Positions 1 to 61,003 of a DNA stretch of 61,003 bases are shown here, in pieces. The notes under the pieces are model-generated. The model worked only from the letters and a program-made list of their open reading frames with translations. It did no database searches and was not told the origin of the DNA. This DNA is from Candidatus Woesearchaeota archaeon. Its GTDB lineage: Archaea; Nanobdellota; Nanobdellia; Woesearchaeales; UBA10216. The stretch's first letter is position 1. Every line of letters starts with the position of its first letter. The stretch spans positions 1 through 61,003 of the forward strand of contig JACPBX010000031.1 of assembly GCA_016180085.1 (NCBI GenBank), written 5' to 3'. Made by a program: the position numbers and the translations under genes.

Positions 1-528
1 TCTGGGAACAACTATGTTGTCACCTTCCTGAAGTTCTTTAACAGGGAAAGCTCTAACCTTGGAGTTTTTAAGTGCAAAAACAGAGTGTGATCCTGTTACA
101 TTTACTTTTCTGCCGCCGACTGTTTCAATCTCAAAAAGTTTATCCCTTAGAACGTGCCTGTGAACTTTGCTGGCAGGCTTAAATGACATTTTGAAATTTT
201 TATCGTCATAAACTAGAACCTCGCAGCCACCTATTTTAGCAGATTCAGCGCCGTCTTCCATAAAGGGATTATTTTCTTCTATAACTTTATCAATAAACTC
301 TCCTATCTTTACTAATTGCACTTCACCGTTTTTCCTTATTAGCACAGGCTCATTGTACTCTACCGAATTATCAACCGCCTCCTTCACTGCCGTGAGCAGC
401 GATTTCCTCTTGTTGTCAAAGCCAAGGAGGTGCCTGTTCTTCTCGAAGAATTCCGCAATTGAGATTGCCTTCTGCCTTTCGGCAAGCTGGTATGCAGTTA
501 TTTCTGTATCTGTTGGCTTCGTAACCAT
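1..528 (-). CDS. top6B: DNA topoisomerase VI subunit B, N-terminal part with intein (runs off left edge)
   Basis: Reading the minus strand from the ATG at 528, the first 54 residues match the start of archaeal Top6B: an AEFFEKNRHLLGFDN stretch followed by LLTAVKEAVDN. This is the GHKL ATPase N-box that holds the ATP/Mg2+-binding Asn. The expected continuation S-x-DA is replaced after residue 54 by SVEYNEPVLIRKNGEV, and further on by a Hint-type block (VTGSHSVFALKN, then ELQEGDNIVVPR at the window edge). These are block A and block B features of an intein N-terminal splicing domain. The intein starts with Ser55 (codon 364-366) and at least 122 of its residues are in the window; its end and the rest of Top6B lie outside. 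Top6B with Top6A forms the type IIB topoisomerase. The gene lies in the same orientation as the KH-domain gene, 105 bp apart. Confidence 0.85.
   Translation of the reverse strand, partial: MVTKPTDTEITAYQLAERQKAISIAEFFEKNRHLLGFDNKRKSLLTAVKEAVDNSVEYNEPVLIRKNGEVQLVKIGEFIDKVIEENNPFMEDGAESAKIGGCEVLVYDDKNFKMSFKPASKVHRHVLRDKLFEIETVGGRKVNVTGSHSVFALKNSKVRAFPVKELQEGDNIVVPR
364..366 (-). other. Intein N-terminal splice junction in Top6B
   Basis: Codon TCG (Ser) at 366-364 is the predicted first residue of the intein. The extein before it ends in EAVDN. Family knowledge says the native sequence continues with Ser (DNS-x-DA), so a Ser nucleophile could serve at both position 1 and +1. The intein runs left from 366 beyond the window edge. 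Confidence 0.7.
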
Positions 529-633
529 GATTATCACTGCGTTCTGCTGCCGCTACAGGCTAATTGCAGCTATTATGATAAAAAAAGTGCACATATAAAA
601 ATTAATATGTTTGCGATCCAGAGCCATTCAGAA

Positions 634-1182
634 TCATTCAAAGCTGCCGATTATTTTTTTCCTCTTCAGCTCCCTTCTTTTTTTCTCAAGCCAGCGGTAG
701 ACTGTTGAGTGCTGGCTGCCGCCGAGCAGCATTTCGATTGCCCGTTTGCACACGCCCACATTGTCAATCTCGCCTATGATTGTTATTGTTTTCCCGTAAA
801 CAGAGACATGGCAGTCTGTCAGCTCCTCCATCACCTGCCGCGCCTTTCCTTCAGCTCCGATAACCCTTCCCCTCAGCCTCATCTCATGCTTTTTTGTCTT
901 GGCATAATTTGTAATGTCTATCTGCTCGGAAGCATAATCCTGCTTCAGCAGGAGCTTGGCAAGCTCCGGGTTAAAGCCCCTTCCTATCGCCAACACCACT
1001 TCCCTTGCAGTGTAAAGGCCCAAAGCGTCCTCGCCTGTTATGAAAACATCGCCTTCCGCAGAGTCAATCTGGAGGCTGGTGCCTGTAGCTTCCTCTATCT
1101 CCTTCTTCACCTTCCCATGGGTGCCTATCACGACAGCAACCCGGGCAAGCGGAATCTTAAGCCCATAGGAATAATCAGCCAT
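634..1182 (-). CDS. KH-domain RNA-binding protein (archaeal Dim2/Pno1-Krr1 type)
   Basis: A 182-residue protein with two KH domains. The first covers about residues 8-75 (IPLARVAVVIGTHGKVKKEI, with a G-T-H-G loop). The second is about residues 95-165 (LRGRVIGAEGKARQVMEELT, with a G-A-E-G loop). Family members (yeast Pno1/Dim2) bind pre-16S/18S rRNA near its 3' end during small-subunit maturation. In many archaea this gene sits next to rio1 and top6B. Here top6B is the left neighbour, and rio1 is about 57 kb away at 58849. The C-terminus (RWLEKKRRELKRKKIIG) is basic. There is little leader before the ATG at 1182. Confidence 0.8.
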   Translation of the reverse strand: MADYSYGLKIPLARVAVVIGTHGKVKKEIEEATGTSLQIDSAEGDVFITGEDALGLYTAREVVLAIGRGFNPELAKLLLKQDYASEQIDITNYAKTKKHEMRLRGRVIGAEGKARQVMEELTDCHVSVYGKTITIIGEIDNVGVCKRAIEMLLGGSQHSTVYRWLEKKRRELKRKKIIGSFE

Positions 1183-1221
1183 AGCGCTCTGGAAGAAAGC
1201 GGTTTCTTAAATAGTTTCACT

Positions 1222-1560
1222 TTAGAGAGACTTTGACTCTTCCTGCTTTGAGGAATGAAGCCTTTTCTCGCTCAGGCTTTTCAGCTGCACAAAGAAGTAT
1301 TCCAGGCAGTCAACAGCGCAGAACGTCGCCCTCTTCTTGAGGTCCTTTGGCCCGAATATCAGGGTATATTCGTGGTTCACGCTCAGGTTCACCATGCCTC
1401 CGCAGGTCGCGCACGTCCTCGCCTGCGACTCATTCACTTCCTTAATCTTGTTCGTGACGAGCTGCTTTATTACCGTGCCGCCCCCGAACAGGTCTCTCTG
1501 GAGGTCAACAAGCTCCTCGTAGTCAAGCATCCCGATGGCGTCACTTACCTTCTTGCGCAT
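1222..1560 (-). CDS. Small conserved zinc-finger-like protein of unknown function
   Basis: A 112-residue protein read from ATG 1560; GAGGTG upstream (GAGGTGTGCAGG) supports this start over a GTG three codons earlier. The core has CATCGG at about residue 54 and FCAVDCLEYFF at about residue 82, so a four-Cys zinc site (CxxC...CxxxC) is likely. The N-terminal half is mixed helical (MLDYEELVDLQRDLFGGGTV). The C-terminus is charged. I do not recognise the family. It is co-oriented with the KH gene (39 bp to its start), so they could be co-transcribed. Confidence 0.6.
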   Translation of the reverse strand: MRKKVSDAIGMLDYEELVDLQRDLFGGGTVIKQLVTNKIKEVNESQARTCATCGGMVNLSVNHEYTLIFGPKDLKKRATFCAVDCLEYFFVQLKSLSEKRLHSSKQEESKSL

Positions 1561-1823
1561 CCTGCACACCTCAATTAACGCAACAACACACTAAATGCAA
1601 TGGCTGAACAGCTGCAAATAGCTGCAACTAGTGCAACACCAAGCACAAAGGAGTATACTCTTTAGTATACTCATATATAAATATTATGCTTATGGGTGGA
1701 GGTTCTCGGTGCTTCTGGCTGCCAAGGGGCTGTTAAGCTTACTAAGATTATTATCTTACTAAACTTATTATATAAGTATATAAGGGAAGCACGGAGTTTC
1801 ATCACTTGGAGCATGATAGGAAC
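1561..1823. promoter_or_regulatory. Intergenic region with palindromes and promoter-like boxes upstream of the deacylase gene
   Basis: About 260 bp between divergent genes. The palindrome AGTATACT occurs twice, at 1652-1659 and 1664-1671. A TATA-like run (ATATATAAATATT, about 1673-1685) follows immediately, so the palindromes sit where a factor could control it. A second A/T-rich stretch with TATATAAG lies at about 1770-1783, 40-55 bp before the deacylase start. Repeated CTTACTAA (about 1737 and 1755) and an AAGAT..ATCTT inverted repeat lie between. A 14-codon reading frame at 1692-1736 follows the first TATA box, but nothing else supports it as a gene. Confidence 0.4.
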
Positions 1824-2663
1824 ATGATTGCGATAATAACGTCGTCAAAGGATTCGGCAGGCGCAACGATAAAACAGCAGCTGCTGAAGAGTTACGGTTT
1901 TACCGAGTTAAAGGGCGAAAGCTTTGACGGCTTTCCCATTTTCAGCCTGCAGATAGAGGATTCCGAAGCGCGCCTGTTCACGGCTGCTGATGATTCTATA
2001 CGCTGCGAGGGCATTGACAAAAGAATCCCCGCTGCCGAATTGTTTGTTTTCGCGACAAGGCATTACAGCAGTGCCGGCGTCCCTGCCTTGGCCACGCATT
2101 CAATAGGCAACTGGGGGAAGGCAGAGCTTGGCGGGAAGGATGGAACAATCTGCCCAAGCCCGGCTGCCCTTATCAAGCTTTTTCTGCAGAACCTTGAGGC
2201 TGTTGCAAAAAGCGAGAGCTATAATGGCGAGGTTGTGCAGGAGGCAACGCACCACGGTCCTTACGTTGAAAAGCCGGCAGCTTTCATTGAGGTTGGCAGC
2301 AGCGAAAATGAGTGGAAAAATGAAAAATTTGCCTCAATGGTTGCCGATTCGCTGATTGGGGGGCTTGGCGACTATGTTACCTTAAGCGCGGATTACGAAC
2401 CGGTTGTTGCCATTGGCGGCCTTCATTATGCCAGAAGTTTCAGGAAGCTCATGCTTGACAAAGATTCCAAATATGCTGTTGCCCACATCTGCCCGAAGCA
2501 CAACCTCAGCAGCCTTACTCCTGAATTGCTGCAGCAGGCAATGAGTTCCTGCCATCCCAAAAAAGCAGCTGCTGTCGCGCTTGACTGGAAAGGGCTGGGC
2601 ACAGAGAAGCAGCGCATCGTAAAACTCCTAGAAGGCACAGGAATCGGATACTTCAAAACTTAG
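1824..2663 (+). CDS. dtdA: D-aminoacyl-tRNA deacylase, archaeal/GEK1 type
   Basis: A 279-residue protein that hydrolyses D-amino acids from mischarged tRNAs. It belongs to the archaeal/plant DTD2 (GEK1) family. Signature stretches are IITSSKDSAG at the N-terminus, the central THHGPYVEKPAAFIEVGSSE (about residues 140-160) and AIGGLHYARSF (about 200-212). These contain the conserved His, Glu and Gly residues of the family. An in-frame TTG lies six codons upstream at 1806, but the ATG at 1824 gives the usual family N-terminus and was chosen. The gene is divergent from the zinc-finger gene and has promoter-like boxes upstream. Confidence 0.88.
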   Translation: MIAIITSSKDSAGATIKQQLLKSYGFTELKGESFDGFPIFSLQIEDSEARLFTAADDSIRCEGIDKRIPAAELFVFATRHYSSAGVPALATHSIGNWGKAELGGKDGTICPSPAALIKLFLQNLEAVAKSESYNGEVVQEATHHGPYVEKPAAFIEVGSSENEWKNEKFASMVADSLIGGLGDYVTLSADYEPVVAIGGLHYARSFRKLMLDKDSKYAVAHICPKHNLSSLTPELLQQAMSSCHPKKAAAVALDWKGLGTEKQRIVKLLEGTGIGYFKT

Positions 2664-2718
2664 CACAGCAGCGCAGCTGCAATCTTTAAAAAAAATGTTA
2701 CTGCTGCAAAACTCAGAA

Positions 2719-3075
2719 TCACCAATTATAAGTTCTTGAACGATTGGGAAATGGGTCATGGCACCCACCAGGGTAAGCAACACGGACAACTCCAGCAGCA
2801 AAAATGTCTCTGGTCTGACGTAACTCTTTTACTCTTGGATTACCTTTAAGTGCAAGGATAGCCGCTGCGGGGCCGGTTACCTGGTATGCTTTCTCTCCTG
2901 TTAATTGATGATTTACCGCAATGCGATGTTCAACAACATCTTCTCCCGTCAATCCTAGACCGCTCAAATCGGCCTTAAACGCTTCAAAATCAGCACTATT
3001 TGCAAGTGAGACAAGCACGGAAAAACTTCCAGTTGGGCTTTCATTCAAACGTCTTTCAAGTTCCGGTTGTATCAT
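2719..3075 (-). CDS. Hypothetical protein with an I9/ferredoxin-like fold pattern
   Basis: A 118-residue protein. The sequence has a beta-alpha-beta rhythm (GSFSVLVSLANSADFEAFKA ... EHRIAVNHQL ... AYQVTGPAAAILALKGNPRV) that resembles subtilisin-propeptide (inhibitor I9)-like domains, but I cannot prove membership and no protease gene is adjacent. The last 25 residues (YPGGCHDPFPNRSRTYNW) look like an unstructured tail. It is transcribed away from the small acidic gene at 3203. The function is unknown. Confidence 0.5.
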   Translation of the reverse strand: MIQPELERRLNESPTGSFSVLVSLANSADFEAFKADLSGLGLTGEDVVEHRIAVNHQLTGEKAYQVTGPAAAILALKGNPRVKELRQTRDIFAAGVVRVAYPGGCHDPFPNRSRTYNW

Positions 3076-3202
3076 TCTGCCGGAAGAAATGCTGAACAGT
3101 TTTTATAGTTTTTGGTCTTGGGTCTTGACGCACGTTATTATAGCACACCAAAACCTTTAAATATGAAAAGGGTTGCACGCAGCCAAACTCGAGGTGAGGC
3201 TA

Positions 3203-3343
3203 ATGCATATGCAATCGCGTGGCGTATATGGCTTATACGGCTTATTGGGAGCTGACAAGGAAGGGTTTGACGAAGACCTCGGTGGCGATGACGAAGAGGG
3301 CGACGATTTTGACGACGCCACAGGCGACGACGACGAGTGGTAA
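3203..3343 (+). CDS. Small acidic protein, 46 residues
   Basis: An ORF too short for most gene callers. It starts at ATG 3203 with a GAGGTGAG ribosome-binding site at 3191-3198 and a TATA-like CTTTAAATATG at about 3151. The N-terminal third is neutral and aromatic (GVYGLYGLLGADK). The rest is almost entirely Asp/Glu/Gly (DEDLGGDDEEGDDFDD ... DDDEW). No function is known. The strong RBS and promoter spacing support expression. Acidic tails of this type can bind basic proteins or metals, but that is speculation here. Confidence 0.55.
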   Translation: MHMQSRGVYGLYGLLGADKEGFDEDLGGDDEEGDDFDDATGDDDEW

Positions 3344-3430
3344 TCACATTCCTTCTTTAATTTTCTTTCCTTTATCTTTTCATTAACAGAAGAGAAGGGT
3401 TTTTATAGCGCTGGTCCTTGCAGGTTTCAG

Positions 3431-4177
3431 ATGGAACCAATTAAAAAAATACTAATTGCCGAGGATGGCAGGAAGTTCTACGTCCGCAACATCAACGAGG
3501 ACTTCCACACCCAGTTTGGCTTTGTTGGCATGCCCGCGCTGGTAAAGGCGAAAGCCGGGGATGTTGTGAAGACAAACACAGGGAAGGAGTTTTTCGTTTT
3601 TGAACCGTCATTCATTGACGTCTATGGAAAGATAAAGAGGGCCCCGCAAATAATCCCAAGGAAGGATGTCGCTGCCATAATTGCAGAGACCGGCATAGGC
3701 AGGGGCAGCATTATTGTGGATGCAGGCACCGGCTCAGGAGCCCTTGCATTATTCCTTGCCAACGTTGCGAAGAAGGTCATAACTTACGAAATTCGCGAAG
3801 ACTTCGCCAAGGTAGCTGCAGAAAATGTTGCTACAGTTGGGCTTAAGAACATCACTATAAAAAAAAAGAGCGTCTATGACGGCATCGATGAGAAAAGCGT
3901 TGACGTTGTAACCCTTGACCTGCCTGAGCCCTGGAAGGCTGTTGGGCCGGCAACGGAAGCGCTGAAAATTGGCGGCTTTATTGTTTCTTATTCCCCGACA
4001 ACGCCGCAGGTGAGCGATTTCATTGCTGCTGCGGCGAAGGTTAAAGGACTGGTCCATCTCAAAACCATCGAAATCATTGAGAGGGAGTGGGAGTTCAACG
4101 ACCGCGTGGTAAGGCCCCTGTCGCAGCAGATAGGGCATTCAGGGTTTCTGACGTTTGTGAGGAAAATTCATAAATGA
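3431..4177 (+). CDS. trmI: tRNA (adenine-N1)-methyltransferase TrmI
   Basis: A 248-residue class I SAM-dependent methyltransferase. The N-terminal beta domain (residues 1-75) precedes the Rossmann domain. SAM motif I is DAGTGSGALALFLA (about 98-111) and the acidic residue after strand 2 is YEIRED. LDLPEPW (about 160) is the conserved motif of the TrmI/Gcd14 family. Archaeal TrmI makes m1A at position 58 (and 57) of tRNA. A TTTTTATAGCGC box at about 3401-3412 lies 20-30 bp before the ATG, so the mRNA probably has a very short leader. It is followed 21 bp later by an unknown gene. Confidence 0.9.
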   Translation: MEPIKKILIAEDGRKFYVRNINEDFHTQFGFVGMPALVKAKAGDVVKTNTGKEFFVFEPSFIDVYGKIKRAPQIIPRKDVAAIIAETGIGRGSIIVDAGTGSGALALFLANVAKKVITYEIREDFAKVAAENVATVGLKNITIKKKSVYDGIDEKSVDVVTLDLPEPWKAVGPATEALKIGGFIVSYSPTTPQVSDFIAAAAKVKGLVHLKTIEIIEREWEFNDRVVRPLSQQIGHSGFLTFVRKIHK

Positions 4178-4198
4178 TTCTCATTCACTTGTCGCACC

Positions 4199-4882
4199 AT
4201 GCTCTTTGCAATGTCTTTGGAACAGCTTTTAACTTTGGCAGAAAAAGATAAAGTTGCTGCTGTGAAAGCTGCCGAAATTATTATAGTGCCGTGGAGTCGT
4301 GCACTTTGGCATAACTTTAGAACTTTCTTCTCGAACGGGGTAAACGGCCCTTATTATGGCAGCACAGGATCTGAACCATCAGAAAGCTTATCTTACATTT
4401 TGTCAAATGCCGATCAGATGCCTAGAGAGAGGAGATTCGTTTTTGACAGGAATGGCGCCTTCTACATGCAGAATATTCAGCCATGCCTTGAACAAGGGCT
4501 CTTGTTAGATGGCGAATCGAATCGTGTCCGTTTAATTAGGACTGAAATGGATGGCAACATAACTAAAGTTGTGATCGGACTTGTGCCCCCTGAGGCAACT
4601 GAACATAGCTATGCTACAGACACCCATATCAGTGATAGGGATGGCAGCATTACAAAAGTACAAAGGCAAAGGCCGAAGCATACAGCGTACGTCTATGTAG
4701 AGTGCGGCGACGATAAGATGCCGTGCCTAGCAGACGATATTGACAGAGGACTTCCGTTTTCTGCCCTGAAGCCCATCATATACTTCGCCGCGCCATTACC
4801 TGATTCGTTTCGAAGTGTTGTGAATTATAATAGAATGATACTCATAGCCTTGGACCAATCTACTAATAAACATCCTTCCTAA
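4199..4882 (+). CDS. Hypothetical protein, 227 residues
   Basis: No family recognised. The protein is soluble-looking with no signal peptide, opening with a helical segment (SLEQLLTLAEKDKVAAVKAA) and then mixed alpha/beta. The start may be ATG 4199 or ATG 4211 (MSLEQLL). Its 3' end overlaps the convergent glmU-like gene by 20 bp. Its base composition is somewhat more A/T-rich than trmI, which may indicate a recent or lineage-specific gene. The function is unknown. Confidence 0.55.
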   Translation: MLFAMSLEQLLTLAEKDKVAAVKAAEIIIVPWSRALWHNFRTFFSNGVNGPYYGSTGSEPSESLSYILSNADQMPRERRFVFDRNGAFYMQNIQPCLEQGLLLDGESNRVRLIRTEMDGNITKVVIGLVPPEATEHSYATDTHISDRDGSITKVQRQRPKHTAYVYVECGDDKMPCLADDIDRGLPFSALKPIIYFAAPLPDSFRSVVNYNRMILIALDQSTNKHPS

Positions 4883-6074
4883 CAACCTCCCCAGGCAGCG
4901 TCGTCTTTCCCGGCCAGATTTTCCTTCCGGGATAGATTGAGGTGTGGACGCCTGTTTTTGCTCTATCGCCCATTATGGTGCCGAACTTCCTTCTTTCTGT
5001 GCTTATCAATTCGCCTTTGGCCATTGACTTCACAGGACCGTTGTCATGCCTCAGATTCGCGGTTATCGTGCCTGCCCCGAAATTGACGCTTTTGCCTATC
5101 ACAGAATCGGCGCAGTAGCTGAGGTGCCCGATAACAGCCCCATCCATGAGTATTGCGTTCTTGACCTCAACAGCATTCCCGATTCTGCAGTGGTTTCCAA
5201 TGGCTGTGCATGGCCTTATGAAGCAGTTGGGCCCTATCACGCAATCTTCTCCGATAACAACAGGCCCTTCAATGTATGCACCATTCCTTATGAGCGTGCC
5301 TCTTCCGACATCCACGAAACCTTTCAGCGTTGCATACTTTTCTATTTTTGCAGTTGCCGCTATCTGCAGCCTATCTTTTTGCCTTTGCCTCAGGAGTAAC
5401 TCGTTTGCCTCCAGTAAGGACCACGGGTACGTTATCGGCTGCCAGAACCCTGCTTCCTCAACGCTGACTTTTTGGGTTTTTGACAGTTCACTTACAGCAT
5501 CTGTTATCTCATATTCGCCTCTGCCGCTTTTCTTCATTTTTCGCAGCAGCTGAAATATTGAGCCAGGCATAGCATAACAGCCCGTATTTGCCAGGCCGCT
5601 GCCTCTTTCATCAGGCTTTTCTATTATGCCTTTAAGCGTGCCTTTCTCGGCAACGACCTTTCCAAAGCTGTTGATGTTTTGGACTTTCTTGGCAAGGATA
5701 CAGCTGCCATGCTTCAGGCATTTTTTTATGTCGCTGCTGCTGTAGAGGTCATCGCCCATAATAACCAGAAACTTTTTCTCCGCGGCAACAAACTTCTCTG
5801 CCTGCAGCAGCGCATGCCCTGTCCCGAGCTGCTCGGTTTGGAATGCATATGCAAGTTTAATTCCGTGGTAGCGGTCTTTGAATGCCGTCATTATTTCTTC
5901 GCTGCCGAAGCCGACGACAATCACGACTTCATCAACGATTTTTGTCTGTTGCAGCTGCCGAAGGTTATACTCAAGAACAGTTGTATTTGCAACGGTGAGC
6001 ATCACCTTTGACCTGTTTATTGTCAGGGGATGCAGCCGCGTTGATTTCCCTGCCGCGAGTATAACCGCTTTCAT
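4863..6074 (-). CDS. glmU: Sugar-1-phosphate nucleotidylyltransferase / acetyltransferase, archaeal GlmU-like
   Basis: A 403-residue two-domain enzyme. Residues 1-230 are a nucleotidylyltransferase with LAAGKSTRLHPLT (nucleotide binding; RSK nearby), QLGTGHAL and the metal-binding VIMGDDLYSS. From about 245 on there are left-handed beta-helix hexapeptides (IEGPVVIGEDCVIGPNCFIR) as in acetyltransferases. The archaeal bifunctional homologue ST0452 converts GlcN-1-P to GlcNAc-1-P and then to UDP-GlcNAc. It closes the glm cluster, 12 bp after glmM, which supports UDP-GlcNAc over dTDP-glucose as product, though the exact substrate is inferred. Confidence 0.82.
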   Translation of the reverse strand: MKAVILAAGKSTRLHPLTINRSKVMLTVANTTVLEYNLRQLQQTKIVDEVVIVVGFGSEEIMTAFKDRYHGIKLAYAFQTEQLGTGHALLQAEKFVAAEKKFLVIMGDDLYSSSDIKKCLKHGSCILAKKVQNINSFGKVVAEKGTLKGIIEKPDERGSGLANTGCYAMPGSIFQLLRKMKKSGRGEYEITDAVSELSKTQKVSVEEAGFWQPITYPWSLLEANELLLRQRQKDRLQIAATAKIEKYATLKGFVDVGRGTLIRNGAYIEGPVVIGEDCVIGPNCFIRPCTAIGNHCRIGNAVEVKNAILMDGAVIGHLSYCADSVIGKSVNFGAGTITANLRHDNGPVKSMAKGELISTERRKFGTIMGDRAKTGVHTSIYPGRKIWPGKTTLPGEVVRKDVY

Positions 6075-6086
6075 TTTCGTTTTCTT

Positions 6087-7427
6087 TTATGCTCCTATTT
6101 CTTTTTTTGCTGCAGCTGCTATTTCTTCCGCAAGCCTTTTTATTTCTTCTTTGCCGTTCCCTTCCAGCATTATCCTCAGCATGTTCTGCGTTCCCGAATA
6201 CCTTATCAGCGAGCGCCCTTTCAGCCTTGGGAGCTGTTTTTCGGCTTCTGCAATAGCCGCAGATGTCAGGGAAAGGCTGCTGAGCTCTCTCTTTTCCTTT
6301 ACTTCCACGTTTATTAAGGCTTGCGGTTTTTTGGTGAATTCGGCTAGCTTGGAGAATGGCAGGCCGGACTCCTTCAGCAATGCAAGTATGTGAATGGCAG
6401 CAAGAATGCCATCCCCTGCAGTATTGTTCCCCATGATTATGTGCCCGGACTGCTCCCCGCCCAGGCTGTAGCCATGCTTTCTCATTTCCGCATAGACGTG
6501 CTTGTCGCCGTTTTGCACCCTGACAGTTTTAACTCCGGCCAGTGCAAGCTCATCATCAAAGGCCGTGTTAGTGTACTCCGTAACAACAACCGCGTTATTG
6601 CTGAGACTGCCCCTTCGCAGCATGCCCTTGGCAAGGGCCAGTATTATCGCGTCGCCATTAATCACATTTCCTTTCTCGTCGACCATGATGAGCCTGTCAG
6701 AGTCGCCATCAAAAGCTATCCCACACGATGCTTTTGTTGCTATGACTTCCTTTTGCAGCTGTTGGGGATTCAGTGCGCCGCAGTCCTTGTTGATGTTACT
6801 GCCATCAGGCTTGTTGTTGATTAGTGTTGCGGCAGCGCCAAGGCTTGCAAATACGCCGGCAGCCCTATATGCTGTGCCGTTTGCCGCATCAACAACAACA
6901 TTAAGCCCGGCCAGTTTGGGTCTTCCAGCTGATTCAACCAAAAACGCAAGGTACTCAGCCTCTGCCTTTGCAAAAGCTTTCACAGTGCCCTTGCGGCTTC
7001 TTTCTGCCCTTGCGCCTAGGCTGTTTTCGACAAAGGCCTCTTCCTTTTCGCTTAGCTTCTCCCCGTTTTGTGTGAAGAACTTGATGCCGTTTTCCTCGGC
7101 AGGGTTGTGGCTTGCTGAAATCATTATGCCGCCGTCAGCCTTAAGGTGCTTTGTAAGGCAAGCCACTGCCGCTGTTGGGAGCACTCCAAGCAATTGCACA
7201 TCCACGCCAACGTCCGTGAGCCCTGCAGCAATTGCCTGCTCAATCATGGCGCATGAAGCCCTCGTGTCCTTTCCCAGAACAACGGACGGGTTCTTTTTCC
7301 CGTGAGCAATCTTCCTGATTAAATTCGCGTAACCGGCAGCTATTTTCCTGATGCTGCCCGGAGTGAGCGGTTCCTGCCCCGGCGTTCCCCTTATGCCGTC
7401 TGTCCCGAAAAGCTTGGGCTGCATCAC
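6087..7427 (-). CDS. glmM: Phosphoglucosamine mutase
   Basis: A 446-residue alpha-D-phosphohexomutase that interconverts GlcN-6-P and GlcN-1-P. All four family motifs are visible: the phosphoserine loop MISASHNPAEENG (about residue 100), the metal loop DGDSDRL (about 240), the sugar loop GGEQSGH (about 325) and the phosphate loop RYSGTQNMLRIM (about 410). The N-terminus LFGTDGIRG is typical of GlmM. Its start overlaps the end of the IMPase-like gene by 4 bp (ATGA-type coupling), so the two are translated from one mRNA. Confidence 0.92.
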   Translation of the reverse strand: MMQPKLFGTDGIRGTPGQEPLTPGSIRKIAAGYANLIRKIAHGKKNPSVVLGKDTRASCAMIEQAIAAGLTDVGVDVQLLGVLPTAAVACLTKHLKADGGIMISASHNPAEENGIKFFTQNGEKLSEKEEAFVENSLGARAERSRKGTVKAFAKAEAEYLAFLVESAGRPKLAGLNVVVDAANGTAYRAAGVFASLGAAATLINNKPDGSNINKDCGALNPQQLQKEVIATKASCGIAFDGDSDRLIMVDEKGNVINGDAIILALAKGMLRRGSLSNNAVVVTEYTNTAFDDELALAGVKTVRVQNGDKHVYAEMRKHGYSLGGEQSGHIIMGNNTAGDGILAAIHILALLKESGLPFSKLAEFTKKPQALINVEVKEKRELSSLSLTSAAIAEAEKQLPRLKGRSLIRYSGTQNMLRIMLEGNGKEEIKRLAEEIAAAAKKEIGA

Positions 7428-8212
7428 GCTTCCCCCACTGCTTTTAGCAGTTCCATGTGTAATGGTGCAGTTGCCGCTGCCAGGATATTCCTGGAGCTGG
7501 GCTGCCAGGGTTTCCCGCTGAAGTCAGTAACAATTCCCCCGGCTTCCCTTATTATGAGCGTCGAGGCTGCATAATCCCAGGGCGAGCTTCCAGCCCGAGC
7601 ATACCCGTCCACCCTGCCAGCAGCTATTTGGGTAGTAGCCGTTGTTGCGCTGCCCCATACCCGTAAGCTCCTGACTTTCAAGGCCAGGCCAGCAATAAGG
7701 CGAAGCATGGCTAGCCTTTCTTCATTTTCATATGCAAAATCGCAGCAGATTATTGCGCCAGCCAACGCATTGGTTGCTGCGACCGTGATCCTTTTATCGT
7801 TAAGAAACGCTCCCCTATCCTTGATAGCCCGGTATACCTCCAAGGTAACAGGGTTATATACTAAGCCTGCCAGCAGTTCGTTTTCCCGGCATAATGCGAT
7901 TGAAATATTGAATTGGCTGTTTCCCCGGCTGAAGTTATTTGTACCGTCAAGGGGGTCAACGTACCACACAAAATCGCTGCCTTCTTTTGGCTTGGCTTCC
8001 TCAGTAACTATTCTGTGGGAAGGAAACTTTTCGCTGATTGCAGCCCTTATCAAGGCATCAGCTTCCTTATCCGCATTGGTAACAATATTTCTAAAGTTGC
8101 CCTCTTTTATCTGGACAGTCAGGCTTCGCCGAAAATGCTTAAGCAGTGCAGCGCCGGCTTCTTTTGCTGCCGACTCTGCAACAGCCTGCGCTTCCGCAAG
8201 AAAATCCGCCAT
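7424..8212 (-). CDS. Inositol monophosphatase / FBPase-IV family phosphatase
   Basis: A 262-residue Mg2+-dependent, Li+-sensitive phosphatase of the IMPase superfamily. Metal ligands are present: the Glu pair in IVTEEAKP (about 70), WYVDPLDGTNNF (about 83-94) and SSPWDYAA (about 210). Archaeal members hydrolyse inositol-1-P and/or fructose-1,6-bisphosphate. Its position between transaldolase and glmM in a UDP-GlcNAc cluster makes fructose-1,6-bisphosphatase activity (supplying Fru-6-P) a reasonable inference. It follows the transaldolase gene by 11 bp. Confidence 0.82.
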   Translation of the reverse strand: MADFLAEAQAVAESAAKEAGAALLKHFRRSLTVQIKEGNFRNIVTNADKEADALIRAAISEKFPSHRIVTEEAKPKEGSDFVWYVDPLDGTNNFSRGNSQFNISIALCRENELLAGLVYNPVTLEVYRAIKDRGAFLNDKRITVAATNALAGAIICCDFAYENEERLAMLRLIAGLALKVRSLRVWGSATTATTQIAAGRVDGYARAGSSPWDYAASTLIIREAGGIVTDFSGKPWQPSSRNILAAATAPLHMELLKAVGEA

Positions 8213-8223
8213 ATTGCCGTTCC

Positions 8224-8886
8224 TTACTTAATCTGCTGCCCGAGCTTTGCCCAGTCGTCAAGAAACTGCTTCAGCCCTGCATCAGTCAATGGATGCTTGT
8301 AGAGCTGCTCGATGACCTTGAACGGGCACGTTGCAACATCCGCACCAATGAGGGCTGCCTGCTTTACATGGTCAGCATGCCTTACAGATGCGAATAGTAT
8401 CTTTGTCTTGAAATCGTAGTTGTCGTAGATTTGCCTTATCTCCTCAACCAGCTCAACTCCGTCCTGGCCAATGTCATCCAATCTTCCAACGAACGGGCTG
8501 ATTATGTATGCCCCTGCCTTTGCAGCCAAAAGGGCCTGGTTTGCGGAAAAGCACAGCGTTACGTTAACCCTTATTCCCTCCTTTGCAAGGGTTTTAACAG
8601 CTTTCAGCCCGTCAGGCAGCAGCGGGATTTTGACAACAACGTTCTTGTGAACTTTCGCAAGGATTCTTGCCTCATGAAGTATATCCTCATATTTCACCGC
8701 AACTACTTCTGCAGACACATCGCCCTGGACAATCTCACAAATCTCCTTGACAATCGTCTTGAAGTCCTTGCCCTTGTCCTTCTCCTTGGCAACAAGGCTC
8801 GGGTTGGTTGTGACTCCATCCAAGATTCCCCAGTCGTTTACCTGCCTTATCTCGTCGATGTTTGCAGTGTCTATGAATATTTCCAT
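8224..8886 (-). CDS. Transaldolase-like / fructose-6-phosphate aldolase-like protein
   Basis: A 220-residue protein, the length of the short TalC/MipB transaldolase subfamily. It begins with the family signature [13 protein letters not shown] and contains GVTTNPSL. The Schiff-base lysine lies in NVVVKIPLL (about residue 85), and later motifs are [11 protein letters not shown] and PFVGRLDD. It either transfers dihydroxyacetone units (transaldolase) or cleaves Fru-6-P; sequence cannot decide. In the cluster it would tie Fru-6-P, the GlmS substrate, to the pentose phosphate pool. Confidence 0.85.
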
Positions 8887-8987
8887 TTTTTACCCCCTCC
8901 AATAAATTTTGCTGAATTCAGCACTGTTTTTATTGTTTTCGTTACAGAGCTGGTTATTTGGCAGTTACGCTCTTGGCAAGATAAACT

Positions 8988-10799
8988 TTACTTCGTTGTA
9001 ATTACTTTTGCCAGATTCCTCGGATAGTCCGGATTTATGCCGCGTAAGACTGCTATGTGATAGGCAAGTATCTGGACAGGGATTATGCTCACAATCGGGC
9101 TTGCGTTTCCAACGTCAGGCACCTTGAGCCAGTAGTCAAACACCTCGTTGTTTTCAGGGGCTATCCCTATTATGTATCCCCCTCTGGCCTTTACCTCTGC
9201 CGCATTGCTTATCATGTCCTGCTTTGTCTCGTCATTTGCCACAATGGCGATGCACGCCGTTCCATCCTCAATCAGGGCCAAGGGCCCGTGCTTCAGCTCC
9301 CCGCCTGCAAAGCCCTGCGCGTGGGTGTAGCAGGTCTCCTGCAGCTTTATTGCAGCCTCGAGCGCTATCGGGTAATTCAGGCCCCTTCCTATGATGAACG
9401 CGTCTTTCTTATCGACCAGCTGCAAAGCGAGTTTTTTTATGTGCTCCTCATACCTTGGGTTAAGCATGTCGTTGACAGCGCTCGCGGCATTCATAAGCAG
9501 CAGTTTTCCTTCTTGTAATTTTCCTGCTGTTGCGTACGCGAGCAAAGTCAGGACAGCAAGCTGGGCTGTGGTGGCTTTAGTGCTGACAACAGCCCTTTCG
9601 GCTCCGGCGTTTACCATGAAGAAATCATCGCTGACCCTCATCATCGTCGAGCCGAAAACGTTAAGCAGCGACACGACCCTTACGCTCTTTGATTTGGCAA
9701 CGTCGATTGCTTCAAGGACGTCCGCTGTCTCGCCGCTCTGGGAAACAGCAATCATGAGCGTTTTTGGGGTGAGGTAATGCTGGTAATTGGCAAATTCCGA
9801 AGCAACAACCGAATTTATGTGCTTTCTCGCAATCTTGGAAAAAAGGTACTCGCCAACAACGCACGTCTTCCCGGCCGTCCCGCAGCCCACGAGGAAAGTT
9901 CCGAAAGCGTTTTTTACCTCATTGGCAACAGCAAGGAGTTTCGCATCATCCTGGTTTATCGCCCTTGAAAGCGTGCTCTTCTGCTCCATAATCTCCTTTA
10001 TGAGGAAATGGTCATACCCTTCCTTTTCTGTGCTTCCGTGGTGCCAGTGTATTTCGACAATCCTCTTCACCAGCTCATTCCCGCTCATGAGGTTGAAGAA
10101 GGCTACTTTGCCGTCAACAACAGCCATCTCGTTGTCGTCAAGGTACATGACCTTGTTGGTATAGTCCAGAAAAGCTGTGACGTCAGAAGCTATGAAGAAC
10201 TCCTCATTGCTGTTCTCATGCATTCCCATGATTAGGGGAGCTCCTTTTCTGGCAGCTGCCATCTGCCCGGTTTCGGAATTAACTGCGACAAAGGCTGACC
10301 TCCCTTTCAGGGTGTTTGCTGCCCTCCTCACCGCAGCAACAAAATCCAAGCTCTCTTTGGACATGATTTCCTCAATCAGGTGGGGGATTACTTCAGTATC
10401 TGTCTTGGAGAGGAATTTGTGGCTGCCCAGCCCCGAGCGAATCTCCTGGTGGTTGTCAACTATGCCGTTATGCACAACAGCTATTTTGCCGGAACAGTCA
10501 AGGTGGGGATGGGCATTCTGCTCTGTGACCCCGCCATGCGTGCTCCAGCGCGTGTGGCCAACGGCTACATGGCTTTCCCCCCGTATGGCTTCGCTGACAT
10601 AATCCCAGTTTATCTCGCCTATCTTGCCAACACGTTTGATAACGGAAAATGACCTTCCGGCATTTTCGGCGCTTTCAGGGTTGTCAGCCAATGCAACAAT
10701 GCCCCAGGAATCATATCCGCGGTATTCAAGCTTCTTAAGGCCCTCAAGAACGACACTGGCAGCCGGCTTATTCCCAGCGTAAGCAATTATCCCGCACAT
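8988..10799 (-). CDS. glmS: Glutamine--fructose-6-phosphate aminotransferase (isomerizing)
   Basis: A 603-residue enzyme making GlcN-6-P from Fru-6-P and glutamine, the first step of the cluster. The start was set at ATG 10799 because the mature protein must begin with Met-Cys: the N-terminal nucleophile Cys2 lies in MCGIIAYAGN, and an ATG two codons earlier would bury it. The glutaminase domain includes YRGYDSWG and GHTRWSTHGG. The two SIS domains cover about 290-600, with VSQSGETADVLEA and GRGLNYPIALEAALKLQE-like motifs. A TATA-like TTTTTATC lies about 25 bp upstream, so the mRNA is nearly leaderless. A 100-bp gap with little content separates it from the transaldolase gene. Confidence 0.93.
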   Translation of the reverse strand: MCGIIAYAGNKPAASVVLEGLKKLEYRGYDSWGIVALADNPESAENAGRSFSVIKRVGKIGEINWDYVSEAIRGESHVAVGHTRWSTHGGVTEQNAHPHLDCSGKIAVVHNGIVDNHQEIRSGLGSHKFLSKTDTEVIPHLIEEIMSKESLDFVAAVRRAANTLKGRSAFVAVNSETGQMAAARKGAPLIMGMHENSNEEFFIASDVTAFLDYTNKVMYLDDNEMAVVDGKVAFFNLMSGNELVKRIVEIHWHHGSTEKEGYDHFLIKEIMEQKSTLSRAINQDDAKLLAVANEVKNAFGTFLVGCGTAGKTCVVGEYLFSKIARKHINSVVASEFANYQHYLTPKTLMIAVSQSGETADVLEAIDVAKSKSVRVVSLLNVFGSTMMRVSDDFFMVNAGAERAVVSTKATTAQLAVLTLLAYATAGKLQEGKLLLMNAASAVNDMLNPRYEEHIKKLALQLVDKKDAFIIGRGLNYPIALEAAIKLQETCYTHAQGFAGGELKHGPLALIEDGTACIAIVANDETKQDMISNAAEVKARGGYIIGIAPENNEVFDYWLKVPDVGNASPIVSIIPVQILAYHIAVLRGINPDYPRNLAKVITTK

Positions 10800-10805
10800 G
10801 AGCAA

Positions 10806-11075
10806 TCACAACAACAAAGTTTCAGATAAAAATGATTAGGCAGCATGTGTGGCTTTGTTGAGGTGTTGAGGCTCTATAGAAGCATAACCGCATGCCGCCT
10901 TAACAAGGCACTATCGCAGGCACATATAAAAGCATTACTAAAAGCACTTCAAGCCCATTAAAAAAAGATTTTTAACATTGGCAGGTGAAGTCCGGGGAAG
11001 TTTTACAAAAAAGAAAAAATTTATAAGTAAGCCTATTCTTACCAGTAATACCAGGAAGATTTTTGGTGAAAACTT
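10806..11075. promoter_or_regulatory. Divergent intergenic region between glmS and the MazEF-type pair
   Basis: About 270 bp without a gene. On the plus strand AAAAAATTTATAAG (about 11023-11036) is a TATA box roughly 40 bp before the antitoxin ATG, followed by a small inverted repeat TTACCAGTAA (about 11039-11048) and a GGTGA ribosome-binding site at about 11064. The inverted repeat sits where an AbrB-type antitoxin could autoregulate, which is inference. I see nothing definite in 10850-11000. Confidence 0.45.
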
Positions 11076-11339
11076 ATGGACGTTGTCAGCGTGTCTTCCA
11101 AAGGCCAAATCGTAATACCTGAGAAGGTAAGGAAAAAGTTGAGGATAAAGGCTGGTTCCCGGCTTGTCCTGCTCGAGAAAGAAGATTCCATATTATTGAA
11201 GATGGAAGATGCTATCATAAGGCAACTCGAGGAAGCTGAAAGAAAAGAGGATATCGGCTGGCTTATCCTTGGCGAAAAATCCCTTGAAAATGTTTGGGAT
11301 AACCCAAAAGACGAAAAAGCCTGGAAGAGGTACCTGTAA
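11076..11339 (+). CDS. AbrB/MazE-type antitoxin
   Basis: An 87-residue protein. Residues 1-45 form the swapped-hairpin AbrB/SpoVT DNA-binding domain (VSVSSKGQIVIPEKVRKKL, then KAGSRLVLLEKED). The C-terminal half is acidic and amphipathic (QLEEAERKEDIGWLILGEKS ... NPKDEKAWKRYL), as expected for the toxin-neutralising segment. It lies 2 bp before the MazF-like gene, a normal toxin-antitoxin arrangement. It probably represses its own promoter. Confidence 0.85.
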   Translation: MDVVSVSSKGQIVIPEKVRKKLRIKAGSRLVLLEKEDSILLKMEDAIIRQLEEAERKEDIGWLILGEKSLENVWDNPKDEKAWKRYL

Positions 11340-11341
11340 GA

Positions 11342-11680
11342 ATGAAGCAGCGAAGCATCATTCTGGTCCCTTTCCCGTTCTCAGACCAGTCAGGGCAGAA
11401 GGTCAGGCCAGCCCTTATTATTTCTAATGACGAATACAACAGCTCCAGCGACGACGTAATTGTCTGCGCGGTAACTACCAACATAAAGCCTTCAAAATAC
11501 TCGGTCCTGATAGGCCAAAATGACCTTGAAAGCGGCATACTTTATGAAAAATCAGCAGTAAAAGCAGAAAGCCTGCTCAAGATTAAGAAATCCCTTATTC
11601 TGAAAACCATCGCGACCATTAACATGCAAACATTATCAAAGGTAACCGCTATAGTTAAAGCATTGCTCAACCCTGCTTGA
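11342..11680 (+). CDS. MazF/PemK-family endoribonuclease toxin
   Basis: A 112-residue protein. The N-terminal motif IILVPFPFSDQSGQKVRPAL is the PemK/MazF hallmark (usually VPFPFTD..S..KKRPAL). It contains the catalytic-region Arg and the following strand ALIISNDEYN, and later VCAVTTN. Members cleave single-stranded RNA at short sequences. All expected core elements are present, so the gene looks intact. It converges on the Cys-rich secreted protein gene 3 bp later. Confidence 0.85.
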   Translation: MKQRSIILVPFPFSDQSGQKVRPALIISNDEYNSSSDDVIVCAVTTNIKPSKYSVLIGQNDLESGILYEKSAVKAESLLKIKKSLILKTIATINMQTLSKVTAIVKALLNPA

Positions 11681-11683
11681 ACC

Positions 11684-13228
11684 TTACCTGTTGAACACTA
11701 CAATAACCATGTTGACAAACTTGCCCTTGTAAAGCACAGGCCTCTTGGTAATGATAACGTTCTTTGCAGGAACACTTGCCTCGGCTTTTATGGGGGTGTA
11801 TGCCTTGCCCATGCAGCAGTCAACATACTGCCCTCCAGGCATCTGCGTCAGGCCGAACGTGCCGTCACAGGCCTGTTTGGTTGCATCGCTGTCAAACCAG
11901 CACAGACCTTTCCCGTGGCAGGTTGCATCGCAAAGGTTTGAACCGGCCTTCGTGCAATCATCCTCGCAGTCGCCCAGCGCCTGCACAAGGACAAAGTCGG
12001 AGGTGGTGGTTCCTCCGTCGTATACCGGCACGGCATAATTGGTCTTTGCCTCATAGCCGCTTTTTGAAGCAGCAACATCACGGTCACCTGTAGGAACATT
12101 GCCTATGGAATACGTGCCGTCAGCAGCTGTTGTTGCTGTCAATGGCGGATTCATGCCCAAAACCCTGACAAGCGCTCCTGAAACAACATCTGTGATGTTG
12201 CTTACTATGCCGCTTATCGAGCCTGATGCGCCTCTCCACTGGCCTGGGCTGGCAGCCTGGTCAGCGTAGGAAGGAAAAGCTGTGCCTCCTGTCTTCTGGC
12301 TGGACTGCACAGCCGCCCTTGTAGCAGCAGCAACGCAAGAGCTTCCTGTCCACTCACATTTCACCTTGCTTTCGCCGCTTGTGCAAGCACTCTGCGTTTT
12401 TTTACCAGAGCAGAATCCCGTGTTTTCTGCCACAACACCAGCAATGGCAGCATTCACATCATAATAGCACTGGCCACTGAATACGCAGTCTGTATCAGAG
12501 TCGCAGCACTTCTTGTCGCTTGGAAGGTCTGTGCAGGCGCCAAGCGCACAGTCCCTGAACCTGTTGAACTCTCCAGCGTCATCGCTGCAGCACGTTGTTG
12601 CAGCAACCTCGCTCCCAGTGCCAAGGTTCCAGTTGCCCGTCCCGACAGCCGCATCACACGCAGCCTGGGAAACATCACCATCATAGTACAGGCACTGCGA
12701 AGTGCACTTCCCAGAAGCAGCAAAGCTCCCGGCAGTTAACTCATCGCACTGGCTGCTTGCGCCGCAGCCTGCCTCGCAGCTGCCTCCCCCGTACTGGGCC
12801 GCAGGGTTATTCTGGACCTTATTAGCATCGCACGTTACACACTTACTATTGCTCACATCGCACTTCACTCCGGAACAGCAGTTCGCATCACTGGTGCACG
12901 CCCCTCCAGGGCTCTGGCAGTTCACGCATGCTCCAGCATTGCAGAAATACCCAGCACCATTGCATAGCGTTCCGTCAGGCTGGTTCACAATCGTGCATCC
13001 CCCTCCTGACTGCCATTGCTTGCACACGCCAGGGCTGCCAGGACAGGAAGCGCACTCGAAGTTGAAGCAGTACTGGCCTGTGAGACACTCCGAATTGAAG
13101 TCACACCTCTTTATACCAACACTAATAGGCCCAGAGCCCTCCCATCCCTGGGCAAGAGCAGCGTCTGGTAAAAGCATCAGCAAAAAACCTGAAATTAGCA
13201 CAATTGACAGCAAAAGCAGCTTTCCCAT
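11684..13228 (-). CDS. Secreted Cys-rich protein with a carboxypeptidase-regulatory-like domain
   Basis: A 514-residue protein with a clear signal peptide (MGKLLLLSIVLISGFLLMLL, then ALAQG). Residues about 40-300 hold many Cys pairs of the type CxxDxxC and CCSG..CD, likely disulfide-bonded. About 330-400 is a carboxypeptidase regulatory-like beta-sandwich (GSISGIVSNITDVVSGALVR ... ATTAADGTYSIGNVPTGDRD ... KSGYEAK). A second Cys-rich patch follows. There is no C-terminal membrane anchor. It is likely a cell-surface or released protein; its ligand is unknown. Confidence 0.75.
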   Translation of the reverse strand: MGKLLLLSIVLISGFLLMLLPDAALAQGWEGSGPISVGIKRCDFNSECLTGQYCFNFECASCPGSPGVCKQWQSGGGCTIVNQPDGTLCNGAGYFCNAGACVNCQSPGGACTSDANCCSGVKCDVSNSKCVTCDANKVQNNPAAQYGGGSCEAGCGASSQCDELTAGSFAASGKCTSQCLYYDGDVSQAACDAAVGTGNWNLGTGSEVAATTCCSDDAGEFNRFRDCALGACTDLPSDKKCCDSDTDCVFSGQCYYDVNAAIAGVVAENTGFCSGKKTQSACTSGESKVKCEWTGSSCVAAATRAAVQSSQKTGGTAFPSYADQAASPGQWRGASGSISGIVSNITDVVSGALVRVLGMNPPLTATTAADGTYSIGNVPTGDRDVAASKSGYEAKTNYAVPVYDGGTTTSDFVLVQALGDCEDDCTKAGSNLCDATCHGKGLCWFDSDATKQACDGTFGLTQMPGGQYVDCCMGKAYTPIKAEASVPAKNVIITKRPVLYKGKFVNMVIVVFNR

Positions 13229-13306
13229 GCTTACCTAACCCTCTTTTTGCAATACTTAACTAACAATCAAATACTAGGCTTCTAATATAAATATGTTTTG
13301 GAATGT

Positions 13307-15484
13307 TCAGTTGCAGAAAGAGCCGTCGCCCCTTCTGGCTGGTAAAGTGTTAACCTGTTCATAAGTGCCGAAAATGTTGCAGGAGTTTATGCCTTTTTGG
13401 TTCGCGTTAAAAATGCTGTCACCACTATAATGCCACTTCTGACCATGGACAATAACCAAGCCGGCGTTAGTTTCTCCAGGGATTATGCCTTCGGCAGGGA
13501 TGCCTAAAGACCTGAGAGCAGCGGTAATGCCGGTTATATTATGCCCGCTGTCTGTTTGCCTGACAAGCGGTATTGCCCACGCAGGCGGATCAACTGAGTT
13601 CTGTGAAAAAACACCCCCGTAAAGGCTTGCAAAATTAGTATCGCCGCCAGTAAAGTGAGTTACATTCCCCAAGTACCATTCCATAATCCTGAGCACTGCT
13701 GTGCGCTCGTCTTTCGCATCGCCAACAATGCCCTTTGCCCATTGGTACGTGCTCAGGTAAGTGCCGTCAGGCCTTTTTGTTTTGTCCATATAAGAGACGC
13801 TGCGGTCGGCAAATGCTGTAGTGCTTCCGCTGTTCATTGTTGGCTCCCGGCTGAGCAGCAGCCACAATTCATTTTTGTTGTTTGCCAATAAAGGCCTAAT
13901 CAACAGGCTCTGGCTGTCTTTCCAGACAAGGTCTGATATTGTTTTTAGCCACTCTCTCATGATGTTGCCTTCTGAGCCAACCATGTTAAAGTAAGCAATG
14001 GAGCCGTTCCCGTTTGGGGTTCCTGCTTCAAGCACGTTCCATGTCCTGCCGTTGTAATAAAAACTCTGCCCCGGATAAACGCCAAGCGCATCAAGGACCG
14101 CGTCAAGGTCGTTGCTTGGCATCTCACCCTTATTCATCATCAGGTTTACCATTGTGGCAACAGCTTGCCAGCTGTTTTTCGTTGCTTCCCTTGTAGGCCA
14201 CTTTTTGGCATCAAACGGGACAAAGGTTGTCCGGTAAACAAAACCGCTGGGATACTTGCCCTCAACCACCTTTCCACCGTCAACAACTGTTCCCCACTCA
14301 ACCACATCGCCTTTCTCGCTGAACGTTTTCCAAAGCGGCGAGCTGTCAGCCATAAAGGCGTTTAATGCGTCAAAGGAAGTTATTGTTTTTGCCTCTTTGG
14401 CTGCAACGGATTTTATTATTGAGCCAAGATTGTAAGTCTCAGAGCTTTCAAGCCGGATAGTTTTGTCAGGCATGTTCCAAACTGCTTTCTTCAACTCCGA
14501 ATGGTAGTTCTTTGTCTGCATGGTCGTAGCAGCAGCCACCAGGTCAGTCAGCGGAACAGTCTTATTGGTAAAGTAAGTCGACTTGACCATTGCCAGCTGG
14601 ACTTCCAGAGGATTGGCAGCAACTGCCTTGATGAAAGCCTCCTCTGTGCTGTCAAGGATTCCATCCAAGCCAAGAACTGAAACGCCACTAATTACTTCAG
14701 CAGAAGTTATCCCTATAGCCGGACTCGTAGCATACACGACAGCAAGGTTTGGCTTGGGAGTTGGTGTGAATGTTGGCGGGAGTGGCGTCGCTGTCGGCTT
14801 TGGCGTTGGACTGGGCGTAGGAGACGGCGTAGGCGATGGCGTCGGTGAAGGTGTAGGGCTGGGAGTAGGTGACGGCGTAGGGCTAGGAGTAGGCGAAGGC
14901 GTGTAGGTAAAAGTGGCTGTTGGCGGCACAGGCGTAGGCGGCGGAGTAGGCGAAGGCGTTGGAACTGGCAACGTAGCATACTCAACAGGAGTTGGCGGCT
15001 GCAACGGGAAAGGCGTCAGAGTGTCAACTGGGACCTTTGTAGCTGTTGCAGTGTAGGTTGCTATTGCCGTGAAGGTCAGCTGCTCTGTCGGCCCGGCAGT
15101 GACCGGGCTTGGCGTTGGTTCGCTTGTTGGGACTACAGTCACAACTCCGTTTCCCGTCAAGCATGCGACCGCCAGGCCTGCTCCAAAACCTGCCAGCGTT
15201 GCTCTCACTCGAGGGGGCAGAACCTTTCGAACAACACTCCCAAAACCACTAGCAGGATAACTTCCCCGCACTTGCCCTGACTCGTAGTTTTGAACCGGAT
15301 GTTTCAGCAGAGGCACATCGCGGGCTCCGGAATCGTAAGCTTCAGAAGGCTCCGCAACTGCAACTACAGGAGTCTCCCTAGCCAGCTCTTCAACGGTTTT
15401 TTGATGGCTCCGCCTATCCCAGTGCGGCTTATTCAAAGGGCTGTGCTGTCCCCTCCCGTTCAGAGTACTGGCATGAAGCACCAT
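13307..15484 (-). CDS. Membrane-anchored protein with long Pro/Thr linker and a transglutaminase-like C-terminal region
   Basis: A 725-residue protein. It has a cytoplasmic-looking N-terminus of about 90 residues and one hydrophobic segment (about 93-115). A Pro/Thr/Ser linker follows (about 125-240) with eight or more TPSP units. A globular domain spans about 250-725. The last 120 residues have a transglutaminase-like pattern (a helix with [13 protein letters not shown], then [36 protein letters not shown]). At the position where a catalytic Cys is expected (before [10 protein letters not shown]) I see GHNITG, so it is probably non-catalytic or only distantly related. It is likely a surface protein on a stalk. 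Confidence 0.65.
14760..14965. repeat. Degenerate short tandem repeats encoding the TPSP linker
   Basis: The plus strand shows runs of GGCGTAGG, GACGGCGTAGG and similar 6-, 12- and 18-bp units over about 200 bp. On the coding (minus) strand they give alternating Thr-Pro and Ser-Pro. Such repeats expand and contract easily, so linker length probably varies between strains. Confidence 0.7.
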
Positions 15485-15586
15485 GAGGGCAGCACCAGAC
15501 TTTGGAGTATTTAAAGGTTTCGGTTTTGTCGTTATTAGGCAGGGGTGAAAAATGGTACGGGGTGGTGTTGAATCTGGAAAGCGAAA

Positions 15587-15619
15587 GGTTTAAATACAAG
15601 TTATCAGTATAGTGATAAC
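15587..15619 (+). promoter_or_regulatory. TATA box and inverted-repeat operator abutting the HTH gene start
   Basis: A TATA-like GGTTTAAATAC at 15587-15597 is followed by the perfect inverted repeat GTTATCA (15600-15606) / TGATAAC (15613-15619), with a 6-bp spacer. The right arm ends directly at the ATG at 15620. A protein bound here would block the transcription start. The first gene encodes an HTH protein, so autoregulation is the natural inference. Confidence 0.6.
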
Positions 15620-16264
15620 ATGGAACTGCAGATTGTGAATCCGCATGTTGTGAAGATACTGATTGCCGCAAGGGACGTTGACTCAATAAATGCCGTTGCC
15701 AAACGCACGGGCATCTCTTTCGGCTGGACTTATAAGTGGGTGAAGGAGTTAGCCAGGGCAGGGGTGTTTCAGGCAAGCCGCATGAGGCTAACGCTGAATA
15801 AGGGCAACGCCATGTACAAGTTGACTCTGGCTTACATAAGAAAAGTCTTTGGCAATGACGCCTATTTCTATTACTCTGTGTTGCCTTTGATGGGCGTCAC
15901 TTATTGCTTTGTGAAGACTGATGCTGTCTTTGTATGGACAAAAGGGGGCTACCAGATTGGGAGGAGCAAAGACTATTATCCCGTATTTGTCAAGGTGAGG
16001 GCACGTGACAGGAAAATCTTTGGCTATTACGTGCAGAAGCTGGGCTTGCGCGTCAATGCGAAGAAGGGAGTGTTTTTCAGGCCGGAGTTTGCCGATGAGT
16101 TCAAATTTGAAATATGCAGCGGGATTCCTGTAGAGCCCCTTGACGATACCATTGGCTTTATGCAAAGGCATTTCTATAACTTCCAGCCGGCTTTGGAGAT
16201 GATTCAGGAAATGTACGGGAAAGTGCTGGGTGTTAAGTATAAGGAAACGACTGCCTGGGGGTAG
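15620..16264 (+). CDS. HTH protein, partner of the nucleotidyltransferase (AbiEi-like antitoxin role)
   Basis: A 214-residue protein. Residues about 18-50 form a winged-helix HTH (SINAVAKRTGISFGWTYKWV, recognition helix TYKWVKELARAG). The rest is a mixed alpha/beta domain (GVTYCFVKTDAVFVWTKGGY) of unknown type. It lies 2 bp upstream of a nucleotidyltransferase gene and has an inverted-repeat operator at its start. The arrangement matches type IV AbiE-like toxin-antitoxin pairs, in which the first gene is a DNA-binding antitoxin. I did not find sequence proof that it is a true AbiEi homologue. Confidence 0.6.
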   Translation: MELQIVNPHVVKILIAARDVDSINAVAKRTGISFGWTYKWVKELARAGVFQASRMRLTLNKGNAMYKLTLAYIRKVFGNDAYFYYSVLPLMGVTYCFVKTDAVFVWTKGGYQIGRSKDYYPVFVKVRARDRKIFGYYVQKLGLRVNAKKGVFFRPEFADEFKFEICSGIPVEPLDDTIGFMQRHFYNFQPALEMIQEMYGKVLGVKYKETTAWG

Positions 16265-16266
16265 CG

Positions 16267-16947
16267 ATGTTTGACACGTTTATTAGGCGGGAAAACAGGA
16301 TTTTTGAAATCCTGCAGGAATTTGCAGACGCTGGGTTGGAATTTGTTATTGTAGGAGGTTATGCCGTTTCCGCATACAAGCACAGGTTTTCAGTGGATGC
16401 CGATATTGTGGTAAAAAGTGATGATATGGAAAAATTTGCGCAAATTCTGGCAAAAAGCAAGTTCGTTAAAACTATTTCTAAGCAGCTTGAAAACGAATAC
16501 TCATCACAGTTTGTCCGTTATGAAAAGAAAGACGAATTGCCTGTAAGCTTCGATATGCTTATCGATGGCATGGGAGTGAGGCAGACAAATGCTGCATTTG
16601 GCTATGACCTGCTCAGAAGCTATTCGGAAAAAAAGAAAATAAAGGGGATTGAAAAAGAGGTTGTGCTGCTGGTGCCGAGAAGGGAGCTTTTAGTTGCGAT
16701 GAAGCTGCATGCGGGCAGGGCAACTGACCTGCGGGACTCTGCTGCCTTATGCAAAGGGCTGGACCTTGCCCTTATCCAGAAAGTCATCCGAAGAGGCGAC
16801 ACAGCTCCCGTCAAAGAGAGCATCGCGAAGCTCATGTCATTGCTTAACGACACCAACTTTATTAATTCGTTTAAAGGGATTTTCCTCGAAAAGAAATACG
16901 ACCTTGACGTCCAAGAAATAAAAAAACTGCAGAAACTCACTCTTTAA
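16267..16947 (+). CDS. Nucleotidyltransferase-fold protein (AbiEii-like)
   Basis: A 226-residue protein. The nucleotidyltransferase pattern is GLEFVIVGGYAVSAYKHR, then FSVDADIVV (residues about 24-55); GG, the downstream Arg/His and the D-x-D pair (VDADIV) are the core. A third acidic residue is plausible in PVSFDMLIDGM. After the fold there is a helical C-terminal part with MKLHAGRATDLRDSAALCKG, as in AbiEii-like and related minimal nucleotidyltransferases. Such toxins add nucleotides to tRNA in known systems; the activity here is inferred. It converges with the gene ending at 16956. Confidence 0.7.
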   Translation: MFDTFIRRENRIFEILQEFADAGLEFVIVGGYAVSAYKHRFSVDADIVVKSDDMEKFAQILAKSKFVKTISKQLENEYSSQFVRYEKKDELPVSFDMLIDGMGVRQTNAAFGYDLLRSYSEKKKIKGIEKEVVLLVPRRELLVAMKLHAGRATDLRDSAALCKGLDLALIQKVIRRGDTAPVKESIAKLMSLLNDTNFINSFKGIFLEKKYDLDVQEIKKLQKLTL

Positions 16948-16955
16948 AGCAAAAT

Positions 16956-17426
16956 TTACGTCTTTTCCTTAGCCACAGACAGGTCTTTGGCGTCAAGGAG
17001 GACTGCCCCGGACTGGTGGGAAGAGGCGAGCCAGACCAGTTTTGTGCCTTCAGCAACGGGCTGCCCTGCCACGAAAGGCCTTATTGTACCGTCAGCAGCT
17101 TCAGCCATGAGGCCAAACGAGCTTATATCGCTGCCATAGTTCTGAATCACGAAGTCAAGGGCGGGCTGGCACGGCACAACATCGTCAGGAATGTCAGCAT
17201 ATTTTTCACAAATTGCCTGTGTAACACCAGCCGGGAGCGAAGGCCTTGCTGGTTCTGCTGGCTCGGTTGCCTGCGAAGGCTGGGCTGCAATTTCAGCAGC
17301 CTGTTCAGCTGTCTCGTTTGGCGTTGCCGGCCTGGCTCCGAACAATGCGAAGATGTAAATGGCAACAACAGCAGCTACTGCAAAGATGCCAATCACAGCT
17401 AGTTTTTTAAGATTATCATAAAGCAT
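16956..17426 (-). CDS. Small membrane-anchored protein of the TSR locus
   Basis: A 156-residue protein. The N-terminus MLYDNLKKLAVIG leads into one transmembrane helix (about 10-30). A Pro/Glu/Ala-rich spacer follows (about 35-65) and then a small extracytoplasmic domain (GVTQAICEKYADIPDDVVPC ... LVWLASSHQSG). It lies 14 bp downstream of the 994-residue TSR protein gene in the same direction. The two ends of this gene are found fused together as a 16-codon remnant at 21716-21766, downstream of the second TSR gene, so a second copy once existed. The function is unknown. Confidence 0.65.
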   Translation of the reverse strand: MLYDNLKKLAVIGIFAVAAVVAIYIFALFGARPATPNETAEQAAEIAAQPSQATEPAEPARPSLPAGVTQAICEKYADIPDDVVPCQPALDFVIQNYGSDISSFGLMAEAADGTIRPFVAGQPVAEGTKLVWLASSHQSGAVLLDAKDLSVAKEKT

Positions 17427-17440
17427 TAGGAAACCTCCCT

Positions 17441-20425
17441 TCAGCCCGTAAATGCAAAGCCAACCACCTTAACCGGGCTCGGCCACGAATCAGTCGGCGT
17501 ATCGGAAAACGTGCTGGTGCACTGCGCAACTTTGCACTTACCCTGCCACGTTGAAATACAGGTGCACTGCCCGTTAGCAATGCTCATCTTCCTGCTATCA
17601 GGCCCTCCATTCACAACCCAGTTGCCCGACGTGTCCTGAACGCCAACCCACACGCCAGCACCTGCATTGAAAAAGTCACCATTCTCATCCTCAATCTGCA
17701 CCCAATACTTGTAAGGCTTGCCCTTCGCCATGAAGCTGGAGCTTCGCTCACCATACTGATTCACAACATACAAGGCATTGGTATGCGATCTGGTATCCAC
17801 GCAGCTGTAGCCGTTCCCTGAAAGTGACGGGCCTTTAGGAACCCCTGTCCCAATGTTATTGTCATAGTCAATGCATTGGCCCCAACTTACTGCACCCTCA
17901 ACACCCTCGGTTGTGCAGCAGGACATGAAATGGTCACCAGCAGAAGATAAATCCCCCCCACCATCACAATAATACCCGACCTCTCCCTTATTCACAGTCC
18001 ACGAGCACTGCTTTGCAGAAGTGCAGTAAAAATCAACAGTTAAGCCATAAACGCTTTGGCCATGAGCATCAGAACCGCTGTAGCCGCACAAGTCAGGACA
18101 GTCAGAATCAGAAACACACTGCACACACTTACTCCCATCATACTTCAAGCCGTAGGGCCACGCACCAGTCTGGTAGCACTCAGCCTGGCAATTGGCTGTC
18201 TGGCCTTCAGTACATCTCAAGCTGTTGGGAATATCTGTATCGCAACCAGCAGGATTGCTGCTGCACGACTTTTGAACGCATGCCTTATTTGAGTCACAGT
18301 AATAGCCCGAAGCGCAGTCCGAGCTGGTTCTGCACTGCACGCAGTTTGGCGAAGGGAATGTTGGAACGCTCTCACAGTAAGGCTTGGGCGCAGAGCACGT
18401 CCTGATACTCTCCTGGGCATCGTTGCAGTCAGTTCCCCCGCAGCTGCTGTCGATAAGCCCATCCGCGTCATCGTCGCATCCTACGATTAGCTGGCAGCTG
18501 CTCCACTGGCAGCCGCTGCAAATCTTGTGGTAGCCTGTTGTGCAGCCAGTTGCCGTAGTTGAACTCCCCTCACACTTTTCCGGGGGGTCTTGGACAGTGC
18601 CATCACCGCAGGAACCGCAATTACTGGTGTCATACACGTATCCTGAGCAGCCTGAGTTGCACCTGTACTTGCCAGAAACAGACGGATAGCCTCCTGGGCA
18701 GCTTACGCTAACAGGACTGCAGGTAGACCCGGATGGATCGTTGCCGTTGCCGCCGCAGAAGGAGGTGCCCCAGTCGCAGGTCTCATCGCCCTCTGCGACC
18801 CCGTTGCCGCATGCCTGGCATGTACCGCCAACGCAATCACCGCTCACGCACTCTGAATTGGAATCACAGCCGTAGCCGTTGTCGCACATGCTGTTGCTCC
18901 CAGCGCAGTACTTGTCAGGATCAACAGTTCCATCACCGCACCACCCGGAATTTTTATGGCTAGAACAAGACTCCTGGCAACCGCCCAAAGAAGTGCAGGA
19001 CAGCCCGCTGCAACAGCCAGAACTGCATGAGCCTCCCTCTCCGGAACAGCATGCCTGGGTGTTGCACGACCTGCTTCCACCAACAGGCCCGCAAAGCTGG
19101 CTGCCGCCACAACTGGCAGCAGAACAAGTCTGCGTACCACCACCACACGAAACACTACAAGCACCCCAAACACCATTCACAGGAGAGCAGCATGAGCCGC
19201 CAGAACATGTCTGGCCAGACAAACAAAGGCCTGTGCAGGTGTTATCAGTAGTATAACCAGTGCTGCAATCAGAATAAGTGTTATAACTCTGACAGGGATT
19301 AACAACACTGCAGCTGGAACTGGCAGTGCAGGTCACACAACTCCCACCAGAGCACCGGCCAGACGAACACAAGCTAGTGCAGCTGTTATCAGTAGTATAA
19401 CCAGTACTGCAATCAGAATAAGTATTATACTTCTGGCAAGGATTCACACTACTGCAAAAACTACTTGGTGTGCAGGTCACACAACTCCCACCAGAACAAC
19501 TTCCAGACGAGCACAAGCTAGTGCAGGTGTTATCAGTAGTATAGCTACTGCTGCAATCAGAATACTGGTTATACCTCTGGCAAGCATTAAGAGTACTGCA
19601 CCAGCTAGTGGCTGAGCAGCACGGTTGGGTATTGCACGACGAAGTTCCGATAGGCCCACAAAGCTGACTGCCACCACAGCTGGCAGCAGAACAAGTCTGC
19701 GTACCACCACCACACGAAACACTACAAGCACTCATAACACCATTAACAGGAGAACAGCACGCTTGGGTATTGCACGACTGCGAAGAACTGCCGGAACAGC
19801 CAGAACCACCACATGAAGGAGAAGGATTATTACACGTCCTAGTCTGCGTACCACCACCACACGAAACACTACAAGCACTCCAGGCACTCCAACCACCATT
19901 AACAGGAGAACAGCACGCTTGGGTATTGCACGACTGCGAAGAACTGCCGGAACAGCCAGAACCACCGCATGAAGGAGACGGGTTCGTGCACGTCCTAGTC
20001 TGCGTACCACCACCACAGGAAGCACTGCAGGTGCTCCAGGCACTCCAACCGCCGTTAACAGGAGAACAGCACGCTTGGGTGTTGCACGACTGCGAAGAAC
20101 TGCCGGAACAGCCAGAACCACCGCATGAAGGAGACGGGTTCGTGCACGTCCTGGTCTGCGTACCACCACCACACGAAACACTGCAAGCACTCCAGGCACT
20201 CCAACCACCATTAACAGGAGAACAGCACCTGTCATCGTAAGTGCAGTCTCCACAGCCACTGCCGCAGCCACCGTAATCATAACAATCATTCCAGCAAACA
20301 GCTTTTGCCGGCTGTGTGTTAATGGTGAAAAGAAGAGCAGCCAGTGCAGCTAAAGCTACGAGGGTGATAAGAACTGGCAGAACAGGGAATGCTGCTGCAG
20401 GCTTCGCCGATTTTTTATCTTTCAT
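17441..20425 (-). CDS. Secreted thrombospondin type-1 repeat (TSR) protein, 994 residues
   Basis: A signal or anchor helix (about 12-36) precedes a Cys-rich body. Three near-identical 52-residue TSR modules (about 67-222) show the full signature: [20 protein letters not shown], then CGGSGCSG and SCNTQAC. Two shorter TSR-like modules with W/M[14 protein letters not shown] follow. Between them are three modules of about 46 residues (NTYSDCS.GYTTDN.CT.LC pattern). Later come CxxDxxCxxGxxC modules. The C-terminal domain (about 890-994, [19 protein letters not shown] ... [11 protein letters not shown]) is shared with the 643-residue paralogue. TSRs are typical of animal extracellular proteins that bind glycans or other proteins. 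The protein is probably on the cell surface and heavily disulfide-bonded. Confidence 0.8.
19745..20230. repeat. Tandem 156-bp repeats encoding TSR modules
   Basis: The marker AACAGGAGAACAGCA recurs at 19745, 19901, 20057 and 20213, exactly 156 bp apart. That equals 52 codons, one TSR module. Adjacent units are nearly identical in DNA as well as protein, so the array expanded recently or is kept uniform by recombination. It is coding DNA, not a CRISPR: units are contiguous with no spacers. Confidence 0.85.
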
Positions 20426-20441
20426 GGACTCGTCACTCTTG

Positions 20442-20912
20442 TTAGTCTGGCTTTATAAATACCCCGGAAACGTATTTTTCTCCTGATGGGGATGTCAGTA
20501 AAAACAGGTGTGTTACTGTAGCGCCAACACCAGGAGGCAGTGTGAGCACAACCCGTTTAACGCTTGCGTCACCGAATTTGCCAACTATGTAATCTGGCGG
20601 GGTTTGTTTTGATATTGGCAATTCTTTGCTTTTGCCCTCGCTTGTGAGTGTGATGCTTGTTTTGGAAATTTTGCTTATGGTGCCAGCGTAGATTACTACA
20701 ACGTTACCTGTGTCGTTGCTTACGTAACTGCTAACCGGCTGAAGCTCCCCAGAGAGTTGTTCAGCCTGGTTTTCGATGATCGCCTGTGCCTCTGGCTTTG
20801 CCGCAAACGGCAGCTTGTCAAACACAAGCAGCAGGATTATGCCAACTATAAGCACTGCTGCCGCTGCAAACGGCATGTAGCTTCCCCTTTTTCCTGAAGT
20901 TCCGGCAGGCAT
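20442..20912 (-). CDS. Small membrane-anchored protein upstream of the 994-residue TSR gene (paralogue A)
   Basis: A 156-residue protein with one transmembrane helix (about 13-30, [17 protein letters not shown]) and an extracytoplasmic beta-rich domain. Characteristic stretches are [44 protein letters not shown] and the C-terminal [13 protein letters not shown]. The same blocks occur in the 160-residue gene at 23723. Both lie 12-16 bp upstream of a TSR gene and are probably co-transcribed with it. The pairing suggests an accessory subunit or export/anchoring partner. The family is unknown. Confidence 0.7.
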
Positions 20913-21027
20913 CTTGGCAGTTCGCTAAACCTTTTTTAATGCACATTTATATGCATAACTCGCAAAATTGGCAGCACTAAATAATTACACTTTTTCATAT
21001 TCAGATTCTTTATGGCAAACTTCATCT

Positions 21028-21621
21028 TCATCTTAGCGTGCTTTGGTTTATGAGCTCTGAAGTAGCAGCGTCCTTGACAACAACAGAGTTCTCTGCCGCG
21101 CTTACCGTAACAAGCCGCCTGCCCTGCTTTGTCATCAGGGTAAGCACAAACGCGTTCGTTTCTTTTTGCCGTTCCACTTTCTCAATGGTTCCGGGATATT
21201 TGCTGCCGACTAAAAGCGTGATTTCATCGCAGGCTTTCCTGTCACCGGCTTCAAATTCGCTGCAAAGTTCGTTTGGAGGCGGCTGTGAGGCAGACGGGGC
21301 TTGTTCTGGTTTCTCTGAAACCTGCAATTCTGAGCTGCGCTGCGAGGTAAATGAGTCTGTTAAGACCAGAAGGATGACAGCAACAAAGCCCACAACGACT
21401 ACTGGCAGAACCGAAGTCGGCCCTTTTGGCATGCCTCTTTGCATGCTGTTTTGCATGCCAAAGGCTCTCCTGCGCTGGTTTGAAAGGCTCAAAGGCTTCA
21501 TCTTGTCAACCTGGGCTACAGCTGAAGCAGGGTAACCTAGCTTAGCAAGGTATTTCTTAACCTCCTCTTTCGTGTGCCCTCTTTTTAGCTGCGCCTCAAT
21601 CCAAGGGGTGAGGTCAGGCAT
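21028..21621 (-). CDS. Membrane protein with N-terminal helical motif, between the two TSR blocks
   Basis: A 197-residue protein. Residues 1-45 form a small helical motif (LTPWIEAQLKRGHTKEEVKK, then YLAKLGYPASAV) of a type often seen at the N-terminus of archaeal membrane proteins. One transmembrane helix follows (about 70-88, VLPVVVVGFVAVILLVL). The external part has one Cys pair (NELCSEFEAGDRKACDEI) and a beta-rich end similar in feel, though not clearly in sequence, to the neighbours 20442 and 23723. It has the same orientation as the TSR blocks. The function is unknown. Confidence 0.6.
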   Translation of the reverse strand: MPDLTPWIEAQLKRGHTKEEVKKYLAKLGYPASAVAQVDKMKPLSLSNQRRRAFGMQNSMQRGMPKGPTSVLPVVVVGFVAVILLVLTDSFTSQRSSELQVSEKPEQAPSASQPPPNELCSEFEAGDRKACDEITLLVGSKYPGTIEKVERQKETNAFVLTLMTKQGRRLVTVSAAENSVVVKDAATSELINQSTLR

Positions 21622-21715
21622 TCCAATGCTAAATTGGCAGTGCTGTTTATAAAAATATTGATTTTTGGCACTGCCTAGCAGCGGCAGTGAGGCAGGTTGA
21701 CCTTACCAGTGAAAT

Positions 21716-21766
21716 TTACGTCTTTTCCCCACTCACAGCCAGTTTTTTGAGATTATCACACAACAT
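21716..21766 (-). pseudogene. 16-codon deletion remnant of the small membrane-anchor gene
   Basis: On the minus strand ATG 766 to TAA 716 reads MLCDNLKKLAVSGEKT. The intact gene at 16956-17426 begins MLYDNLKKLAVIG and ends LSVAKEKT. The remnant therefore joins the first 11 codons of that gene to its last few codons, and the downstream sequence (AAATTTACGTCTTTTCC) also matches. It sits 12 bp after the 643-residue TSR gene, the same place the intact gene holds after the 994-residue TSR gene. The middle of the second copy was deleted. Confidence 0.75.
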
Positions 21767-21778
21767 TAGGAAAAACCT

Positions 21779-23701
21779 TCAGCCAGTCCATGCCCAGCCA
21801 ACCACCTTAACCGGGCTCGGCCACGAATCAGTCGGCGTATCGCTGAACGTGCTCTGGCACTGCGCAACTTTGCACTTGCCCTGCCACGTTGAAATACAGG
21901 TGCACTGCCCGTTAGCAATGCTCATCTTCCTGCTGTCTGGCGCGCTGGCGGGTGCGCCTTCGACGACCCAGTTGCCTGACGTGTCCTGAACGCCAACCCA
22001 CACGCCAGCACCTGCGTTGAAAAAGTCACCATTATCGTCCTTAATCTGCACCCAGTACTTGTAAGGCTTGCCCTTCGCCATGAAACTGGAACTCTGCTCG
22101 CCAAACTGGTTCACAACATACACGGCATTGGTATGCGACCAGCTGTCAATACAGCTATAACCGTTCCCTGAAATGCCTGGCCCAAGAGGATAACCGGTAG
22201 AAGGGTTGCTGTCGTAATCTATGCAGCTGCCCGAGACATAATGAGTTGCGGCGGTGTCACGGCCCAGAGTCGTGCAACATGACTGCGTGTAATCGCCAGT
22301 AGCTGGATTGTAGAACCAGTCACTATTACTGTCATCACAGTAAAACCCCGCTTCTCCCTTACTCACAGTCCACGAGCACTGCTTGGCAGCACTGCAGTAA
22401 AAGTCAGTGGTTAAGCCATAAACGCTTTGCCCATGAGCGTCACTGCCGCTGTAGCTGCAAGGGTCAGGGCAGTCAGAATCAGAAACGCACTGCACGCACT
22501 TGCCGCTGCCAGAATCATACTTCAAGCCGTAAGGCCAGGCGCCTGTCTGGTAGCACTCAGCCTGGCAATTGGCACTTTGGCCCTCAGTGCATTTGTTTGC
22601 GTTTGCCATGTCAGTATCACATCCAGTAGGGTTGCTGCTGCAAGTTTTCTGCACGCACGTATTGCTCGTTGTGCAGTAGTAGCCGGAATCGCAGTCAGCG
22701 TTTGTCACGCAGTCAATGCAGCTGCCCAACCACGAGCAGGTGTCAGGCAGGCAATACTTTTTGTAACCTGACTCGCACCCTGTCGCAGTGCTGGATGAGC
22801 CCTCACAGTCCTCAGGCGGGCTCTGGACTGTGGTGTCGCCGCAATAGCCGCAGCCGCTCGTGTCCTCATCATAGCCTGTGCAGCCTGAATTGCACCTATA
22901 CTTGCCAGTAACCGAAGGGTAGCTGTTTGGGCATGAAACAGTGCGAGTGCACGTCTGGCTGCTCCATGCCCCGCCGTTGCCGCCTGTGCCGCACACAACG
23001 CCGCTTCCTGAAGAGCCCCAATCACAGGTCTCAGTACCCTCCGCAACGCCATTGCCGCATGTCTGGCAGGACTGCGTGTTGCATGACTGTGAGGAATCTC
23101 CTGTGCATCCAGAACCGCCGCACGCCGGAGACGGATTGGTGCAGGTCCTGGTCTGGGTACCGCCGCCACACGAAACAGTACAAGCACTCCAAGCGCTCCA
23201 GCCGCCATTCACATTTTTTGACGAGTCTGTGGCGCAACCTGTTCCCGGGTCGCAGTACTCGCAGCTGCTGCACGATGAACCACCGCTGCAACTGCCATAA
23301 CTGCCCCAGGTGCAGTCTGCCTGGCAGCTTCTGGTCTTAGAGCCGCCACAGTTGGAACTGGTCCAGCAGGACGCTGAACTTGAGCCCGAGCAGCCCGTGT
23401 TGCATGACTGAGAAGAACTGCCAGAACAATCATCACCGCCGCACGCCGGAGACGGGTTCGTGCACGTCCTGGTCTGGGTTCCCCCGCAAGTACTGCTGCA
23501 AGCACTCCAACCTGACCAGCCGCCGTTAACTTTCACATCATCATATGTGCAGTCTCCGCAGCCAGAGCCGCAGCCGCCGTAATCCTCACAATCACCCCAG
23601 CAAACGGCCTTAGCCTCCCTAGCGTTGATGGCAAAAAAAAGCAGGACCATGGCCGCCAGTGCCGCGAGCGCAACCACCGTGTTTTTAATCCGAAGTGTCA
23701 T
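21779..23701 (-). CDS. Secreted thrombospondin type-1 repeat (TSR) protein, 640 residues
   Basis: Paralogue of the 994-residue protein. The start was set at ATG 23701 (a GTG three codons upstream is also possible); GAGTGACC precedes it. It has a signal or anchor helix (about 8-28) and a [18 protein letters not shown] start nearly identical to its paralogue. It carries two TSR modules ([19 protein letters not shown] and [20 protein letters not shown]), not three to five. A CSSCEYCDPGTGC linker, CxxDxxC modules and the shared C-terminal domain ([18 protein letters not shown]) follow. The 3' portions of the two genes remain very similar in DNA. It is likely a surface protein; the target is unknown. 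Confidence 0.8.
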   Translation of the reverse strand: MTLRIKNTVVALAALAAMVLLFFAINAREAKAVCWGDCEDYGGCGSGCGDCTYDDVKVNGGWSGWSACSSTCGGTQTRTCTNPSPACGGDDCSGSSSQSCNTGCSGSSSASCWTSSNCGGSKTRSCQADCTWGSYGSCSGGSSCSSCEYCDPGTGCATDSSKNVNGGWSAWSACTVSCGGGTQTRTCTNPSPACGGSGCTGDSSQSCNTQSCQTCGNGVAEGTETCDWGSSGSGVVCGTGGNGGAWSSQTCTRTVSCPNSYPSVTGKYRCNSGCTGYDEDTSGCGYCGDTTVQSPPEDCEGSSSTATGCESGYKKYCLPDTCSWLGSCIDCVTNADCDSGYYCTTSNTCVQKTCSSNPTGCDTDMANANKCTEGQSANCQAECYQTGAWPYGLKYDSGSGKCVQCVSDSDCPDPCSYSGSDAHGQSVYGLTTDFYCSAAKQCSWTVSKGEAGFYCDDSNSDWFYNPATGDYTQSCCTTLGRDTAATHYVSGSCIDYDSNPSTGYPLGPGISGNGYSCIDSWSHTNAVYVVNQFGEQSSSFMAKGKPYKYWVQIKDDNGDFFNAGAGVWVGVQDTSGNWVVEGAPASAPDSRKMSIANGQCTCISTWQGKCKVAQCQSTFSDTPTDSWPSPVKVVGWAWTG

Positions 23702-23722
23702 GAAGGTCACTCTGTATCTTCT

Positions 23723-24205
23723 TCAATCTGGATTTATGAATACGCCTGTGACTTGTTTTTCTCCTGACAGCGAGGCTACCCAAAAGAGGTGCGTTACATT
23801 TGACCCAACTTTCGGCAGTCCGGATAGCGTAATCCTGTCCCCGGACTCGCTGCCAAATTTGCCCACGATGTAGTCCGGCGGGCTTTCTGCCGGAATTGGA
23901 AATTCCTTGCTGCTGCCGGCTCTTTCCAGCGTAATGCTGCTTTCAGAAACCTTGCTGATGACGCCAGAGTATATTTCCACCCTTTGCCCGGTTGAGTCGC
24001 TTATGTAGCTGTTAAACGGCTGAAGTTCATCCTGAGGGCTTTTTGCCGCTGATTGCTGGTTCGCAGCCTCTTTCTCCCCAACAGGCAACCTGCCTGTCAT
24101 CAGCACCACTATTATGCCGATTATGAGCACTGCTGCGACCGCCAGTGGCTTGTAGTCCACTGCCTTTTTGCCTGAGATTTTTGCATGAATCCCTGAAATG
24201 TTCAC
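23723..24205 (-). CDS. Small membrane-anchored protein upstream of the second TSR gene (paralogue B)
   Basis: A 160-residue paralogue of the protein at 20442. It has one transmembrane helix (about 20-38, PLAVAAVLIIGIIVVLM) and then the shared blocks [45 protein letters not shown] and GEKQVTGVFINPD. It heads the operon: about 110 bp of divergent promoter space separates it from the DUF99 gene, and the TSR gene starts 21 bp after its end. The function is unknown, but strict pairing with a TSR gene is seen twice here. Confidence 0.7.
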   Translation of the reverse strand: MNISGIHAKISGKKAVDYKPLAVAAVLIIGIIVVLMTGRLPVGEKEAANQQSAAKSPQDELQPFNSYISDSTGQRVEIYSGVISKVSESSITLERAGSSKEFPIPAESPPDYIVGKFGSESGDRITLSGLPKVGSNVTHLFWVASLSGEKQVTGVFINPD

Positions 24206-24317
24206 CAGCCTCTTTTCAGCCTGTTAATTGGGCGCCGCATATATAAAAATATCGGTTTGTGTTATGCCATTTTGTAAGCGACAAAACTATTTAAACTTCA
24301 ATGCTGTTGCTTTTGCC
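24206..24317. promoter_or_regulatory. Divergent promoter region, TSR operon / DUF99 gene
   Basis: On the plus strand CTATTTAAAC at 24287-24296 is a TATA box whose centre lies about 26 bp before ATG 24318, so the DUF99 mRNA is probably leaderless. On the minus strand ATATATAAAA-type sequence (about 24239-24249) lies about 35 bp before ATG 24205 and can serve the TSR operon. Confidence 0.55.
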
Positions 24318-24881
24318 ATGATTAAGAAAGAAGCCCGCATCCTGGGCATTGATGACAGCCCCTTTGACAAGTTCAAAGATGGGAAAGTTTTGATAATCGG
24401 GACTTTCTTTCGTGGAGGAAGCAGCCTGGACGGCGTTATGACAACCACAGCAGCGGTTGACGGCATTGATGCGACAGTAAAAATCACCAGGATGATAAAA
24501 AAGAGCAAATTCTACACCCAGTTGAGGGCAATAATGCTTAACGGCATAGCAGTTGGTGGCTTCAATGTCATAGATATCCGGCAGCTGCACCGGAAAACAA
24601 AAATCCCCGTCATCGTTGTCATGCGTGACTATCCCGAGATAGGCAAAATAAAAGCCACGCTTGCAGGACTCGGAATGAAAGGAAAAGTCGGGCTGATAGA
24701 AAAAGCCGGCAAAATCAGCAAAGTCGATAACGTCTATGTGCAAATAAGCGGCTGCAGCCTGGAAAAAGCTAAAGAGTTTCTGAGGATTTCCTGCACCAGA
24801 AGCCACATCCCGGAGCCCATAAGGGCAGCCCACCTGATAGCTGCAGGGATAAAGCTTGGGGAGAGCAAGGGAAAGGCGTAA
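24318..24881 (+). CDS. DUF99 family protein (UPF0215, endonuclease V-related fold)
   Basis: A 187-residue protein. The start ATG 24318 is chosen because it lies about one TATA spacing after CTATTTAAAC and gives the family N-terminus (KKEARILGIDDSPF). The Asp pair in GIDDS and the SLDGVMTTTAAVDG stretch are typical of DUF99. KTKIPVIVVMRDYPE and SHIPEPIRAAHLIAAGI are further conserved blocks. The family is related in fold to endonuclease V, but its activity is not established. Its last codons (LGESKGKA and stop) are repeated 1020 bp downstream at the end of the MNT/HEPN cassette. Confidence 0.85.
   Translation: MIKKEARILGIDDSPFDKFKDGKVLIIGTFFRGGSSLDGVMTTTAAVDGIDATVKITRMIKKSKFYTQLRAIMLNGIAVGGFNVIDIRQLHRKTKIPVIVVMRDYPEIGKIKATLAGLGMKGKVGLIEKAGKISKVDNVYVQISGCSLEKAKEFLRISCTRSHIPEPIRAAHLIAAGIKLGESKGKA
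24851..24881 (+). repeat. Direct repeat, left copy: 3' end of the DUF99 gene
   Basis: These 31 nt, ending at the last base of the DUF99 stop codon, match 25871-25901 at 27 positions and in the same reading frame. The pair brackets the MNT/HEPN cassette. The left copy encodes KLGESKGKA and stop. Confidence 0.85.
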
Positions 24882-24901
24882 ACTTCACTGCAACGAAAAG
24901 C

Positions 24902-24946
24902 GTAACATTTATATAACAGATGTTACAATAAGATAACACATGTTAC
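24902..24946 (+). promoter_or_regulatory. Operator-like heptamers at the first MNT/HEPN promoter
   Basis: GTAACAT at 24902-24908, ATGTTAC at 24920-24926 and ATGTTAC at 24940-24946. The first and second form an inverted repeat around a TTATATAA TATA box, and the third contains the start codon of the MNT gene. The same heptamer occurs three times before the second MNT/HEPN pair (36611-36690). Confidence 0.65.
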
Positions 24947-25488
24947 AAAAAAGTAGCATTGAGAGGGTTGCGGAAGTTTTCTTCATCAGTCCTATGACAA
25001 GCCATTACCTAAGGGAGATAAGCAAAAAAGCAGGCATAGCGCACACTTCTGTCAAAAGAGACTTGCTAAAACTGGTAAGGCTGGGGCTAATAGAAGAAAA
25101 AATTGAGCGAAGAGGAGGCAGAAGATTTCCTGTTTATGTTGCGAGGAGGGATGCAAAAGAATTTAGGCGTGGAAAGAGGGGAAAGATGGTTTATAACCTC
25201 TCTTCCGTGCTTGAATCAGGGCTTATAGAACATCTGGAAGAAAAGCTCACCCCAAAAACGATTGTCCTCTTCGGGAGCTATCGTAGGGGCGAAGATATCG
25301 AAGGTAGCGATATAGACTTTTTTGTCGAGTGCAAAGAAGAACCAGTGAATCTCACCAAGTTTGAAAACAAACTGGGAAGGAAGATAGAGTTGCATTTCAA
25401 TGAGGACTTCATCAATTACTCAAAAGAGCTAAAAAACAACATAATAAATGGTATTGTCTTGTCTGGCTTCCTGGAGGGATATAAGTGA
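24940..25488 (+). CDS. HTH-nucleotidyltransferase (MNT) protein, antitoxin candidate
   Basis: A 182-residue protein. Residues about 1-65 are a winged helix (HYLREISKKAGIAHTSVKRD, then LIEEKIERRGGRRFPVYVA). A minimal nucleotidyltransferase follows with IVLFGSYRRGEDIEGSDIDF (about 109-128), which has the complete GS..RGE...SDID motif. In known MNT/HEPN pairs the MNT protein AMPylates or otherwise inactivates the HEPN RNase. The added HTH and the operator that includes its start codon suggest it also represses the operon. It overlaps the HEPN gene by 4 bp. Confidence 0.8.
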   Translation: MLQKSSIERVAEVFFISPMTSHYLREISKKAGIAHTSVKRDLLKLVRLGLIEEKIERRGGRRFPVYVARRDAKEFRRGKRGKMVYNLSSVLESGLIEHLEEKLTPKTIVLFGSYRRGEDIEGSDIDFFVECKEEPVNLTKFENKLGRKIELHFNEDFINYSKELKNNIINGIVLSGFLEGYK

Positions 25489-25901
25489 TAGTTAAAGTTC
25501 AGCCGGATATGCAGAAATCACAAGCACTCCGAAAAATAGCAGAGGTGACTCTAGAAAGGATAAAAGATACAGACATCGACAAGTACCCCAGCAACATTCT
25601 CGTGGATTACTATGAAACCATCCATAAGTTGCTTGAAGCCATTACCTCAATAGAAGGCACCAAAATAAAAGGAGAAGGTGCTCACCAGGAACTCATTGAT
25701 TATGTTACAAAGAATTACAGCCTTGATGAGCAAACAAGGCAGCTATTGCAGCAGATGCGTGATTACAGGAACCGCATTTCCTATGAAGGGCTAATGATAA
25801 ACAAGAATTATATCCTGCTGAATGAGAAGAAGCTGAAAGAGATTATTGAGCTGCTGCTTGACAAGCTTTCAAAGCTTGGCGAAGGCAAGGGTAAGGCGTA
25901 A
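25485..25901 (+). CDS. HEPN-domain protein, RNase toxin candidate
   Basis: A 138-residue all-helical protein starting with GTG 25485 inside the MNT stop region (GTGA overlap); ATG 25509 is an alternative. The HEPN motif region is MRDYRNRISYEGL (about 90-103), where Tyr stands in the place of the RxxxxH histidine, as in the RNRI-YEG subfamily common in archaea. The C-terminus KLGEGKGKA and stop repeats the C-terminus of the upstream DUF99 protein in the same frame. The tail of this protein is therefore borrowed from the insertion site, not native HEPN sequence. Confidence 0.75.
   Translation: MIVKVQPDMQKSQALRKIAEVTLERIKDTDIDKYPSNILVDYYETIHKLLEAITSIEGTKIKGEGAHQELIDYVTKNYSLDEQTRQLLQQMRDYRNRISYEGLMINKNYILLNEKKLKEIIELLLDKLSKLGEGKGKA
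25871..25901 (+). repeat. Direct repeat, right copy: DUF99 3' end inside the HEPN gene
   Basis: It matches 24851-24881 at 27 of 31 positions, including the stop codon. The distance between copies is exactly 1020 bp. It encodes KLGEGKGKA and stop as the tail of the HEPN protein. Confidence 0.85.
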
Positions 25902-26083
25902 AACAGTAGCAAAAGCAGCAGGAAATTGTTTTCGGCTTTGCCGTTTTTCTTCCAAAATTTTGGCTTTTTCCCGGCAAATTTGCGGCGGCTACCGGTAAAG
26001 TTACGAAAGTGCCGTAATTTCGACGACAAATCGGCAGAAAGGCATTTTAATTCTGAACATTACAAAGGATGTTGGTGATGTCG
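25902..26083. terminator. Hairpin-rich intergenic region after the first MNT/HEPN pair, including a terminator
   Basis: CGGC-TTT-GCCG at 25933-25943 is followed by TTTTTCTT, a plausible terminator for the cassette. It is followed by the palindrome CCAAAATTTTGG (25952-25963, then CTTTTTC), the palindrome GCAAATTTGC (25974-25983) and TTACG/CGTAA arms at 26001-26005 and 26013-26017. GGCATTTTAATT (about 26041-26052) may be the TATA element for the next gene. GGTGAT at 26074-26079 is its ribosome-binding site. Confidence 0.45.
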
Positions 26084-27484
26084 ATGAAGCGGTTAATGGT
26101 ATTGTTCGTTATGTTCATTGCAGTTGCGGCTGCACTCGCTGTTGTGCTCGGGGCAAACGCGGCAGTGGCCGCAGCTGCAAACGAACCAGGCAATGTAATA
26201 ATCTCGCAGGTCCTTTATGACCCTGTAGGTTCAGAGTCCGGTGGGGAGGCCGTTGAGCTTTACAACCCGGCAGCTTCTTCTGTGAACATAAGCAATTGGG
26301 TTCTGGCTACGGAAACCTCTCCAACGGATGCCATTATCCCAAATGGCGCAGCCATTTGCAGCGGCTGCTACTTTCTCGTTGCAGACTCAAACTGGTCAAA
26401 TGCAAGGGGCAATTCTTCATGGCCAAACGCTGACTTTGAGGAAGCCGTAACCTTGGCTAATAGTGACGCTGGCGTGGCCTTAAAGGACTCAAACGGCACA
26501 GCTGTGGATGCTGTTGGCTGGGGCAATCCTGCGAATATCGGTGCTGGTTTGTTTGAGGGCGTTCCCAGCAGCGGCAGCAGCAGCGGGAATGCGTTGGTGA
26601 GAAGAATTGTGAATGGCAGCTACCTTGACACAAATAACAATTCCAACGATTTCATTGAGGCAACGCCGAATTTCCATAACAGCAGTTCTTCAGTTTCTAA
26701 AACGGCAAGCACAAATGCAGAAATTCAGATTATGATAATTGTTTCAGGCTCAGGCCCGTCTATAAGCTCGCTGAACATTTTAACCGATGATGACAGCTTT
26801 CTGTCAGGAAGCCAGATAAGTCCCGTCCCGAATAAAAATAAAACAATAGCAGTTGAAGCTGTCGTTGCTGATGACAACGGGGCTTCAGACATCGCCTCAG
26901 TTATCCTGGCTTTTAATTCTGCCAATTTAACAGTTGCTATGGCAAAAAAGAGCGATATTAACGCAACAGCGGCAATTTATTCAGCCTCTTTTAACCTTTC
27001 AAGCCACTTCGCAGCAGGGAATTATACCATCACGGCAGCAGCGGCAGACAATTCAGGGTTTTCTGCAAATTCGTCAGCAAGCTTTGAATACCTCACAATG
27101 ACGGCAGTTGAGGTTGATGCGAGTTCGATAACGCTCTTTGCATCCCCGGGCTCAACATACGAAGTGGCTGGCGACGAATCAACTGCAACAGCAACCAACA
27201 TAACCGTATTCAACTCCGGAAATGTGCAGCTGGACTTTGACGTGTTGTCAACAAACTTCACCTCAGGCAGCAGCACCATAGAAGCGCCAAGGCTCCGGTA
27301 CACTTTCAACGGCAACTACGATAACAGCTCTTTTGCAGGAAACATGACAAATGCCAAAGCAAGGAAGGATGTAAACCTCAATCCCGGCTCGATGGCAGGG
27401 CTCAGCCTGAGGCTCAGCTTGCCTCTGGCAACTTCCCCGGGAAATTACTCCGGGAAAATATCGCTGGTCGCGGTGAATTCGTAA
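26084..27484 (+). CDS. Secreted protein with lamin-tail domain
   Basis: A 466-residue protein. ATG 26084 is preferred over ATGs at 26069 and 26078 because GGTGAT ends 4 nt before it. The signal peptide (LMVLFVMFIAVAAALAVVLG) ends at about residue 28. Residues about 35-155 are a lamin-tail (LTD) domain: NVIISQVLYDPVGSESGGEA, VELYNPAASSVNISNWVL, AVDAVGWGNP. LTDs occur in bacterial and archaeal surface proteins and secreted nucleases. About 200-460 looks like two Ig-like beta-sandwiches with many N-x-S/T sites. It is translationally coupled to the next gene (TAATG). Confidence 0.75.
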   Translation: MKRLMVLFVMFIAVAAALAVVLGANAAVAAAANEPGNVIISQVLYDPVGSESGGEAVELYNPAASSVNISNWVLATETSPTDAIIPNGAAICSGCYFLVADSNWSNARGNSSWPNADFEEAVTLANSDAGVALKDSNGTAVDAVGWGNPANIGAGLFEGVPSSGSSSGNALVRRIVNGSYLDTNNNSNDFIEATPNFHNSSSSVSKTASTNAEIQIMIIVSGSGPSISSLNILTDDDSFLSGSQISPVPNKNKTIAVEAVVADDNGASDIASVILAFNSANLTVAMAKKSDINATAAIYSASFNLSSHFAAGNYTITAAAADNSGFSANSSASFEYLTMTAVEVDASSITLFASPGSTYEVAGDESTATATNITVFNSGNVQLDFDVLSTNFTSGSSTIEAPRLRYTFNGNYDNSSFAGNMTNAKARKDVNLNPGSMAGLSLRLSLPLATSPGNYSGKISLVAVNS

Positions 27485-28068
27485 TGCAGCGCTCTTTCTT
27501 TACTTATTATTTTCTATTTCTGCTTTTGGCAGCAGCAACTGTAGCCATAAATGCTTCGCAAAACGCCAATGCTGCCGGTTTTGGCGTTTCCCCATCCAAC
27601 ATGGAATTCATTGTTGAAAAAGGCTCGCAGGCGTCAAGGCAGCTCATGCTTTACAACACGAATGAAGAGGCTGCCGAGTTCACAGCCATGAGCAGCAATC
27701 CGGAAACCACGAAGGTCTCGCCAGAGAGAGGCACAGTGCCGGGGGAAGGCACCACTTCAATTACGGTTACCGCGAGAGGGATTAAAAAGAATAAAGAAGG
27801 TAAAAGCGAAGGGGAAATAGTTATAAGCTTTGACAACCGCAACATCGACGCTGACAGGGAGGTAAGCCTCTCGCTTGGCACTGCTGTTGCAGTGAAAGTG
27901 GATGTCGTGAAAGGCGCGGCTTTGGCTGTAAACGCCATTATTGGCGTGATAGTCTCGGCAAGCATTGTCATGGCGGGATTGGCGGCGTATTATGCAACAA
28001 GAAGAAGGGCAGGAAAGCCGTCAACCGATTTTCATTCTGCTTACGACCTTTACATGGCGCGCAGGTAG
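27484..28068 (+). CDS. Membrane-anchored Ig-like surface protein
   Basis: A 194-residue protein. It has an N-terminal signal (YYFLFLLLAAATVAINAS), then an Ig-like beta-sandwich (GFGVSPSNMEFIVEKGSQAS ... NPETTKVSPERGTVPGEG) and a C-terminal transmembrane helix (about 147-168) with a basic tail (YYATRRRAG). The ATG overlaps the stop of the lamin-tail gene. The pair probably works together on the cell surface, with this protein as the anchor; that is inference. Confidence 0.65.
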   Translation: MQRSFFTYYFLFLLLAAATVAINASQNANAAGFGVSPSNMEFIVEKGSQASRQLMLYNTNEEAAEFTAMSSNPETTKVSPERGTVPGEGTTSITVTARGIKKNKEGKSEGEIVISFDNRNIDADREVSLSLGTAVAVKVDVVKGAALAVNAIIGVIVSASIVMAGLAAYYATRRRAGKPSTDFHSAYDLYMARR

Positions 28069-28122
28069 CAGACCAAAAGCAAAACCCAAAAATTTATATA
28101 TATACATATGAATATCTATGCT

Positions 28123-28368
28123 ATGGCAAGGACGATAATGATTGCTGACAGGATTTATGAGGAGTTGAAGAAGGCAAAAGGCAGCGATAAAAGCTTCAGT
28201 GACGTGATAGGTGAAGCTCTTGAAGCGTCAAAGCCTAAGAAGACTATAGCTGGAGTTTTGAAGTATGCTGGTATCCTTAAGGGCGATACAGAGTACGACG
28301 AATTAATGAAGTGGTCAAAAAAGAGATGGAAAGAATGGCAGGATAGATCATGGAAAAAATCTGTTTAG
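28123..28368 (+). CDS. VapB-type antitoxin
   Basis: An 81-residue protein. The N-terminus TIMIADRIYEELKKAKGSDK with KSFSDVIGEAL is a ribbon-helix-helix-type VapB pattern common in archaea. The C-terminal part (LKYAGILKGDTEYDELMKWS) is the toxin-wrapping helix. TTTATATATATACATATG at 28093-28110 is the TATA region, about 25 bp before ATG 28123, which favours this start over an ATG 15 bp upstream. It overlaps the vapC frame by 19 bp. Confidence 0.75.
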   Translation: MARTIMIADRIYEELKKAKGSDKSFSDVIGEALEASKPKKTIAGVLKYAGILKGDTEYDELMKWSKKRWKEWQDRSWKKSV

Positions 28369-28666
28369 ATACATCAATTTGCATTGATTTAATAAAAACA
28401 GGCAACAAAAGGGCACTATCTCCTTTTTTAACTGCCGAGGCTTTTTTAAGTTCAATGACCCTTTTTGAATTAAGGCTTAGGACGCACAACTTGGAGGAGG
28501 CCGAATTGTTCATTAGCACATTCGAAATATTGGCGTTTGACAAGAAAGCAGCCGAGGAAGCAAGCAACATAGAGAAGGACTTGAAAAGCAGGGGGGCCTT
28601 AATCGGGCGGGAAGACATTTCTCGAGGATTAAAGGGCTTAAGCTGGTTAAGCTGCATCACGAATAA
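28350..28666 (+). pseudogene. VapC PIN-domain toxin, frameshifted by an internal deletion
   Basis: The first 90 residues are a normal VapC: catalytic LDTSICIDLI, MTLFELRLR (Glu) and the third acidic position in LIGREDI. The next 20 or so residues, normally LIAATAL..G..LVT.N, are missing. Right after the junction at about 28618 the other frame reads HFSRIKGLKLVKLHHE and stop (28666), the usual VapC C-terminus. The original frame instead reads on to 28721 as a non-VapC tail. The gene lost a segment that was not a multiple of three, probably between two ACATT-like sequences. The fourth acidic residue is gone, so the toxin should be inactive. Confidence 0.75.
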
Positions 28667-30474
28667 TAGAACCTCCCCTGCGCCTTCTGCTCTCTGTCAA
28701 GCCTTGATTCCGGCGAATTAATCCTCGGCCTGTTTGAGTCCTTGTCGCGCCTCAGCGTGATGTTAAGGCTGCGGAGGAAGCTGTTCATTCCGTCCTCCAT
28801 TGAGAAAGGCCCTTTTGCTTCCCCTTTTATCGCCGGCTCGCCTTCGAACACCATCAGCATGTCGGATATGTAATCGACAAGCAGCAGGTCGTGGTCAACA
28901 ACCAAGGCGGTTTTGCCGTGCACATCCATTCTCTCGCGCAGCAGCTTTGAAACAGCAATGCGCTGCTCAACGTCAAGGTACGCTGCCGGCTCATCCAGCA
29001 AATAGAGGTCGGCATCCTCTGCAAGGCATTTAGCAATCATAACCCTTTGCAGTTCCCCTCCTGACAATTCGCTGACCTTTTTCAGCAGCAACGGCTCAAT
29101 TTCCAGCCTAGCCATAAGCTGTGCGTCATTCTGCGCTTTTGCCAGTATGTTTGTCACCTGCTCATCTGCTTTTTCAGTCGCGTGGATATACTGCGGCTTG
29201 TACGAAATCCTCACGCTCGCGCCTATGCTGCCGACGTCAGGCTTTATCTCCCCTGCCAGCATCCTGACAAAGGTTGTTTTCCCAAGCCCGTTTTCCCCAA
29301 GAACTCCGATGACGTGCTTTTTAGGCAGCTCTCCCGCAGCGGCAGTGAAGCGGAATTTTCCTAATTTCTTGCTGAAGTCACCCCACTTGACAAGGCCTTC
29401 CTTGCCGATGACCTTCTTTGGCGGCTTAGTCTCGAACCTTATCTCGTGCTGCCTGAAGCGCATGTTTTCCTCCTTTAGGTAACCTTCAAGATAGGTGTTT
29501 ATCGCTGTCCTTGTTGGCCTTGGCTTGCTTGCTATCCCGTAAGCGCCAGCCTCGCCGTACATTATGTGCACAGAATCCGCAAGGTAATCCATGACAATCA
29601 GGTCGTGCTCTACCGCAACAACGGCTGTTTCAGGCTTTGCCAGTTTCCTGATGTACTGGCTGGCCTTTATCCTCTGCTTTATGTCAAGGTAGGATGTTGG
29701 CTCATCAAACACGAAAACGTTTGAGCTCTGACTGTCTTTGAGCACGGCAGCGGCAATGGCTATCCGCTGCAGCTCCCCTCCCGAGACCTGACCTATCTCG
29801 GTTTCGAGGACATTTCCTATTCCCAGCTCTTCTGCAACAGCAGCGATTTTTTTGCTGTCGCTGCAGACTTTGTGCAACAGCTGCTGCGCCGTGCCTTTGA
29901 ACGTTTTCGGAATCGCATCAACCGCCTGCGGCTTCATTGACACCCTTATTTTTCCATCGCGCACTTTCTCAAAGAACACCTGTGCTTCGGAGCCCTTGAA
30001 CATCTTAATCAACTTGTTGATGGGCTCTTTTTCTTCTTCTTTTTTCCCTTTCGCTTCAGTAGCTGTTGCAGCCGCCTCTTTTATCCCGAAATTCGGCATC
30101 ACCATCTGCGCAATTATTTTGACTGCCGTGCTTTTGCCAATGCCGTTGATGCCCAGTATCCCGTTTACCTGCCCAAACAGAGGCACGGCCAGGCTGAACA
30201 GAGAGAATCCGTCTATTCCAAACCGGTGCACTGGCTTTTCAGTGAGCTTCTCGGGCAGCTTCACCATGTGGATTGCGCCGAAAGGGCACTTCTTTACAGT
30301 AATGCTTTCAGCGTCAGTGCAAACCTCTTCGTTCACTTGGGCTTTGCCGTCAGGCCCTATAACAAAAACTTCGTTGCCCATCCTGTTTCCAGGGCTAACC
30401 CTGATGCACAGATAACCTCCACAGCCCTGGGGGTTGCACTTGTCCTTCTCTATTACCGCTATTCTCCTTGCCAT
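28657..30474 (-). CDS. rli: ABCE1/RLI ribosome-recycling ATPase with a reduced Fe-S domain
   Basis: A 605-residue protein that splits ribosomes after termination. NBD1 has GINGIGKSTAVK, VSGGELQR and VFDEPTSYLD. NBD2 has GENGLGKTTFV, LSGGELQRVMIAKCLA and LLDEPAAYLD. The N-terminal Fe-S domain normally has eight Cys in two CxxxxCxxxCxxxCP-type motifs. Here only C13, C18, C23, C52 and C63 remain: Ser27 replaces the fourth Cys of motif 1, and motif 2 reads VCTDAESITVKKCPF. The ligands left (three of motif 1 plus the last of motif 2) are exactly those of one 4Fe-4S cluster; the second cluster appears lost. Its 3' end overlaps the vapC remnant. Confidence 0.92.
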   Translation of the reverse strand: MARRIAVIEKDKCNPQGCGGYLCIRVSPGNRMGNEVFVIGPDGKAQVNEEVCTDAESITVKKCPFGAIHMVKLPEKLTEKPVHRFGIDGFSLFSLAVPLFGQVNGILGINGIGKSTAVKIIAQMVMPNFGIKEAAATATEAKGKKEEEKEPINKLIKMFKGSEAQVFFEKVRDGKIRVSMKPQAVDAIPKTFKGTAQQLLHKVCSDSKKIAAVAEELGIGNVLETEIGQVSGGELQRIAIAAAVLKDSQSSNVFVFDEPTSYLDIKQRIKASQYIRKLAKPETAVVAVEHDLIVMDYLADSVHIMYGEAGAYGIASKPRPTRTAINTYLEGYLKEENMRFRQHEIRFETKPPKKVIGKEGLVKWGDFSKKLGKFRFTAAAGELPKKHVIGVLGENGLGKTTFVRMLAGEIKPDVGSIGASVRISYKPQYIHATEKADEQVTNILAKAQNDAQLMARLEIEPLLLKKVSELSGGELQRVMIAKCLAEDADLYLLDEPAAYLDVEQRIAVSKLLRERMDVHGKTALVVDHDLLLVDYISDMLMVFEGEPAIKGEAKGPFSMEDGMNSFLRSLNITLRRDKDSNRPRINSPESRLDREQKAQGRFYYS

Positions 30475-30567
30475 ATTAATCGGAGTGAAGATTTGGATGA
30501 TGGTTTAAATTAGTTGCGGCTTTTCCGGCAACAGGTTTTTATATGATTAAAAACTTCCATAGGCTGT

Positions 30568-31467
30568 ATGAAGCGCAGCCTTATGGACGAGGTCGGGGTA
30601 TTGCTGCTGAGGCACGGCTACACTGTAAAAAGCCTCACGAGGGCAAGCTTTGACATCGTGGCAAGGAAGGGCTCGCATGTGCTTCTTATCAAGGTGCTTG
30701 AGGACGCCAACAGCATCAGCGAGGACTACGCAAGCTCCATGAAGGGCCTTGGCAGCTACATCGATGCCTCGCCTGTGGTTATCGCTGAAAAAGCCGGGCA
30801 CGCCCTGGAAGACGGGGTTGTTTACTCAAGGTTTGGCGTTTACACGTTCAATTACAGCACGTTCAGCAGCTGCCTTGAAAACAGGTTCCCCATAATCATA
30901 AGCACGAAGGCAGGCTTCACCGCATCCGTCGTTGGCGAGAAGCTGAGACGGCAGAGGGAGGAAAAAGGGCTCTCCCTTGGAGCAATATCCGGGAAGGTTG
31001 GCGTTTCAAAGAGGATGATTTCAAAGTACGAGTCAAACGATGCAGACGTTTCACTGAGAAGCGCCATTGCCCTGAACAGGCTTTTCGGCAGCGGCATATT
31101 CAACAAGGTCGATGTCTTCGCAGTAGCCAGGGAAACCGCGAGCAAAAACCCTTCAGTCATTGCAAGGAAATACGACGAGCTGGGATTCCGGGCAGCGGAC
31201 ACGAAAAAGGCGCCTTTCGACGTCATTGCAAAGCTGGAGAAAGAGCTCATACTCACCGATGTTTCCCCGAAAAAGGGAGCGAATCCCCAGCTTGAGTCGC
31301 TGCAGCAGCTGCTTGGCGCAGATGCCCTGGTGATTTTAGACAAAAAGGCAGCAACCAGCTCATACACTGAAAAGAATAAAAAGAAGCTGCCATCCCTGCA
31401 GAAAAGGGACTTTTTGGACTTTAATTCGGCAAAGGAGCTTATCAGGTTTTTGAAGGAGTTTGAATAA
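30568..31467 (+). CDS. XRE-type HTH transcriptional regulator, conserved archaeal type
   Basis: A 299-residue protein. Residues about 1-110 are an alpha/beta domain resembling a restriction-endonuclease-like fold (LLLRHGYTVKSLTRASFDIV ARKG split, then HVLLIKVLEDANSISEDYA). Residues about 124-180 are a Cro/CI-type HTH (GEKLRRQREEKGLSLGAISG, KVGVSKRMISKYES). The same two-domain design is found in a widely conserved archaeal 'putative HTH-type transcriptional regulatory protein' family whose targets are unknown. A TTTTTATATGA TATA box lies about 28 bp before the ATG. It is divergent from rli. Confidence 0.8.
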   Translation: MKRSLMDEVGVLLLRHGYTVKSLTRASFDIVARKGSHVLLIKVLEDANSISEDYASSMKGLGSYIDASPVVIAEKAGHALEDGVVYSRFGVYTFNYSTFSSCLENRFPIIISTKAGFTASVVGEKLRRQREEKGLSLGAISGKVGVSKRMISKYESNDADVSLRSAIALNRLFGSGIFNKVDVFAVARETASKNPSVIARKYDELGFRAADTKKAPFDVIAKLEKELILTDVSPKKGANPQLESLQQLLGADALVILDKKAATSSYTEKNKKKLPSLQKRDFLDFNSAKELIRFLKEFE

Positions 31468-31474
31468 GCCTGTT

Positions 31475-31837
31475 TTACCTGCTTTTCTCCAGGTATTGCT
31501 TGTGAACTACAACAGTAACATGATCTAATCCATTATTGGAGGCTATACGGAGTAAGTCTTCCAATACCAGCCTACCGGTTGGGTTTAGTAACTCATATCC
31601 TGAACCGTTCGGTGATGGCTCAAGTATTACTGGAAAAGGCTGAATCTGTTCATTGCCTGGCTCATTGCCTGCCGCGTTCTGCACATCCGGCAGCACAAAA
31701 TGAGCCAACAGCTTCACTCTGCCGTAACCGCCGGAGATTTGCTTTAGTATTTGCGATTCAAGCTTCATCAATCCAACTGACGAGCCGTCCGGGCGCTGCA
31801 GTTCAGCGGGGAATTGAGTCAGGTAAACAAGTTTCAT
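31475..31837 (-). CDS. Hypothetical protein, 120 residues
   Basis: Start ATG 31837 (MKLVYLTQFPAELQRPDGSS) has AGGAG upstream (CAGGAGCAGCAAAA) and is chosen over longer in-frame extensions that run antisense through the neighbouring ATPase gene. It is a soluble alpha/beta protein with ISGGYGRVKLLAHFVLPD and a C-terminal LDHVTVVVHKQYLEKS. No family is recognised. It is divergent from the PIN-ATPase gene; 166 bp between them hold promoters. Confidence 0.55.
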   Translation of the reverse strand: MKLVYLTQFPAELQRPDGSSVGLMKLESQILKQISGGYGRVKLLAHFVLPDVQNAAGNEPGNEQIQPFPVILEPSPNGSGYELLNPTGRLVLEDLLRIASNNGLDHVTVVVHKQYLEKSR

Positions 31838-32003
31838 TTTGCTGCTCCTGCCCCCTTTTCTGAACAGCTTTCTAAATTTTCTAAACCTTCCAAATAAGCA
31901 GGGTAAGCTGATTTTGTTTAAAAAGGTTTGGCGAGAAATACAGGAACCCAACCTGAAATCATAGTGGGAAATCTTTATAAACAGCCTCGGCTGCCGCAGC
32001 AGC

Positions 32004-33884
32004 ATGCCAAAAAGCAGCGAGCCAAAAGGCAGTGAAAAGGCAGGGAAGATTGAGAAGCTCGTTCCTGACACATCAGTCATAATTGAAGGAATGGTCAGCA
32101 GAAAGATAAAATCCGGTGAGATAAAGCCCTCTGCGGTTGTTATCCACGAGGCAGTCATTGCTGAGCTTGAGCACCAAGCCAACACGAACAAGACCATCGG
32201 CTTTCTGGGCCTTGACGAAATCAAAAGATTGAAGGAACTTTCTGACGAGTTTGGTTTCACATTAGAATTCGCAGGTGTAAGGCCGCACGCTGCCGAGATA
32301 AGGCACGCAAAGCTTGGCGAGATTGACGCGCTGATAAGGCAGCTCGCCTTTGAGACAGACGGAACCCTGATGACAGCTGACAAGGTCCAAGCAGAGGTTT
32401 CCAGGGCTAAGAACATTCCTACGATTTTTGTTGAGATTGAGCAGATGCAGCATGCCATAAGGCTTGAAAGCTACTTTGACGAGGCAACAATGAGCGTGCA
32501 CCTCAGGGAGAACGTTGCGCCGAAGGCAAAGAAGGGAGTGCCGGGAAACTGGTCTTTCACAGAGATTGCTGACAAGCCGTTGTCAAGGGAAGAAGTAAAG
32601 GAGATGTCCCGGGAAATCATTGAGGAAGCCGGAGTTAGAAGGGACGGCTTTGTTGAGATTGAACGGCCAGGCTCAACCATTGTGCAGCTCGGCCCTTACA
32701 GGATTGTCATCACAAGGCCTCCATTGTCTGACGGCTGGGAGATAACAGCTGTAAGGCCTGTGAAGAAGCTGGCCCTGGATGACTACAAACTTTCTGACAA
32801 GCTCAGGCACCGCATAAAAGAGCAGGCAGAGGGAATACTCATTGCAGGCTCGCCAGGGGCCGGGAAATCCACTTTCGCTCAGGCACTTGCTGAGCATTAC
32901 GCGTTGCAGGACAAAATTGTAAAAACAGTTGAAGCTCCCCGTGATCTGCTTCTGCCTGATAGCATAACTCAGTATGCAATCAGCCACGGCTCACCGCAGG
33001 AAATCCATGACATACTGCTCTTGTCAAGGCCTGACTACACAATCTTTGATGAAATGAGGAACACAGCAGACTTCCAGCTCTTTGCAGATCTCAGGCTTGC
33101 AGGCATAGGTTTAGCCGGTGTTGTCCACGCCACAAACCCGATAGACGCCATCCAGCGCTTTGTTGGGAGGATTGAGCTGGGTGTTATCCCGCAAATAATT
33201 GATACCGTCATTTTCATAAAAAACGGCTTTGTGGGAAAAGTGCTAAGCCTGAACATGACTGTCAAGGTTCCTGAAGGAATGACCGAGGCAGACCTCGCAA
33301 GGCCTGTTGTTGTTGTCAATGATTTCGAAACGGGCAAGCTGGAATACGAGCTTTACAGCTACGGAGAGGAAACGGTTGTAATTCCGGTAAGCAGCCTTGC
33401 CAGAAGCAGGAGCCCGATTCAAAAATTCGCGGCAACCGCCATTGAGGATAAGCTGAAGGAATACGTCAGCAGCGCAAGGGTCGAGATGGCTTCTGACAAC
33501 AAATGCATAGTTTACGTTCCTGAAAAAGAGATAGCCAGGCTTATTGGCAAAGAAGGAAGGAACATTGCTGCAATCGAGGAAAGGCTTGGGGTGGGCATTG
33601 ATGTCCAGCCATTAAGCGCAAAGAGGGCAGCGGCTGCAGCCAGTGAAGGCGAAGACGAGAACATCGCGTTTGATGCCCAGATAGGCAAGAAGCACGTCGG
33701 GTTCTCTGTTGACGGCATCTTCGCCAACAAAAACGTCAAAATCTACGTTGACGGCGATTACGTGATGACTGCAAATGTCGGCAAGGACGGTATCTTCAAG
33801 ATTTCAAGGAAGAACAAGATTGGCAAGGTCATTGCCGATGCTGTCAGCTCAGGGTCTGGGCTGAAGGTTACCTTGGTAAGCTAA
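32004..33884 (+). CDS. PIN-domain / PilT-like ATPase / KH-domain protein
   Basis: A 626-residue three-part protein conserved in archaea. Residues about 17-150 are a PIN nuclease domain (VPDTSVIIEG, IHEAVIAELEH, LGEIDALI, MTADKV: the four acidic positions are present). About 230-420 is a PilT/VirB11-like ATPase with Walker A GSPGAGKSTFAQ and Walker B YTIFDEMR. About 490-550 is a KH domain (LIGKEGRNIAAIEERLGVG). A role in RNA processing or quality control is likely but not established. CTTTATAAAC at about 31971-31980 is the TATA box about 27 bp before the ATG. Confidence 0.88.
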   Translation: MPKSSEPKGSEKAGKIEKLVPDTSVIIEGMVSRKIKSGEIKPSAVVIHEAVIAELEHQANTNKTIGFLGLDEIKRLKELSDEFGFTLEFAGVRPHAAEIRHAKLGEIDALIRQLAFETDGTLMTADKVQAEVSRAKNIPTIFVEIEQMQHAIRLESYFDEATMSVHLRENVAPKAKKGVPGNWSFTEIADKPLSREEVKEMSREIIEEAGVRRDGFVEIERPGSTIVQLGPYRIVITRPPLSDGWEITAVRPVKKLALDDYKLSDKLRHRIKEQAEGILIAGSPGAGKSTFAQALAEHYALQDKIVKTVEAPRDLLLPDSITQYAISHGSPQEIHDILLLSRPDYTIFDEMRNTADFQLFADLRLAGIGLAGVVHATNPIDAIQRFVGRIELGVIPQIIDTVIFIKNGFVGKVLSLNMTVKVPEGMTEADLARPVVVVNDFETGKLEYELYSYGEETVVIPVSSLARSRSPIQKFAATAIEDKLKEYVSSARVEMASDNKCIVYVPEKEIARLIGKEGRNIAAIEERLGVGIDVQPLSAKRAAAAASEGEDENIAFDAQIGKKHVGFSVDGIFANKNVKIYVDGDYVMTANVGKDGIFKISRKNKIGKVIADAVSSGSGLKVTLVS

Positions 33885-33918
33885 GAAATTTGCTAAGCTA
33901 TTCTATTTTTGTTTAAGC

Positions 33919-35193
33919 TTATTTAAGCACTTCAAGAACCCCTCCTGCTGGCCAGGTTAAGGGATTCCTAGGAATAAACACGATGTTTTGTGGGTTGTAA
34001 GCCTGTGCCCCGTTTGCAAAAATCGGGACAAATTGTTCATACGCTTTGTCATATGTTTCAAAAATGCTGATTGCCTTGCCCAGCCATTTGGCATACTCCT
34101 CTGCTGCCCCGGGCTTTGTGGCAAAATATCCTGCCAATTCAAGCAACCCCATAAACCACTCGCCATTCTCTGCAGTGGAGGGATGCCGGTTTTTGTCAGA
34201 AGTGCCATCAAGCCCTTGGTACCAATCCCCAAAATACCTTGTCAAGCCCATAACTCTGGGCACTCCATTTACGGTTCCGAGGGCGGCTATTGCCTGGGGC
34301 ACTATCCTGTCCATTGTTGAGTCAGTAACCACGTCATAACGTCTTATCCACAGTTGCGCAAGGTCCACATCCCGATTATCAGTTTCCCTCAGGGGCAATA
34401 ACCGTTCTTCCAGTTTTCTTCTGCCCTTGCCTATAGCCTCTGAAAGCCCTGGAACCCTGCGCTTCCTAGCTGCTTCCAGACCGCCTAGGCTTGCTGCAAG
34501 GTTTGTAGTGTAAATCTTGGGCTCCTCCTCCCATCCATTGGCAAAAGGCTTTTCAAAGCAGCCTATCGCAACAAGGTACTGAGCTGCTTTTTGGTAAAGG
34601 CAGGAATACTTTTGCACTTCGGGGTCTCTTCTTCTTGACAACGACACCAACCAGGGCGCGCTGTAAATAAGAAGCTCGCCGAGCCATTGAGGCTCCTGCG
34701 TGTTGCTCCATTTTCCCTCTATCCTTCCAAGTGTTTCAGGATCAACCCTTGGTGAAATACAAAACTCATTGCTGTAAGCGGTTGGTTGCTTGATGACTTC
34801 GTCCATTACGCTTTCATATTTTTGCAGAATTCCGAACAGGCCGCGCCAGAGGCTGTCTATAACTTCGCTAAGAAAAAGTTTTTCATGGGATTTGAAATCA
34901 ATGCATGGCGATGAGAAGTCTTTGGGCAGGGCCTGCAGGCCGAGGAGCACGCGTATCATGTCGCGACCCCAGCTGGCACTGTATTGGCCATTTGCTGATG
35001 CCTCTCCAGCCCTGACAAGCAGAGTGTCGTCCTCACGCCAAACAAATTGCTTGACTATTTGCTCAAGAGCTTTATCCCTCAGTGCCTGAAGCTTATGAGC
35101 AGTATAAAGCAAGCTAGCAGAATGGAACTGTCTCTCTGACTGTTGCGGTTCAGAAACTGCAACGCTTGCTTGCACACCCATCCTAAATGTCAT
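33919..35193 (-). CDS. Glycoside hydrolase family 15-like (six-hairpin) protein
   Basis: A 424-residue protein. The pattern fits the (alpha/alpha)6 GH15 family: SASWGRDMIRVLLGLQALP near the N-terminus matches the substrate-binding Arg-Asp region, an acidic W-EEEP motif (FANGWEEEPKIYTTN, about residue 215) fits the catalytic-acid helix, and the C-terminus (AYNPQNIVFIPRNPLTWPAG) matches the usual YNP..PLTWS/A end. Family enzymes hydrolyse alpha-glucans or trehalose. No signal peptide is seen, so it would act inside the cell. A TATA-like ATATAAATATG lies upstream. Confidence 0.7.
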   Translation of the reverse strand: MTFRMGVQASVAVSEPQQSERQFHSASLLYTAHKLQALRDKALEQIVKQFVWREDDTLLVRAGEASANGQYSASWGRDMIRVLLGLQALPKDFSSPCIDFKSHEKLFLSEVIDSLWRGLFGILQKYESVMDEVIKQPTAYSNEFCISPRVDPETLGRIEGKWSNTQEPQWLGELLIYSAPWLVSLSRRRDPEVQKYSCLYQKAAQYLVAIGCFEKPFANGWEEEPKIYTTNLAASLGGLEAARKRRVPGLSEAIGKGRRKLEERLLPLRETDNRDVDLAQLWIRRYDVVTDSTMDRIVPQAIAALGTVNGVPRVMGLTRYFGDWYQGLDGTSDKNRHPSTAENGEWFMGLLELAGYFATKPGAAEEYAKWLGKAISIFETYDKAYEQFVPIFANGAQAYNPQNIVFIPRNPLTWPAGGVLEVLK

Positions 35194-35296
35194 ACTTTGG
35201 AAGATGTCATATTTATATCTTGTTATACACGGCTATGCACACGGTCTGCAAATCTTGCAAAAACATTTATATTAGCACTCTAACAGCAGTTTTGAC

Positions 35297-36589
35297 ATGC
35301 TCGACATCAAATTCATCAAAGCCAATCCCGCAGTTGTGAGGAAGGACCTTGAGCGGAGGCAGGACAAGGAGAAGCTGCCATGGGTTGACGAGGTCGTTAA
35401 GAAGCACGATGAGTGGAAGAGGTTTAAGCTGGATGTTGACAAGCTCAGGCATGGCCGCAACCTCTTAACAGCAGAGATAAGCAAGCTTCACAAGCAGAAG
35501 AAGGACATCGCTGCGAAAATAAAGGAAGCCAGGGAGATGGCTGAAAAGGTAGAAGCTTCTGATGAGAAGCTGCGGCAGCTGCAGGAAAGGGTTGATTTTA
35601 TTCTACAGCGGCTGCCAAATATACTGCACGACTCGGTTCCGGCAGGCAAAGACGATACCGAAAACAAGGAAATAAGAAGATGGGGAACCCCGAAAAAGCC
35701 CTCATTTCCCCTTAAAAACCACGGCGAACTCCTCGAGCAGCTCGGCTTGGCTGATTTTGAGCGAGCCACAAAAATTTCAGGGGCAGGCTTTCATTTCCTG
35801 AAAGGCGATTTTGTAAAGCTGGAGCTTGCCCTGATTAACTTCGCGGCTGCAGCGATAGAGAAAAAGGGATTTACGCTGATTGAACCCCCTTTGATGATGC
35901 AGAGGAAGCCGTATGAAGGCGTTACCGACATTGCCGCTTTCGAGAATGTCATGTACAGGATTGACGAGGGCAGGAAGGATGAGGAGAGCAGCTACCTCAT
36001 CGCAACTTCGGAGCACCCCATAGCAGCGATGCTGATGAACGAAACCCTGGATGAAAAGGAGCTGCCGCTGAAGTTCTGTGGCATTAGCAACTGTTTCAGA
36101 AGGGAGATTGGCAGCCACGGCATTGACACTCGCGGCCTGTTCAGGGTCCATCAGTTCAATAAGGTGGAAATGTTTGTTTTCTGCAAGCCAGAGGATTCCT
36201 GGAAGCTGCACGAAGAGCTGCTGAAGAATGCCGAAGAGTTGCTGCAGCAGCTGAAAATCCCGTATAGAGTCGTAAGCGTTTGCACTGGCGACATCGGTTC
36301 GGTTGCCGCAAAGAAATACGACCTGGAAGCGTGGTTCCCAAGGCAAAATAATTTCCGCGAGGTAGTAAGCTGCAGCAACTGCACATCCTACCAGGCAGCA
36401 TCGCTGAATATAAGGTACCCCAACGGCAAAACAGGAGAGAAGGAATACGTCCACACATTAAACTCCACAGCAATCGCAACGGGAAGGACGATGGTCGCCA
36501 TCATTGAGAATTACCAGAACAAGGACGGCACAATAACCGTGCCTGACGTGCTTGTGCCTTACGTGGGCAAGAAAACTATTGGGAAGTAA
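35297..36589 (+). CDS. serS: Seryl-tRNA synthetase (common, non-methanogen type)
   Basis: A 430-residue class II synthetase. Residues 1-105 are the coiled-coil tRNA-binding arm (long Lys/Glu-rich helices). Motif 2 is FRREIGSHGIDTRGLFRVHQ (about 265), followed by FNKVEMFVF; motif 3 is NSTAIATGRTMVAIIEN (about 390). It is the common SerS, not the rare methanogen type. The TATA box CATTTATATTAG (about 35265) lies 25-30 bp before the ATG. The C-terminus VPYVGKKTIGK and its DNA are partly repeated 1182 bp downstream after an MNT/HEPN cassette, so this end may have been supplied by the inserted element. Confidence 0.93.
   Translation: MLDIKFIKANPAVVRKDLERRQDKEKLPWVDEVVKKHDEWKRFKLDVDKLRHGRNLLTAEISKLHKQKKDIAAKIKEAREMAEKVEASDEKLRQLQERVDFILQRLPNILHDSVPAGKDDTENKEIRRWGTPKKPSFPLKNHGELLEQLGLADFERATKISGAGFHFLKGDFVKLELALINFAAAAIEKKGFTLIEPPLMMQRKPYEGVTDIAAFENVMYRIDEGRKDEESSYLIATSEHPIAAMLMNETLDEKELPLKFCGISNCFRREIGSHGIDTRGLFRVHQFNKVEMFVFCKPEDSWKLHEELLKNAEELLQQLKIPYRVVSVCTGDIGSVAAKKYDLEAWFPRQNNFREVVSCSNCTSYQAASLNIRYPNGKTGEKEYVHTLNSTAIATGRTMVAIIENYQNKDGTITVPDVLVPYVGKKTIGK
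36552..36573 (+). repeat. Direct repeat, left copy: 3' end of serS
   Basis: These 22 nt encode VPYVGK near the serS C-terminus and are identical to 37734-37755. Similarity continues more weakly for another 10-13 nt on the right. The two copies bracket the second MNT/HEPN cassette; distance 1182 bp. Confidence 0.85.
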
Positions 36590-36610
36590 GCCAACAGTTG
36601 GCAGCGTAGT

Positions 36611-36691
36611 ATGTTACTCAGTTACATATTCTTTATATACTTGGTAACATATGTCATTAAGTACCATAAAATTTATATACTCAGTAACATA
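36611..36691 (+). promoter_or_regulatory. Duplicated promoter/operator of the second MNT/HEPN pair
   Basis: ATGTTAC at 36611-36617, GTAACAT at 36644-36650 and 36684-36690. The last two belong to a 20-bp direct repeat (36632-36651 and 36672-36691) that joins a TTTATATAC box to the heptamer, 40 bp apart. The same heptamer flanks the start of the first MNT/HEPN pair. Confidence 0.65.
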
Positions 36692-36701
36692 AACATTCTG
36701 C

Positions 36702-37115
36702 ATGAAGGAAGAGGAACATTTTAACGCGTATAGCGAGCACCGCTCTGTCATTGATTGGGCGATTGACAAAGGCGTTGAACAGTCACAAAGGACAATAGCC
36801 ATGCACGCCTCCAGAGGGGCTGTTGAGCTTTTGTCGTTTTATCTTCATAAAGCCAAGAAGATAGACCAAGGTTTTCAGGTTAACCACAGGTGGTTCAAGA
36901 GCCCGCAAGCAGGCAGGAAGCTTCCGGAGTTTGAGAAGAAGGAAGTAATCGTGCCTAAGCTGGTTGAGCTCGAAAACAACTGCGAGAACCTGACGTACGG
37001 CTCGCAAAAGCCGGCAAGCGAAATCAAGGAAGTTGTTGAGCTGTTTAACGAAGTGGAAAAGCTACTGAAGGAGTTGGCAGGGGATGAAAAGCATGAAAAG
37101 CGAGACCAGGAATAA
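36702..37115 (+). CDS. HEPN-like helical protein, toxin candidate
   Basis: A 137-residue, mostly helical protein. The N-terminal part SEHRSVIDWAIDKGVEQSQR, then TIAMHASRGAVELLSFYLHK looks like the first helices of archaeal HEPN proteins. The C-terminal half is a Glu/Lys-rich helix pair (EIKEVVELFNEVEKLLKELA). I do not see a clear RxxxxH motif; HASRGAVELLSFYLH contains Arg and His in a different spacing. It is paired with, and overlaps by 32 bp, a nucleotidyltransferase gene, which is the best evidence for the HEPN call. Gene order is the reverse of the first cassette. Confidence 0.6.
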   Translation: MKEEEHFNAYSEHRSVIDWAIDKGVEQSQRTIAMHASRGAVELLSFYLHKAKKIDQGFQVNHRWFKSPQAGRKLPEFEKKEVIVPKLVELENNCENLTYGSQKPASEIKEVVELFNEVEKLLKELAGDEKHEKRDQE

Positions 37116-37731
37116 GCTTGTTGCGTATGCGATGCACTTTGCATCCTTCCTTGTAGAGCGAGGGGTAAAGTCGAGAAAGATTGTGCTGTTTGGCTCTGTG
37201 GCGAGCGGAGAATTTGACAGGGAAAGCGATATAGACATTTTTGTCGATGCAGACAAAACCGAAGGAAAAGCAGTGCTTGGATTATTGAGCAGCTTTGAGA
37301 AAACGTTTGGCGAAAAGTGGAGGCTTAAAGGCATTGCAAATCAGTTATCAGTTACTGTAGGCGATTTAAATTCAAAGGAGTGGGAAGACGTCAGGAGAGC
37401 AATTCAAAGCTATGGTTTGACCCTTTACGGGCAGTATGAAGGGCTTCCCAAAGGCATTAGGCCCTTTGTGCTCTTCAGCCTTGACTTCAAGGGCATAAGC
37501 AGGCCCCGCAAGGTTGGGCTTTGGCGGAAGCTGTATGGCTATGCGCAGAAGGTAGGCAAAAAAAGCTACAAAACAGAGGGCCTGTTAGGGCGCCTTGGCG
37601 GCGCTAAGGTGGATAGGGGCGTTGTTCTCGTTCCGGCTGCAGGTGCTGCGGAACTCAAAGGCTTTTTGGGAAAGAATAAGATAAGCTTCAGGCTGGTTGA
37701 GTTTTGGAGCGACCAGCTCTCTTCCAAGTAA
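37084..37731 (+). CDS. Nucleotidyltransferase (MNT) protein, antitoxin candidate
   Basis: A 215-residue protein. The motif KIVLFGSVASGEFDRESDID (about 32-51), then IFVD, is a complete MNT signature: GS, the Asp pair and following strand. The C-terminal 90 residues (RPFVLFSLDFKGISRPRKVG ... RLGGAKVDRGVVLVP) form an additional basic domain of unknown type. ATG 37084 lies within the HEPN gene; a second ATG two codons on is also possible. Its stop codon is 2 nt before the repeated serS 3' end, so the gene sits flush with the right border of the cassette. Confidence 0.75.
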   Translation: MKSMKSETRNKLVAYAMHFASFLVERGVKSRKIVLFGSVASGEFDRESDIDIFVDADKTEGKAVLGLLSSFEKTFGEKWRLKGIANQLSVTVGDLNSKEWEDVRRAIQSYGLTLYGQYEGLPKGIRPFVLFSLDFKGISRPRKVGLWRKLYGYAQKVGKKSYKTEGLLGRLGGAKVDRGVVLVPAAGAAELKGFLGKNKISFRLVEFWSDQLSSK

Positions 37732-37733
37732 AG

Positions 37734-37755
37734 TTGTGCCTTACGTGGGCAAGAA
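37734..37755 (+). repeat. Direct repeat, right copy: serS 3'-end remnant
   Basis: Identical over 22 nt to 36552-36573. In frame it reads VVPYVGKNTI and then departs from serS. It is probably what is left of the original serS 3' end after the cassette inserted. Confidence 0.8.
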
Positions 37756-37873
37756 CACAATTCGGCACAAGTCGGCAGTATAGCCGACTGTGCAATCCTA
37801 CCGAAGCAGGATTTGCAGCAGCCGAATGTGCCCAGTCGCAGCAGCGACTTGGGGATTATTGGGAAATAATTCC
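37756..37873. other. Highly structured segment before cdc6: candidate ncRNA or replication-origin element
   Basis: An outer stem 37756-37766 / 37821-37830 (CACAATTCGGC with GCCGAATGTG, one bulge) encloses two hairpins. Hairpin 1: AGTCGGC 37770-37776 with GCCGACT 37783-37789, extended by GCAC/GTGC. Hairpin 2: AATCCT 37794-37799 with AGGATT 37808-37813. Two more follow: CCCAGTCGC 37831-37839 with GCGACTTGGG 37844-37853, and a GGGA-loop hairpin at 37853-37873. The stems account for nearly every base. It lies between the serS remnant and the TATA box of cdc6. It could be a structured RNA, a repeat-derived element or an origin; sequence alone does not decide. Confidence 0.55.
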
Positions 37874-37890
37874 GGCTTTCTCACAACAAA

Positions 37891-37900
37891 CTATATAAAC
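37891..37900 (+). promoter_or_regulatory. TATA box of cdc6
   Basis: CTATATAAAC lies about 27 bp (centre to start) before ATG 37923, which predicts a leaderless mRNA and fixes that start over the TTG at 37914. Confidence 0.6.
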
Positions 37901-37922
37901 ATTCCAGCCATCTTTGCCGAGT

Positions 37923-38993
37923 ATGACTTTTTTCGGCAGCACAGGCAGCAGCGGCGAGTCCCTGTTTAGAAACCCGATTGGGCTTGACTACGACTACCAG
38001 CCAAAGGTCGTCAAGTACAGGGAAGCCGAGATGAAGCAGGTAGCCGCTGCAGTCAGGCCCCTGTTTCAGAAAAGGAGCGGCCGCAATGTCTTTGTTTACG
38101 GCCCTTCCGGTGTTGGAAAAACAGTAGCCGTGAGGAACCTGTTGCAGGAGCTTGAGCAGGAAACCGATGAGATTGTGCCTTTCTACATCAACTGCTGGAA
38201 AAACGACACCACGTTCAAGATGCTTCTTGAGATGTGCAGTGCCATCAGTTACAGGTTCACCCAGAACAAGAGGACAGAGGAGCTTTTTGAGGTTGTCAAA
38301 AAAGAAGTCAACAAAAAAGCAGCTGTTTTTGTCCTTGACGAGGTTGACAAGATAGATGACATAGACTTCCTCTACAACATGATTGAAGAGGTGTTCAACA
38401 AGTCAATAATCCTCATAACCAACAGGAAGGACTGGCTTGCCGAGCTGGACAGCAGGATAAAATCCCGCTTGACAGCAGAGATTCTGGAATTCAGGCCTTA
38501 CAACCTGACAGAGACAAGGGGCGTCTTGCAGCAGCGCATGGAGTTTGTGTTCTCACCCGGAGTCTGGGACGACGCTGCTTTTGAGGCTGTTGTCCAGAAA
38601 GCGCTCGGCATGCAGGACATCCGCTCTGGGCTTTACCTCATGAAAGAGGCAGCCAACGTTGCTGAGGAGCGGAATTCCGGAAAAATAGCCGCAACTGATG
38701 TTGCTGCAGCCACAAAAAAGCTTGAGGAGTTCAGCATAAAAAAGACAGAGGAACTGGAAGACGAAACCCGCTTCATACTGAACATCGTAAAGAAGAACTC
38801 CGGCCTGAAGATTGGCGAAGTCTACAGCGCCTATAAGGAAGCCGGGGGCGAGATGGTCTACAAGACGTTCCAGAGGAGGATCGCGAAGCTTGAGGATGAC
38901 AGGTTCATTGCAACTGAAAAAGTCACTGGCGGCAGCGAGGGCAGCACCACCATAATCAAGTTTGGCCAGGAAAAGAAGCTGACGGAGTTCTGA
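37923..38993 (+). CDS. cdc6: Orc1/Cdc6-type replication initiator
   Basis: A 356-residue AAA+ ATPase of the archaeal origin-binding family. Walker A is YGPSGVGKT (about residue 60), Walker B is FVLDEVDKIDD (about 138) and sensor 1 is LITNRKDW (about 163). IKSRLTAEILEF and the RSGLYLMKEAANVAEE lid helix follow. Residues about 270-350 form the C-terminal winged helix that contacts origin DNA (GLKIGEVYSAYKEAGGEMVY). It is shorter than many Cdc6 (about 400). Origins commonly lie just upstream of cdc6 in archaea, which gives weight to the structured segment there. Confidence 0.9.
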   Translation: MTFFGSTGSSGESLFRNPIGLDYDYQPKVVKYREAEMKQVAAAVRPLFQKRSGRNVFVYGPSGVGKTVAVRNLLQELEQETDEIVPFYINCWKNDTTFKMLLEMCSAISYRFTQNKRTEELFEVVKKEVNKKAAVFVLDEVDKIDDIDFLYNMIEEVFNKSIILITNRKDWLAELDSRIKSRLTAEILEFRPYNLTETRGVLQQRMEFVFSPGVWDDAAFEAVVQKALGMQDIRSGLYLMKEAANVAEERNSGKIAATDVAAATKKLEEFSIKKTEELEDETRFILNIVKKNSGLKIGEVYSAYKEAGGEMVYKTFQRRIAKLEDDRFIATEKVTGGSEGSTTIIKFGQEKKLTEF

Positions 38994-39036
38994 GGGTTCT
39001 GAAATCTTTATAAACAAATCCGCATTACCATTGTTC

Positions 39037-39585
39037 ATGGACTTGGAAGGTAAGATAAACGGATCAAGGTACGGGCTTATGAAAGTTGCCACTAACATTG
39101 CCACCTTAGCTGCGGTTGGTTGCGCACTGGCAGGCTTTGGTTTCTTAGTCCACTTTAGCGCTGGCATTAACAAGGAAGACACAAGGCAAGCAGTTGTTAT
39201 TGAAGGAACCGGGCAAAGGATTGAATACCTTGCTAGGACTCCGAGGAAAGGATCTTTGAGGCTGGTGCCGTGGAATGATGATAACGGCCATGCAATTATG
39301 AGAGCTTATGATTCAAGCGGCGTTGAGGTCCTGAAGGGCGTTGATGAGGACTACAACGGCAGCTTCTCTGACGAAGGAGACAAGTTGACTATACGTGTTG
39401 ATGGTAAAACAGTGAAATGCTTTTTTGACAGGGGGGTCAACTCAAAGGGTGAAGAGTTTGCTTTTGTGGCTTCAGATGACCCCATAACAAATGCAATGGT
39501 AGAGGGTGCAAGAGGATACTGCAGCACCAAAGTGGCTTCTGCAAACAGTCTTTATCTGCAGACAAGACAACAGCTAAATCACTAG
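39037..39585 (+). CDS. Hypothetical membrane-anchored protein
   Basis: A 182-residue protein. ATG 39037 is chosen from the TATA box CTTTATAAAC (about 39005-39014) about 27 bp upstream. One hydrophobic segment (about 20-43, NIATLAAVGCALAGFGFLV) suggests an N-terminal anchor with the rest outside. The external part has two Cys (VKCFFD, GYCSTK) that may form a disulfide. No family is recognised. The 3' end overlaps the acylphosphatase gene by 4 bp (convergent). Confidence 0.55.
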   Translation: MDLEGKINGSRYGLMKVATNIATLAAVGCALAGFGFLVHFSAGINKEDTRQAVVIEGTGQRIEYLARTPRKGSLRLVPWNDDNGHAIMRAYDSSGVEVLKGVDEDYNGSFSDEGDKLTIRVDGKTVKCFFDRGVNSKGEEFAFVASDDPITNAMVEGARGYCSTKVASANSLYLQTRQQLNH

Positions 39586-39863
39586 GAGTACCTTATGTCA
39601 AACCCCTCAAACTCGCCGGTTGCCTGTTCTTCCTTCAAGTCAATCTCGCTGACGAACGCCATCAGGGGCCCTTTCCTGAACTTCTTCTCGAATTCCCTGA
39701 GCTGCTTTTCTTCTCCTTCGGCAACGATTTCAACACTGCCATCTTTCAGGTTCCTGGCATAGCCGCTGACGCCAAGCCCCTCGGCTTCCCTCCTGACGAA
39801 TTCCCTGTAGAAGACGCCCTGCACCTTTCCCTTGGCTATCGCGTGGATTCGTTTCAGTGCCAT
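39582..39863 (-). CDS. acyP: Acylphosphatase
   Basis: A 93-residue protein, the usual length. The signature KGKVQGVFYREFVRREAEGL (residues about 10-29) has the phosphate-binding loop and catalytic Arg (the R in YRE). GYARNLKDGSVEIVAEG has the catalytic Asn. It hydrolyses acyl phosphates such as carbamoyl phosphate. ATG 39863 is chosen: a TATA-like CTTTAAAACG on the minus strand lies about 27 bp upstream, and an upstream in-frame ATG would sit before it. Confidence 0.9.
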   Translation of the reverse strand: MALKRIHAIAKGKVQGVFYREFVRREAEGLGVSGYARNLKDGSVEIVAEGEEKQLREFEKKFRKGPLMAFVSEIDLKEEQATGEFEGFDIRYS

Positions 39864-39941
39864 TTTTGCTGCAGCTGCACTTTTGCGTTTTAAAGTTTGC
39901 GGTGAAAAGTTTTTAAACCATAAATGCAACTGGTGATTGCA

Positions 39942-40418
39942 ATGACTGGTGCTATTGCTAGTGCTAAAGTTGCCGCGGCATTTTTGTTAGGAGTGGTAGC
40001 CATTGTTGTCGCTGGCTGCGCCACTTACCAGACCGGGCAGCAGGCTGAGGCGCCTCAGGTTTCGCAGTCAAATGCTTCGAACATTTCAGAAGCCATACCG
40101 AAGGAAGGCTGTAACTACAATAATCCGCCATGTTCTGAGGACTATGACTGCGTTAACAACACGTGCTCGCTGAAAACAGGCTGCAGCCATGATAATCCGC
40201 CGTGCGCAGCCAGCTACGATTGCATCAATAACAGCTGCGTGTTAAAGCAGGGCTGTAAGTATAACAACCCGGGCTGCGGCTTAAACAGCAGCTGCATCAA
40301 CAACTCCTGCACACCTATAGGCTGCAAGCACAGCAACCCTCCCTGCAACTCAAGCCAGATATGCCAGAACAACAAGTGCTTTGAGCACATATTAAGCAGC
40401 GGTGGCGGCGGCTACTAA
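39942..40418 (+). CDS. Secreted lipoprotein-like Cys-rich repeat protein
   Basis: A 158-residue protein. ATG 39942 is supported by TTTTTAAAC about 27 bp upstream and GGTGAT 4 nt before. The signal ends in a lipobox-like VAGC. The mature part has four repeats of the form GC.YNNPPCS..YDCVNNTC, each with four Cys, then a Gly-rich end (SSGGGGY). It resembles the CxxDxxCxxxxC modules of the TSR and 11684 proteins in style. It is probably anchored to the outer face of the membrane. The function is unknown. Confidence 0.65.
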   Translation: MTGAIASAKVAAAFLLGVVAIVVAGCATYQTGQQAEAPQVSQSNASNISEAIPKEGCNYNNPPCSEDYDCVNNTCSLKTGCSHDNPPCAASYDCINNSCVLKQGCKYNNPGCGLNSSCINNSCTPIGCKHSNPPCNSSQICQNNKCFEHILSSGGGGY

Positions 40419-40498
40419 ACCGTTTCTGCAGCTATATACGGTAAATATTTATAGTTCAAAAACCACGCCAGCAGCGTTAGGTTATGGGGGTTGGTAGT

Positions 40499-40669
40499 AT
40501 GGAACAGGGCACTTGCATAAGGTGCGGAATGGAGATAGCCAGAAGTTCACGCTACCCTGACCTGTGCAGGGAGTGCGAGCGCTCGATGAGCGAGGAGGAG
40601 ATATTGACCCATTGGTCAATACGCATCGGCTTTGCCGATGCTGTTTTCGCAATAATGGATTCAGCATAA
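40499..40669 (+). CDS. Small zinc-finger protein, 56 residues
   Basis: GGGGGTTGG upstream favours ATG 40499; ATG 40484 would add five residues. A treble-clef or zinc-ribbon pattern is clear: TCIRCGMEIARSSRYPDLCR with a following ECER, giving CxxC...CxxC. The rest is a short helical tail. A TATA-like AAATATTTATAG lies at about 40443-40454. It stands just before another small gene (40686) in the same direction. The function is unknown. Confidence 0.55.
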   Translation: MEQGTCIRCGMEIARSSRYPDLCRECERSMSEEEILTHWSIRIGFADAVFAIMDSA

Positions 40670-40685
40670 GGAGGGGTGGTGTTTT

Positions 40686-40904
40686 ATGGGAAGCAGTTTG
40701 GTTGCCAGTATGGAAACAAGGCCAATTAGGGGAAAACCTGCTATGGAGCACGAAGGCGTCGGCTACGAAGAAGATGACATGGAGGCTACGCAAGAACCGC
40801 AGCAGCAAACTGGCATGGAGCTTCTTATGCGGAGAAGCTATAGCATCCCAAAGAGGCCTGGCGTGAAGGTTGAGAGGACAGTCTGGGCCTACCGCGAGAG
40901 GTAA
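40686..40904 (+). CDS. Small hypothetical protein, 72 residues
   Basis: A strong ribosome-binding site (GGAGGGGTGGTG at about 40670-40681) precedes ATG 40686. The protein is acidic in the middle (GVGYEEDDMEATQEP) and basic at the C-terminus (RRSYSIPKRPGVKVER), with no membrane segment. No homologue is recognised. It is probably co-transcribed with 40499. Confidence 0.5.
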   Translation: MGSSLVASMETRPIRGKPAMEHEGVGYEEDDMEATQEPQQQTGMELLMRRSYSIPKRPGVKVERTVWAYRER

Positions 40905-40973
40905 AAAGCTGCCAAAGATTAACGAAGGTTAAAGGCGAAATATTTATATGGCTGAGGGCGGATTTCTTTAATA

Positions 40974-42203
40974 ATGAACCGGTGGCTTGTTGGTCTGGGA
41001 GTTGCGGCTATTGTCCTTCCTCTGATAATTTTCGTTGGAAACCTCAAGATAGAAGTTGGCGAAGGTCCTGAGGGGGAAGTGGAAGGAAGCCTGGAAAGCG
41101 CTTCCACTCCTGAAGCTGCTGAACAGGGAGAAAATGCGCAGGCAGCAGCGCTCTCAACAGCTGCGGCAACCGGGGCAACAGCGATTGCAAAAGTGAACAA
41201 GCCGGCCGAGGCTTCTCCCAAGGCGGCTGAGCTTGTCGGGATTTCAGACTGGATAAATTCAGAGCCGCTTAAGCTCGCTGACCTGAAGGGCAAGGTTGTT
41301 CTTGTTGACTTCTGGACTTACACGTGCATAAACTGCGTAAGGACATTGCCATACCTTACCATGTGGCATGACAAATACGCAGACAAAGGGCTTGTAATAA
41401 TAGGCGTCCATTCCCCTGAGTTCGATTTTGAAAAGGACCTTGAAAACGTGAATAAGGCAGTTGCCAAGCATTCGATAAAATACCCTGTTGCGCTTGACAA
41501 TGACCACAGCACGTGGAGGGCATTCAGGAACAACTACTGGCCGCACAAGTACCTAATTGATATTGATGGCAGGGTGAGGTATGACCACATAGGAGAGGGC
41601 GGCTATGACAGGACAGAGAGAGCCATTCAGGAACTGCTTAAGGAAAGGGCTGAAAAAATTGGCGAGAAGGTTGCAATCCCTGAAGGCATGAGCCTTCCAA
41701 AGGATGCTGTCGGGATTGATTTTGCCTCGATAGCCACCCCTGAAATTTATTTTGGCTACGAGTTTGCGAGGGTCAACCTTGGGAATGAGCAGGGCTTCGT
41801 GCCCGGTGAGGTTGTCACTTACGCAGCACCAGACTCCTACGCCAGCCTTACGCCAAATGTTGCTTTCGTTGAAGGCGAGTGGAGGAACAATCCGGAAGCC
41901 CTGGAACTTGTCTCTGATGAAGGCAGAATCCTGCTTAAGTATACTGCCAAGGCAGTTAACGTCGTTGCGGGGCAGGGCGTGATACCGGCTGTTGTGTACG
42001 TGAGCCTTGACGGAAAGCCTGCAAATTCAACAAATAAGGGAAGCGATGTGGAAATTGCCAGAACAGAGGCAGGCGGAGCTGTTGCGGTTATTGACGAGCA
42101 GCGCCTCTACAACGTTGTTAACGATAACAGCTACAGCACCAGGGTGCTGGAGCTGGCAGTAACCGGAAAAGGCTTCAGGATTTACACGTTTACGTTTGGG
42201 TAA
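40974..42203 (+). CDS. Membrane-anchored thioredoxin-fold protein (TlpA/DipZ-like)
   Basis: A 409-residue protein. It has an N-terminal transmembrane helix (about 4-20), an Ala/Glu-rich spacer (30-80), and then a thioredoxin-like domain (about 90-235) with VVLVDFWTYTCINCVRTLPY. The redox motif is C-I-N-C, as in the C-terminal domain of DipZ-type proteins. The C-terminal 170 residues are beta-rich (TPEIYFGYEFARVN), also a DipZ/TlpA-like feature. It would act outside the membrane, forming or repairing disulfides, which suits a genome with many Cys-rich secreted proteins. The substrate link is inference. Confidence 0.82.
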   Translation: MNRWLVGLGVAAIVLPLIIFVGNLKIEVGEGPEGEVEGSLESASTPEAAEQGENAQAAALSTAAATGATAIAKVNKPAEASPKAAELVGISDWINSEPLKLADLKGKVVLVDFWTYTCINCVRTLPYLTMWHDKYADKGLVIIGVHSPEFDFEKDLENVNKAVAKHSIKYPVALDNDHSTWRAFRNNYWPHKYLIDIDGRVRYDHIGEGGYDRTERAIQELLKERAEKIGEKVAIPEGMSLPKDAVGIDFASIATPEIYFGYEFARVNLGNEQGFVPGEVVTYAAPDSYASLTPNVAFVEGEWRNNPEALELVSDEGRILLKYTAKAVNVVAGQGVIPAVVYVSLDGKPANSTNKGSDVEIARTEAGGAVAVIDEQRLYNVVNDNSYSTRVLELAVTGKGFRIYTFTFG

Positions 42204-42243
42204 GAATGAGCTTTAATGCTGACTTATTCTATGGAAAAAAATA

Positions 42244-43314
42244 TCAAACCCTGTGATATCTTAAGATTCTTTCATCTAATTTTCTTAGCAATTTGGCTGT
42301 TTTTGGCCCGGCGTCTGTAAAGAGGTATATTGCAGCTCCGGAAGCAATAGTCCAAGCGGCACTTGCAAAAAATAGTCCTAATTCTTTTGGATCGCTCGAA
42401 TATGAATAGGCTGCACCTCCAACACCTGCACCAGTAGCTAAAATACTTGCCCAATACAGAGTATTCCAAGGCTTTTCATTAAATTGCAATGCGGCATACC
42501 ACTGCGTAGATCTTGTAATCCAGCCTCTATCTGAACTCCTAAGTAATTCTAATGTTTCTTGTATTCTTCTTCTATCTCCTTGGGGCAATTCTCCTTTCTT
42601 CAAGAGAAATTCATATCCTCGTTCTATCTGTTTTAATGTCCTGTCAATTTTGTGTGTTACTTCAAAACACTTTCCGATTCTTGCTTCTGGGAATTCGTTA
42701 GTATTCCTGACGTTTTCGTAGACTTGTGGAGCTGTAGCATCTTCTATCAGGTTTAGCACGTCTTTAAGCTGCATAAATCCTGTTGCTATGCTACCGTAAG
42801 CTTCGGCTGCGGAAGCAGGTTTGTTGCCTTCTTTTTTATGAGTAGGTGTCAATCCATTGTTTACAGTAACTGAAACATTTTGCTCGTCAAAAGCATAATG
42901 TGCGCCTTCGTAAAGCAAAGCTTCTTCTATAGCTTGTTCAGCTCGAGATTCAGCAGTTGTTGCTAGCTGTCTTAAAGCAACAGCAGCCAACAGCCTCATA
43001 GCACTGACATAGGGTTCAGAAAATTCATCTATTCTTTTTACCGTATCATGCAAGCCGTCGTAGATTTCACTCTTTTCTTTCGGATTACCGTCCATCATTT
43101 TCGGTTTCCAAGCGTGCCTCAAAGCTATTAGACCATCAACATACTCTTCCAGTCCTTTTTTCGCGGTTCTCTCTAAAGTTCTTTTATCTACTCTTAATTG
43201 ACGCAATATCGAGCTGATATCTTGATTTGCTGCTTCCGACTGCGTTAATCTTTCTATGGCTGCGTCTAGTGTAGATTCTGAATACAGGTTTCTAACCCAA
43301 AAGTTCATCCTCAC
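42244..43314 (-). CDS. Hypothetical membrane protein, A/T-rich gene
   Basis: A 356-residue protein. A long helical N-terminal region (about 1-270) may form coiled coils, followed by two hydrophobic segments (about 285-305 and 312-332; WASILATGAGVGGAAYSY and FFASAAWTIASGAAIYLF) and a basic C-terminus. ATG 43308 is an alternative start. The gene is visibly richer in A/T, with more A- or T-ending codons than neighbours, which suggests recent transfer. No family is recognised. Confidence 0.55.
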   Translation of the reverse strand: MRMNFWVRNLYSESTLDAAIERLTQSEAANQDISSILRQLRVDKRTLERTAKKGLEEYVDGLIALRHAWKPKMMDGNPKEKSEIYDGLHDTVKRIDEFSEPYVSAMRLLAAVALRQLATTAESRAEQAIEEALLYEGAHYAFDEQNVSVTVNNGLTPTHKKEGNKPASAAEAYGSIATGFMQLKDVLNLIEDATAPQVYENVRNTNEFPEARIGKCFEVTHKIDRTLKQIERGYEFLLKKGELPQGDRRRIQETLELLRSSDRGWITRSTQWYAALQFNEKPWNTLYWASILATGAGVGGAAYSYSSDPKELGLFFASAAWTIASGAAIYLFTDAGPKTAKLLRKLDERILRYHRV

Positions 43315-43475
43315 ATTTACTATTTAACAGTGATGACTTTAAAAACCTTTCGGTGCCTTCGCCGGCCATTCTACGTATTTTTGGGTTTCAAGCTGCTGCT
43401 TTTGCAGCTACGAATGAAAATTGAATAAAGAAAAACAAAAAAAAGAATTAAGCTGGAACGACGAATAAGCTGTTC

Positions 43476-43598
43476 TTATTCTCTCCTGCTTCCTCTGTGC
43501 TTTGAATAGCAGTCCCTGCAATAAACAGGCCTGCCTTCAGCCGGCTTGAAAGGCACCTCAGACTGTGCCCCACATTCGGAGCAAGTTATCTGCCCCAC
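43476..43598 (-). CDS. Small zinc-ribbon protein, 40 residues
   Basis: A short minus-strand ORF from GTG 43598 to TAA 43476: ITCSECGAQSEVPFKPAEGR, then PVYCRDCYSKH. The CxxCG...VPFKP..GRPVYCxxCY pattern is a zinc ribbon common as a tiny protein in DPANN and CPR genomes. A TATA-like CTTTATATATTC on the minus strand (about 43651-43640) sits 30-40 bp before the start. No ATG fits. T-rich sequence follows its 3' end (43425-43450 read on the minus strand). The function is unknown. Confidence 0.65.
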   Translation of the reverse strand: MGQITCSECGAQSEVPFKPAEGRPVYCRDCYSKHRGSRRE

Positions 43599-43665
43599 GA
43601 TACTACTGCGAGAAATCCTGTATGCGCTTTAGGGGTAAATTTGAATATATAAAGGTATGCTTTTT

Positions 43666-44277
43666 TCAAGCTTGGGCTGGGGCTTTTTTGCCACAGTACA
43701 GCTGCCGCAAGGCACCCACAAGGTAAAAATTTTCTCGAATAAACCCATCCCTGCTCGGGTCTGACTTAAGGCTGAAAGCATGCATCCAGTCAAGGATTAC
43801 CGGCCTTGCCGGCTTTCCGGAGTCCGCAAAGAAGTCAGCATCTTCAGGGAGAGACAAACCCCTATCGTGAACCTGTCTTACCATGGCTTCAAGCTGACCG
43901 AAAAACTCCTCAGGCAGCGGGGAAACGTCACATAAGTTTCTTAAGCCGCGGTAGTGCTGGAACAGCATAGCTGACGAGAACTGCAGTTCGCCGTTGGCAA
44001 ATGCCCGTTCCCGGGCAATCACACTTGCCTTTTCCGGAATCGCTACTCCGACCTGTGATTCGGTAATCGAACATTCAAAAAAGTCAAAGGGCTCAGGAAC
44101 GCCTTGGATGCCCTTCAGCTTTTTAAGCACTTCAAATTCCGTTCTGCTTAACGCAACAGCATCTGGGCGCTTAAAGTACAGCTTCGCGGCAGCTGCCCTG
44201 CCTTTGTAGTCTGCTGCAAGAACTATAGCTGTGCTTCCGTAGCTGATATACCACAGATTCCTGAAAGGAAGGTTCAC
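43666..44277 (-). CDS. Protein-kinase-fold protein, degenerate
   Basis: A 203-residue protein. The N-lobe pattern is YGSTAIVLAADYKGRAAAAK followed by a Glu in SRTEFEVLKKL, as in small kinase-like proteins (ATP-binding Lys in AAKLYF). The C-lobe has VRQVHDRGLSLPEDADFF in the place of the catalytic loop and RPVILDWMHAF in the place of DFG. The HxD catalytic Asp is not in its usual context, so activity is doubtful. It resembles RIO/Kdo-kinase-like families in size. It may be a pseudokinase. Confidence 0.5.
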   Translation of the reverse strand: MNLPFRNLWYISYGSTAIVLAADYKGRAAAAKLYFKRPDAVALSRTEFEVLKKLKGIQGVPEPFDFFECSITESQVGVAIPEKASVIARERAFANGELQFSSAMLFQHYRGLRNLCDVSPLPEEFFGQLEAMVRQVHDRGLSLPEDADFFADSGKPARPVILDWMHAFSLKSDPSRDGFIRENFYLVGALRQLYCGKKAPAQA

Positions 44278-44348
44278 ATAAGCAGTTAATCACTGTCGGC
44301 TTTTAAAGGTAACCCACTGGACACGCTCGTTGCCACCAGCTGGCTTTT

Positions 44349-44900
44349 CTAAGTTCGATGCATCCTCGTCGCTTGCAAGTGTGGCAAGTTTTCGTGGCCT
44401 AGGCTCCTGGCAGCCTCAACAATTTTACTGCTGATATAAGCTCTCCTTTGTGCAAAATCAGCAGGGTTAGGCACTACGACAACAGAAGTATCTCGCGTTC
44501 CTTGCCCATACGCAACAGTTACTATTTTTTGTCGCGTAACTATCATCCCCAAAAAACTAGGATCTTCTGCAATTTCCCTCTTGAAATAAGCCAAGTCATT
44601 ACCCGCCAAATAATCTATATTGCCGCTTGGGTGGGTGTGCCAATCAATGTATCCGTATGGTGGGTTGTCTTTGAGGAATCTTTCCATAATTCTCCATCTT
44701 GCGTCCTCCGGCCTTACTTCATAACGATGTCCTCTTCCCAGCATAAACAAACCGTCGACTCTTAGTCTAACAAGATGCCTTACAGGCAGGGGTACATAAA
44801 ATAAAGCGCCAACAGTTTCCTGCTCCAATCCTGCAAACGTCTTGAGTCTTTCTTCCAGCGTTCTTGGTAGCAGAATTTTCCTTTGAAGATTTTGTGCCAT
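44349..44900 (-). CDS. JAB1/MPN (JAMM) metalloprotease-like protein
   Basis: A 183-residue protein. ATG 44900 is chosen because GATTTATAAATG on the minus strand (about 44932-44921) lies about 26 bp before it; an upstream in-frame start would precede the TATA box. The JAMM motif is present: a Glu in QETVGALFY (about 27) and YIDWHTHPSGNIDYLAGND (about 82-100). HxHP is intact, but the segment to the Asp is one residue longer than usual and the Ser is replaced. Family members cleave ubiquitin-like conjugates or C-terminal tails. No ubiquitin-like gene is visible nearby. Confidence 0.72.
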   Translation of the reverse strand: MAQNLQRKILLPRTLEERLKTFAGLEQETVGALFYVPLPVRHLVRLRVDGLFMLGRGHRYEVRPEDARWRIMERFLKDNPPYGYIDWHTHPSGNIDYLAGNDLAYFKREIAEDPSFLGMIVTRQKIVTVAYGQGTRDTSVVVVPNPADFAQRRAYISSKIVEAARSLGHENLPHLQATRMHRT

Positions 44901-45044
44901 TAAGAAGCCTATGATTGGCGCATTTATAAATCTTTCTTTTTTGACCACTCATCAGTAACGAACGCACTGGACACTGGACATGCCCGGCTAGGGTATTTAA
45001 GCAACTTCTGCAGTTGTGAATGGTTGAAACGGAGGTGATGTTAC

Positions 45045-45239
45045 ATGGCCATGCCAACCATGTTGAGTGTAAGTGCGGTAAGTGAGCTTTTTTTCAGCCA
45101 CATAAAGGAGCTTAGCGTCCAGAGCCTCAGGGAGCTTAAGGACGGCAGGCAGAGGGCTGAGCTGAGGCTTGTGCGTGGCTTCAGGGATTTCAGCGAGTTG
45201 CAGTCCACCTCTACTGCTTCTAGACTTGTAAGGGCATAG
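45045..45239 (+). CDS. Small hypothetical protein, 64 residues
   Basis: A very strong ribosome-binding site (GGAGGTGATG at 45032-45041) stands before ATG 45045, and GGTATTTAAGC (about 44992-45002) is a TATA box. The protein is one or two amphipathic helices (VSELFFSHIKELSVQSLREL, then KDGRQRAELRLVRGF). No homologue is recognised. The expression signals are stronger than those of most neighbours, so the gene is likely real. Confidence 0.55.
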   Translation: MAMPTMLSVSAVSELFFSHIKELSVQSLRELKDGRQRAELRLVRGFRDFSELQSTSTASRLVRA

Positions 45240-45330
45240 CAGGGCATAGCCCGCTTGAGTTGTGGGTTGGGGGTGGGGCTACTTCTGCCACAACAAATAT
45301 TTTATATTCCTCCTTTATCTTGCCGCAGTC

Positions 45331-45903
45331 GTGGAAATCGTCACAAAGGAAGAGTTTCTTCTGGAGAAGATAAAGTACTTCAAGCTTATCAGCCAGGGCG
45401 CTGTGTTCATATACCCGACAGACACCATTTACGGCATTGGCTGCGATGCCACAAACGAAGCAGCCGTAAAACGGATACGCAGCATAAAACAGCGGAGCTC
45501 CATGCCTTTCTCTGTCATTGCGCCTTCAAGGAGGTGGGTATCGGAAAACTGCCAGCTCTCGCCGGAAGGGGAAAAATGGCTTGGAAGGCTTCCCGGGCCG
45601 TACACGCTTATTTTCAGGCTGAAAAACAAGTCAGCCATTGCGGCAGCTGTAAACCTGGGCGGCAACACCCTGGGCATACGGATGCCAGAACATTGGATAA
45701 GGGGCGTTGTTGCAGAGCTCGAACTTCCCGTAATCAGCACAAGCGCAAACATCACAGGCGAGCCCTACATGGCTTCCATAGAAGACCTTGACGACTCAAT
45801 CAGGCAGAAGGTGGACTTCATCGTTTACGAGGGCGAAAAGCAGGGCAAGCCATCAACCATAGTCAAGCTGTTTGAGAGGGAAGTTGAGGTTGTGGAGAGG
45901 TAA
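45331..45903 (+). CDS. Sua5/YrdC/YciO-family threonylcarbamoyl-AMP synthase
   Basis: A 190-residue protein, the YrdC-domain length without the extra Sua5 domain. IYPTDTIYGIGCDATNEAAV (about 27-46) has the conserved PTDT-YG motif. KQRSSMPFSVIAP, LPGPYTLIF, TLGIRMPEH and ISTSANITGEPY complete the fold. It makes threonylcarbamoyl-AMP for t6A37 in tRNAs. GTG 45331 is chosen: AAATATTTTATATTCC (about 45296-45308) lies about 28 bp before, giving a leaderless GTG start. Confidence 0.88.
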   Translation: MEIVTKEEFLLEKIKYFKLISQGAVFIYPTDTIYGIGCDATNEAAVKRIRSIKQRSSMPFSVIAPSRRWVSENCQLSPEGEKWLGRLPGPYTLIFRLKNKSAIAAAVNLGGNTLGIRMPEHWIRGVVAELELPVISTSANITGEPYMASIEDLDDSIRQKVDFIVYEGEKQGKPSTIVKLFEREVEVVER

Positions 45904-45972
45904 GCCAAAAAAAGTTTATCCCTGCAACAAACAGTCAGGCTGAAGCCCGGCCGCTTTGACTTTAGTGGGCTA

Positions 45973-46644
45973 TTATTTATAACTGCATTCTGCCGCGTTT
46001 AGTTGTACGTAGCGTCTGTTTGCAGGCCGCTTCCCTGCGCCTACGCCTAGAATATCGGGAGCTGTTGCTAATCCTAATTCCTCTAGTATTTCCTGTAAGC
46101 CGATCAAGCGCGAGTTACGGGCAAGCTCTTTCCGCCTAGCCGCGTAAGATTCAAAGGTAGGCGGAGGTTGGTCTCCGTTACCAACTACTCTTTTATGTCC
46201 TGTGCCGTAAGTTACAATGTAGTTAACAAGATGCGGCACCTTCCCAAACTCGTCGCGAAGAAAGAAAAACACACGGTAAGGCAACTGGGTTTCTTTCCCT
46301 TTCTCTTCAGGAGTCTTAAGCTTAGCAAGACGCTCATTAAGACCACGGTGAATATCATGCAGACAGGATTGCAGCCATACTTGATGGCGCTTCTGATCTG
46401 TTGGCGGCAACTTGAATGTATTTTTACCGTACACTGCAGCGTGAAGACCATTGACGGTGAAACAAATGAGCTCATAAAGCTGCTCAGGGGTTGCTCTTCC
46501 GAGTATCGGATGCTCACCACTCATCCTTTCGATAATATCAGCTAGGACTGGCTGTTCCCAAAGCCTTGTGCCAATTCGGGGCACACCGCTTTGGGGCGAA
46601 CTGCCTGCTTCCTCTAGCACTTTTATTTCTAGTACGTCGCCCAT
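45973..46644 (-). CDS. Hypothetical protein, 223 residues
   Basis: No family recognised. Soluble, alpha/beta to helical, with VPRIGTRLWEQPVLADIIER near the N-terminus and a basic C-terminus (GVGAGKRPANRRYVQL). No signal peptide. AAGATTTAAATATTGAC on the minus strand (about 46690-46674) is a promoter-like box about 35-45 bp before the ATG. It is divergent from the metallophosphoesterase gene. The function is unknown. Confidence 0.5.
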   Translation of the reverse strand: MGDVLEIKVLEEAGSSPQSGVPRIGTRLWEQPVLADIIERMSGEHPILGRATPEQLYELICFTVNGLHAAVYGKNTFKLPPTDQKRHQVWLQSCLHDIHRGLNERLAKLKTPEEKGKETQLPYRVFFFLRDEFGKVPHLVNYIVTYGTGHKRVVGNGDQPPPTFESYAARRKELARNSRLIGLQEILEELGLATAPDILGVGAGKRPANRRYVQLNAAECSYK

Positions 46645-46765
46645 TGTGCTTCCCTACAAGCATATGTAGGTCAATATTTAAATCTTTCTATTTTTATCAC
46701 TATTTAGTGGCTACTTTATTGAGGCAGCGATGGTTTTATATACTAGCCCAGCCTACCCGTAAGCT

Positions 46766-47386
46766 ATGAAAATCCTTGCAGCAGGCTGCATCCATAGCAA
46801 CAGCACATTAATTGAATCCCTTGCAGAGCAGGCGGAGAAGGAGAACGTTGATTTGGTTGTGCTGTGCGGCGACCTGACCTATGGCGAGCAGAGCACTGAC
46901 AACATCATAGGCCCGTTTGTAAAGAAGGGCAAAAAGGTTGCCCTCGTTCCTGGCAACCACGAAACCGTTGCAACTGCAGAGTTTCTCGCCAAAAAATACG
47001 GCGCTGTCAACCTTCACGGCTACCACCTTAAGCATGAAAACGCTGATGGAACCGGAACTGTCGGCTTCTTTGGCTGCGGGGGAGCAAACATAGGGCTGTT
47101 TCAGCTGCCGGAAGAAGAAATATTCTACACCCTTTACAAGGCCCACAAGGGCGTAAAGGACGCCAGGAAGCGCATCATGGTAACGCATGTGCATCCAAAG
47201 GACACAATGATTGAGCAGTTTTCTGACTTTGTGCGGGGCAGCAGCGGCGTAAAGAAGGCAATAGACATCCTAAAGCCTGACCTTTTGCTGTGCAGCCATG
47301 TCCACGAGGCATCCGGCCTGGAAGAAACTGTTGGCACGACAAGGGTCATCAATGTCAGCAAAGTTGGAAAGGTTATTGAGGTTTGA
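46766..47386 (+). CDS. Metallophosphoesterase with Cys in the first metal motif
   Basis: A 206-residue calcineurin-like phosphoesterase. Motif II is VLCGDLTYGE, motif III is LVPGNHET (about 66-73), and later metal ligands are in MVTHVHPKD and LLCSHVHEASG. Motif I, normally D-x-H (SDIHGN), reads AAGCIHSN (Cys8-Ile-His10), so the first metal-ligand Asp is Cys. All other ligands are present. This may shift metal preference or reduce activity. GGTTTTATATACT (about 46731-46743) is the TATA box about 28 bp before the ATG. It overlaps the convergent gene by 14 bp. Confidence 0.82.
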   Translation: MKILAAGCIHSNSTLIESLAEQAEKENVDLVVLCGDLTYGEQSTDNIIGPFVKKGKKVALVPGNHETVATAEFLAKKYGAVNLHGYHLKHENADGTGTVGFFGCGGANIGLFQLPEEEIFYTLYKAHKGVKDARKRIMVTHVHPKDTMIEQFSDFVRGSSGVKKAIDILKPDLLLCSHVHEASGLEETVGTTRVINVSKVGKVIEV

Positions 47387-47984
47387 GTTCTGCGAGCTTT
47401 TTGCTGAGCGTGAGGGTTGCGGCCCTCATTTTCAGATAAGCCTGTTCTCCGCCGTTGTCGCTTTGCAGCGGGAGCAGGTCGTAACTGACAAGGTCAACAC
47501 CATCTTTGGGCGTGAATGGCAGGCTGCGATGCCATGCCCCCATCTCTTCCAGTAGCGCTTCATATAATAGAGCCCACGTTCCCATGCTTCTCAAGGGAAA
47601 CGTTATTTGACCAGGGGTTATCTGTCCTTTGAAAGGAGTTTCGCCATACGCAGTGCCAACTATTATGCCGTTGGCAATGTAGTGGTCTGGTGTTTTGGAG
47701 AACACCACGCGCAGGAGGCTCTCCAAGCCCTGTGCCTCGCCTCCTCCAACCAGTGTGCTTCTGAGCACGTGCTGCGCCTGGCTATCGGCAGGCGAACCAC
47801 GGCTCTGCACATAATGCCGTATAACTTTCCCTACAACTTCGTCAAGCCATTTTTGATATTCGGTCTGGGAAGGCTGAAAAGGTTTTTTGGGAAAGTCGTC
47901 CAACATTTTTACCAGATCGGGATGCCTCCCAAGCAGGGCATCTACCCATTGATTCAACTCGCCAGGGTCCTTTTCAGGTGTCAT
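47373..47984 (-). CDS. Hypothetical protein, 203 residues
   Basis: No family recognised. Soluble and mostly helical, with acidic N-terminal segments (PEKDPGELNQWVDALLGRHP) and a central KGQITPGQITFPLRSMGTWA. No Cys and no signal peptide. It lies 27 bp after rtcB in the same direction? In fact it is downstream of rtcB (rtcB ends at 48012), so it may be the last gene of the archease-rtcB transcript. The function is unknown. Confidence 0.5.
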   Translation of the reverse strand: MTPEKDPGELNQWVDALLGRHPDLVKMLDDFPKKPFQPSQTEYQKWLDEVVGKVIRHYVQSRGSPADSQAQHVLRSTLVGGGEAQGLESLLRVVFSKTPDHYIANGIIVGTAYGETPFKGQITPGQITFPLRSMGTWALLYEALLEEMGAWHRSLPFTPKDGVDLVSYDLLPLQSDNGGEQAYLKMRAATLTLSKKLAELKPQ

Positions 47985-48011
47985 CAGTCTCTGCTCCTAA
48001 CTTTTAACTTT

Positions 48012-50942
48012 TTATCCCTTCACTACTCCCAAAGGCGTCAGCCTTGCTACCAGCTTTCCCAGCTTTGCCTCGTTGGAAACCCGGCAGACTTCGTCAACGT
48101 CCTTGTAAGCCGGAACGTGCTCCTCTGCTATGCCTTTCCAGCTTGCTGCCTTCACAAGTATGCCGCGCTGCTCCAGCTCTTTTGCTACAGCCTCTCCCCT
48201 GAACCTGTGAATTGCCTCTGCCCTGGACATCTCCCTTCCTGCGCCATGCGCTGTGCTGCCCCAGCTCCTCTCCTCTGCCTCATTAGTGCCGACAAGAACG
48301 TAACTTGCAGTGCCCATAGTTCCCGGAATAAAAACCGGCTGCCCAACATCACGATACACTTCGTTGACCTCTTCTCTTCCAGGGCCAAAGCTTCTGGTAG
48401 CGCCTTTCCTGTGCACGCAAAGCTCTTTCAGCTCTCCATCAACCTTGTGTTTCTCGATTTTGCCGATGTTGTGGCAGACGTCATAGACCTGCTTCATGCC
48501 GTGGTCAGTGCCCATGACCTTTTTGAAGCTGTCACGAATCCAGTGCACAATCATCTGCCTGTTTGCGAATGCGTAGTTCATTCCTGCGCACATTGCCTTG
48601 AAGTATTTCTGGCCGAGTTCAGAGTTGAATGGCGCGTTAATCAGCTCCCGGTCTGGCAGGTCAGCAAAGCCATACTTCTTCTCCATTTCGCGGATGTAGT
48701 CTGAAGCCACCTGGTGGCCCAGGCCTCGGCTTCCGCAGTGGACCATCACAGTTACCTGGCCTTTGCCGGTTATTCCAAAAGCCGCTGCTGTTTTTTCATC
48801 ATAAACAGCATCCACAGCCTGTATTTCCAAAAAGTGGTTGCCAGCTCCCAGTGTTCCGAGCTGCGGTTTGCCCCGGGCAATTGCCGTGTGCGAAACGAAC
48901 TGGGGGTCTGCCTGCTTCATGTAGCCATACTCTTCTGTTGCTGCCAAATCGTCCTTGGTGCCGTAGCCCTGTTCCAGGCTCCAGCGGGAGCCTTTTGCAA
49001 GGATTTCGTTCATCTCAGCATCAGAAAGCCTTGTCAGGCCTCCTCTGCCTACCCCTGAAGGGACCTCAGCAAAAAGAGTGTCAAGAAGCTGCTTGAGCTT
49101 TGGCTTTATGTCGTCTGGAGTCCAGTCTGTGCGAACGAGGCGGACGCCGCAGTTTGAAACTACCATGCCATTCGCAAGGAAGTTGTGGTTTTTCTGTATA
49201 GTAAAATCGTAGACTTGTTCCACTCCTGCGGGGGTGACGCTGGCTATTGTATCAAAAAGGACGCCAGTATGCTGTAAATCCGTTTGGCACGCTCGGACAA
49301 ACTCGTTGAAGGAAATGAAGTTCAGCGTTATACGGGAGGGAGTATTTTCATAGAGGCAGCGCTCGATGAATCGCTCGTTTGCAATACGAGAAATAAGGAG
49401 TTTTTTTATTTCAGATGGGCGCAACTGCTTCTGTTTGAGCTCCTTGACCATGTGCGCAATCGCAGTTCTTTGCGCGGTTAACGCTTGCTTCTTTAGGATA
49501 TACAGGACGGCAATGTTGGCCAATGCTGCCCTTTTCCCATTATACTCAAATCCAATTGTCCTATACAGAGTGAGCAGGTTATCTTCATCTGCTGAGAGAA
49601 TCAGTCTAAGCCGATAGGTTTCCCCCTGCTTGTTCCTGAACTCCTTTCTTTGGGCAAGCTTATTGGTTTTGACGCCAAGGTCATCTAACAGTTGCATGAT
49701 ATCAACCATGAATGACCTTCCGGCTTCAAGCACACTTGCTGTTTTGTTTTGACCAAATACAGGGGAATAAAAACCGGTTTTTGTGTGAGTTTTCGGGGTG
49801 GTGAGTTCTGCGCCAAACAAGCCTGCCAAAAAAAGCCGCTTAATCCATTGTGGCGCTGTTTTAACCCATGCTGGAATAGAATAGCCTGTGGATGCTTTTT
49901 TTCCTAGCGGCATGCCTAAAGCAACAAAGAGTTTTGCCAAGGATGTCGAAGATACATGAAGCTCATAGTTCGTGGAAGTGAACGATTTGGTACCGTACTG
50001 GTCTGTAATTTTATGGTCAGGGGTTCGTTCATAGATGCTGGCAGTATAGCCTATTTTTTCCAAGTCACCCTGCATTAGCTCCAGGTCTTTTTTTTCGCCA
50101 TACACATGTATTTGTCCTTTTTTTGCAGAGAAGTAAACGATGCCATCCCCAAAGAGGTAGCCTAGGATCTTCGTAAGGTAAGGGAGAGCTGCAGAATTCT
50201 CGCGAAGCGGCAGGAGGCCCCTTTTTTTTAGTTGGACGATACATTCCTGGGAAACAATAGACGTTTCGTCAACGATAATCCTAGGAGAAGGGTCTGCGTA
50301 GGCAGTGCCGAAAAAGGGGTATACACTAACAGAGTTGCCAGGTTTTAGCTCGCCCAAGGATAACATTCCCGCCCGTGTAAGGAAAGGATGCTCAAGAGTT
50401 GCGCGAATAGTGAATCCGGCCTCTGTGATAAGCTCATAGACCTGCTGGGGAGCGGTCTTTTTCATGAAAAAGAGTGGTAGGTCTGTTTCAAGGCTCTTCA
50501 TTTGATGGTTGTAAGAGAGAATCGGGAGGGCAGCAAATCGTTTAAGCAAAAGTGAGCTTGATTGGGAAGCGTCGGTAGAAAAGTCCTGTTCAAAGTCTTT
50601 GATTGGCTTGTGAAAGCCCAATTCTGTAAGGACAAAGCTATCGCCCGTAATGCAGTTGACATCGTAGCCAATGCCGCCTGGTGAGATTATCCCCTCGTTT
50701 GTGTCAAATGCTGCAACGCCGCCGATTGGAAAACCATAGCCCTCATGGGCATCAGGCATCACATAAGAATATTTTTGAATTCCCTTGAGATGAGCAACAT
50801 TTGCTGCCTGCATCAAAGTCCTATCCTGCTGTATCTTCTGTACCAGCTTCTCAGATGCGAAGATTCTCGCAGGCACTCTCATGCCTCCATGCTTGGGTAT
50901 TTCCCACTCGTACTCTGATATTTTCTTTAGTTCCATTGCCAT
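48012..50942 (-). CDS. rtcB: RNA-splicing ligase RtcB interrupted by an intein
   Basis: 976 residues, about 500 more than normal RtcB. The N-extein is residues 1-96 (PDAHEGYGFPIGGVAAFDTN, then SPGGIGYDVN). The C-extein resumes CGVRLVRTDW and contains GAGNHFLEI, MVHCGSRGLGHQ and HGAGREMSR (the guanylylated His of the GTP-dependent mechanism). RtcB joins 2',3'-cyclic phosphate and 5'-OH RNA ends in tRNA splicing and repair. The intein sits directly before the metal-binding active-site Cys, which becomes the +1 nucleophile. GGAGGTGA upstream supports ATG 50942. The archease cofactor gene is two genes upstream in the same direction. Confidence 0.93.
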   Translation of the reverse strand: MAMELKKISEYEWEIPKHGGMRVPARIFASEKLVQKIQQDRTLMQAANVAHLKGIQKYSYVMPDAHEGYGFPIGGVAAFDTNEGIISPGGIGYDVNCITGDSFVLTELGFHKPIKDFEQDFSTDASQSSSLLLKRFAALPILSYNHQMKSLETDLPLFFMKKTAPQQVYELITEAGFTIRATLEHPFLTRAGMLSLGELKPGNSVSVYPFFGTAYADPSPRIIVDETSIVSQECIVQLKKRGLLPLRENSAALPYLTKILGYLFGDGIVYFSAKKGQIHVYGEKKDLELMQGDLEKIGYTASIYERTPDHKITDQYGTKSFTSTNYELHVSSTSLAKLFVALGMPLGKKASTGYSIPAWVKTAPQWIKRLFLAGLFGAELTTPKTHTKTGFYSPVFGQNKTASVLEAGRSFMVDIMQLLDDLGVKTNKLAQRKEFRNKQGETYRLRLILSADEDNLLTLYRTIGFEYNGKRAALANIAVLYILKKQALTAQRTAIAHMVKELKQKQLRPSEIKKLLISRIANERFIERCLYENTPSRITLNFISFNEFVRACQTDLQHTGVLFDTIASVTPAGVEQVYDFTIQKNHNFLANGMVVSNCGVRLVRTDWTPDDIKPKLKQLLDTLFAEVPSGVGRGGLTRLSDAEMNEILAKGSRWSLEQGYGTKDDLAATEEYGYMKQADPQFVSHTAIARGKPQLGTLGAGNHFLEIQAVDAVYDEKTAAAFGITGKGQVTVMVHCGSRGLGHQVASDYIREMEKKYGFADLPDRELINAPFNSELGQKYFKAMCAGMNYAFANRQMIVHWIRDSFKKVMGTDHGMKQVYDVCHNIGKIEKHKVDGELKELCVHRKGATRSFGPGREEVNEVYRDVGQPVFIPGTMGTASYVLVGTNEAEERSWGSTAHGAGREMSRAEAIHRFRGEAVAKELEQRGILVKAASWKGIAEEHVPAYKDVDEVCRVSNEAKLGKLVARLTPLGVVKG
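49152..50654 (-). other. Intein with LAGLIDADG homing endonuclease in RtcB
   Basis: 501 codons, from Cys97 (50652-50654) to the Asn before the extein Cys (codon 49149-49151). Block A is CITGDSFVLTELGFHKPI; block B-like TLEHPFLTRAG; the C-terminal blocks are VYDFTIQKNHNFLANGMVVS and Asn. Two DOD motifs are seen: LTKILGYLFGDGIVYF and LFLAGLFGAELTTP. The acidic residues are Asp in the first and Glu in the second, so the endonuclease may be active. Penultimate residue is Ser, not the common His. Inteins at this RtcB site are known in Pyrococcus. Confidence 0.9.
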
Positions 50943-50992
50943 TCTTTCGTTTTCACCTCCGCCGCGTTTTGGCAGCTGCGTTGGTTTAAAAA

Positions 50993-51730
50993 TTATTTGA
51001 CATGCGCCACGATTGTCTCAGCAAAATGTTTCGGCTTGTGGAATGGCCAGTAGTGGTCTCCGTCAACAATTGCCAGTTTGGAGTTTCGTATCATTTTGTT
51101 CAGGACTTCGGCTGCTGTCGCAGGGAAAACATCGTCCTTTGAGCACCATATTATGGCTGTTTCTACGGGTATCTTCTGGAACAGGTAGCAGCAGTGCGTT
51201 TTTGTGCTTGCCCTTATCTCCCTGAACAGCTTTCGCCTTCCCGAATGCCCCATGCCAGCCATGAAAGCTGCTGACGATGCATACCTGTGGAAGAAATGGC
51301 TGACTTTGCCGCGGGCCAGCATAAGCAGCGAGCTCCTTACAAGGTTAGCAAGCATTTTTGCAAAAGAGGCCTGCCTTGGAACTCCTGCTGTGTTTATCAG
51401 CACCAGCTTTGAAACGAGCTTTTTGTCGTGGGAAATCAAGCCAGCTACCGCTCCCCCAAATGATATTCCGACAACAGCTGCTTTTGTGATGCCAAGCTTT
51501 TTGGCTAAGGTCCTGACGGACCCTGCTACCCCGCCAATGCTGCTGCATTTCATGTCAAACATGTAAGGCGCATAAACAGTAAAGTGTTCAGCAAGGAGCT
51601 CAAGCGCATGCCTGTAAGTTGGAGGCTGCGCAGGCCAGCCGTGAAGGAACAGCAAAGGCTTGCCTCGGCCGCCGTAAAGGTACCGCACTTTTGTGCCGTT
51701 TAAAGGAATCTGTCTTGTTTCGAGTTTCAT
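50993..51730 (-). CDS. Alpha/beta hydrolase
   Basis: A 245-residue protein. ATG 51730 overlaps the archease stop (ATGA), which fixes the start. FLHGWPAQPPTYRHAL has the oxyanion-hole HGW. The nucleophile elbow GISFGGAVAG (G-x-S-x-G) comes at about residue 95. VVDG or IVDGDHYWPFHKP at the C-terminus holds the catalytic His, and SKDDVFPA the acid. The substrate is unknown. Location between archease and rtcB in one operon is unusual and may indicate a role in RNA or tRNA metabolism, or simple co-expression. Confidence 0.82.
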   Translation of the reverse strand: MKLETRQIPLNGTKVRYLYGGRGKPLLFLHGWPAQPPTYRHALELLAEHFTVYAPYMFDMKCSSIGGVAGSVRTLAKKLGITKAAVVGISFGGAVAGLISHDKKLVSKLVLINTAGVPRQASFAKMLANLVRSSLLMLARGKVSHFFHRYASSAAFMAGMGHSGRRKLFREIRASTKTHCCYLFQKIPVETAIIWCSKDDVFPATAAEVLNKMIRNSKLAIVDGDHYWPFHKPKHFAETIVAHVK

Positions 51731-52152
51731 ATGTCCACCACAACCTGCACAATCCACTGCTTGCCTTCCTGCTTTACAAGCATGCTGTTGTACGTGCACG
51801 CCTTGACCTGGGGCCCGACTGTTTCGTAGTTTTTTGCCTCGTCACCAGCAGCAACTGCTGTTAGCGAGTATTTTTTGCCCTCGCGGTTAATTTTAATGTT
51901 CTTGAGCTTTGAAAGGAAAAAATTGTCAGTGTCAAGCAGGATTATGAACTGCTCAAGGAAGCTCTGCAGCAGCGACTCCTTATCGGTTCCTTCAGCGGCA
52001 ATGGTTTTAGTGACTTTGGGCTTGACTTCTTTGGTTTCAACCATAACGTTAAACATAGCTGTAGCCGCATTGGCAAACGCCTCTTCGAGAGTTTTGCCGT
52101 AAGCCCTGAACTTCACGTCTGCCGTGTGGGGCAGGTACTCGTACTGTTTCAT
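51727..52152 (-). CDS. Archease, RtcB cofactor
   Basis: A 141-residue archease. HTADVKFRAYGKTLEEAFAN (about 9-28) is the family signature, with the Asp that binds metal. FLEQFIILLDTDNFFLSKL and the C-terminal WIVQVVVDI with its terminal Asp follow. Archease accelerates RtcB guanylylation and turnover and broadens its nucleotide use. It is first in a minus-strand operon: archease, hydrolase, rtcB. The 4-bp overlap with the hydrolase gene indicates coupling. Confidence 0.92.
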   Translation of the reverse strand: MKQYEYLPHTADVKFRAYGKTLEEAFANAATAMFNVMVETKEVKPKVTKTIAAEGTDKESLLQSFLEQFIILLDTDNFFLSKLKNIKINREGKKYSLTAVAAGDEAKNYETVGPQVKACTYNSMLVKQEGKQWIVQVVVDI

Positions 52153-52237
52153 GCTTTTAGGTTGATGCTGTTGCCTTTTTTAATCTTTGTTGCAAAGCTT
52201 AATATAGTTCAAAGGCTGCGGCAGACAAGACCAGTTT

Positions 52238-52519
52238 ATGATAATAACCATAGACACGGAAAGGAGCAACCCTGAGGAGATCAGGAAAGCTGTGAAGATT
52301 CTCGTATCTCTGGAAGAGTCCACTTGGGAGATAAGGGGCGTCATCAGGATGCTTTATGACGTCCTGGCTGCAAAGGTCAACGAGGAGCGGAGGAGGTATA
52401 GGGAGATTATTCGCAAACACGCCAGAACCAGCCCTAACAGAAATAAGGGTGCAAGGCAGGGAGCAGAGCGGGGAGTTGCCAGAAGCGGGGGAATGTTCCA
52501 GGGAGTTGAGATAGGATGA
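52238..52519 (+). CDS. Small protein of the 'IDT..EEIRK' type, copy 1
   Basis: A 93-residue protein. The N-terminus IITIDTERSNPEEIRKAVKI is closely similar to that of the gene at 53028 (ISIDTKEDSPEEIRKLIRM), pointing to a shared N-terminal helix-strand module. The C-terminal part is basic here (RRRYREIIRKHARTSPNRNK) and acidic in the other copy. AAGCTTAATATAG (about 52196-52207) is the TATA region. It is 10 bp before the CBS-domain gene. The function is unknown; the basic tail could bind nucleic acid. Confidence 0.6.
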   Translation: MIITIDTERSNPEEIRKAVKILVSLEESTWEIRGVIRMLYDVLAAKVNEERRRYREIIRKHARTSPNRNKGARQGAERGVARSGGMFQGVEIG

Positions 52520-52529
52520 GGAAACGACG

Positions 52530-52955
52530 ATGAAGGACAGAAAGGAATACATTGTCGAGAAGTTCATGGCAAAGCACGTCTTAACAGTCTCGTCTGATGT
52601 TACTGTCACTGAATGCGCCAAGGCTATGGCAAGGCGGAAGGTCAGCAGCGCCGTCATTACAGCCAGGGGCAGGATTGTTGGGATAGTCACCGAAAACGAC
52701 ATATCCCGAAAGTCTGTCGCTGCAGGCCTTGATGCAAAAAGCACAAAGGTAAGCCGGATAATGTCGAAGGACGTGGTTACAATCCCTCCTGAAACTCCTC
52801 TTTACGATGCCATGATAAGGCTGGGGCAGAAAAGGATAAAGCACCTGCCTGTGGTGAAGAACGGGAAGCTGGTTGGCATAATAACAGCCATGGACATGCT
52901 CAGGGTGCAGCCAGCTTACATAGACATACTGTCATATCCGCTGCTTCAGGGGTAA
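52530..52955 (+). CDS. CBS-domain protein
   Basis: A 141-residue protein made of two CBS motifs (FMAKHVLTVSSDVTVTECAK with GIVTENDISRK; IMSKDVVTIPPETPLYDAMI with HLPVVKNGKLVGIIT). A CBS pair binds adenine nucleotides such as AMP or ATP and often senses energy state. No effector domain is fused, so it would act on a partner. It is flanked on both sides by genes with the same N-terminal module, suggesting one functional group. GAGGAAACG precedes the ATG. Confidence 0.82.
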   Translation: MKDRKEYIVEKFMAKHVLTVSSDVTVTECAKAMARRKVSSAVITARGRIVGIVTENDISRKSVAAGLDAKSTKVSRIMSKDVVTIPPETPLYDAMIRLGQKRIKHLPVVKNGKLVGIITAMDMLRVQPAYIDILSYPLLQG

Positions 52956-53027
52956 AGAGCGCAAAAAAAACAAAACCGCAAAAGTTAAATAACCGGCAAT
53001 TAATTGCTGCCGTTAAAAAGGTGCATT

Positions 53028-53333
53028 ATGAAAATAAGCATAGACACAAAAGAGGACTCCCCGGAAGAGATAAGGAAGCTGATAAGGATGCTCTTGGCGC
53101 TTGTTGGCGACAGCAGCGGCTACAGCGAAAAAACACCTCCATCCACTGGCGAGGGCTTGTTTGACATGTTCGGCGACCCGGCAGCTTCCACGACAGAACA
53201 GCAGCAGATTGGGAAAAGCCAGGGCGATGGAATCACTGACATTAACGACTTTCTGGAGAAATCCGGTGATTCCTCGCAGCAGAAGCCGGGCAGCGGTGAT
53301 GATGACGAAGACATCAGGGTTGTGCCTTACTGA
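53028..53333 (+). CDS. Small protein of the 'IDT..EEIRK' type, copy 2, acidic tail
   Basis: A 101-residue protein. ATG 53028 has AGGTG upstream and AAGTTAAATAACC (about 52982-52994) as promoter box; an in-frame TTG at 53004 is less likely. The N-terminus ISIDTKEDSPEEIRKLIRM matches copy 1. The rest is Gly/Ser/Gln/Asp-rich and probably disordered, with DPAAS, DINDFLEKSGDSSQ and a very acidic GDDDEDIRVVPY end. The function is unknown. It overlaps the next membrane-protein gene by 32 bp. Confidence 0.6.
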   Translation: MKISIDTKEDSPEEIRKLIRMLLALVGDSSGYSEKTPPSTGEGLFDMFGDPAASTTEQQQIGKSQGDGITDINDFLEKSGDSSQQKPGSGDDDEDIRVVPY

Positions 53334-53592
53334 AATATTTAGTAAAAAAGGGAGTGCCGGCATTTTATTAGCAGCGGCATTTGTTTTTGTAATACTGTCG
53401 CTCTTGATGCGGCATTTTTGTCCTGACAGAAATCTGTTGGCAACGCTGTTAGTAATCGGAGTCGTAGTAGCACTATCCTTAGCAATATTCGGCACCGGTG
53501 ATTTGTTTTCAACATTTTCAGGCCCTAGCCTTTTTACCGGTTTAATTCTGGCCCTGTTTCTCGCACTCGTATTCAAAGGAGTGGCGTGCTAA
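53302..53592 (+). CDS. Small integral membrane protein
   Basis: A 96-residue protein read from ATG 53302 inside the end of the preceding gene. It has three hydrophobic helices (about 18-35 GILLAAAFVFVILSLLM, 45-62 LLATLLVIGVVVALSLAIF, 72-93 GPSLFTGLILALFLALVF). No motif suggests a function. The start is uncertain because the overlap region is acidic-tail coding sequence in the other frame. It converges with the pilin-like gene (4-bp overlap at 53589). Confidence 0.5.
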   Translation: MTKTSGLCLTEIFSKKGSAGILLAAAFVFVILSLLMRHFCPDRNLLATLLVIGVVVALSLAIFGTGDLFSTFSGPSLFTGLILALFLALVFKGVAC

Positions 53593-53987
53593 GACTTTGT
53601 CCAGAAGTAAAGCCTCACGACCAGCCTTGTTGAGTTTGTGGTGTTCCCGGCAACGAACATGGAGTTAGCATACACCCTCGTTGCTGGAAGGCCTGATATT
53701 GCCGCATTTGGATTCTCAGAGAGGTTCACTTTGAACTCATACTTGTCTTCCAAGTTGCGGTCAACAGTTTGGTTTATGCATGTGAAATTCTGCTGGATGA
53801 TGCAATTCCTGAAGTTATCATTCCCTCTCAGGGCAGCGAGCACATTGGCTGGTGTCTGGAATGCCGCCTGCTCCCTTTGCTGCGGGATAAAAATAGTGAG
53901 GAATATGAAGGTTATGAATATGGCTATGAACGCTTCAATCGTCCTGAACACTCCCTGTTTGTTGGCACTTAGCCTGTTGTTCACCAT
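53589..53987 (-). CDS. Pilin-like / type IV pilin-signal protein
   Basis: A 132-residue protein. The N-terminus ANKQGVFRTIEAFIAIFITF begins with a short basic leader and then a long hydrophobic helix (about 16-36), the layout of archaeal type IV pilin-like proteins with class III signals. A KQG or RTIE junction could be the cleavage site. The external part has one Cys pair (FRNCIIQQNFTCIN) and several N-x-T/S sites. It overlaps the next gene (431 residues) by 7 bp and probably follows it in the operon. Confidence 0.55.
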   Translation of the reverse strand: MVNNRLSANKQGVFRTIEAFIAIFITFIFLTIFIPQQREQAAFQTPANVLAALRGNDNFRNCIIQQNFTCINQTVDRNLEDKYEFKVNLSENPNAAISGLPATRVYANSMFVAGNTTNSTRLVVRLYFWTKS

Positions 53988-55276
53988 CCTTTTATCCTCA
54001 GCTTGTGCTTTGTCTTTAAGCCGTACTTGTCAAGGACAAACACGTCCTTTTCCCTGGCAAAAACGTTTGTCACCCCTGGGGCTTTCGGCTGGTAGTTGAA
54101 CGCCAGAACTCCATCCGCGTCGTAAAGGGCAAAGGCAAATTCCTTGGAGCTTGGATAGCTCCAGCTTCCCTTAAGCGCATCATAATCAGTTTCGTTCAGT
54201 TTCCTGTAAAGCGCTTTCGAGATGCCTGTGATGTTTTCAGCAATGCCAAAAGCTGCCTTGTGGGGGGAAACATATTTGAGCGTGCTGTTGAAATCGCCAG
54301 AATGGAACAGTATGTCATATCTTGTTTCGTTTTTCATGGCAAAATCAAGGCTTAGCCTTGCTGTTGAGTTGCCTGAGCAGAAGCTTATGTTTGTTCCTTC
54401 CGGCACTATGAATGTTACCCCGCTTATGTCATCGTAGAAGTCTACATAACCGGCTATGCTGGCTGTGCATGTCTGCGCTGAGGAGTTTATCGCTCCTGAA
54501 ACAGCATTGTTTATGTGGAATGATGTGTAGTTCCTGAGCGTTGCCGAGACAACTATGTTATGGGGCTCTTTCGCGTCAGTGCTCACATAGTTTAGGATTC
54601 TTGAAAAGCCAGCCACCACAAAGGATGTGTGGCTGAGTTGCGGGAACGTTGCCTTGTACTTGCCTGACAGTGCTGTTACATTGGCTTCTGTTGTTGCTGT
54701 TTCCGGCCTTAGAGCCAGCCCTTCCATGCTTATGTTGAAGTCGCTGAGCCGTTCCTTGTCAAAGTGGCCTACACTGGCAAGCATTGAGTTCTGGAATTTT
54801 GCAGAGAACCTTTGTGAGTTGACAGAGGCTTCTTGGCCGGTTGCCGTCAGGTCAAGGCTGGCGAACGGGATGGTGTAGTTTTCAGAAGAGGTCACAAGCT
54901 CAAACATGTTCCTTCCCGGGTTGAGCGCTCTTACGAATATCAGCTTGCTGTCTTTGCTGTCAAAGCTCATATTGTCAGTAAAGGAAAAGTTCTTCCAGCT
55001 ATACGGAAAGCCCACTATTATTGGTTCGGTTCCTGACAGGTTTGAAAAGACTATGAGGGGCAGCCTCTGGACCTGCCAGTTTGCGGATTCCTCTATGCCG
55101 TCAGCCACATTTTCAAGCAGCGCATCAGTAACGCTTTGCTGCACAGGCAGCTGCCTTATTGCGATGAAAAATACTCCTATATAGATGAGAAACAGCCCAA
55201 GGCTGATTATCCAGTCAAGGTCAATAGCTATTGCCTTCTTTGATAAGTGCAAAGCTGGTATACGCCTCTTTTTCAT
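53981..55276 (-). CDS. Large surface protein with N-terminal membrane helix
   Basis: A 431-residue protein. A basic N-terminus (MKKRRIPALHLSKKAIAIDL) precedes a hydrophobic helix (about 22-43, WIISLGLFLIYIGVFFIAI). It is like the pilin-type proteins in DPANN genomes, where a pilin-like partner is often adjacent, as here. The external part (about 50-431) is beta-rich, with many Asn-x-Ser/Thr sites and one likely Cys pair (QTCTAS, ISFCSG). No family is recognised. It may be a minor pilin or S-layer-associated protein; that is inference. Confidence 0.55.
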   Translation of the reverse strand: MKKRRIPALHLSKKAIAIDLDWIISLGLFLIYIGVFFIAIRQLPVQQSVTDALLENVADGIEESANWQVQRLPLIVFSNLSGTEPIIVGFPYSWKNFSFTDNMSFDSKDSKLIFVRALNPGRNMFELVTSSENYTIPFASLDLTATGQEASVNSQRFSAKFQNSMLASVGHFDKERLSDFNISMEGLALRPETATTEANVTALSGKYKATFPQLSHTSFVVAGFSRILNYVSTDAKEPHNIVVSATLRNYTSFHINNAVSGAINSSAQTCTASIAGYVDFYDDISGVTFIVPEGTNISFCSGNSTARLSLDFAMKNETRYDILFHSGDFNSTLKYVSPHKAAFGIAENITGISKALYRKLNETDYDALKGSWSYPSSKEFAFALYDADGVLAFNYQPKAPGVTNVFAREKDVFVLDKYGLKTKHKLRIKGW

Positions 55277-55387
55277 TCACGGTTCCTTCGCAGCTGCTGC
55301 GGCGGCCGCAGCTTTAACTATTATGCGCTTAACACGTAACTTCCAATTCGGAAATTATTTAAAGGTTGTGGGATTTTCGTGCTGGAA

Positions 55388-56065
55388 ATGAAAAAGGCAG
55401 GCTGTAAAGGCACTAAAGATACCATGGCAACCTCATCTATCATTTGCCTTGTTCTCATAATCATGGTTTTAGCAGCCCTGATTGTAGGCTGCGCCAGAGG
55501 AAAAATTGGGCCAGAAGAGAAAGGCAGGGAGGTTGCTGCCATTGTTAACGGCGCAAGGATTTATTTTAGCGATGTAAATGAGGAGTATGCCTCCCTGGCG
55601 CCTGAGCAAAAGGCTAACGTAACAAAGGCGGATGCGCTCTCATTCCTGATAGAGAGGGAAATCCTGTACCAGCAAGCGCTTAAGGAAGGCTTCAGGGCAA
55701 CAGCAGAAGAGGTTGAGAGCGAGTATCTGGTTTTCGCTGCATTGAGCAACCTCACAGAAGCAGAGCTGAAATCCCAGCTTGCTGCGAGGAACAGCTCGGT
55801 GGAAAAGCTGAAATCAGTGCTTCTGAAGCAGGTTTTGATTATTAAGCTGCTCGACAAAAAAGTCCCACGCCAATTTGTGATAAGGCATGAGGACGTGGAA
55901 GCAGTTTACAACGCCAGTTTCCGCCAAACAGGCCTTTCCTTCGAGCAGTCCGAGAATGCCATAGTCGAGCTTCTTTCAGCGCAGCGCCAGAAAGCCGGCA
56001 GGGAAAGGTACATAGAATCCCTTAAGGAAATGGCAGACGTGCTGATAGTGGCTGTGCCGAGCTAG
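55388..56065 (+). CDS. SurA-N-like chaperone lipoprotein
   Basis: A 225-residue protein. ATG 55388 follows the TATA box TTATTTAAAGG (about 55355) at about 28 bp. A hydrophobic signal (SIICLVLIIMVLAALIVGC) ends in a lipobox-like IVGC. The mature part matches the SurA/PrsA N-terminal chaperone domain: AAIVNGARIYFSDVNEEYAS, ALSFLIEREILYQQALKEGF and ATAEEVESEY. The parvulin PPIase domain of SurA is missing. It probably helps fold exported proteins, which are numerous in this genome. Confidence 0.72.
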   Translation: MKKAGCKGTKDTMATSSIICLVLIIMVLAALIVGCARGKIGPEEKGREVAAIVNGARIYFSDVNEEYASLAPEQKANVTKADALSFLIEREILYQQALKEGFRATAEEVESEYLVFAALSNLTEAELKSQLAARNSSVEKLKSVLLKQVLIIKLLDKKVPRQFVIRHEDVEAVYNASFRQTGLSFEQSENAIVELLSAQRQKAGRERYIESLKEMADVLIVAVPS

Positions 56066-56107
56066 CCCCGGCTCATACAGCCGGCTTACAGCCAGATAAA
56101 AGCATTC

Positions 56108-57532
56108 TCACAGCTCGGCCAGCGTTGCAACCGCAAGTCTGGTTTCTTCGGGCTTTACCTTTGAGTCCATGGCAACAACGCATTTCACGCCTGCCATTTC
56201 TGCCGCTTTAATGAGCTCGTGGTCAATTGTCCCGTCAAGCACGATAGCGTAAACATTGTTGAGGCTTCTCAGTGTTGACTGGAGCTCGGCAAGCGGCACC
56301 TTTCCAAGAATGTTAAGCTTCTCGTCAAAAAGGTACGCTCCCCTTGTCCCAATGAGCGCCCCGGATATCTCCCTGAACACGCTCTTCTCGCTTTGGGAGA
56401 GCTGCTTCTGCTCGCGCTCGCGCTGTTGTTCAGGCTGTTGTTCAAACCTTGGTTCTTTGTCAACTCTGTCAAACCTTTGTTCCCTCTCAAACCGCTGTTC
56501 CCTCGGCAACGGCCTGCGGCTCTGGCTCTGGCCCTGCATCATCTGCGGCCTCCTCGTTGCCATCGCTACAGGTGCCATTGGAGCACGCTCCTGCCGGAAT
56601 TCCTCTCTGGGCTTGAATTGATCCCTCGGCCTGAATCCTTCCTTGCTGTTCTGTGAAGCCTGCGCTGCCTGGTCTTTTTCCGCCAGCTTTTCTATCCTCT
56701 CAGCCCTTTCAAGCCTGAGCTGCTCCGGAACCACCCTTGCCCTGAGCGCCTGGTGAATTTCCTTCTTCTCAAGCTCCTCGACCTCTTTTCCATCAGGAGC
56801 TTTCGTCACAAAGTCAACCTGAGCAACGTCAATAAGCTCCTTCAGTATTAGGTCGCCTCCCCTGTCGCCATCAACAAAAGCCGTAATCTCCTTCTTTTTG
56901 CTGAGCTCGACTATTGTTCCCGGAACCGATGTGCCGTTCATGCCTATAACGTTCTTGAAGCCGTGCTTCAGAAGGTTTAGCACATCTGCCCGGCCTTCCA
57001 CCACAATGACTTCGTCGCTGTCAGCAACAGCCGGCCCGGAGGGAAGCCTGTCAGTTCCGTATTCTACCACTTCCATTACCCTGACTGCCTGCGATACCTC
57101 CTCGGCAAGCTCCTGGGAGTCCGGCAGGACATTATCCATCAGGTTCTTGAGAAGCTCCTTAGCCCTTTCGACAACATAGCTGCGCTTGCTAACCCTGACG
57201 TCCTCTATCCTTTCAACCTTGAGCTTGGCGTTGCACGGCCCTATCCTCTGGATTATCTCAAGTGCGGCTGCCACTATGGTTGTCTCTGCCTTGTCAAGGG
57301 ATGACGGGATGGTTATTGCACCAGCCGTCTTGCCGCTCCTTGTTTCTGTATCTACCTCTATCCTTCCAATCCTTCCGGACCTTTGGAGTTCCCTCAATTC
57401 AAGGTCTGCGCCAAGAAGGCCCTCTGTCTGGCCGAATATTGCGCCGATGACATCAGGCCTGTCAACCACGCCGTCTATCTGGATGGTTGAGTGTATTATG
57501 TACTTTGCAGATACTGGACTTATCTTTCCCAT
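56108..57532 (-). CDS. dnaG: Archaeal DnaG-type primase
   Basis: A 474-residue protein. ATG 57532 (MGKISPVSAKYIIHSTIQID) has GAGGCGAT upstream and is preferred to a longer frame. Residues about 165-245 are the Toprim domain: VVEGRADVLNLLKHGFKNVI (Glu), AFVDGDRGGDLILKEL (D-x-D). About 320-400 is an Arg/Gln/Glu-rich linker (FKPREEFRQERAP, FEREQRFDRVDKEP) longer than in most archaeal DnaG. A C-terminal domain follows. It makes short RNA primers or acts with the exosome in archaea. Confidence 0.9.
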   Translation of the reverse strand: MGKISPVSAKYIIHSTIQIDGVVDRPDVIGAIFGQTEGLLGADLELRELQRSGRIGRIEVDTETRSGKTAGAITIPSSLDKAETTIVAAALEIIQRIGPCNAKLKVERIEDVRVSKRSYVVERAKELLKNLMDNVLPDSQELAEEVSQAVRVMEVVEYGTDRLPSGPAVADSDEVIVVEGRADVLNLLKHGFKNVIGMNGTSVPGTIVELSKKKEITAFVDGDRGGDLILKELIDVAQVDFVTKAPDGKEVEELEKKEIHQALRARVVPEQLRLERAERIEKLAEKDQAAQASQNSKEGFRPRDQFKPREEFRQERAPMAPVAMATRRPQMMQGQSQSRRPLPREQRFEREQRFDRVDKEPRFEQQPEQQREREQKQLSQSEKSVFREISGALIGTRGAYLFDEKLNILGKVPLAELQSTLRSLNNVYAIVLDGTIDHELIKAAEMAGVKCVVAMDSKVKPEETRLAVATLAEL

Positions 57533-57635
57533 TTCAAATCGCCTCGTGTTTAGTGTTTTGCACTGAGGCCAGCTTTTAGAACAAGTCACAACTTTTGGTT
57601 AAACTTAACCACGCTTTTCATAGCGTTTTTTGATT

Positions 57636-57656
57636 GACCTTTTTCTCAAAAAGGTC
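57636..57656. terminator. Perfect 9-bp hairpin upstream of dnaG
   Basis: GACCTTTTT-CTC-AAAAAGGTC. The A/T half of each arm and the lack of an adjacent plus-strand gene make its role unclear. It lies about 100 bp upstream of the dnaG start (minus strand), between dnaG and the structured segment at 57826-57991, and may end the transcript of that RNA or pair as a regulatory element. Confidence 0.4.
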
Positions 57657-57825
57657 ACATGAACGTAAATCAAAAGGCTTTTCCTTTGAAACTTGATACG
57701 GCTCTTTGCCGCTATGATAGTTGTGCTTGTTACTTTCTGGCGCTTTGTGCCCTAAATTTTGCTATTTTTGTTATGGTTCTTGGGATTTCCAAAACCTTCT
57801 TGATTATGAATGAAAATTGTTGCCC

Positions 57826-57991
57826 GACACTAACCCCCGGATTCCTGGCCAGCTATTGAGCGAGCTTGTCCGGGTAACTCTGTACCGGGCCGAGTGCATA
57901 TTGTGGCTCCTGCTTCATCCACGGCCATCCCGGCCGAGTCACAGAAGGACCGAATATGCACTCTCGTTGAATACGTACTGCCTAGAGTGTC
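57826..57991 (-). ncRNA. Candidate structured RNA of about 166 nt between dnaG and 58084
   Basis: Nested complementary arms: GACACT 57826-57831 with AGTGTC 57986-57991; GAGTGCATATT with AATATGCACTC (57892-57902 / 57953-57963, perfect 11 bp); inside it TGTGGCTC with GAGTCACA (57902-57909 / 57936-57943, one G-U); GGCC arms at 57923 and 57932; and CCCGGA/TCCGGG (57836-57841 / 57869-57874). No ORF explains the sequence. CTATACAA on the minus strand (about 58017-58010) is placed like a TATA box about 22-25 bp before 57991, so I favour the minus strand; the plus strand is possible. It does not match tRNA, and I see no RNase P or SRP RNA signature. The family is unknown. Confidence 0.5.
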
Positions 57992-58083
57992 AAGCCCATT
58001 AATAAAGTTTTGTATAGTGCAGTAGTCACTTAATAGTGGCAAAAAGGGAAAGGTTTATAAAGGGGAGTGAATATGCGCATCGT

Positions 58084-58776
58084 ATGGGCGTTGAGCTTAA
58101 ATTCGCTGAAAGCGACGTCAGGGAGGTGTATTTTGGCTCTGGAAGGCGGCGCATGCTTGCAAGCTTGCATATTGGAGATGCCGATGGCGCAGCCAAATAC
58201 AGCCCGGACCTGTTCCTGCAGACCTTTACGGCCGTGAGAGGCGCTTTCGGCAGGAGTGAGAAACTTTTCAATTCTTATCTTGAAGGCTTGCTTGGAAAGC
58301 AGGAGTATGAGCTGTTCCAATCCTCCATTGACGGGTTTGAAGGGACTTACAGGGCTCTTGTTATCGAAGCAGGAGCATATATAATGCCTGGTTTGGCTGA
58401 GCCTCTTATAAAGGAGGCACAGTCGCGTTCAGGCAGCCTTTTTGGTAGGAAATCCGGCAGCATGTTTGATGAACTTGTGGCAGGGCATTTTGGGCAACTC
58501 AGGACGTTTGCAGGAATCTACATAACTTTATCAACTCAACGGCCGGATTTTGGAAAAATTGCTGAAAACAACGGCGCATATTTGCTTCGGAGGAGAAATC
58601 CAAGCGAGGTTTTGAAGACCTTTTGGGAGATTGGCATTGGAGGCACGCTCAATCTATTACTGATTGCCAACATGGCTTATGGGCCCCGCTCTTCCGAATT
58701 CTTATCTACAGTGAAAGGGGGAAAGATGACACAGCTTATAGGAGGGCTATATCAGAGGCTATACCCTGACCAGTGA
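58084..58776 (+). CDS. Hypothetical protein, 230 residues
   Basis: ATG 58084 is chosen because GTTTATAAAGG (about 58051-58061) lies about 25-28 bp before it; an in-frame ATG at 58036 is upstream of that box. The protein is soluble and mostly helical, with SDVREVYFGSGRRRMLASLH near the N-terminus and GGTLNLLLIANMAYGPRSSE near the C-terminus. No motif is recognised. It has no close neighbour operon; rio1 follows 72 bp later with its own TATA box. Confidence 0.55.
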   Translation: MGVELKFAESDVREVYFGSGRRRMLASLHIGDADGAAKYSPDLFLQTFTAVRGAFGRSEKLFNSYLEGLLGKQEYELFQSSIDGFEGTYRALVIEAGAYIMPGLAEPLIKEAQSRSGSLFGRKSGSMFDELVAGHFGQLRTFAGIYITLSTQRPDFGKIAENNGAYLLRRRNPSEVLKTFWEIGIGGTLNLLLIANMAYGPRSSEFLSTVKGGKMTQLIGGLYQRLYPDQ

Positions 58777-58848
58777 TGCTGCGCTTAAATTAGTAATTAA
58801 CATTATAGTGCGAAAACTCTATAAAGGCGGCACAACCTTTCTTCAGTC

Positions 58849-59577
58849 ATGGCAAAGAAGTTCCGTGAGCGTTTCAAGACCCTGAACGACGTTTTTGACC
58901 AGTTTACAATCCGCAACCTGTTCGTTTTGAGCAGCAAGGACCATTTTGTCGATGGCACAATGAGTCCCCTCTCGATAGGCAAGGAGGCAAATATTTTCAC
59001 TGCGGCAGCCAAGGATGGTGACAGTAGAATCGTTATAAAAATATACCGCCTTGAGACCTGCGATTTCAACAAGATGTACAGCTACCTGGCCCTTGACCCG
59101 AGGTATACGAACTTGAAGAAGAAAAAGAGGGAGGTAATATTTGCGTGGTGCCAGAGGGAGTTCCGTAACTTGATGGCTTGCCGGGAGGCAGGCGTCAGGG
59201 CGCCATTGCCGCTGGCCTTCCTGAAGAATATTCTTGTAATGACCCAGGTTGGCGAGGACTCCCCAGCGCAAAAGATGAAGGACGACGTTCCGAAGCAGCC
59301 GCAAAAATTCTTTGCCGAAATAATCGGGGAAATGAAAAAACTCTACCGCTACGGCTACACCCATTCTGACCTGTCAAAATTCAACATCCTAAACCTTGAC
59401 CAGCGTCCGGTCCTGATAGACTTCTCGCAGATGCTGCCGATGAACGCGCCGCATGCTTACGAGTACCTGAAGCGCGATGTTGAGAACGTGGCTGACTTCT
59501 TCAGGAGGCTTGGCGTGAAGATTGACAACGAAAAAGTCTACAAGGAAATTGTTGCTGTTGGCACGAAGAAGGTTTAG
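58849..59577 (+). CDS. rio1: RIO1-type serine protein kinase
   Basis: A 242-residue atypical kinase. SPLSIGKEANIFTAA (about 38-52) is the flexible nucleotide loop. VIKIYRLETCDFNKMYSYLA (about 63-82) is the RIO1 signature with the ATP-binding Lys, followed by LDPRY. The catalytic loop is YTHSDLSKFNIL (about 168-179; Asp and Asn), and the metal-binding loop is VLIDFSQ. RIO1 acts in the last steps of small-ribosomal-subunit maturation. CTCTATAAAGG (about 58817-58827) lies about 27 bp before the ATG. The KH partner at 634-1182 is on the other side of the window. Confidence 0.92.
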   Translation: MAKKFRERFKTLNDVFDQFTIRNLFVLSSKDHFVDGTMSPLSIGKEANIFTAAAKDGDSRIVIKIYRLETCDFNKMYSYLALDPRYTNLKKKKREVIFAWCQREFRNLMACREAGVRAPLPLAFLKNILVMTQVGEDSPAQKMKDDVPKQPQKFFAEIIGEMKKLYRYGYTHSDLSKFNILNLDQRPVLIDFSQMLPMNAPHAYEYLKRDVENVADFFRRLGVKIDNEKVYKEIVAVGTKKV

Positions 59578-59615
59578 TTTTTCATAATGGAATTTTCATA
59601 ATAAAAAAGAAAAAG

Positions 59616-59653
59616 GTCCTCAAGCATGTGCTTGAGGACGCTGTCCTTTTTTT
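59616..59653. terminator. Bidirectional hairpin terminator between rio1 and ftsZ
   Basis: An 11-bp perfect stem (GTCCTCAAGCA 59616-59626 with TGCTTGAGGAC 59629-59639, 2-nt loop). A T-run (59647-59653) follows on the plus strand, and on the minus strand TTTTTCTTTTTTATT follows the stem. It is placed between convergent genes, so it can end both transcripts. A second inverted repeat, TTTGCCTTCATT / AATGAAGGCAAA, lies at about 59651-59694 with a 20-nt loop. Confidence 0.75.
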
Positions 59654-59700
59654 GCCTTCATTGTTGGTTGTTGGGGGTGGTAAATGAAGGCAAAGAAAGC

Positions 59701-60768
59701 TCACCTAGTCGGTGAATGTGAGTTCTTTTGGCCCATTGCGCGGGCCTGGGCACGCTGCTTGTCAACCTTTCCGAGTATCCACGGGCTCTTGACGCCTGTA
59801 ATGATTGTCATTACGGTTATCTTGCCTTTCATCGGCTCGCTGACCCTGGCTCCCCAGATGACGTTCGCATCCTCGTCCAGGCTTTCTGTAACAAGCTCGC
59901 CTATCCTGTTGATTTCGTCAAGGGTCATGTCCGGTCCTCCGCTTACGTGGATAAGTGCTCCGGTTGCTCCCTTGTAGCTTATGTCAAGCAGGGGATTGCT
60001 TAATGCGCCCTGGACTGCCTCTTCCACTCGGTTGTTTGTGTCAGAGCTTCCAACGCCTATGGCAGCTACCCCGCCGTTGCTCATGATTGCCTTGACATCC
60101 GCAAAGTCAAGATTGACAAGGGATGGCACGGCAATGGTCTCAACAATGCCCTTTATCATGGTCGCAATCAGTTCATTTGCAACGGCGAATGCCTGCTCAA
60201 TCGGCAAATTGCCGGCTATCTGAACAAGGCGGTTGTTGTCAATAACTATAACTGTGTCAGAAACCTGCCTTAGCTGCTGCAGGCCGAACTCTGCCTTGTC
60301 AATCCTTGCCCTTTCTATCTTGAAAGGCATGGTGACAGTGCCAATTACTATGGCATCGTTTTCCTTTGCCACTTTGGCAACTACCGGTGCTGAGCCTGTG
60401 CCTGTGCCTCCGCCCATGCCAGCGCAGACAAACACCATGTCTGCCCCTTTGAGCGCTTCTTTAATGTCCTGCAGTGCCTCTTTTGCGGCTTCTGCACCCT
60501 TTTCAGGGTATCCTCCGCAGCCCAATCCGCGGGTAAGATCCCTTCCTATGAGGAACTTCTTGTCAGCATAAGAAATGTCAAGATGCTGCTTGTCTGTGTT
60601 GCACGCGATTATCTCTGCGCCTTTTATGCCTTTCTTGTAGAGCCACGACACCATGTTGTTGCCTGCTCCCCCGGCACCGATAACCTTGATATTTGCCTGG
60701 CCCACCATTGCCTGCGCTACGTCTAAATCCTGTGCACTCTTCAGTGCGTCCTGCACGATAAAGTCCAT
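59701..60768 (-). CDS. ftsZ: Cell division GTPase FtsZ
   Basis: A 355-residue tubulin-fold GTPase. ATG 60768 (MDFIVQDALKSAQDLD) has GGTGG upstream and is preferred to a longer frame. GAGGAGNNMVSWL and the tubulin signature GGGTGTGSAP (about 117-126) bind GTP. NLDFADVKAIMSNGGVA holds the T7-loop catalytic Asp region. The C-terminus (VDKQRAQARAMGQKNSHSPT) is short and basic. It polymerises into the division ring. Confidence 0.95.
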   Translation of the reverse strand: MDFIVQDALKSAQDLDVAQAMVGQANIKVIGAGGAGNNMVSWLYKKGIKGAEIIACNTDKQHLDISYADKKFLIGRDLTRGLGCGGYPEKGAEAAKEALQDIKEALKGADMVFVCAGMGGGTGTGSAPVVAKVAKENDAIVIGTVTMPFKIERARIDKAEFGLQQLRQVSDTVIVIDNNRLVQIAGNLPIEQAFAVANELIATMIKGIVETIAVPSLVNLDFADVKAIMSNGGVAAIGVGSSDTNNRVEEAVQGALSNPLLDISYKGATGALIHVSGGPDMTLDEINRIGELVTESLDEDANVIWGARVSEPMKGKITVMTIITGVKSPWILGKVDKQRAQARAMGQKNSHSPTR

Positions 60769-61003
60769 CTCAATCCACCCCGCTTTCGCAGTTTTGTTGT
60801 TTTTGACTGTTTGGACAAAACACACAACCGAGAATCAAACCACTGCTGCAACATATGCTTTTCTTTAGCTATTTTCTGCAACAGTAAAGTTTAAATACAC
60901 AGTTATGTATATTTCCAGCTAGAACGAGCAGTTTCGATGTCCAGTCGAACTGTCTGTTGAATTGTCCAACGAATTGTCCGATAATGTTTGATTAAACCCG
61001 GTC
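60769..61003. promoter_or_regulatory. Region upstream of ftsZ with a rightward promoter and 12-bp iterated repeats
   Basis: On the plus strand AGTTTAAATAC (about 60888-60898) is a TATA box pointing to a gene beyond the right edge. Near the edge GAACTGTC (60947), GAATTGTCC (60959) and GAATTGTCC (60971) recur exactly 12 bp apart. No start codon with a usable frame is seen before the edge: ATG 60937 stops after seven codons. Confidence 0.45.

Follow-up and report, generated by a model that had tools for sequence, protein, structure and literature searches.

Double-hairpin elements have been described from mitochondrial DNA (PMC5910586, PMC2800124), among them those of the fungus Allomyces (Paquin et al., 2000, cited in PMC5910586). 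In Rickettsia, palindromic elements (RPE) are found in frame within protein genes (Ogata et al., 2000, 2002, cited in PMC6649704 and PMC10969869), and bacterial REP dimers carry GTAG or CGTC tags, the CGTC families being devoid of a dedicated transposase (PMC3733652). As for archaea, the MITEs of Sulfolobus and Halobacterium are short, non-autonomous, palindromic and dispersed (reviewed in PMC10969869), and counts of short palindromes exist for some archaea (PMC12306157). Our search of the open-licence literature, which cannot prove absence, yielded no account of such elements from DPANN archaea, be they double-hairpin elements or mobile palindromes inserted in frame.

The locus reported here lies upstream of orc1/cdc6 in a Candidatus Woesearchaeota archaeon, within a window of 61,003 nucleotides (the whole stretch of DNA that was analysed). 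We consider it highly probable (about 90%) that its paired segment is a nested pair of miniature mobile double-hairpin elements, which act as DNA.

The paired segment upstream of cdc6

The features of the locus, in order along the window, are the following.

36702..37115, + strand: orphan ORF of the cassette, possible HEPN-type partner without family match; its homologue in L095 is 73% identical
37084..37731, + strand: MNT-type nucleotidyltransferase of the cassette (PF01909, E 5.5e-9; a weak MntA match is below cut-off)
37734..37755, + strand: left flank of the insertion and cassette border, a 22-bp exact copy of the serS 3' end (TTGTGCCTTACGTGGGCAAGAA), direct repeat of 36552-36573, with homologous tail copies in L095
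37756..37766, no strand: first part of element B, whose total length is 48 bp; it forms the 5' arm of hairpin 1 (CACA-ATTCGGC, with one unpaired A), pairs with 37821-37830 and matches the family architecture
37767..37816, no strand: element A (50 bp), inside the hairpin-1 loop of B, ACAAGTCGGCagtataGCCGACTGT followed by GCAATCCTaccgaagcAGGATTTGC, with an end ambiguity of one base
37817..37853, no strand: second part of element B, with loop AGCA, 3' arm GCCGAATGTG (37821-37830) and hairpin 2, CCCAGTCGC-agca-GCGACT(t)GGG (37831-37853)
37854..37873, + strand: flank to the right of the insertion, where the serS-tail copy ends (GATTATTGGGAAATAA, stop at 37867-37869) and TTCC follows; these bases form a small hairpin of their own, lie outside the element and recur in L097, where the element is lacking
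37891..37899, + strand: TATA-like box (CTATATAAA) in the promoter of cdc6, conserved also in relatives that lack the element
37923..38993, + strand: orc1/cdc6 gene (TIGR02928 at cut-off), with orthologues in the genus

The initial annotation had described this region as almost fully base-paired, with a closing stem around two hairpins and two more hairpins downstream, and both the extent and the layout of the pairing are borne out at 37756-37873 (118 bp), where pairing far exceeds chance expectation. The folding energy of the 118-mer is -50.0 kcal/mol; 1493 random 118-mers taken from the window average -28.0, and a single one of them is as low. The longer region, 37756-37922, folds at -56.3 kcal/mol on the + strand (z -4.4) and at -63.2 on the - strand (z -4.3), with none of 200 shuffles being as good in either case. 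The closing stem, CACA(a)TTCGGC/GCCGAATGTG, encloses two hairpins and is followed by CCCAGTCGCagcaGCGACTtGGG and GATTATTgggaAATAATTCC, and the single bulged base noticed in each stem is confirmed as a trait common to a whole element family. The four hairpins are nevertheless not one unit: their pairing is real, but the fourth one, GATTATTgggaAATAATTCC, is the end of the serS-tail copy and is present in a relative that is devoid of the element (L097). Positions 37874-37922, which are the cdc6 promoter and leader and are conserved in relatives, lie outside the paired structure. Neither the segment nor the window has any Rfam match, and ARAGORN finds nothing in the window.

Positions 37756-37853 (98 bp) consist of one double-hairpin element nested in another, both being copies of a dispersed element of 45-52 bp. 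Element A (ACAAGTCGGCAGTATAGCCGACTGT followed by GCAATCCTACCGAAGCAGGATTTGC, 37767-37816) is matched by the covariance model of the family, R1, at 37766-37817 on the - strand (E 5.1e-6), and element B (CACAATTCGGC at 37756-37766, continued by AGCAGCCGAATGTG and then CCCAGTCGCAGCAGCGACTTGGG at 37817-37853) at 37807-37853 on the + strand (E 1.4e-6), both with filters off. Each of them folds alone into the family shape. Element A is also recovered by an independent structural descriptor and has a similar copy at C14:62454 of the window genome, and hairpin 2 of element B has copies at several places in that genome. Nesting of A in the loop of the first hairpin of B is the simplest reading of the two matches, and it accounts for the closing stem with its two enclosed hairpins.

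An empty site is found in L097 (JACPIH010000023.1), whose Cdc6 is 87% identical. There, serS directly joins cdc6 without the 98 bp (TACATGGGCAAAAA followed directly by GGTTATTGGGCAATAATTCCAGCTTTCTCACAACAAACTATTTAAAC), and the bases matching the right flank are GGTTATTGGGCAATAATTCC; the junction in the window reads TACGTGGGCAAGAA, the 98 bp and then GATTATTGGGAAATAATTCCGGCTTTCTCACAACAAACTATATAAAC. The insertion lies inside a codon of the serS-tail copy and the target is not duplicated. None of the other relatives examined has the element in front of cdc6 either. On this reading, element B was inserted into the duplicated serS 3' end, between the AA and the G of a codon, and element A later entered the loop of element B. 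At this site, the element probably has no host function.

A dispersed family and its insertion sites

The family was found by searching the window genome (998,598 bp, 45 contigs) with the segment, which yielded several partial copies, and R1 was built from 14 copies. Its members are composed of two adjacent hairpins of about 23-26 nt each, the second one being inverted relative to the first, as in CCCAAATCGTGCAATGCACGATTGGG followed by CCCAGTCGGCTGACGCCGACTTGGG. A hairpin consists of a foot of 3 bp, a single unpaired A (or a T on the other arm), a stem of 5-9 bp and a loop mostly of 3-6 nt, and the whole element measures 45-54 bp (nearly all copies 45-52). The feet are conserved, as CCCAA...TGGG followed by CCCA...TTGGG and variants of this arrangement, in which CCC, CAC, CGC, GCA, TGC and others occur.

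The window genome contains 26 R1 places at E < 0.02, and the nearest species, G004, about 50 matches in 950 kb; copy numbers are lower bounds, several genomes having been read in part. Every one of the eight genomes of the genus has R1 matches, as do three further genera of the family. Phylum-wide, 7 of 279 genomes have matches, one of them (G302) from another family of the class, and none of 15 viral contigs with the 16-mer core has an R1 match. The structural descriptor, which does not depend on the model, recovers 86 sites in the searched DNA and none in 489 kb of shuffled sequence.

Besides the window locus, four clean presence/absence pairs distinguish the window genome from G004, two in each direction. 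The 51-bp elements at C29:42604 and C22:138144 of the window genome have empty sites in G004. Conversely, the sites of two G004 elements, at L174:1409 (51 bp, GGTTTTGCCTCT^TTTTCCGTG) and L169:17714 (48 bp, TTTTGCGAAA^AGCGGTCAA), are empty in the window genome. Neither a target-site duplication nor a loss of target bases is seen at the four clean sites or at the window site. Whether gain or loss took place is inferred at these pairs, as most sites lack outgroup polarisation. At C41:1473, the window genome carries a second element within one that is present in G004, which is an independent case of nesting. The C37:8784 element is identical in the two species, indicating that some copies are long-lived.

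A general preference for hairpin targets was considered and rejected, as six or more junction-crossing pairs are no commoner in the joined flanks than at random sites (66% vs 64%), although the folding energies of the joined flanks are on average lower (-14.4 vs -11.0). Several copies do lie inside TTGACC...GGTCA hairpins, for which we claim no general rule. These hairpins, TTGACC(C)TTTTT..AAAAA(G)GGTCA, are a second dispersed repeat, often located beside or inside tRNA genes and often split by double-hairpin elements (L003 600-690, L005 1490-1570, L022 1450-1660, L018 1560-1640).

Some copies lie within genes. The C22:138144 insert adds 17 in-frame codons to a glycosyltransferase-like protein (KYSLQ[NPNRAKARLGPVAKGDLG]NYVLLVYGRPG vs KYSLQQNYVLLVYGRPG), and the C29:42604 insert adds 17 residues in frame to an intein-like ORF whose orthologue is empty; the two lie at 1500-1551 of L033 and of L034, and both names are given from reading the sequence rather than from a family search. 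Further copies are found within long ORFs, several of which, though not all, are likely real genes, and two copies lie within tRNA introns of about 96-110 nt (L010 1442-1623, L021 1399-1566). In a separate case (L043 1460-1620, G000:C30:2071), an element splits a T-arm-like tRNA sequence, CCGGGTTCAAG^TCCCGG, in which ARAGORN calls no tRNA even with the element removed; the sequence may belong to a tRNA that is split, contains an intron or is dead.

The commonest lengths are 48 and 51, and 36 of the 52 main-type elements have a length of 3n, where independent pairing of hairpin lengths predicts 21, an excess that may come partly from shared ancestry. The elements contain 50 stop codons, compared to 156 in plain shuffles. 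This depletion was rejected as a separate trait and is attributed to the feet: when feet and pairing are kept, shuffles contain 61 stop codons, and 42 of 500 are as low as the elements. A stop-poor body, often of 3n length, would make insertion into genes tolerable.

Mechanism and competing explanations

Movement through a hairpin-DNA mechanism has, in our view, about an even chance of being correct. The element would move as an extruded or single-stranded hairpin, handled either by an enzyme acting in trans or by replication and repair enzymes, and would be joined to its target without staggered cuts.

The leading alternative, which we regard as improbable, is a REP/BIME-type element whose movement depends on a REP-associated tyrosine (Y1) transposase, like that of the bacterial GTAG REPs. 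An inverted hairpin dimer with a bulged base, a high copy number and clean insertion without target duplication all speak for it, as does the likewise observed insertion of bacterial REP dimers into palindromes and genes (PMC3733652). However, PF01797 (Y1) is present in G002 and G004 and absent from seven other element-bearing genomes (G000, G001, G003, G005, G006, G007 and G010, all element-bearing genomes being drafts of 67-97% completeness), including the element-rich G000, G001, G005, G007 and G010. Furthermore, a GTAG/CTAC tag lies within 14 nt of the end in none of 80 elements, and CGTC/GACG near the end in only 8. None of the families tested is a candidate mobiliser: Y1, serine recombinase and reverse transcriptase (RVT_1) were each rejected, as none correlates with element copy number.

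It is also quite doubtful that the hairpins are not mobile at all, but are formed and altered where they stand when replication switches template (quasipalindrome copying). This idea draws its strength from the tips. At two sites, C29:613/L110:17284 and C3:6079/L127:3285, an element occupies the same base in the two species but has wholly different, yet complementary, tips, and one-sided changes are very few. Shared feet and architecture at unrelated sites, together with clean presence/absence of 48-51 bp, nevertheless need copying from site to site. Simple insertion, for its part, does not explain the same-base sites without a hot spot: they may reflect either an exchange of tips in place or repeated insertion at a hot spot, and an in-place correction may act on the tips after insertion of the mobile elements.

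The tips are highly variable, with 88 distinct ones among the 104 main-type hairpins. Of the pair cells in 98 aligned matches, 97.3% hold standard pairs; 288 are changed on both sides and about four on one side only. The alignment was fitted to the model, and it includes most palindromes on both strands, so that counts are roughly doubled; what matters is the ratio. For shuffles, the corresponding values reach 78% paired and 78 cells changed on both sides. G-U intermediates are almost absent. As changes are nearly all two-sided and such intermediates hardly occur, complementarity is argued to be made at the DNA level, by copying, insertion or exchange of a whole palindrome, and not by slow compensatory change of an RNA. 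A more specific and rather unlikely possibility is that transposition or a fold-back copying step gives the tips a new, self-complementary sequence each time. Feet and shape alone would then define the element, and either host replication proteins or an archaeal enzyme not yet described would move it in the form of a DNA hairpin.

The same pattern bears on the earlier proposal of a structured RNA, which would be a small RNA or an mRNA 3' element of the MNT/cdc6 region whose fold is under selection. The fold is very stable and the strong covariation that had been put forward as its hallmark is indeed seen, but it is almost wholly of the two-sided Watson-Crick kind, with few G-U intermediates, unlike the stepwise evolution of an RNA. 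Dozens of copies in unrelated contexts, empty orthologous sites, cdc6 loci devoid of the segment in relatives and the lack of any Rfam match make this proposal very improbable.

The hairpins had also been suggested to be the recombination end of the MNT cassette, which they abut. They would then be comparable to an integron attC site, which their imperfect palindrome with an extrahelical base recalls. The kind of DNA was right, i.e. mobile, and the flanks do resemble a cassette end, 37734-37755 being an exact 22-bp repeat of the serS 3' end and 37854-37869 continuing the same tail. The hairpins themselves, however, occur at dozens of places without MNT genes, unrelated to cassettes. Moreover, in L095 (JAHFTU010000035.1), a second serS tail comes after the same orphan and MNT pair (70% DNA identity) and has no hairpin element. 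This largely refutes an att role unless this copy has lost its element. We thus give the suggestion very little credence.

What looks like an attachment site for toxin-antitoxin-like cassettes, arranged as a tandem array, is rather the serS 3' end, since serS-tail copies delimit the cassettes and a 36-mer of this tail has a single hit, in a serS gene, in the 1.44 Mb searched. The order is serS, orphan and MNT genes and serS-tail copy in the window (36552-37755). In L095 (953-2980), serS, orphan and MNT genes and tail are followed by AbrB-like and PIN-like ORFs (labels given from reading the ORFs), a third serS tail, another ORF and cdc6. No integrase was identified for this array, and no relative of the MNT protein was found in viral contigs. 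Between serS and the orphan ORF, the window also contains 40-bp direct repeats at 36610-36691 (TATGTTACTCAGTTACATA.. and ACTCAGTAACATA), similar to repeats in the L095 cassette and possibly a cassette operator.

Finally, a replication origin with paired Orc1/Cdc6 sites, suggested by the position directly upstream of cdc6, is hardly credible, as GC skew stays positive across 37.8 kb without any switch, the element is missing before cdc6 in the other relatives examined and the same element occurs genome-wide.

The nested mobile elements matter in several respects. By inserting into protein genes and tRNA introns of small genomes, such elements alter proteins and gene models, and they can wrongly be taken for regulatory RNAs or origins. 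Clean insertion, the lack of a mobiliser among the families tested and tips that are variable yet complementary raise the question of what moves and rewrites them, for which two species, that of the window and G004, supply before/after pairs.

Comparison with known palindromic elements

The elements have in common with archaeal MITEs that they are short, non-autonomous, palindromic and dispersed. Classical MITEs, however, have terminal repeats in common with an IS, and target duplications usually accompany them, as expected of movement by a DDE transposase, whereas no duplication and no parent IS were found here. With GTAG and CGTC REP dimers, they share an organisation as inverted hairpin dimers, intragenic copies and insertion inside other palindromes. 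They differ from these dimers by being archaeal, by two hairpins that abut without any spacer and by the tags, since they have neither the GTAG tag and same-genome Y1 (IS200/IS605-like) transposase of RAYT systems nor, in most copies, the CGTC at the palindrome end of CGTC REPs (RPE-4/6, dRS3 type).

Like RPE, they are mobile palindromes found in frame in protein genes, as seen for the glycosyltransferase-like and intein-like inserts when compared to empty orthologues. RPE, as presented in the articles citing them, are about 150 bp long with a conserved encoded peptide, unlike the shorter double hairpins with variable tips described here. The mitochondrial double-hairpin elements are matched by two adjacent hairpins, dispersed copies and mobility seen as presence/absence. 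In particular, the Allomyces elements, as far as the citing article describes them, likewise have two adjacent short hairpins, are dispersed and inferred to be mobile, and encode no protein. They are organellar and, as far as known, unrelated in sequence, while the present ones lie on an archaeal chromosome, with conserved feet, variable tips and insertions in frame and in tRNA introns; the likeness is one of description, and no common descent is claimed. All in all, the elements at this locus belong to a new archaeal variant that resembles both the bacterial REP/RPE repeats and the mitochondrial double-hairpin elements.
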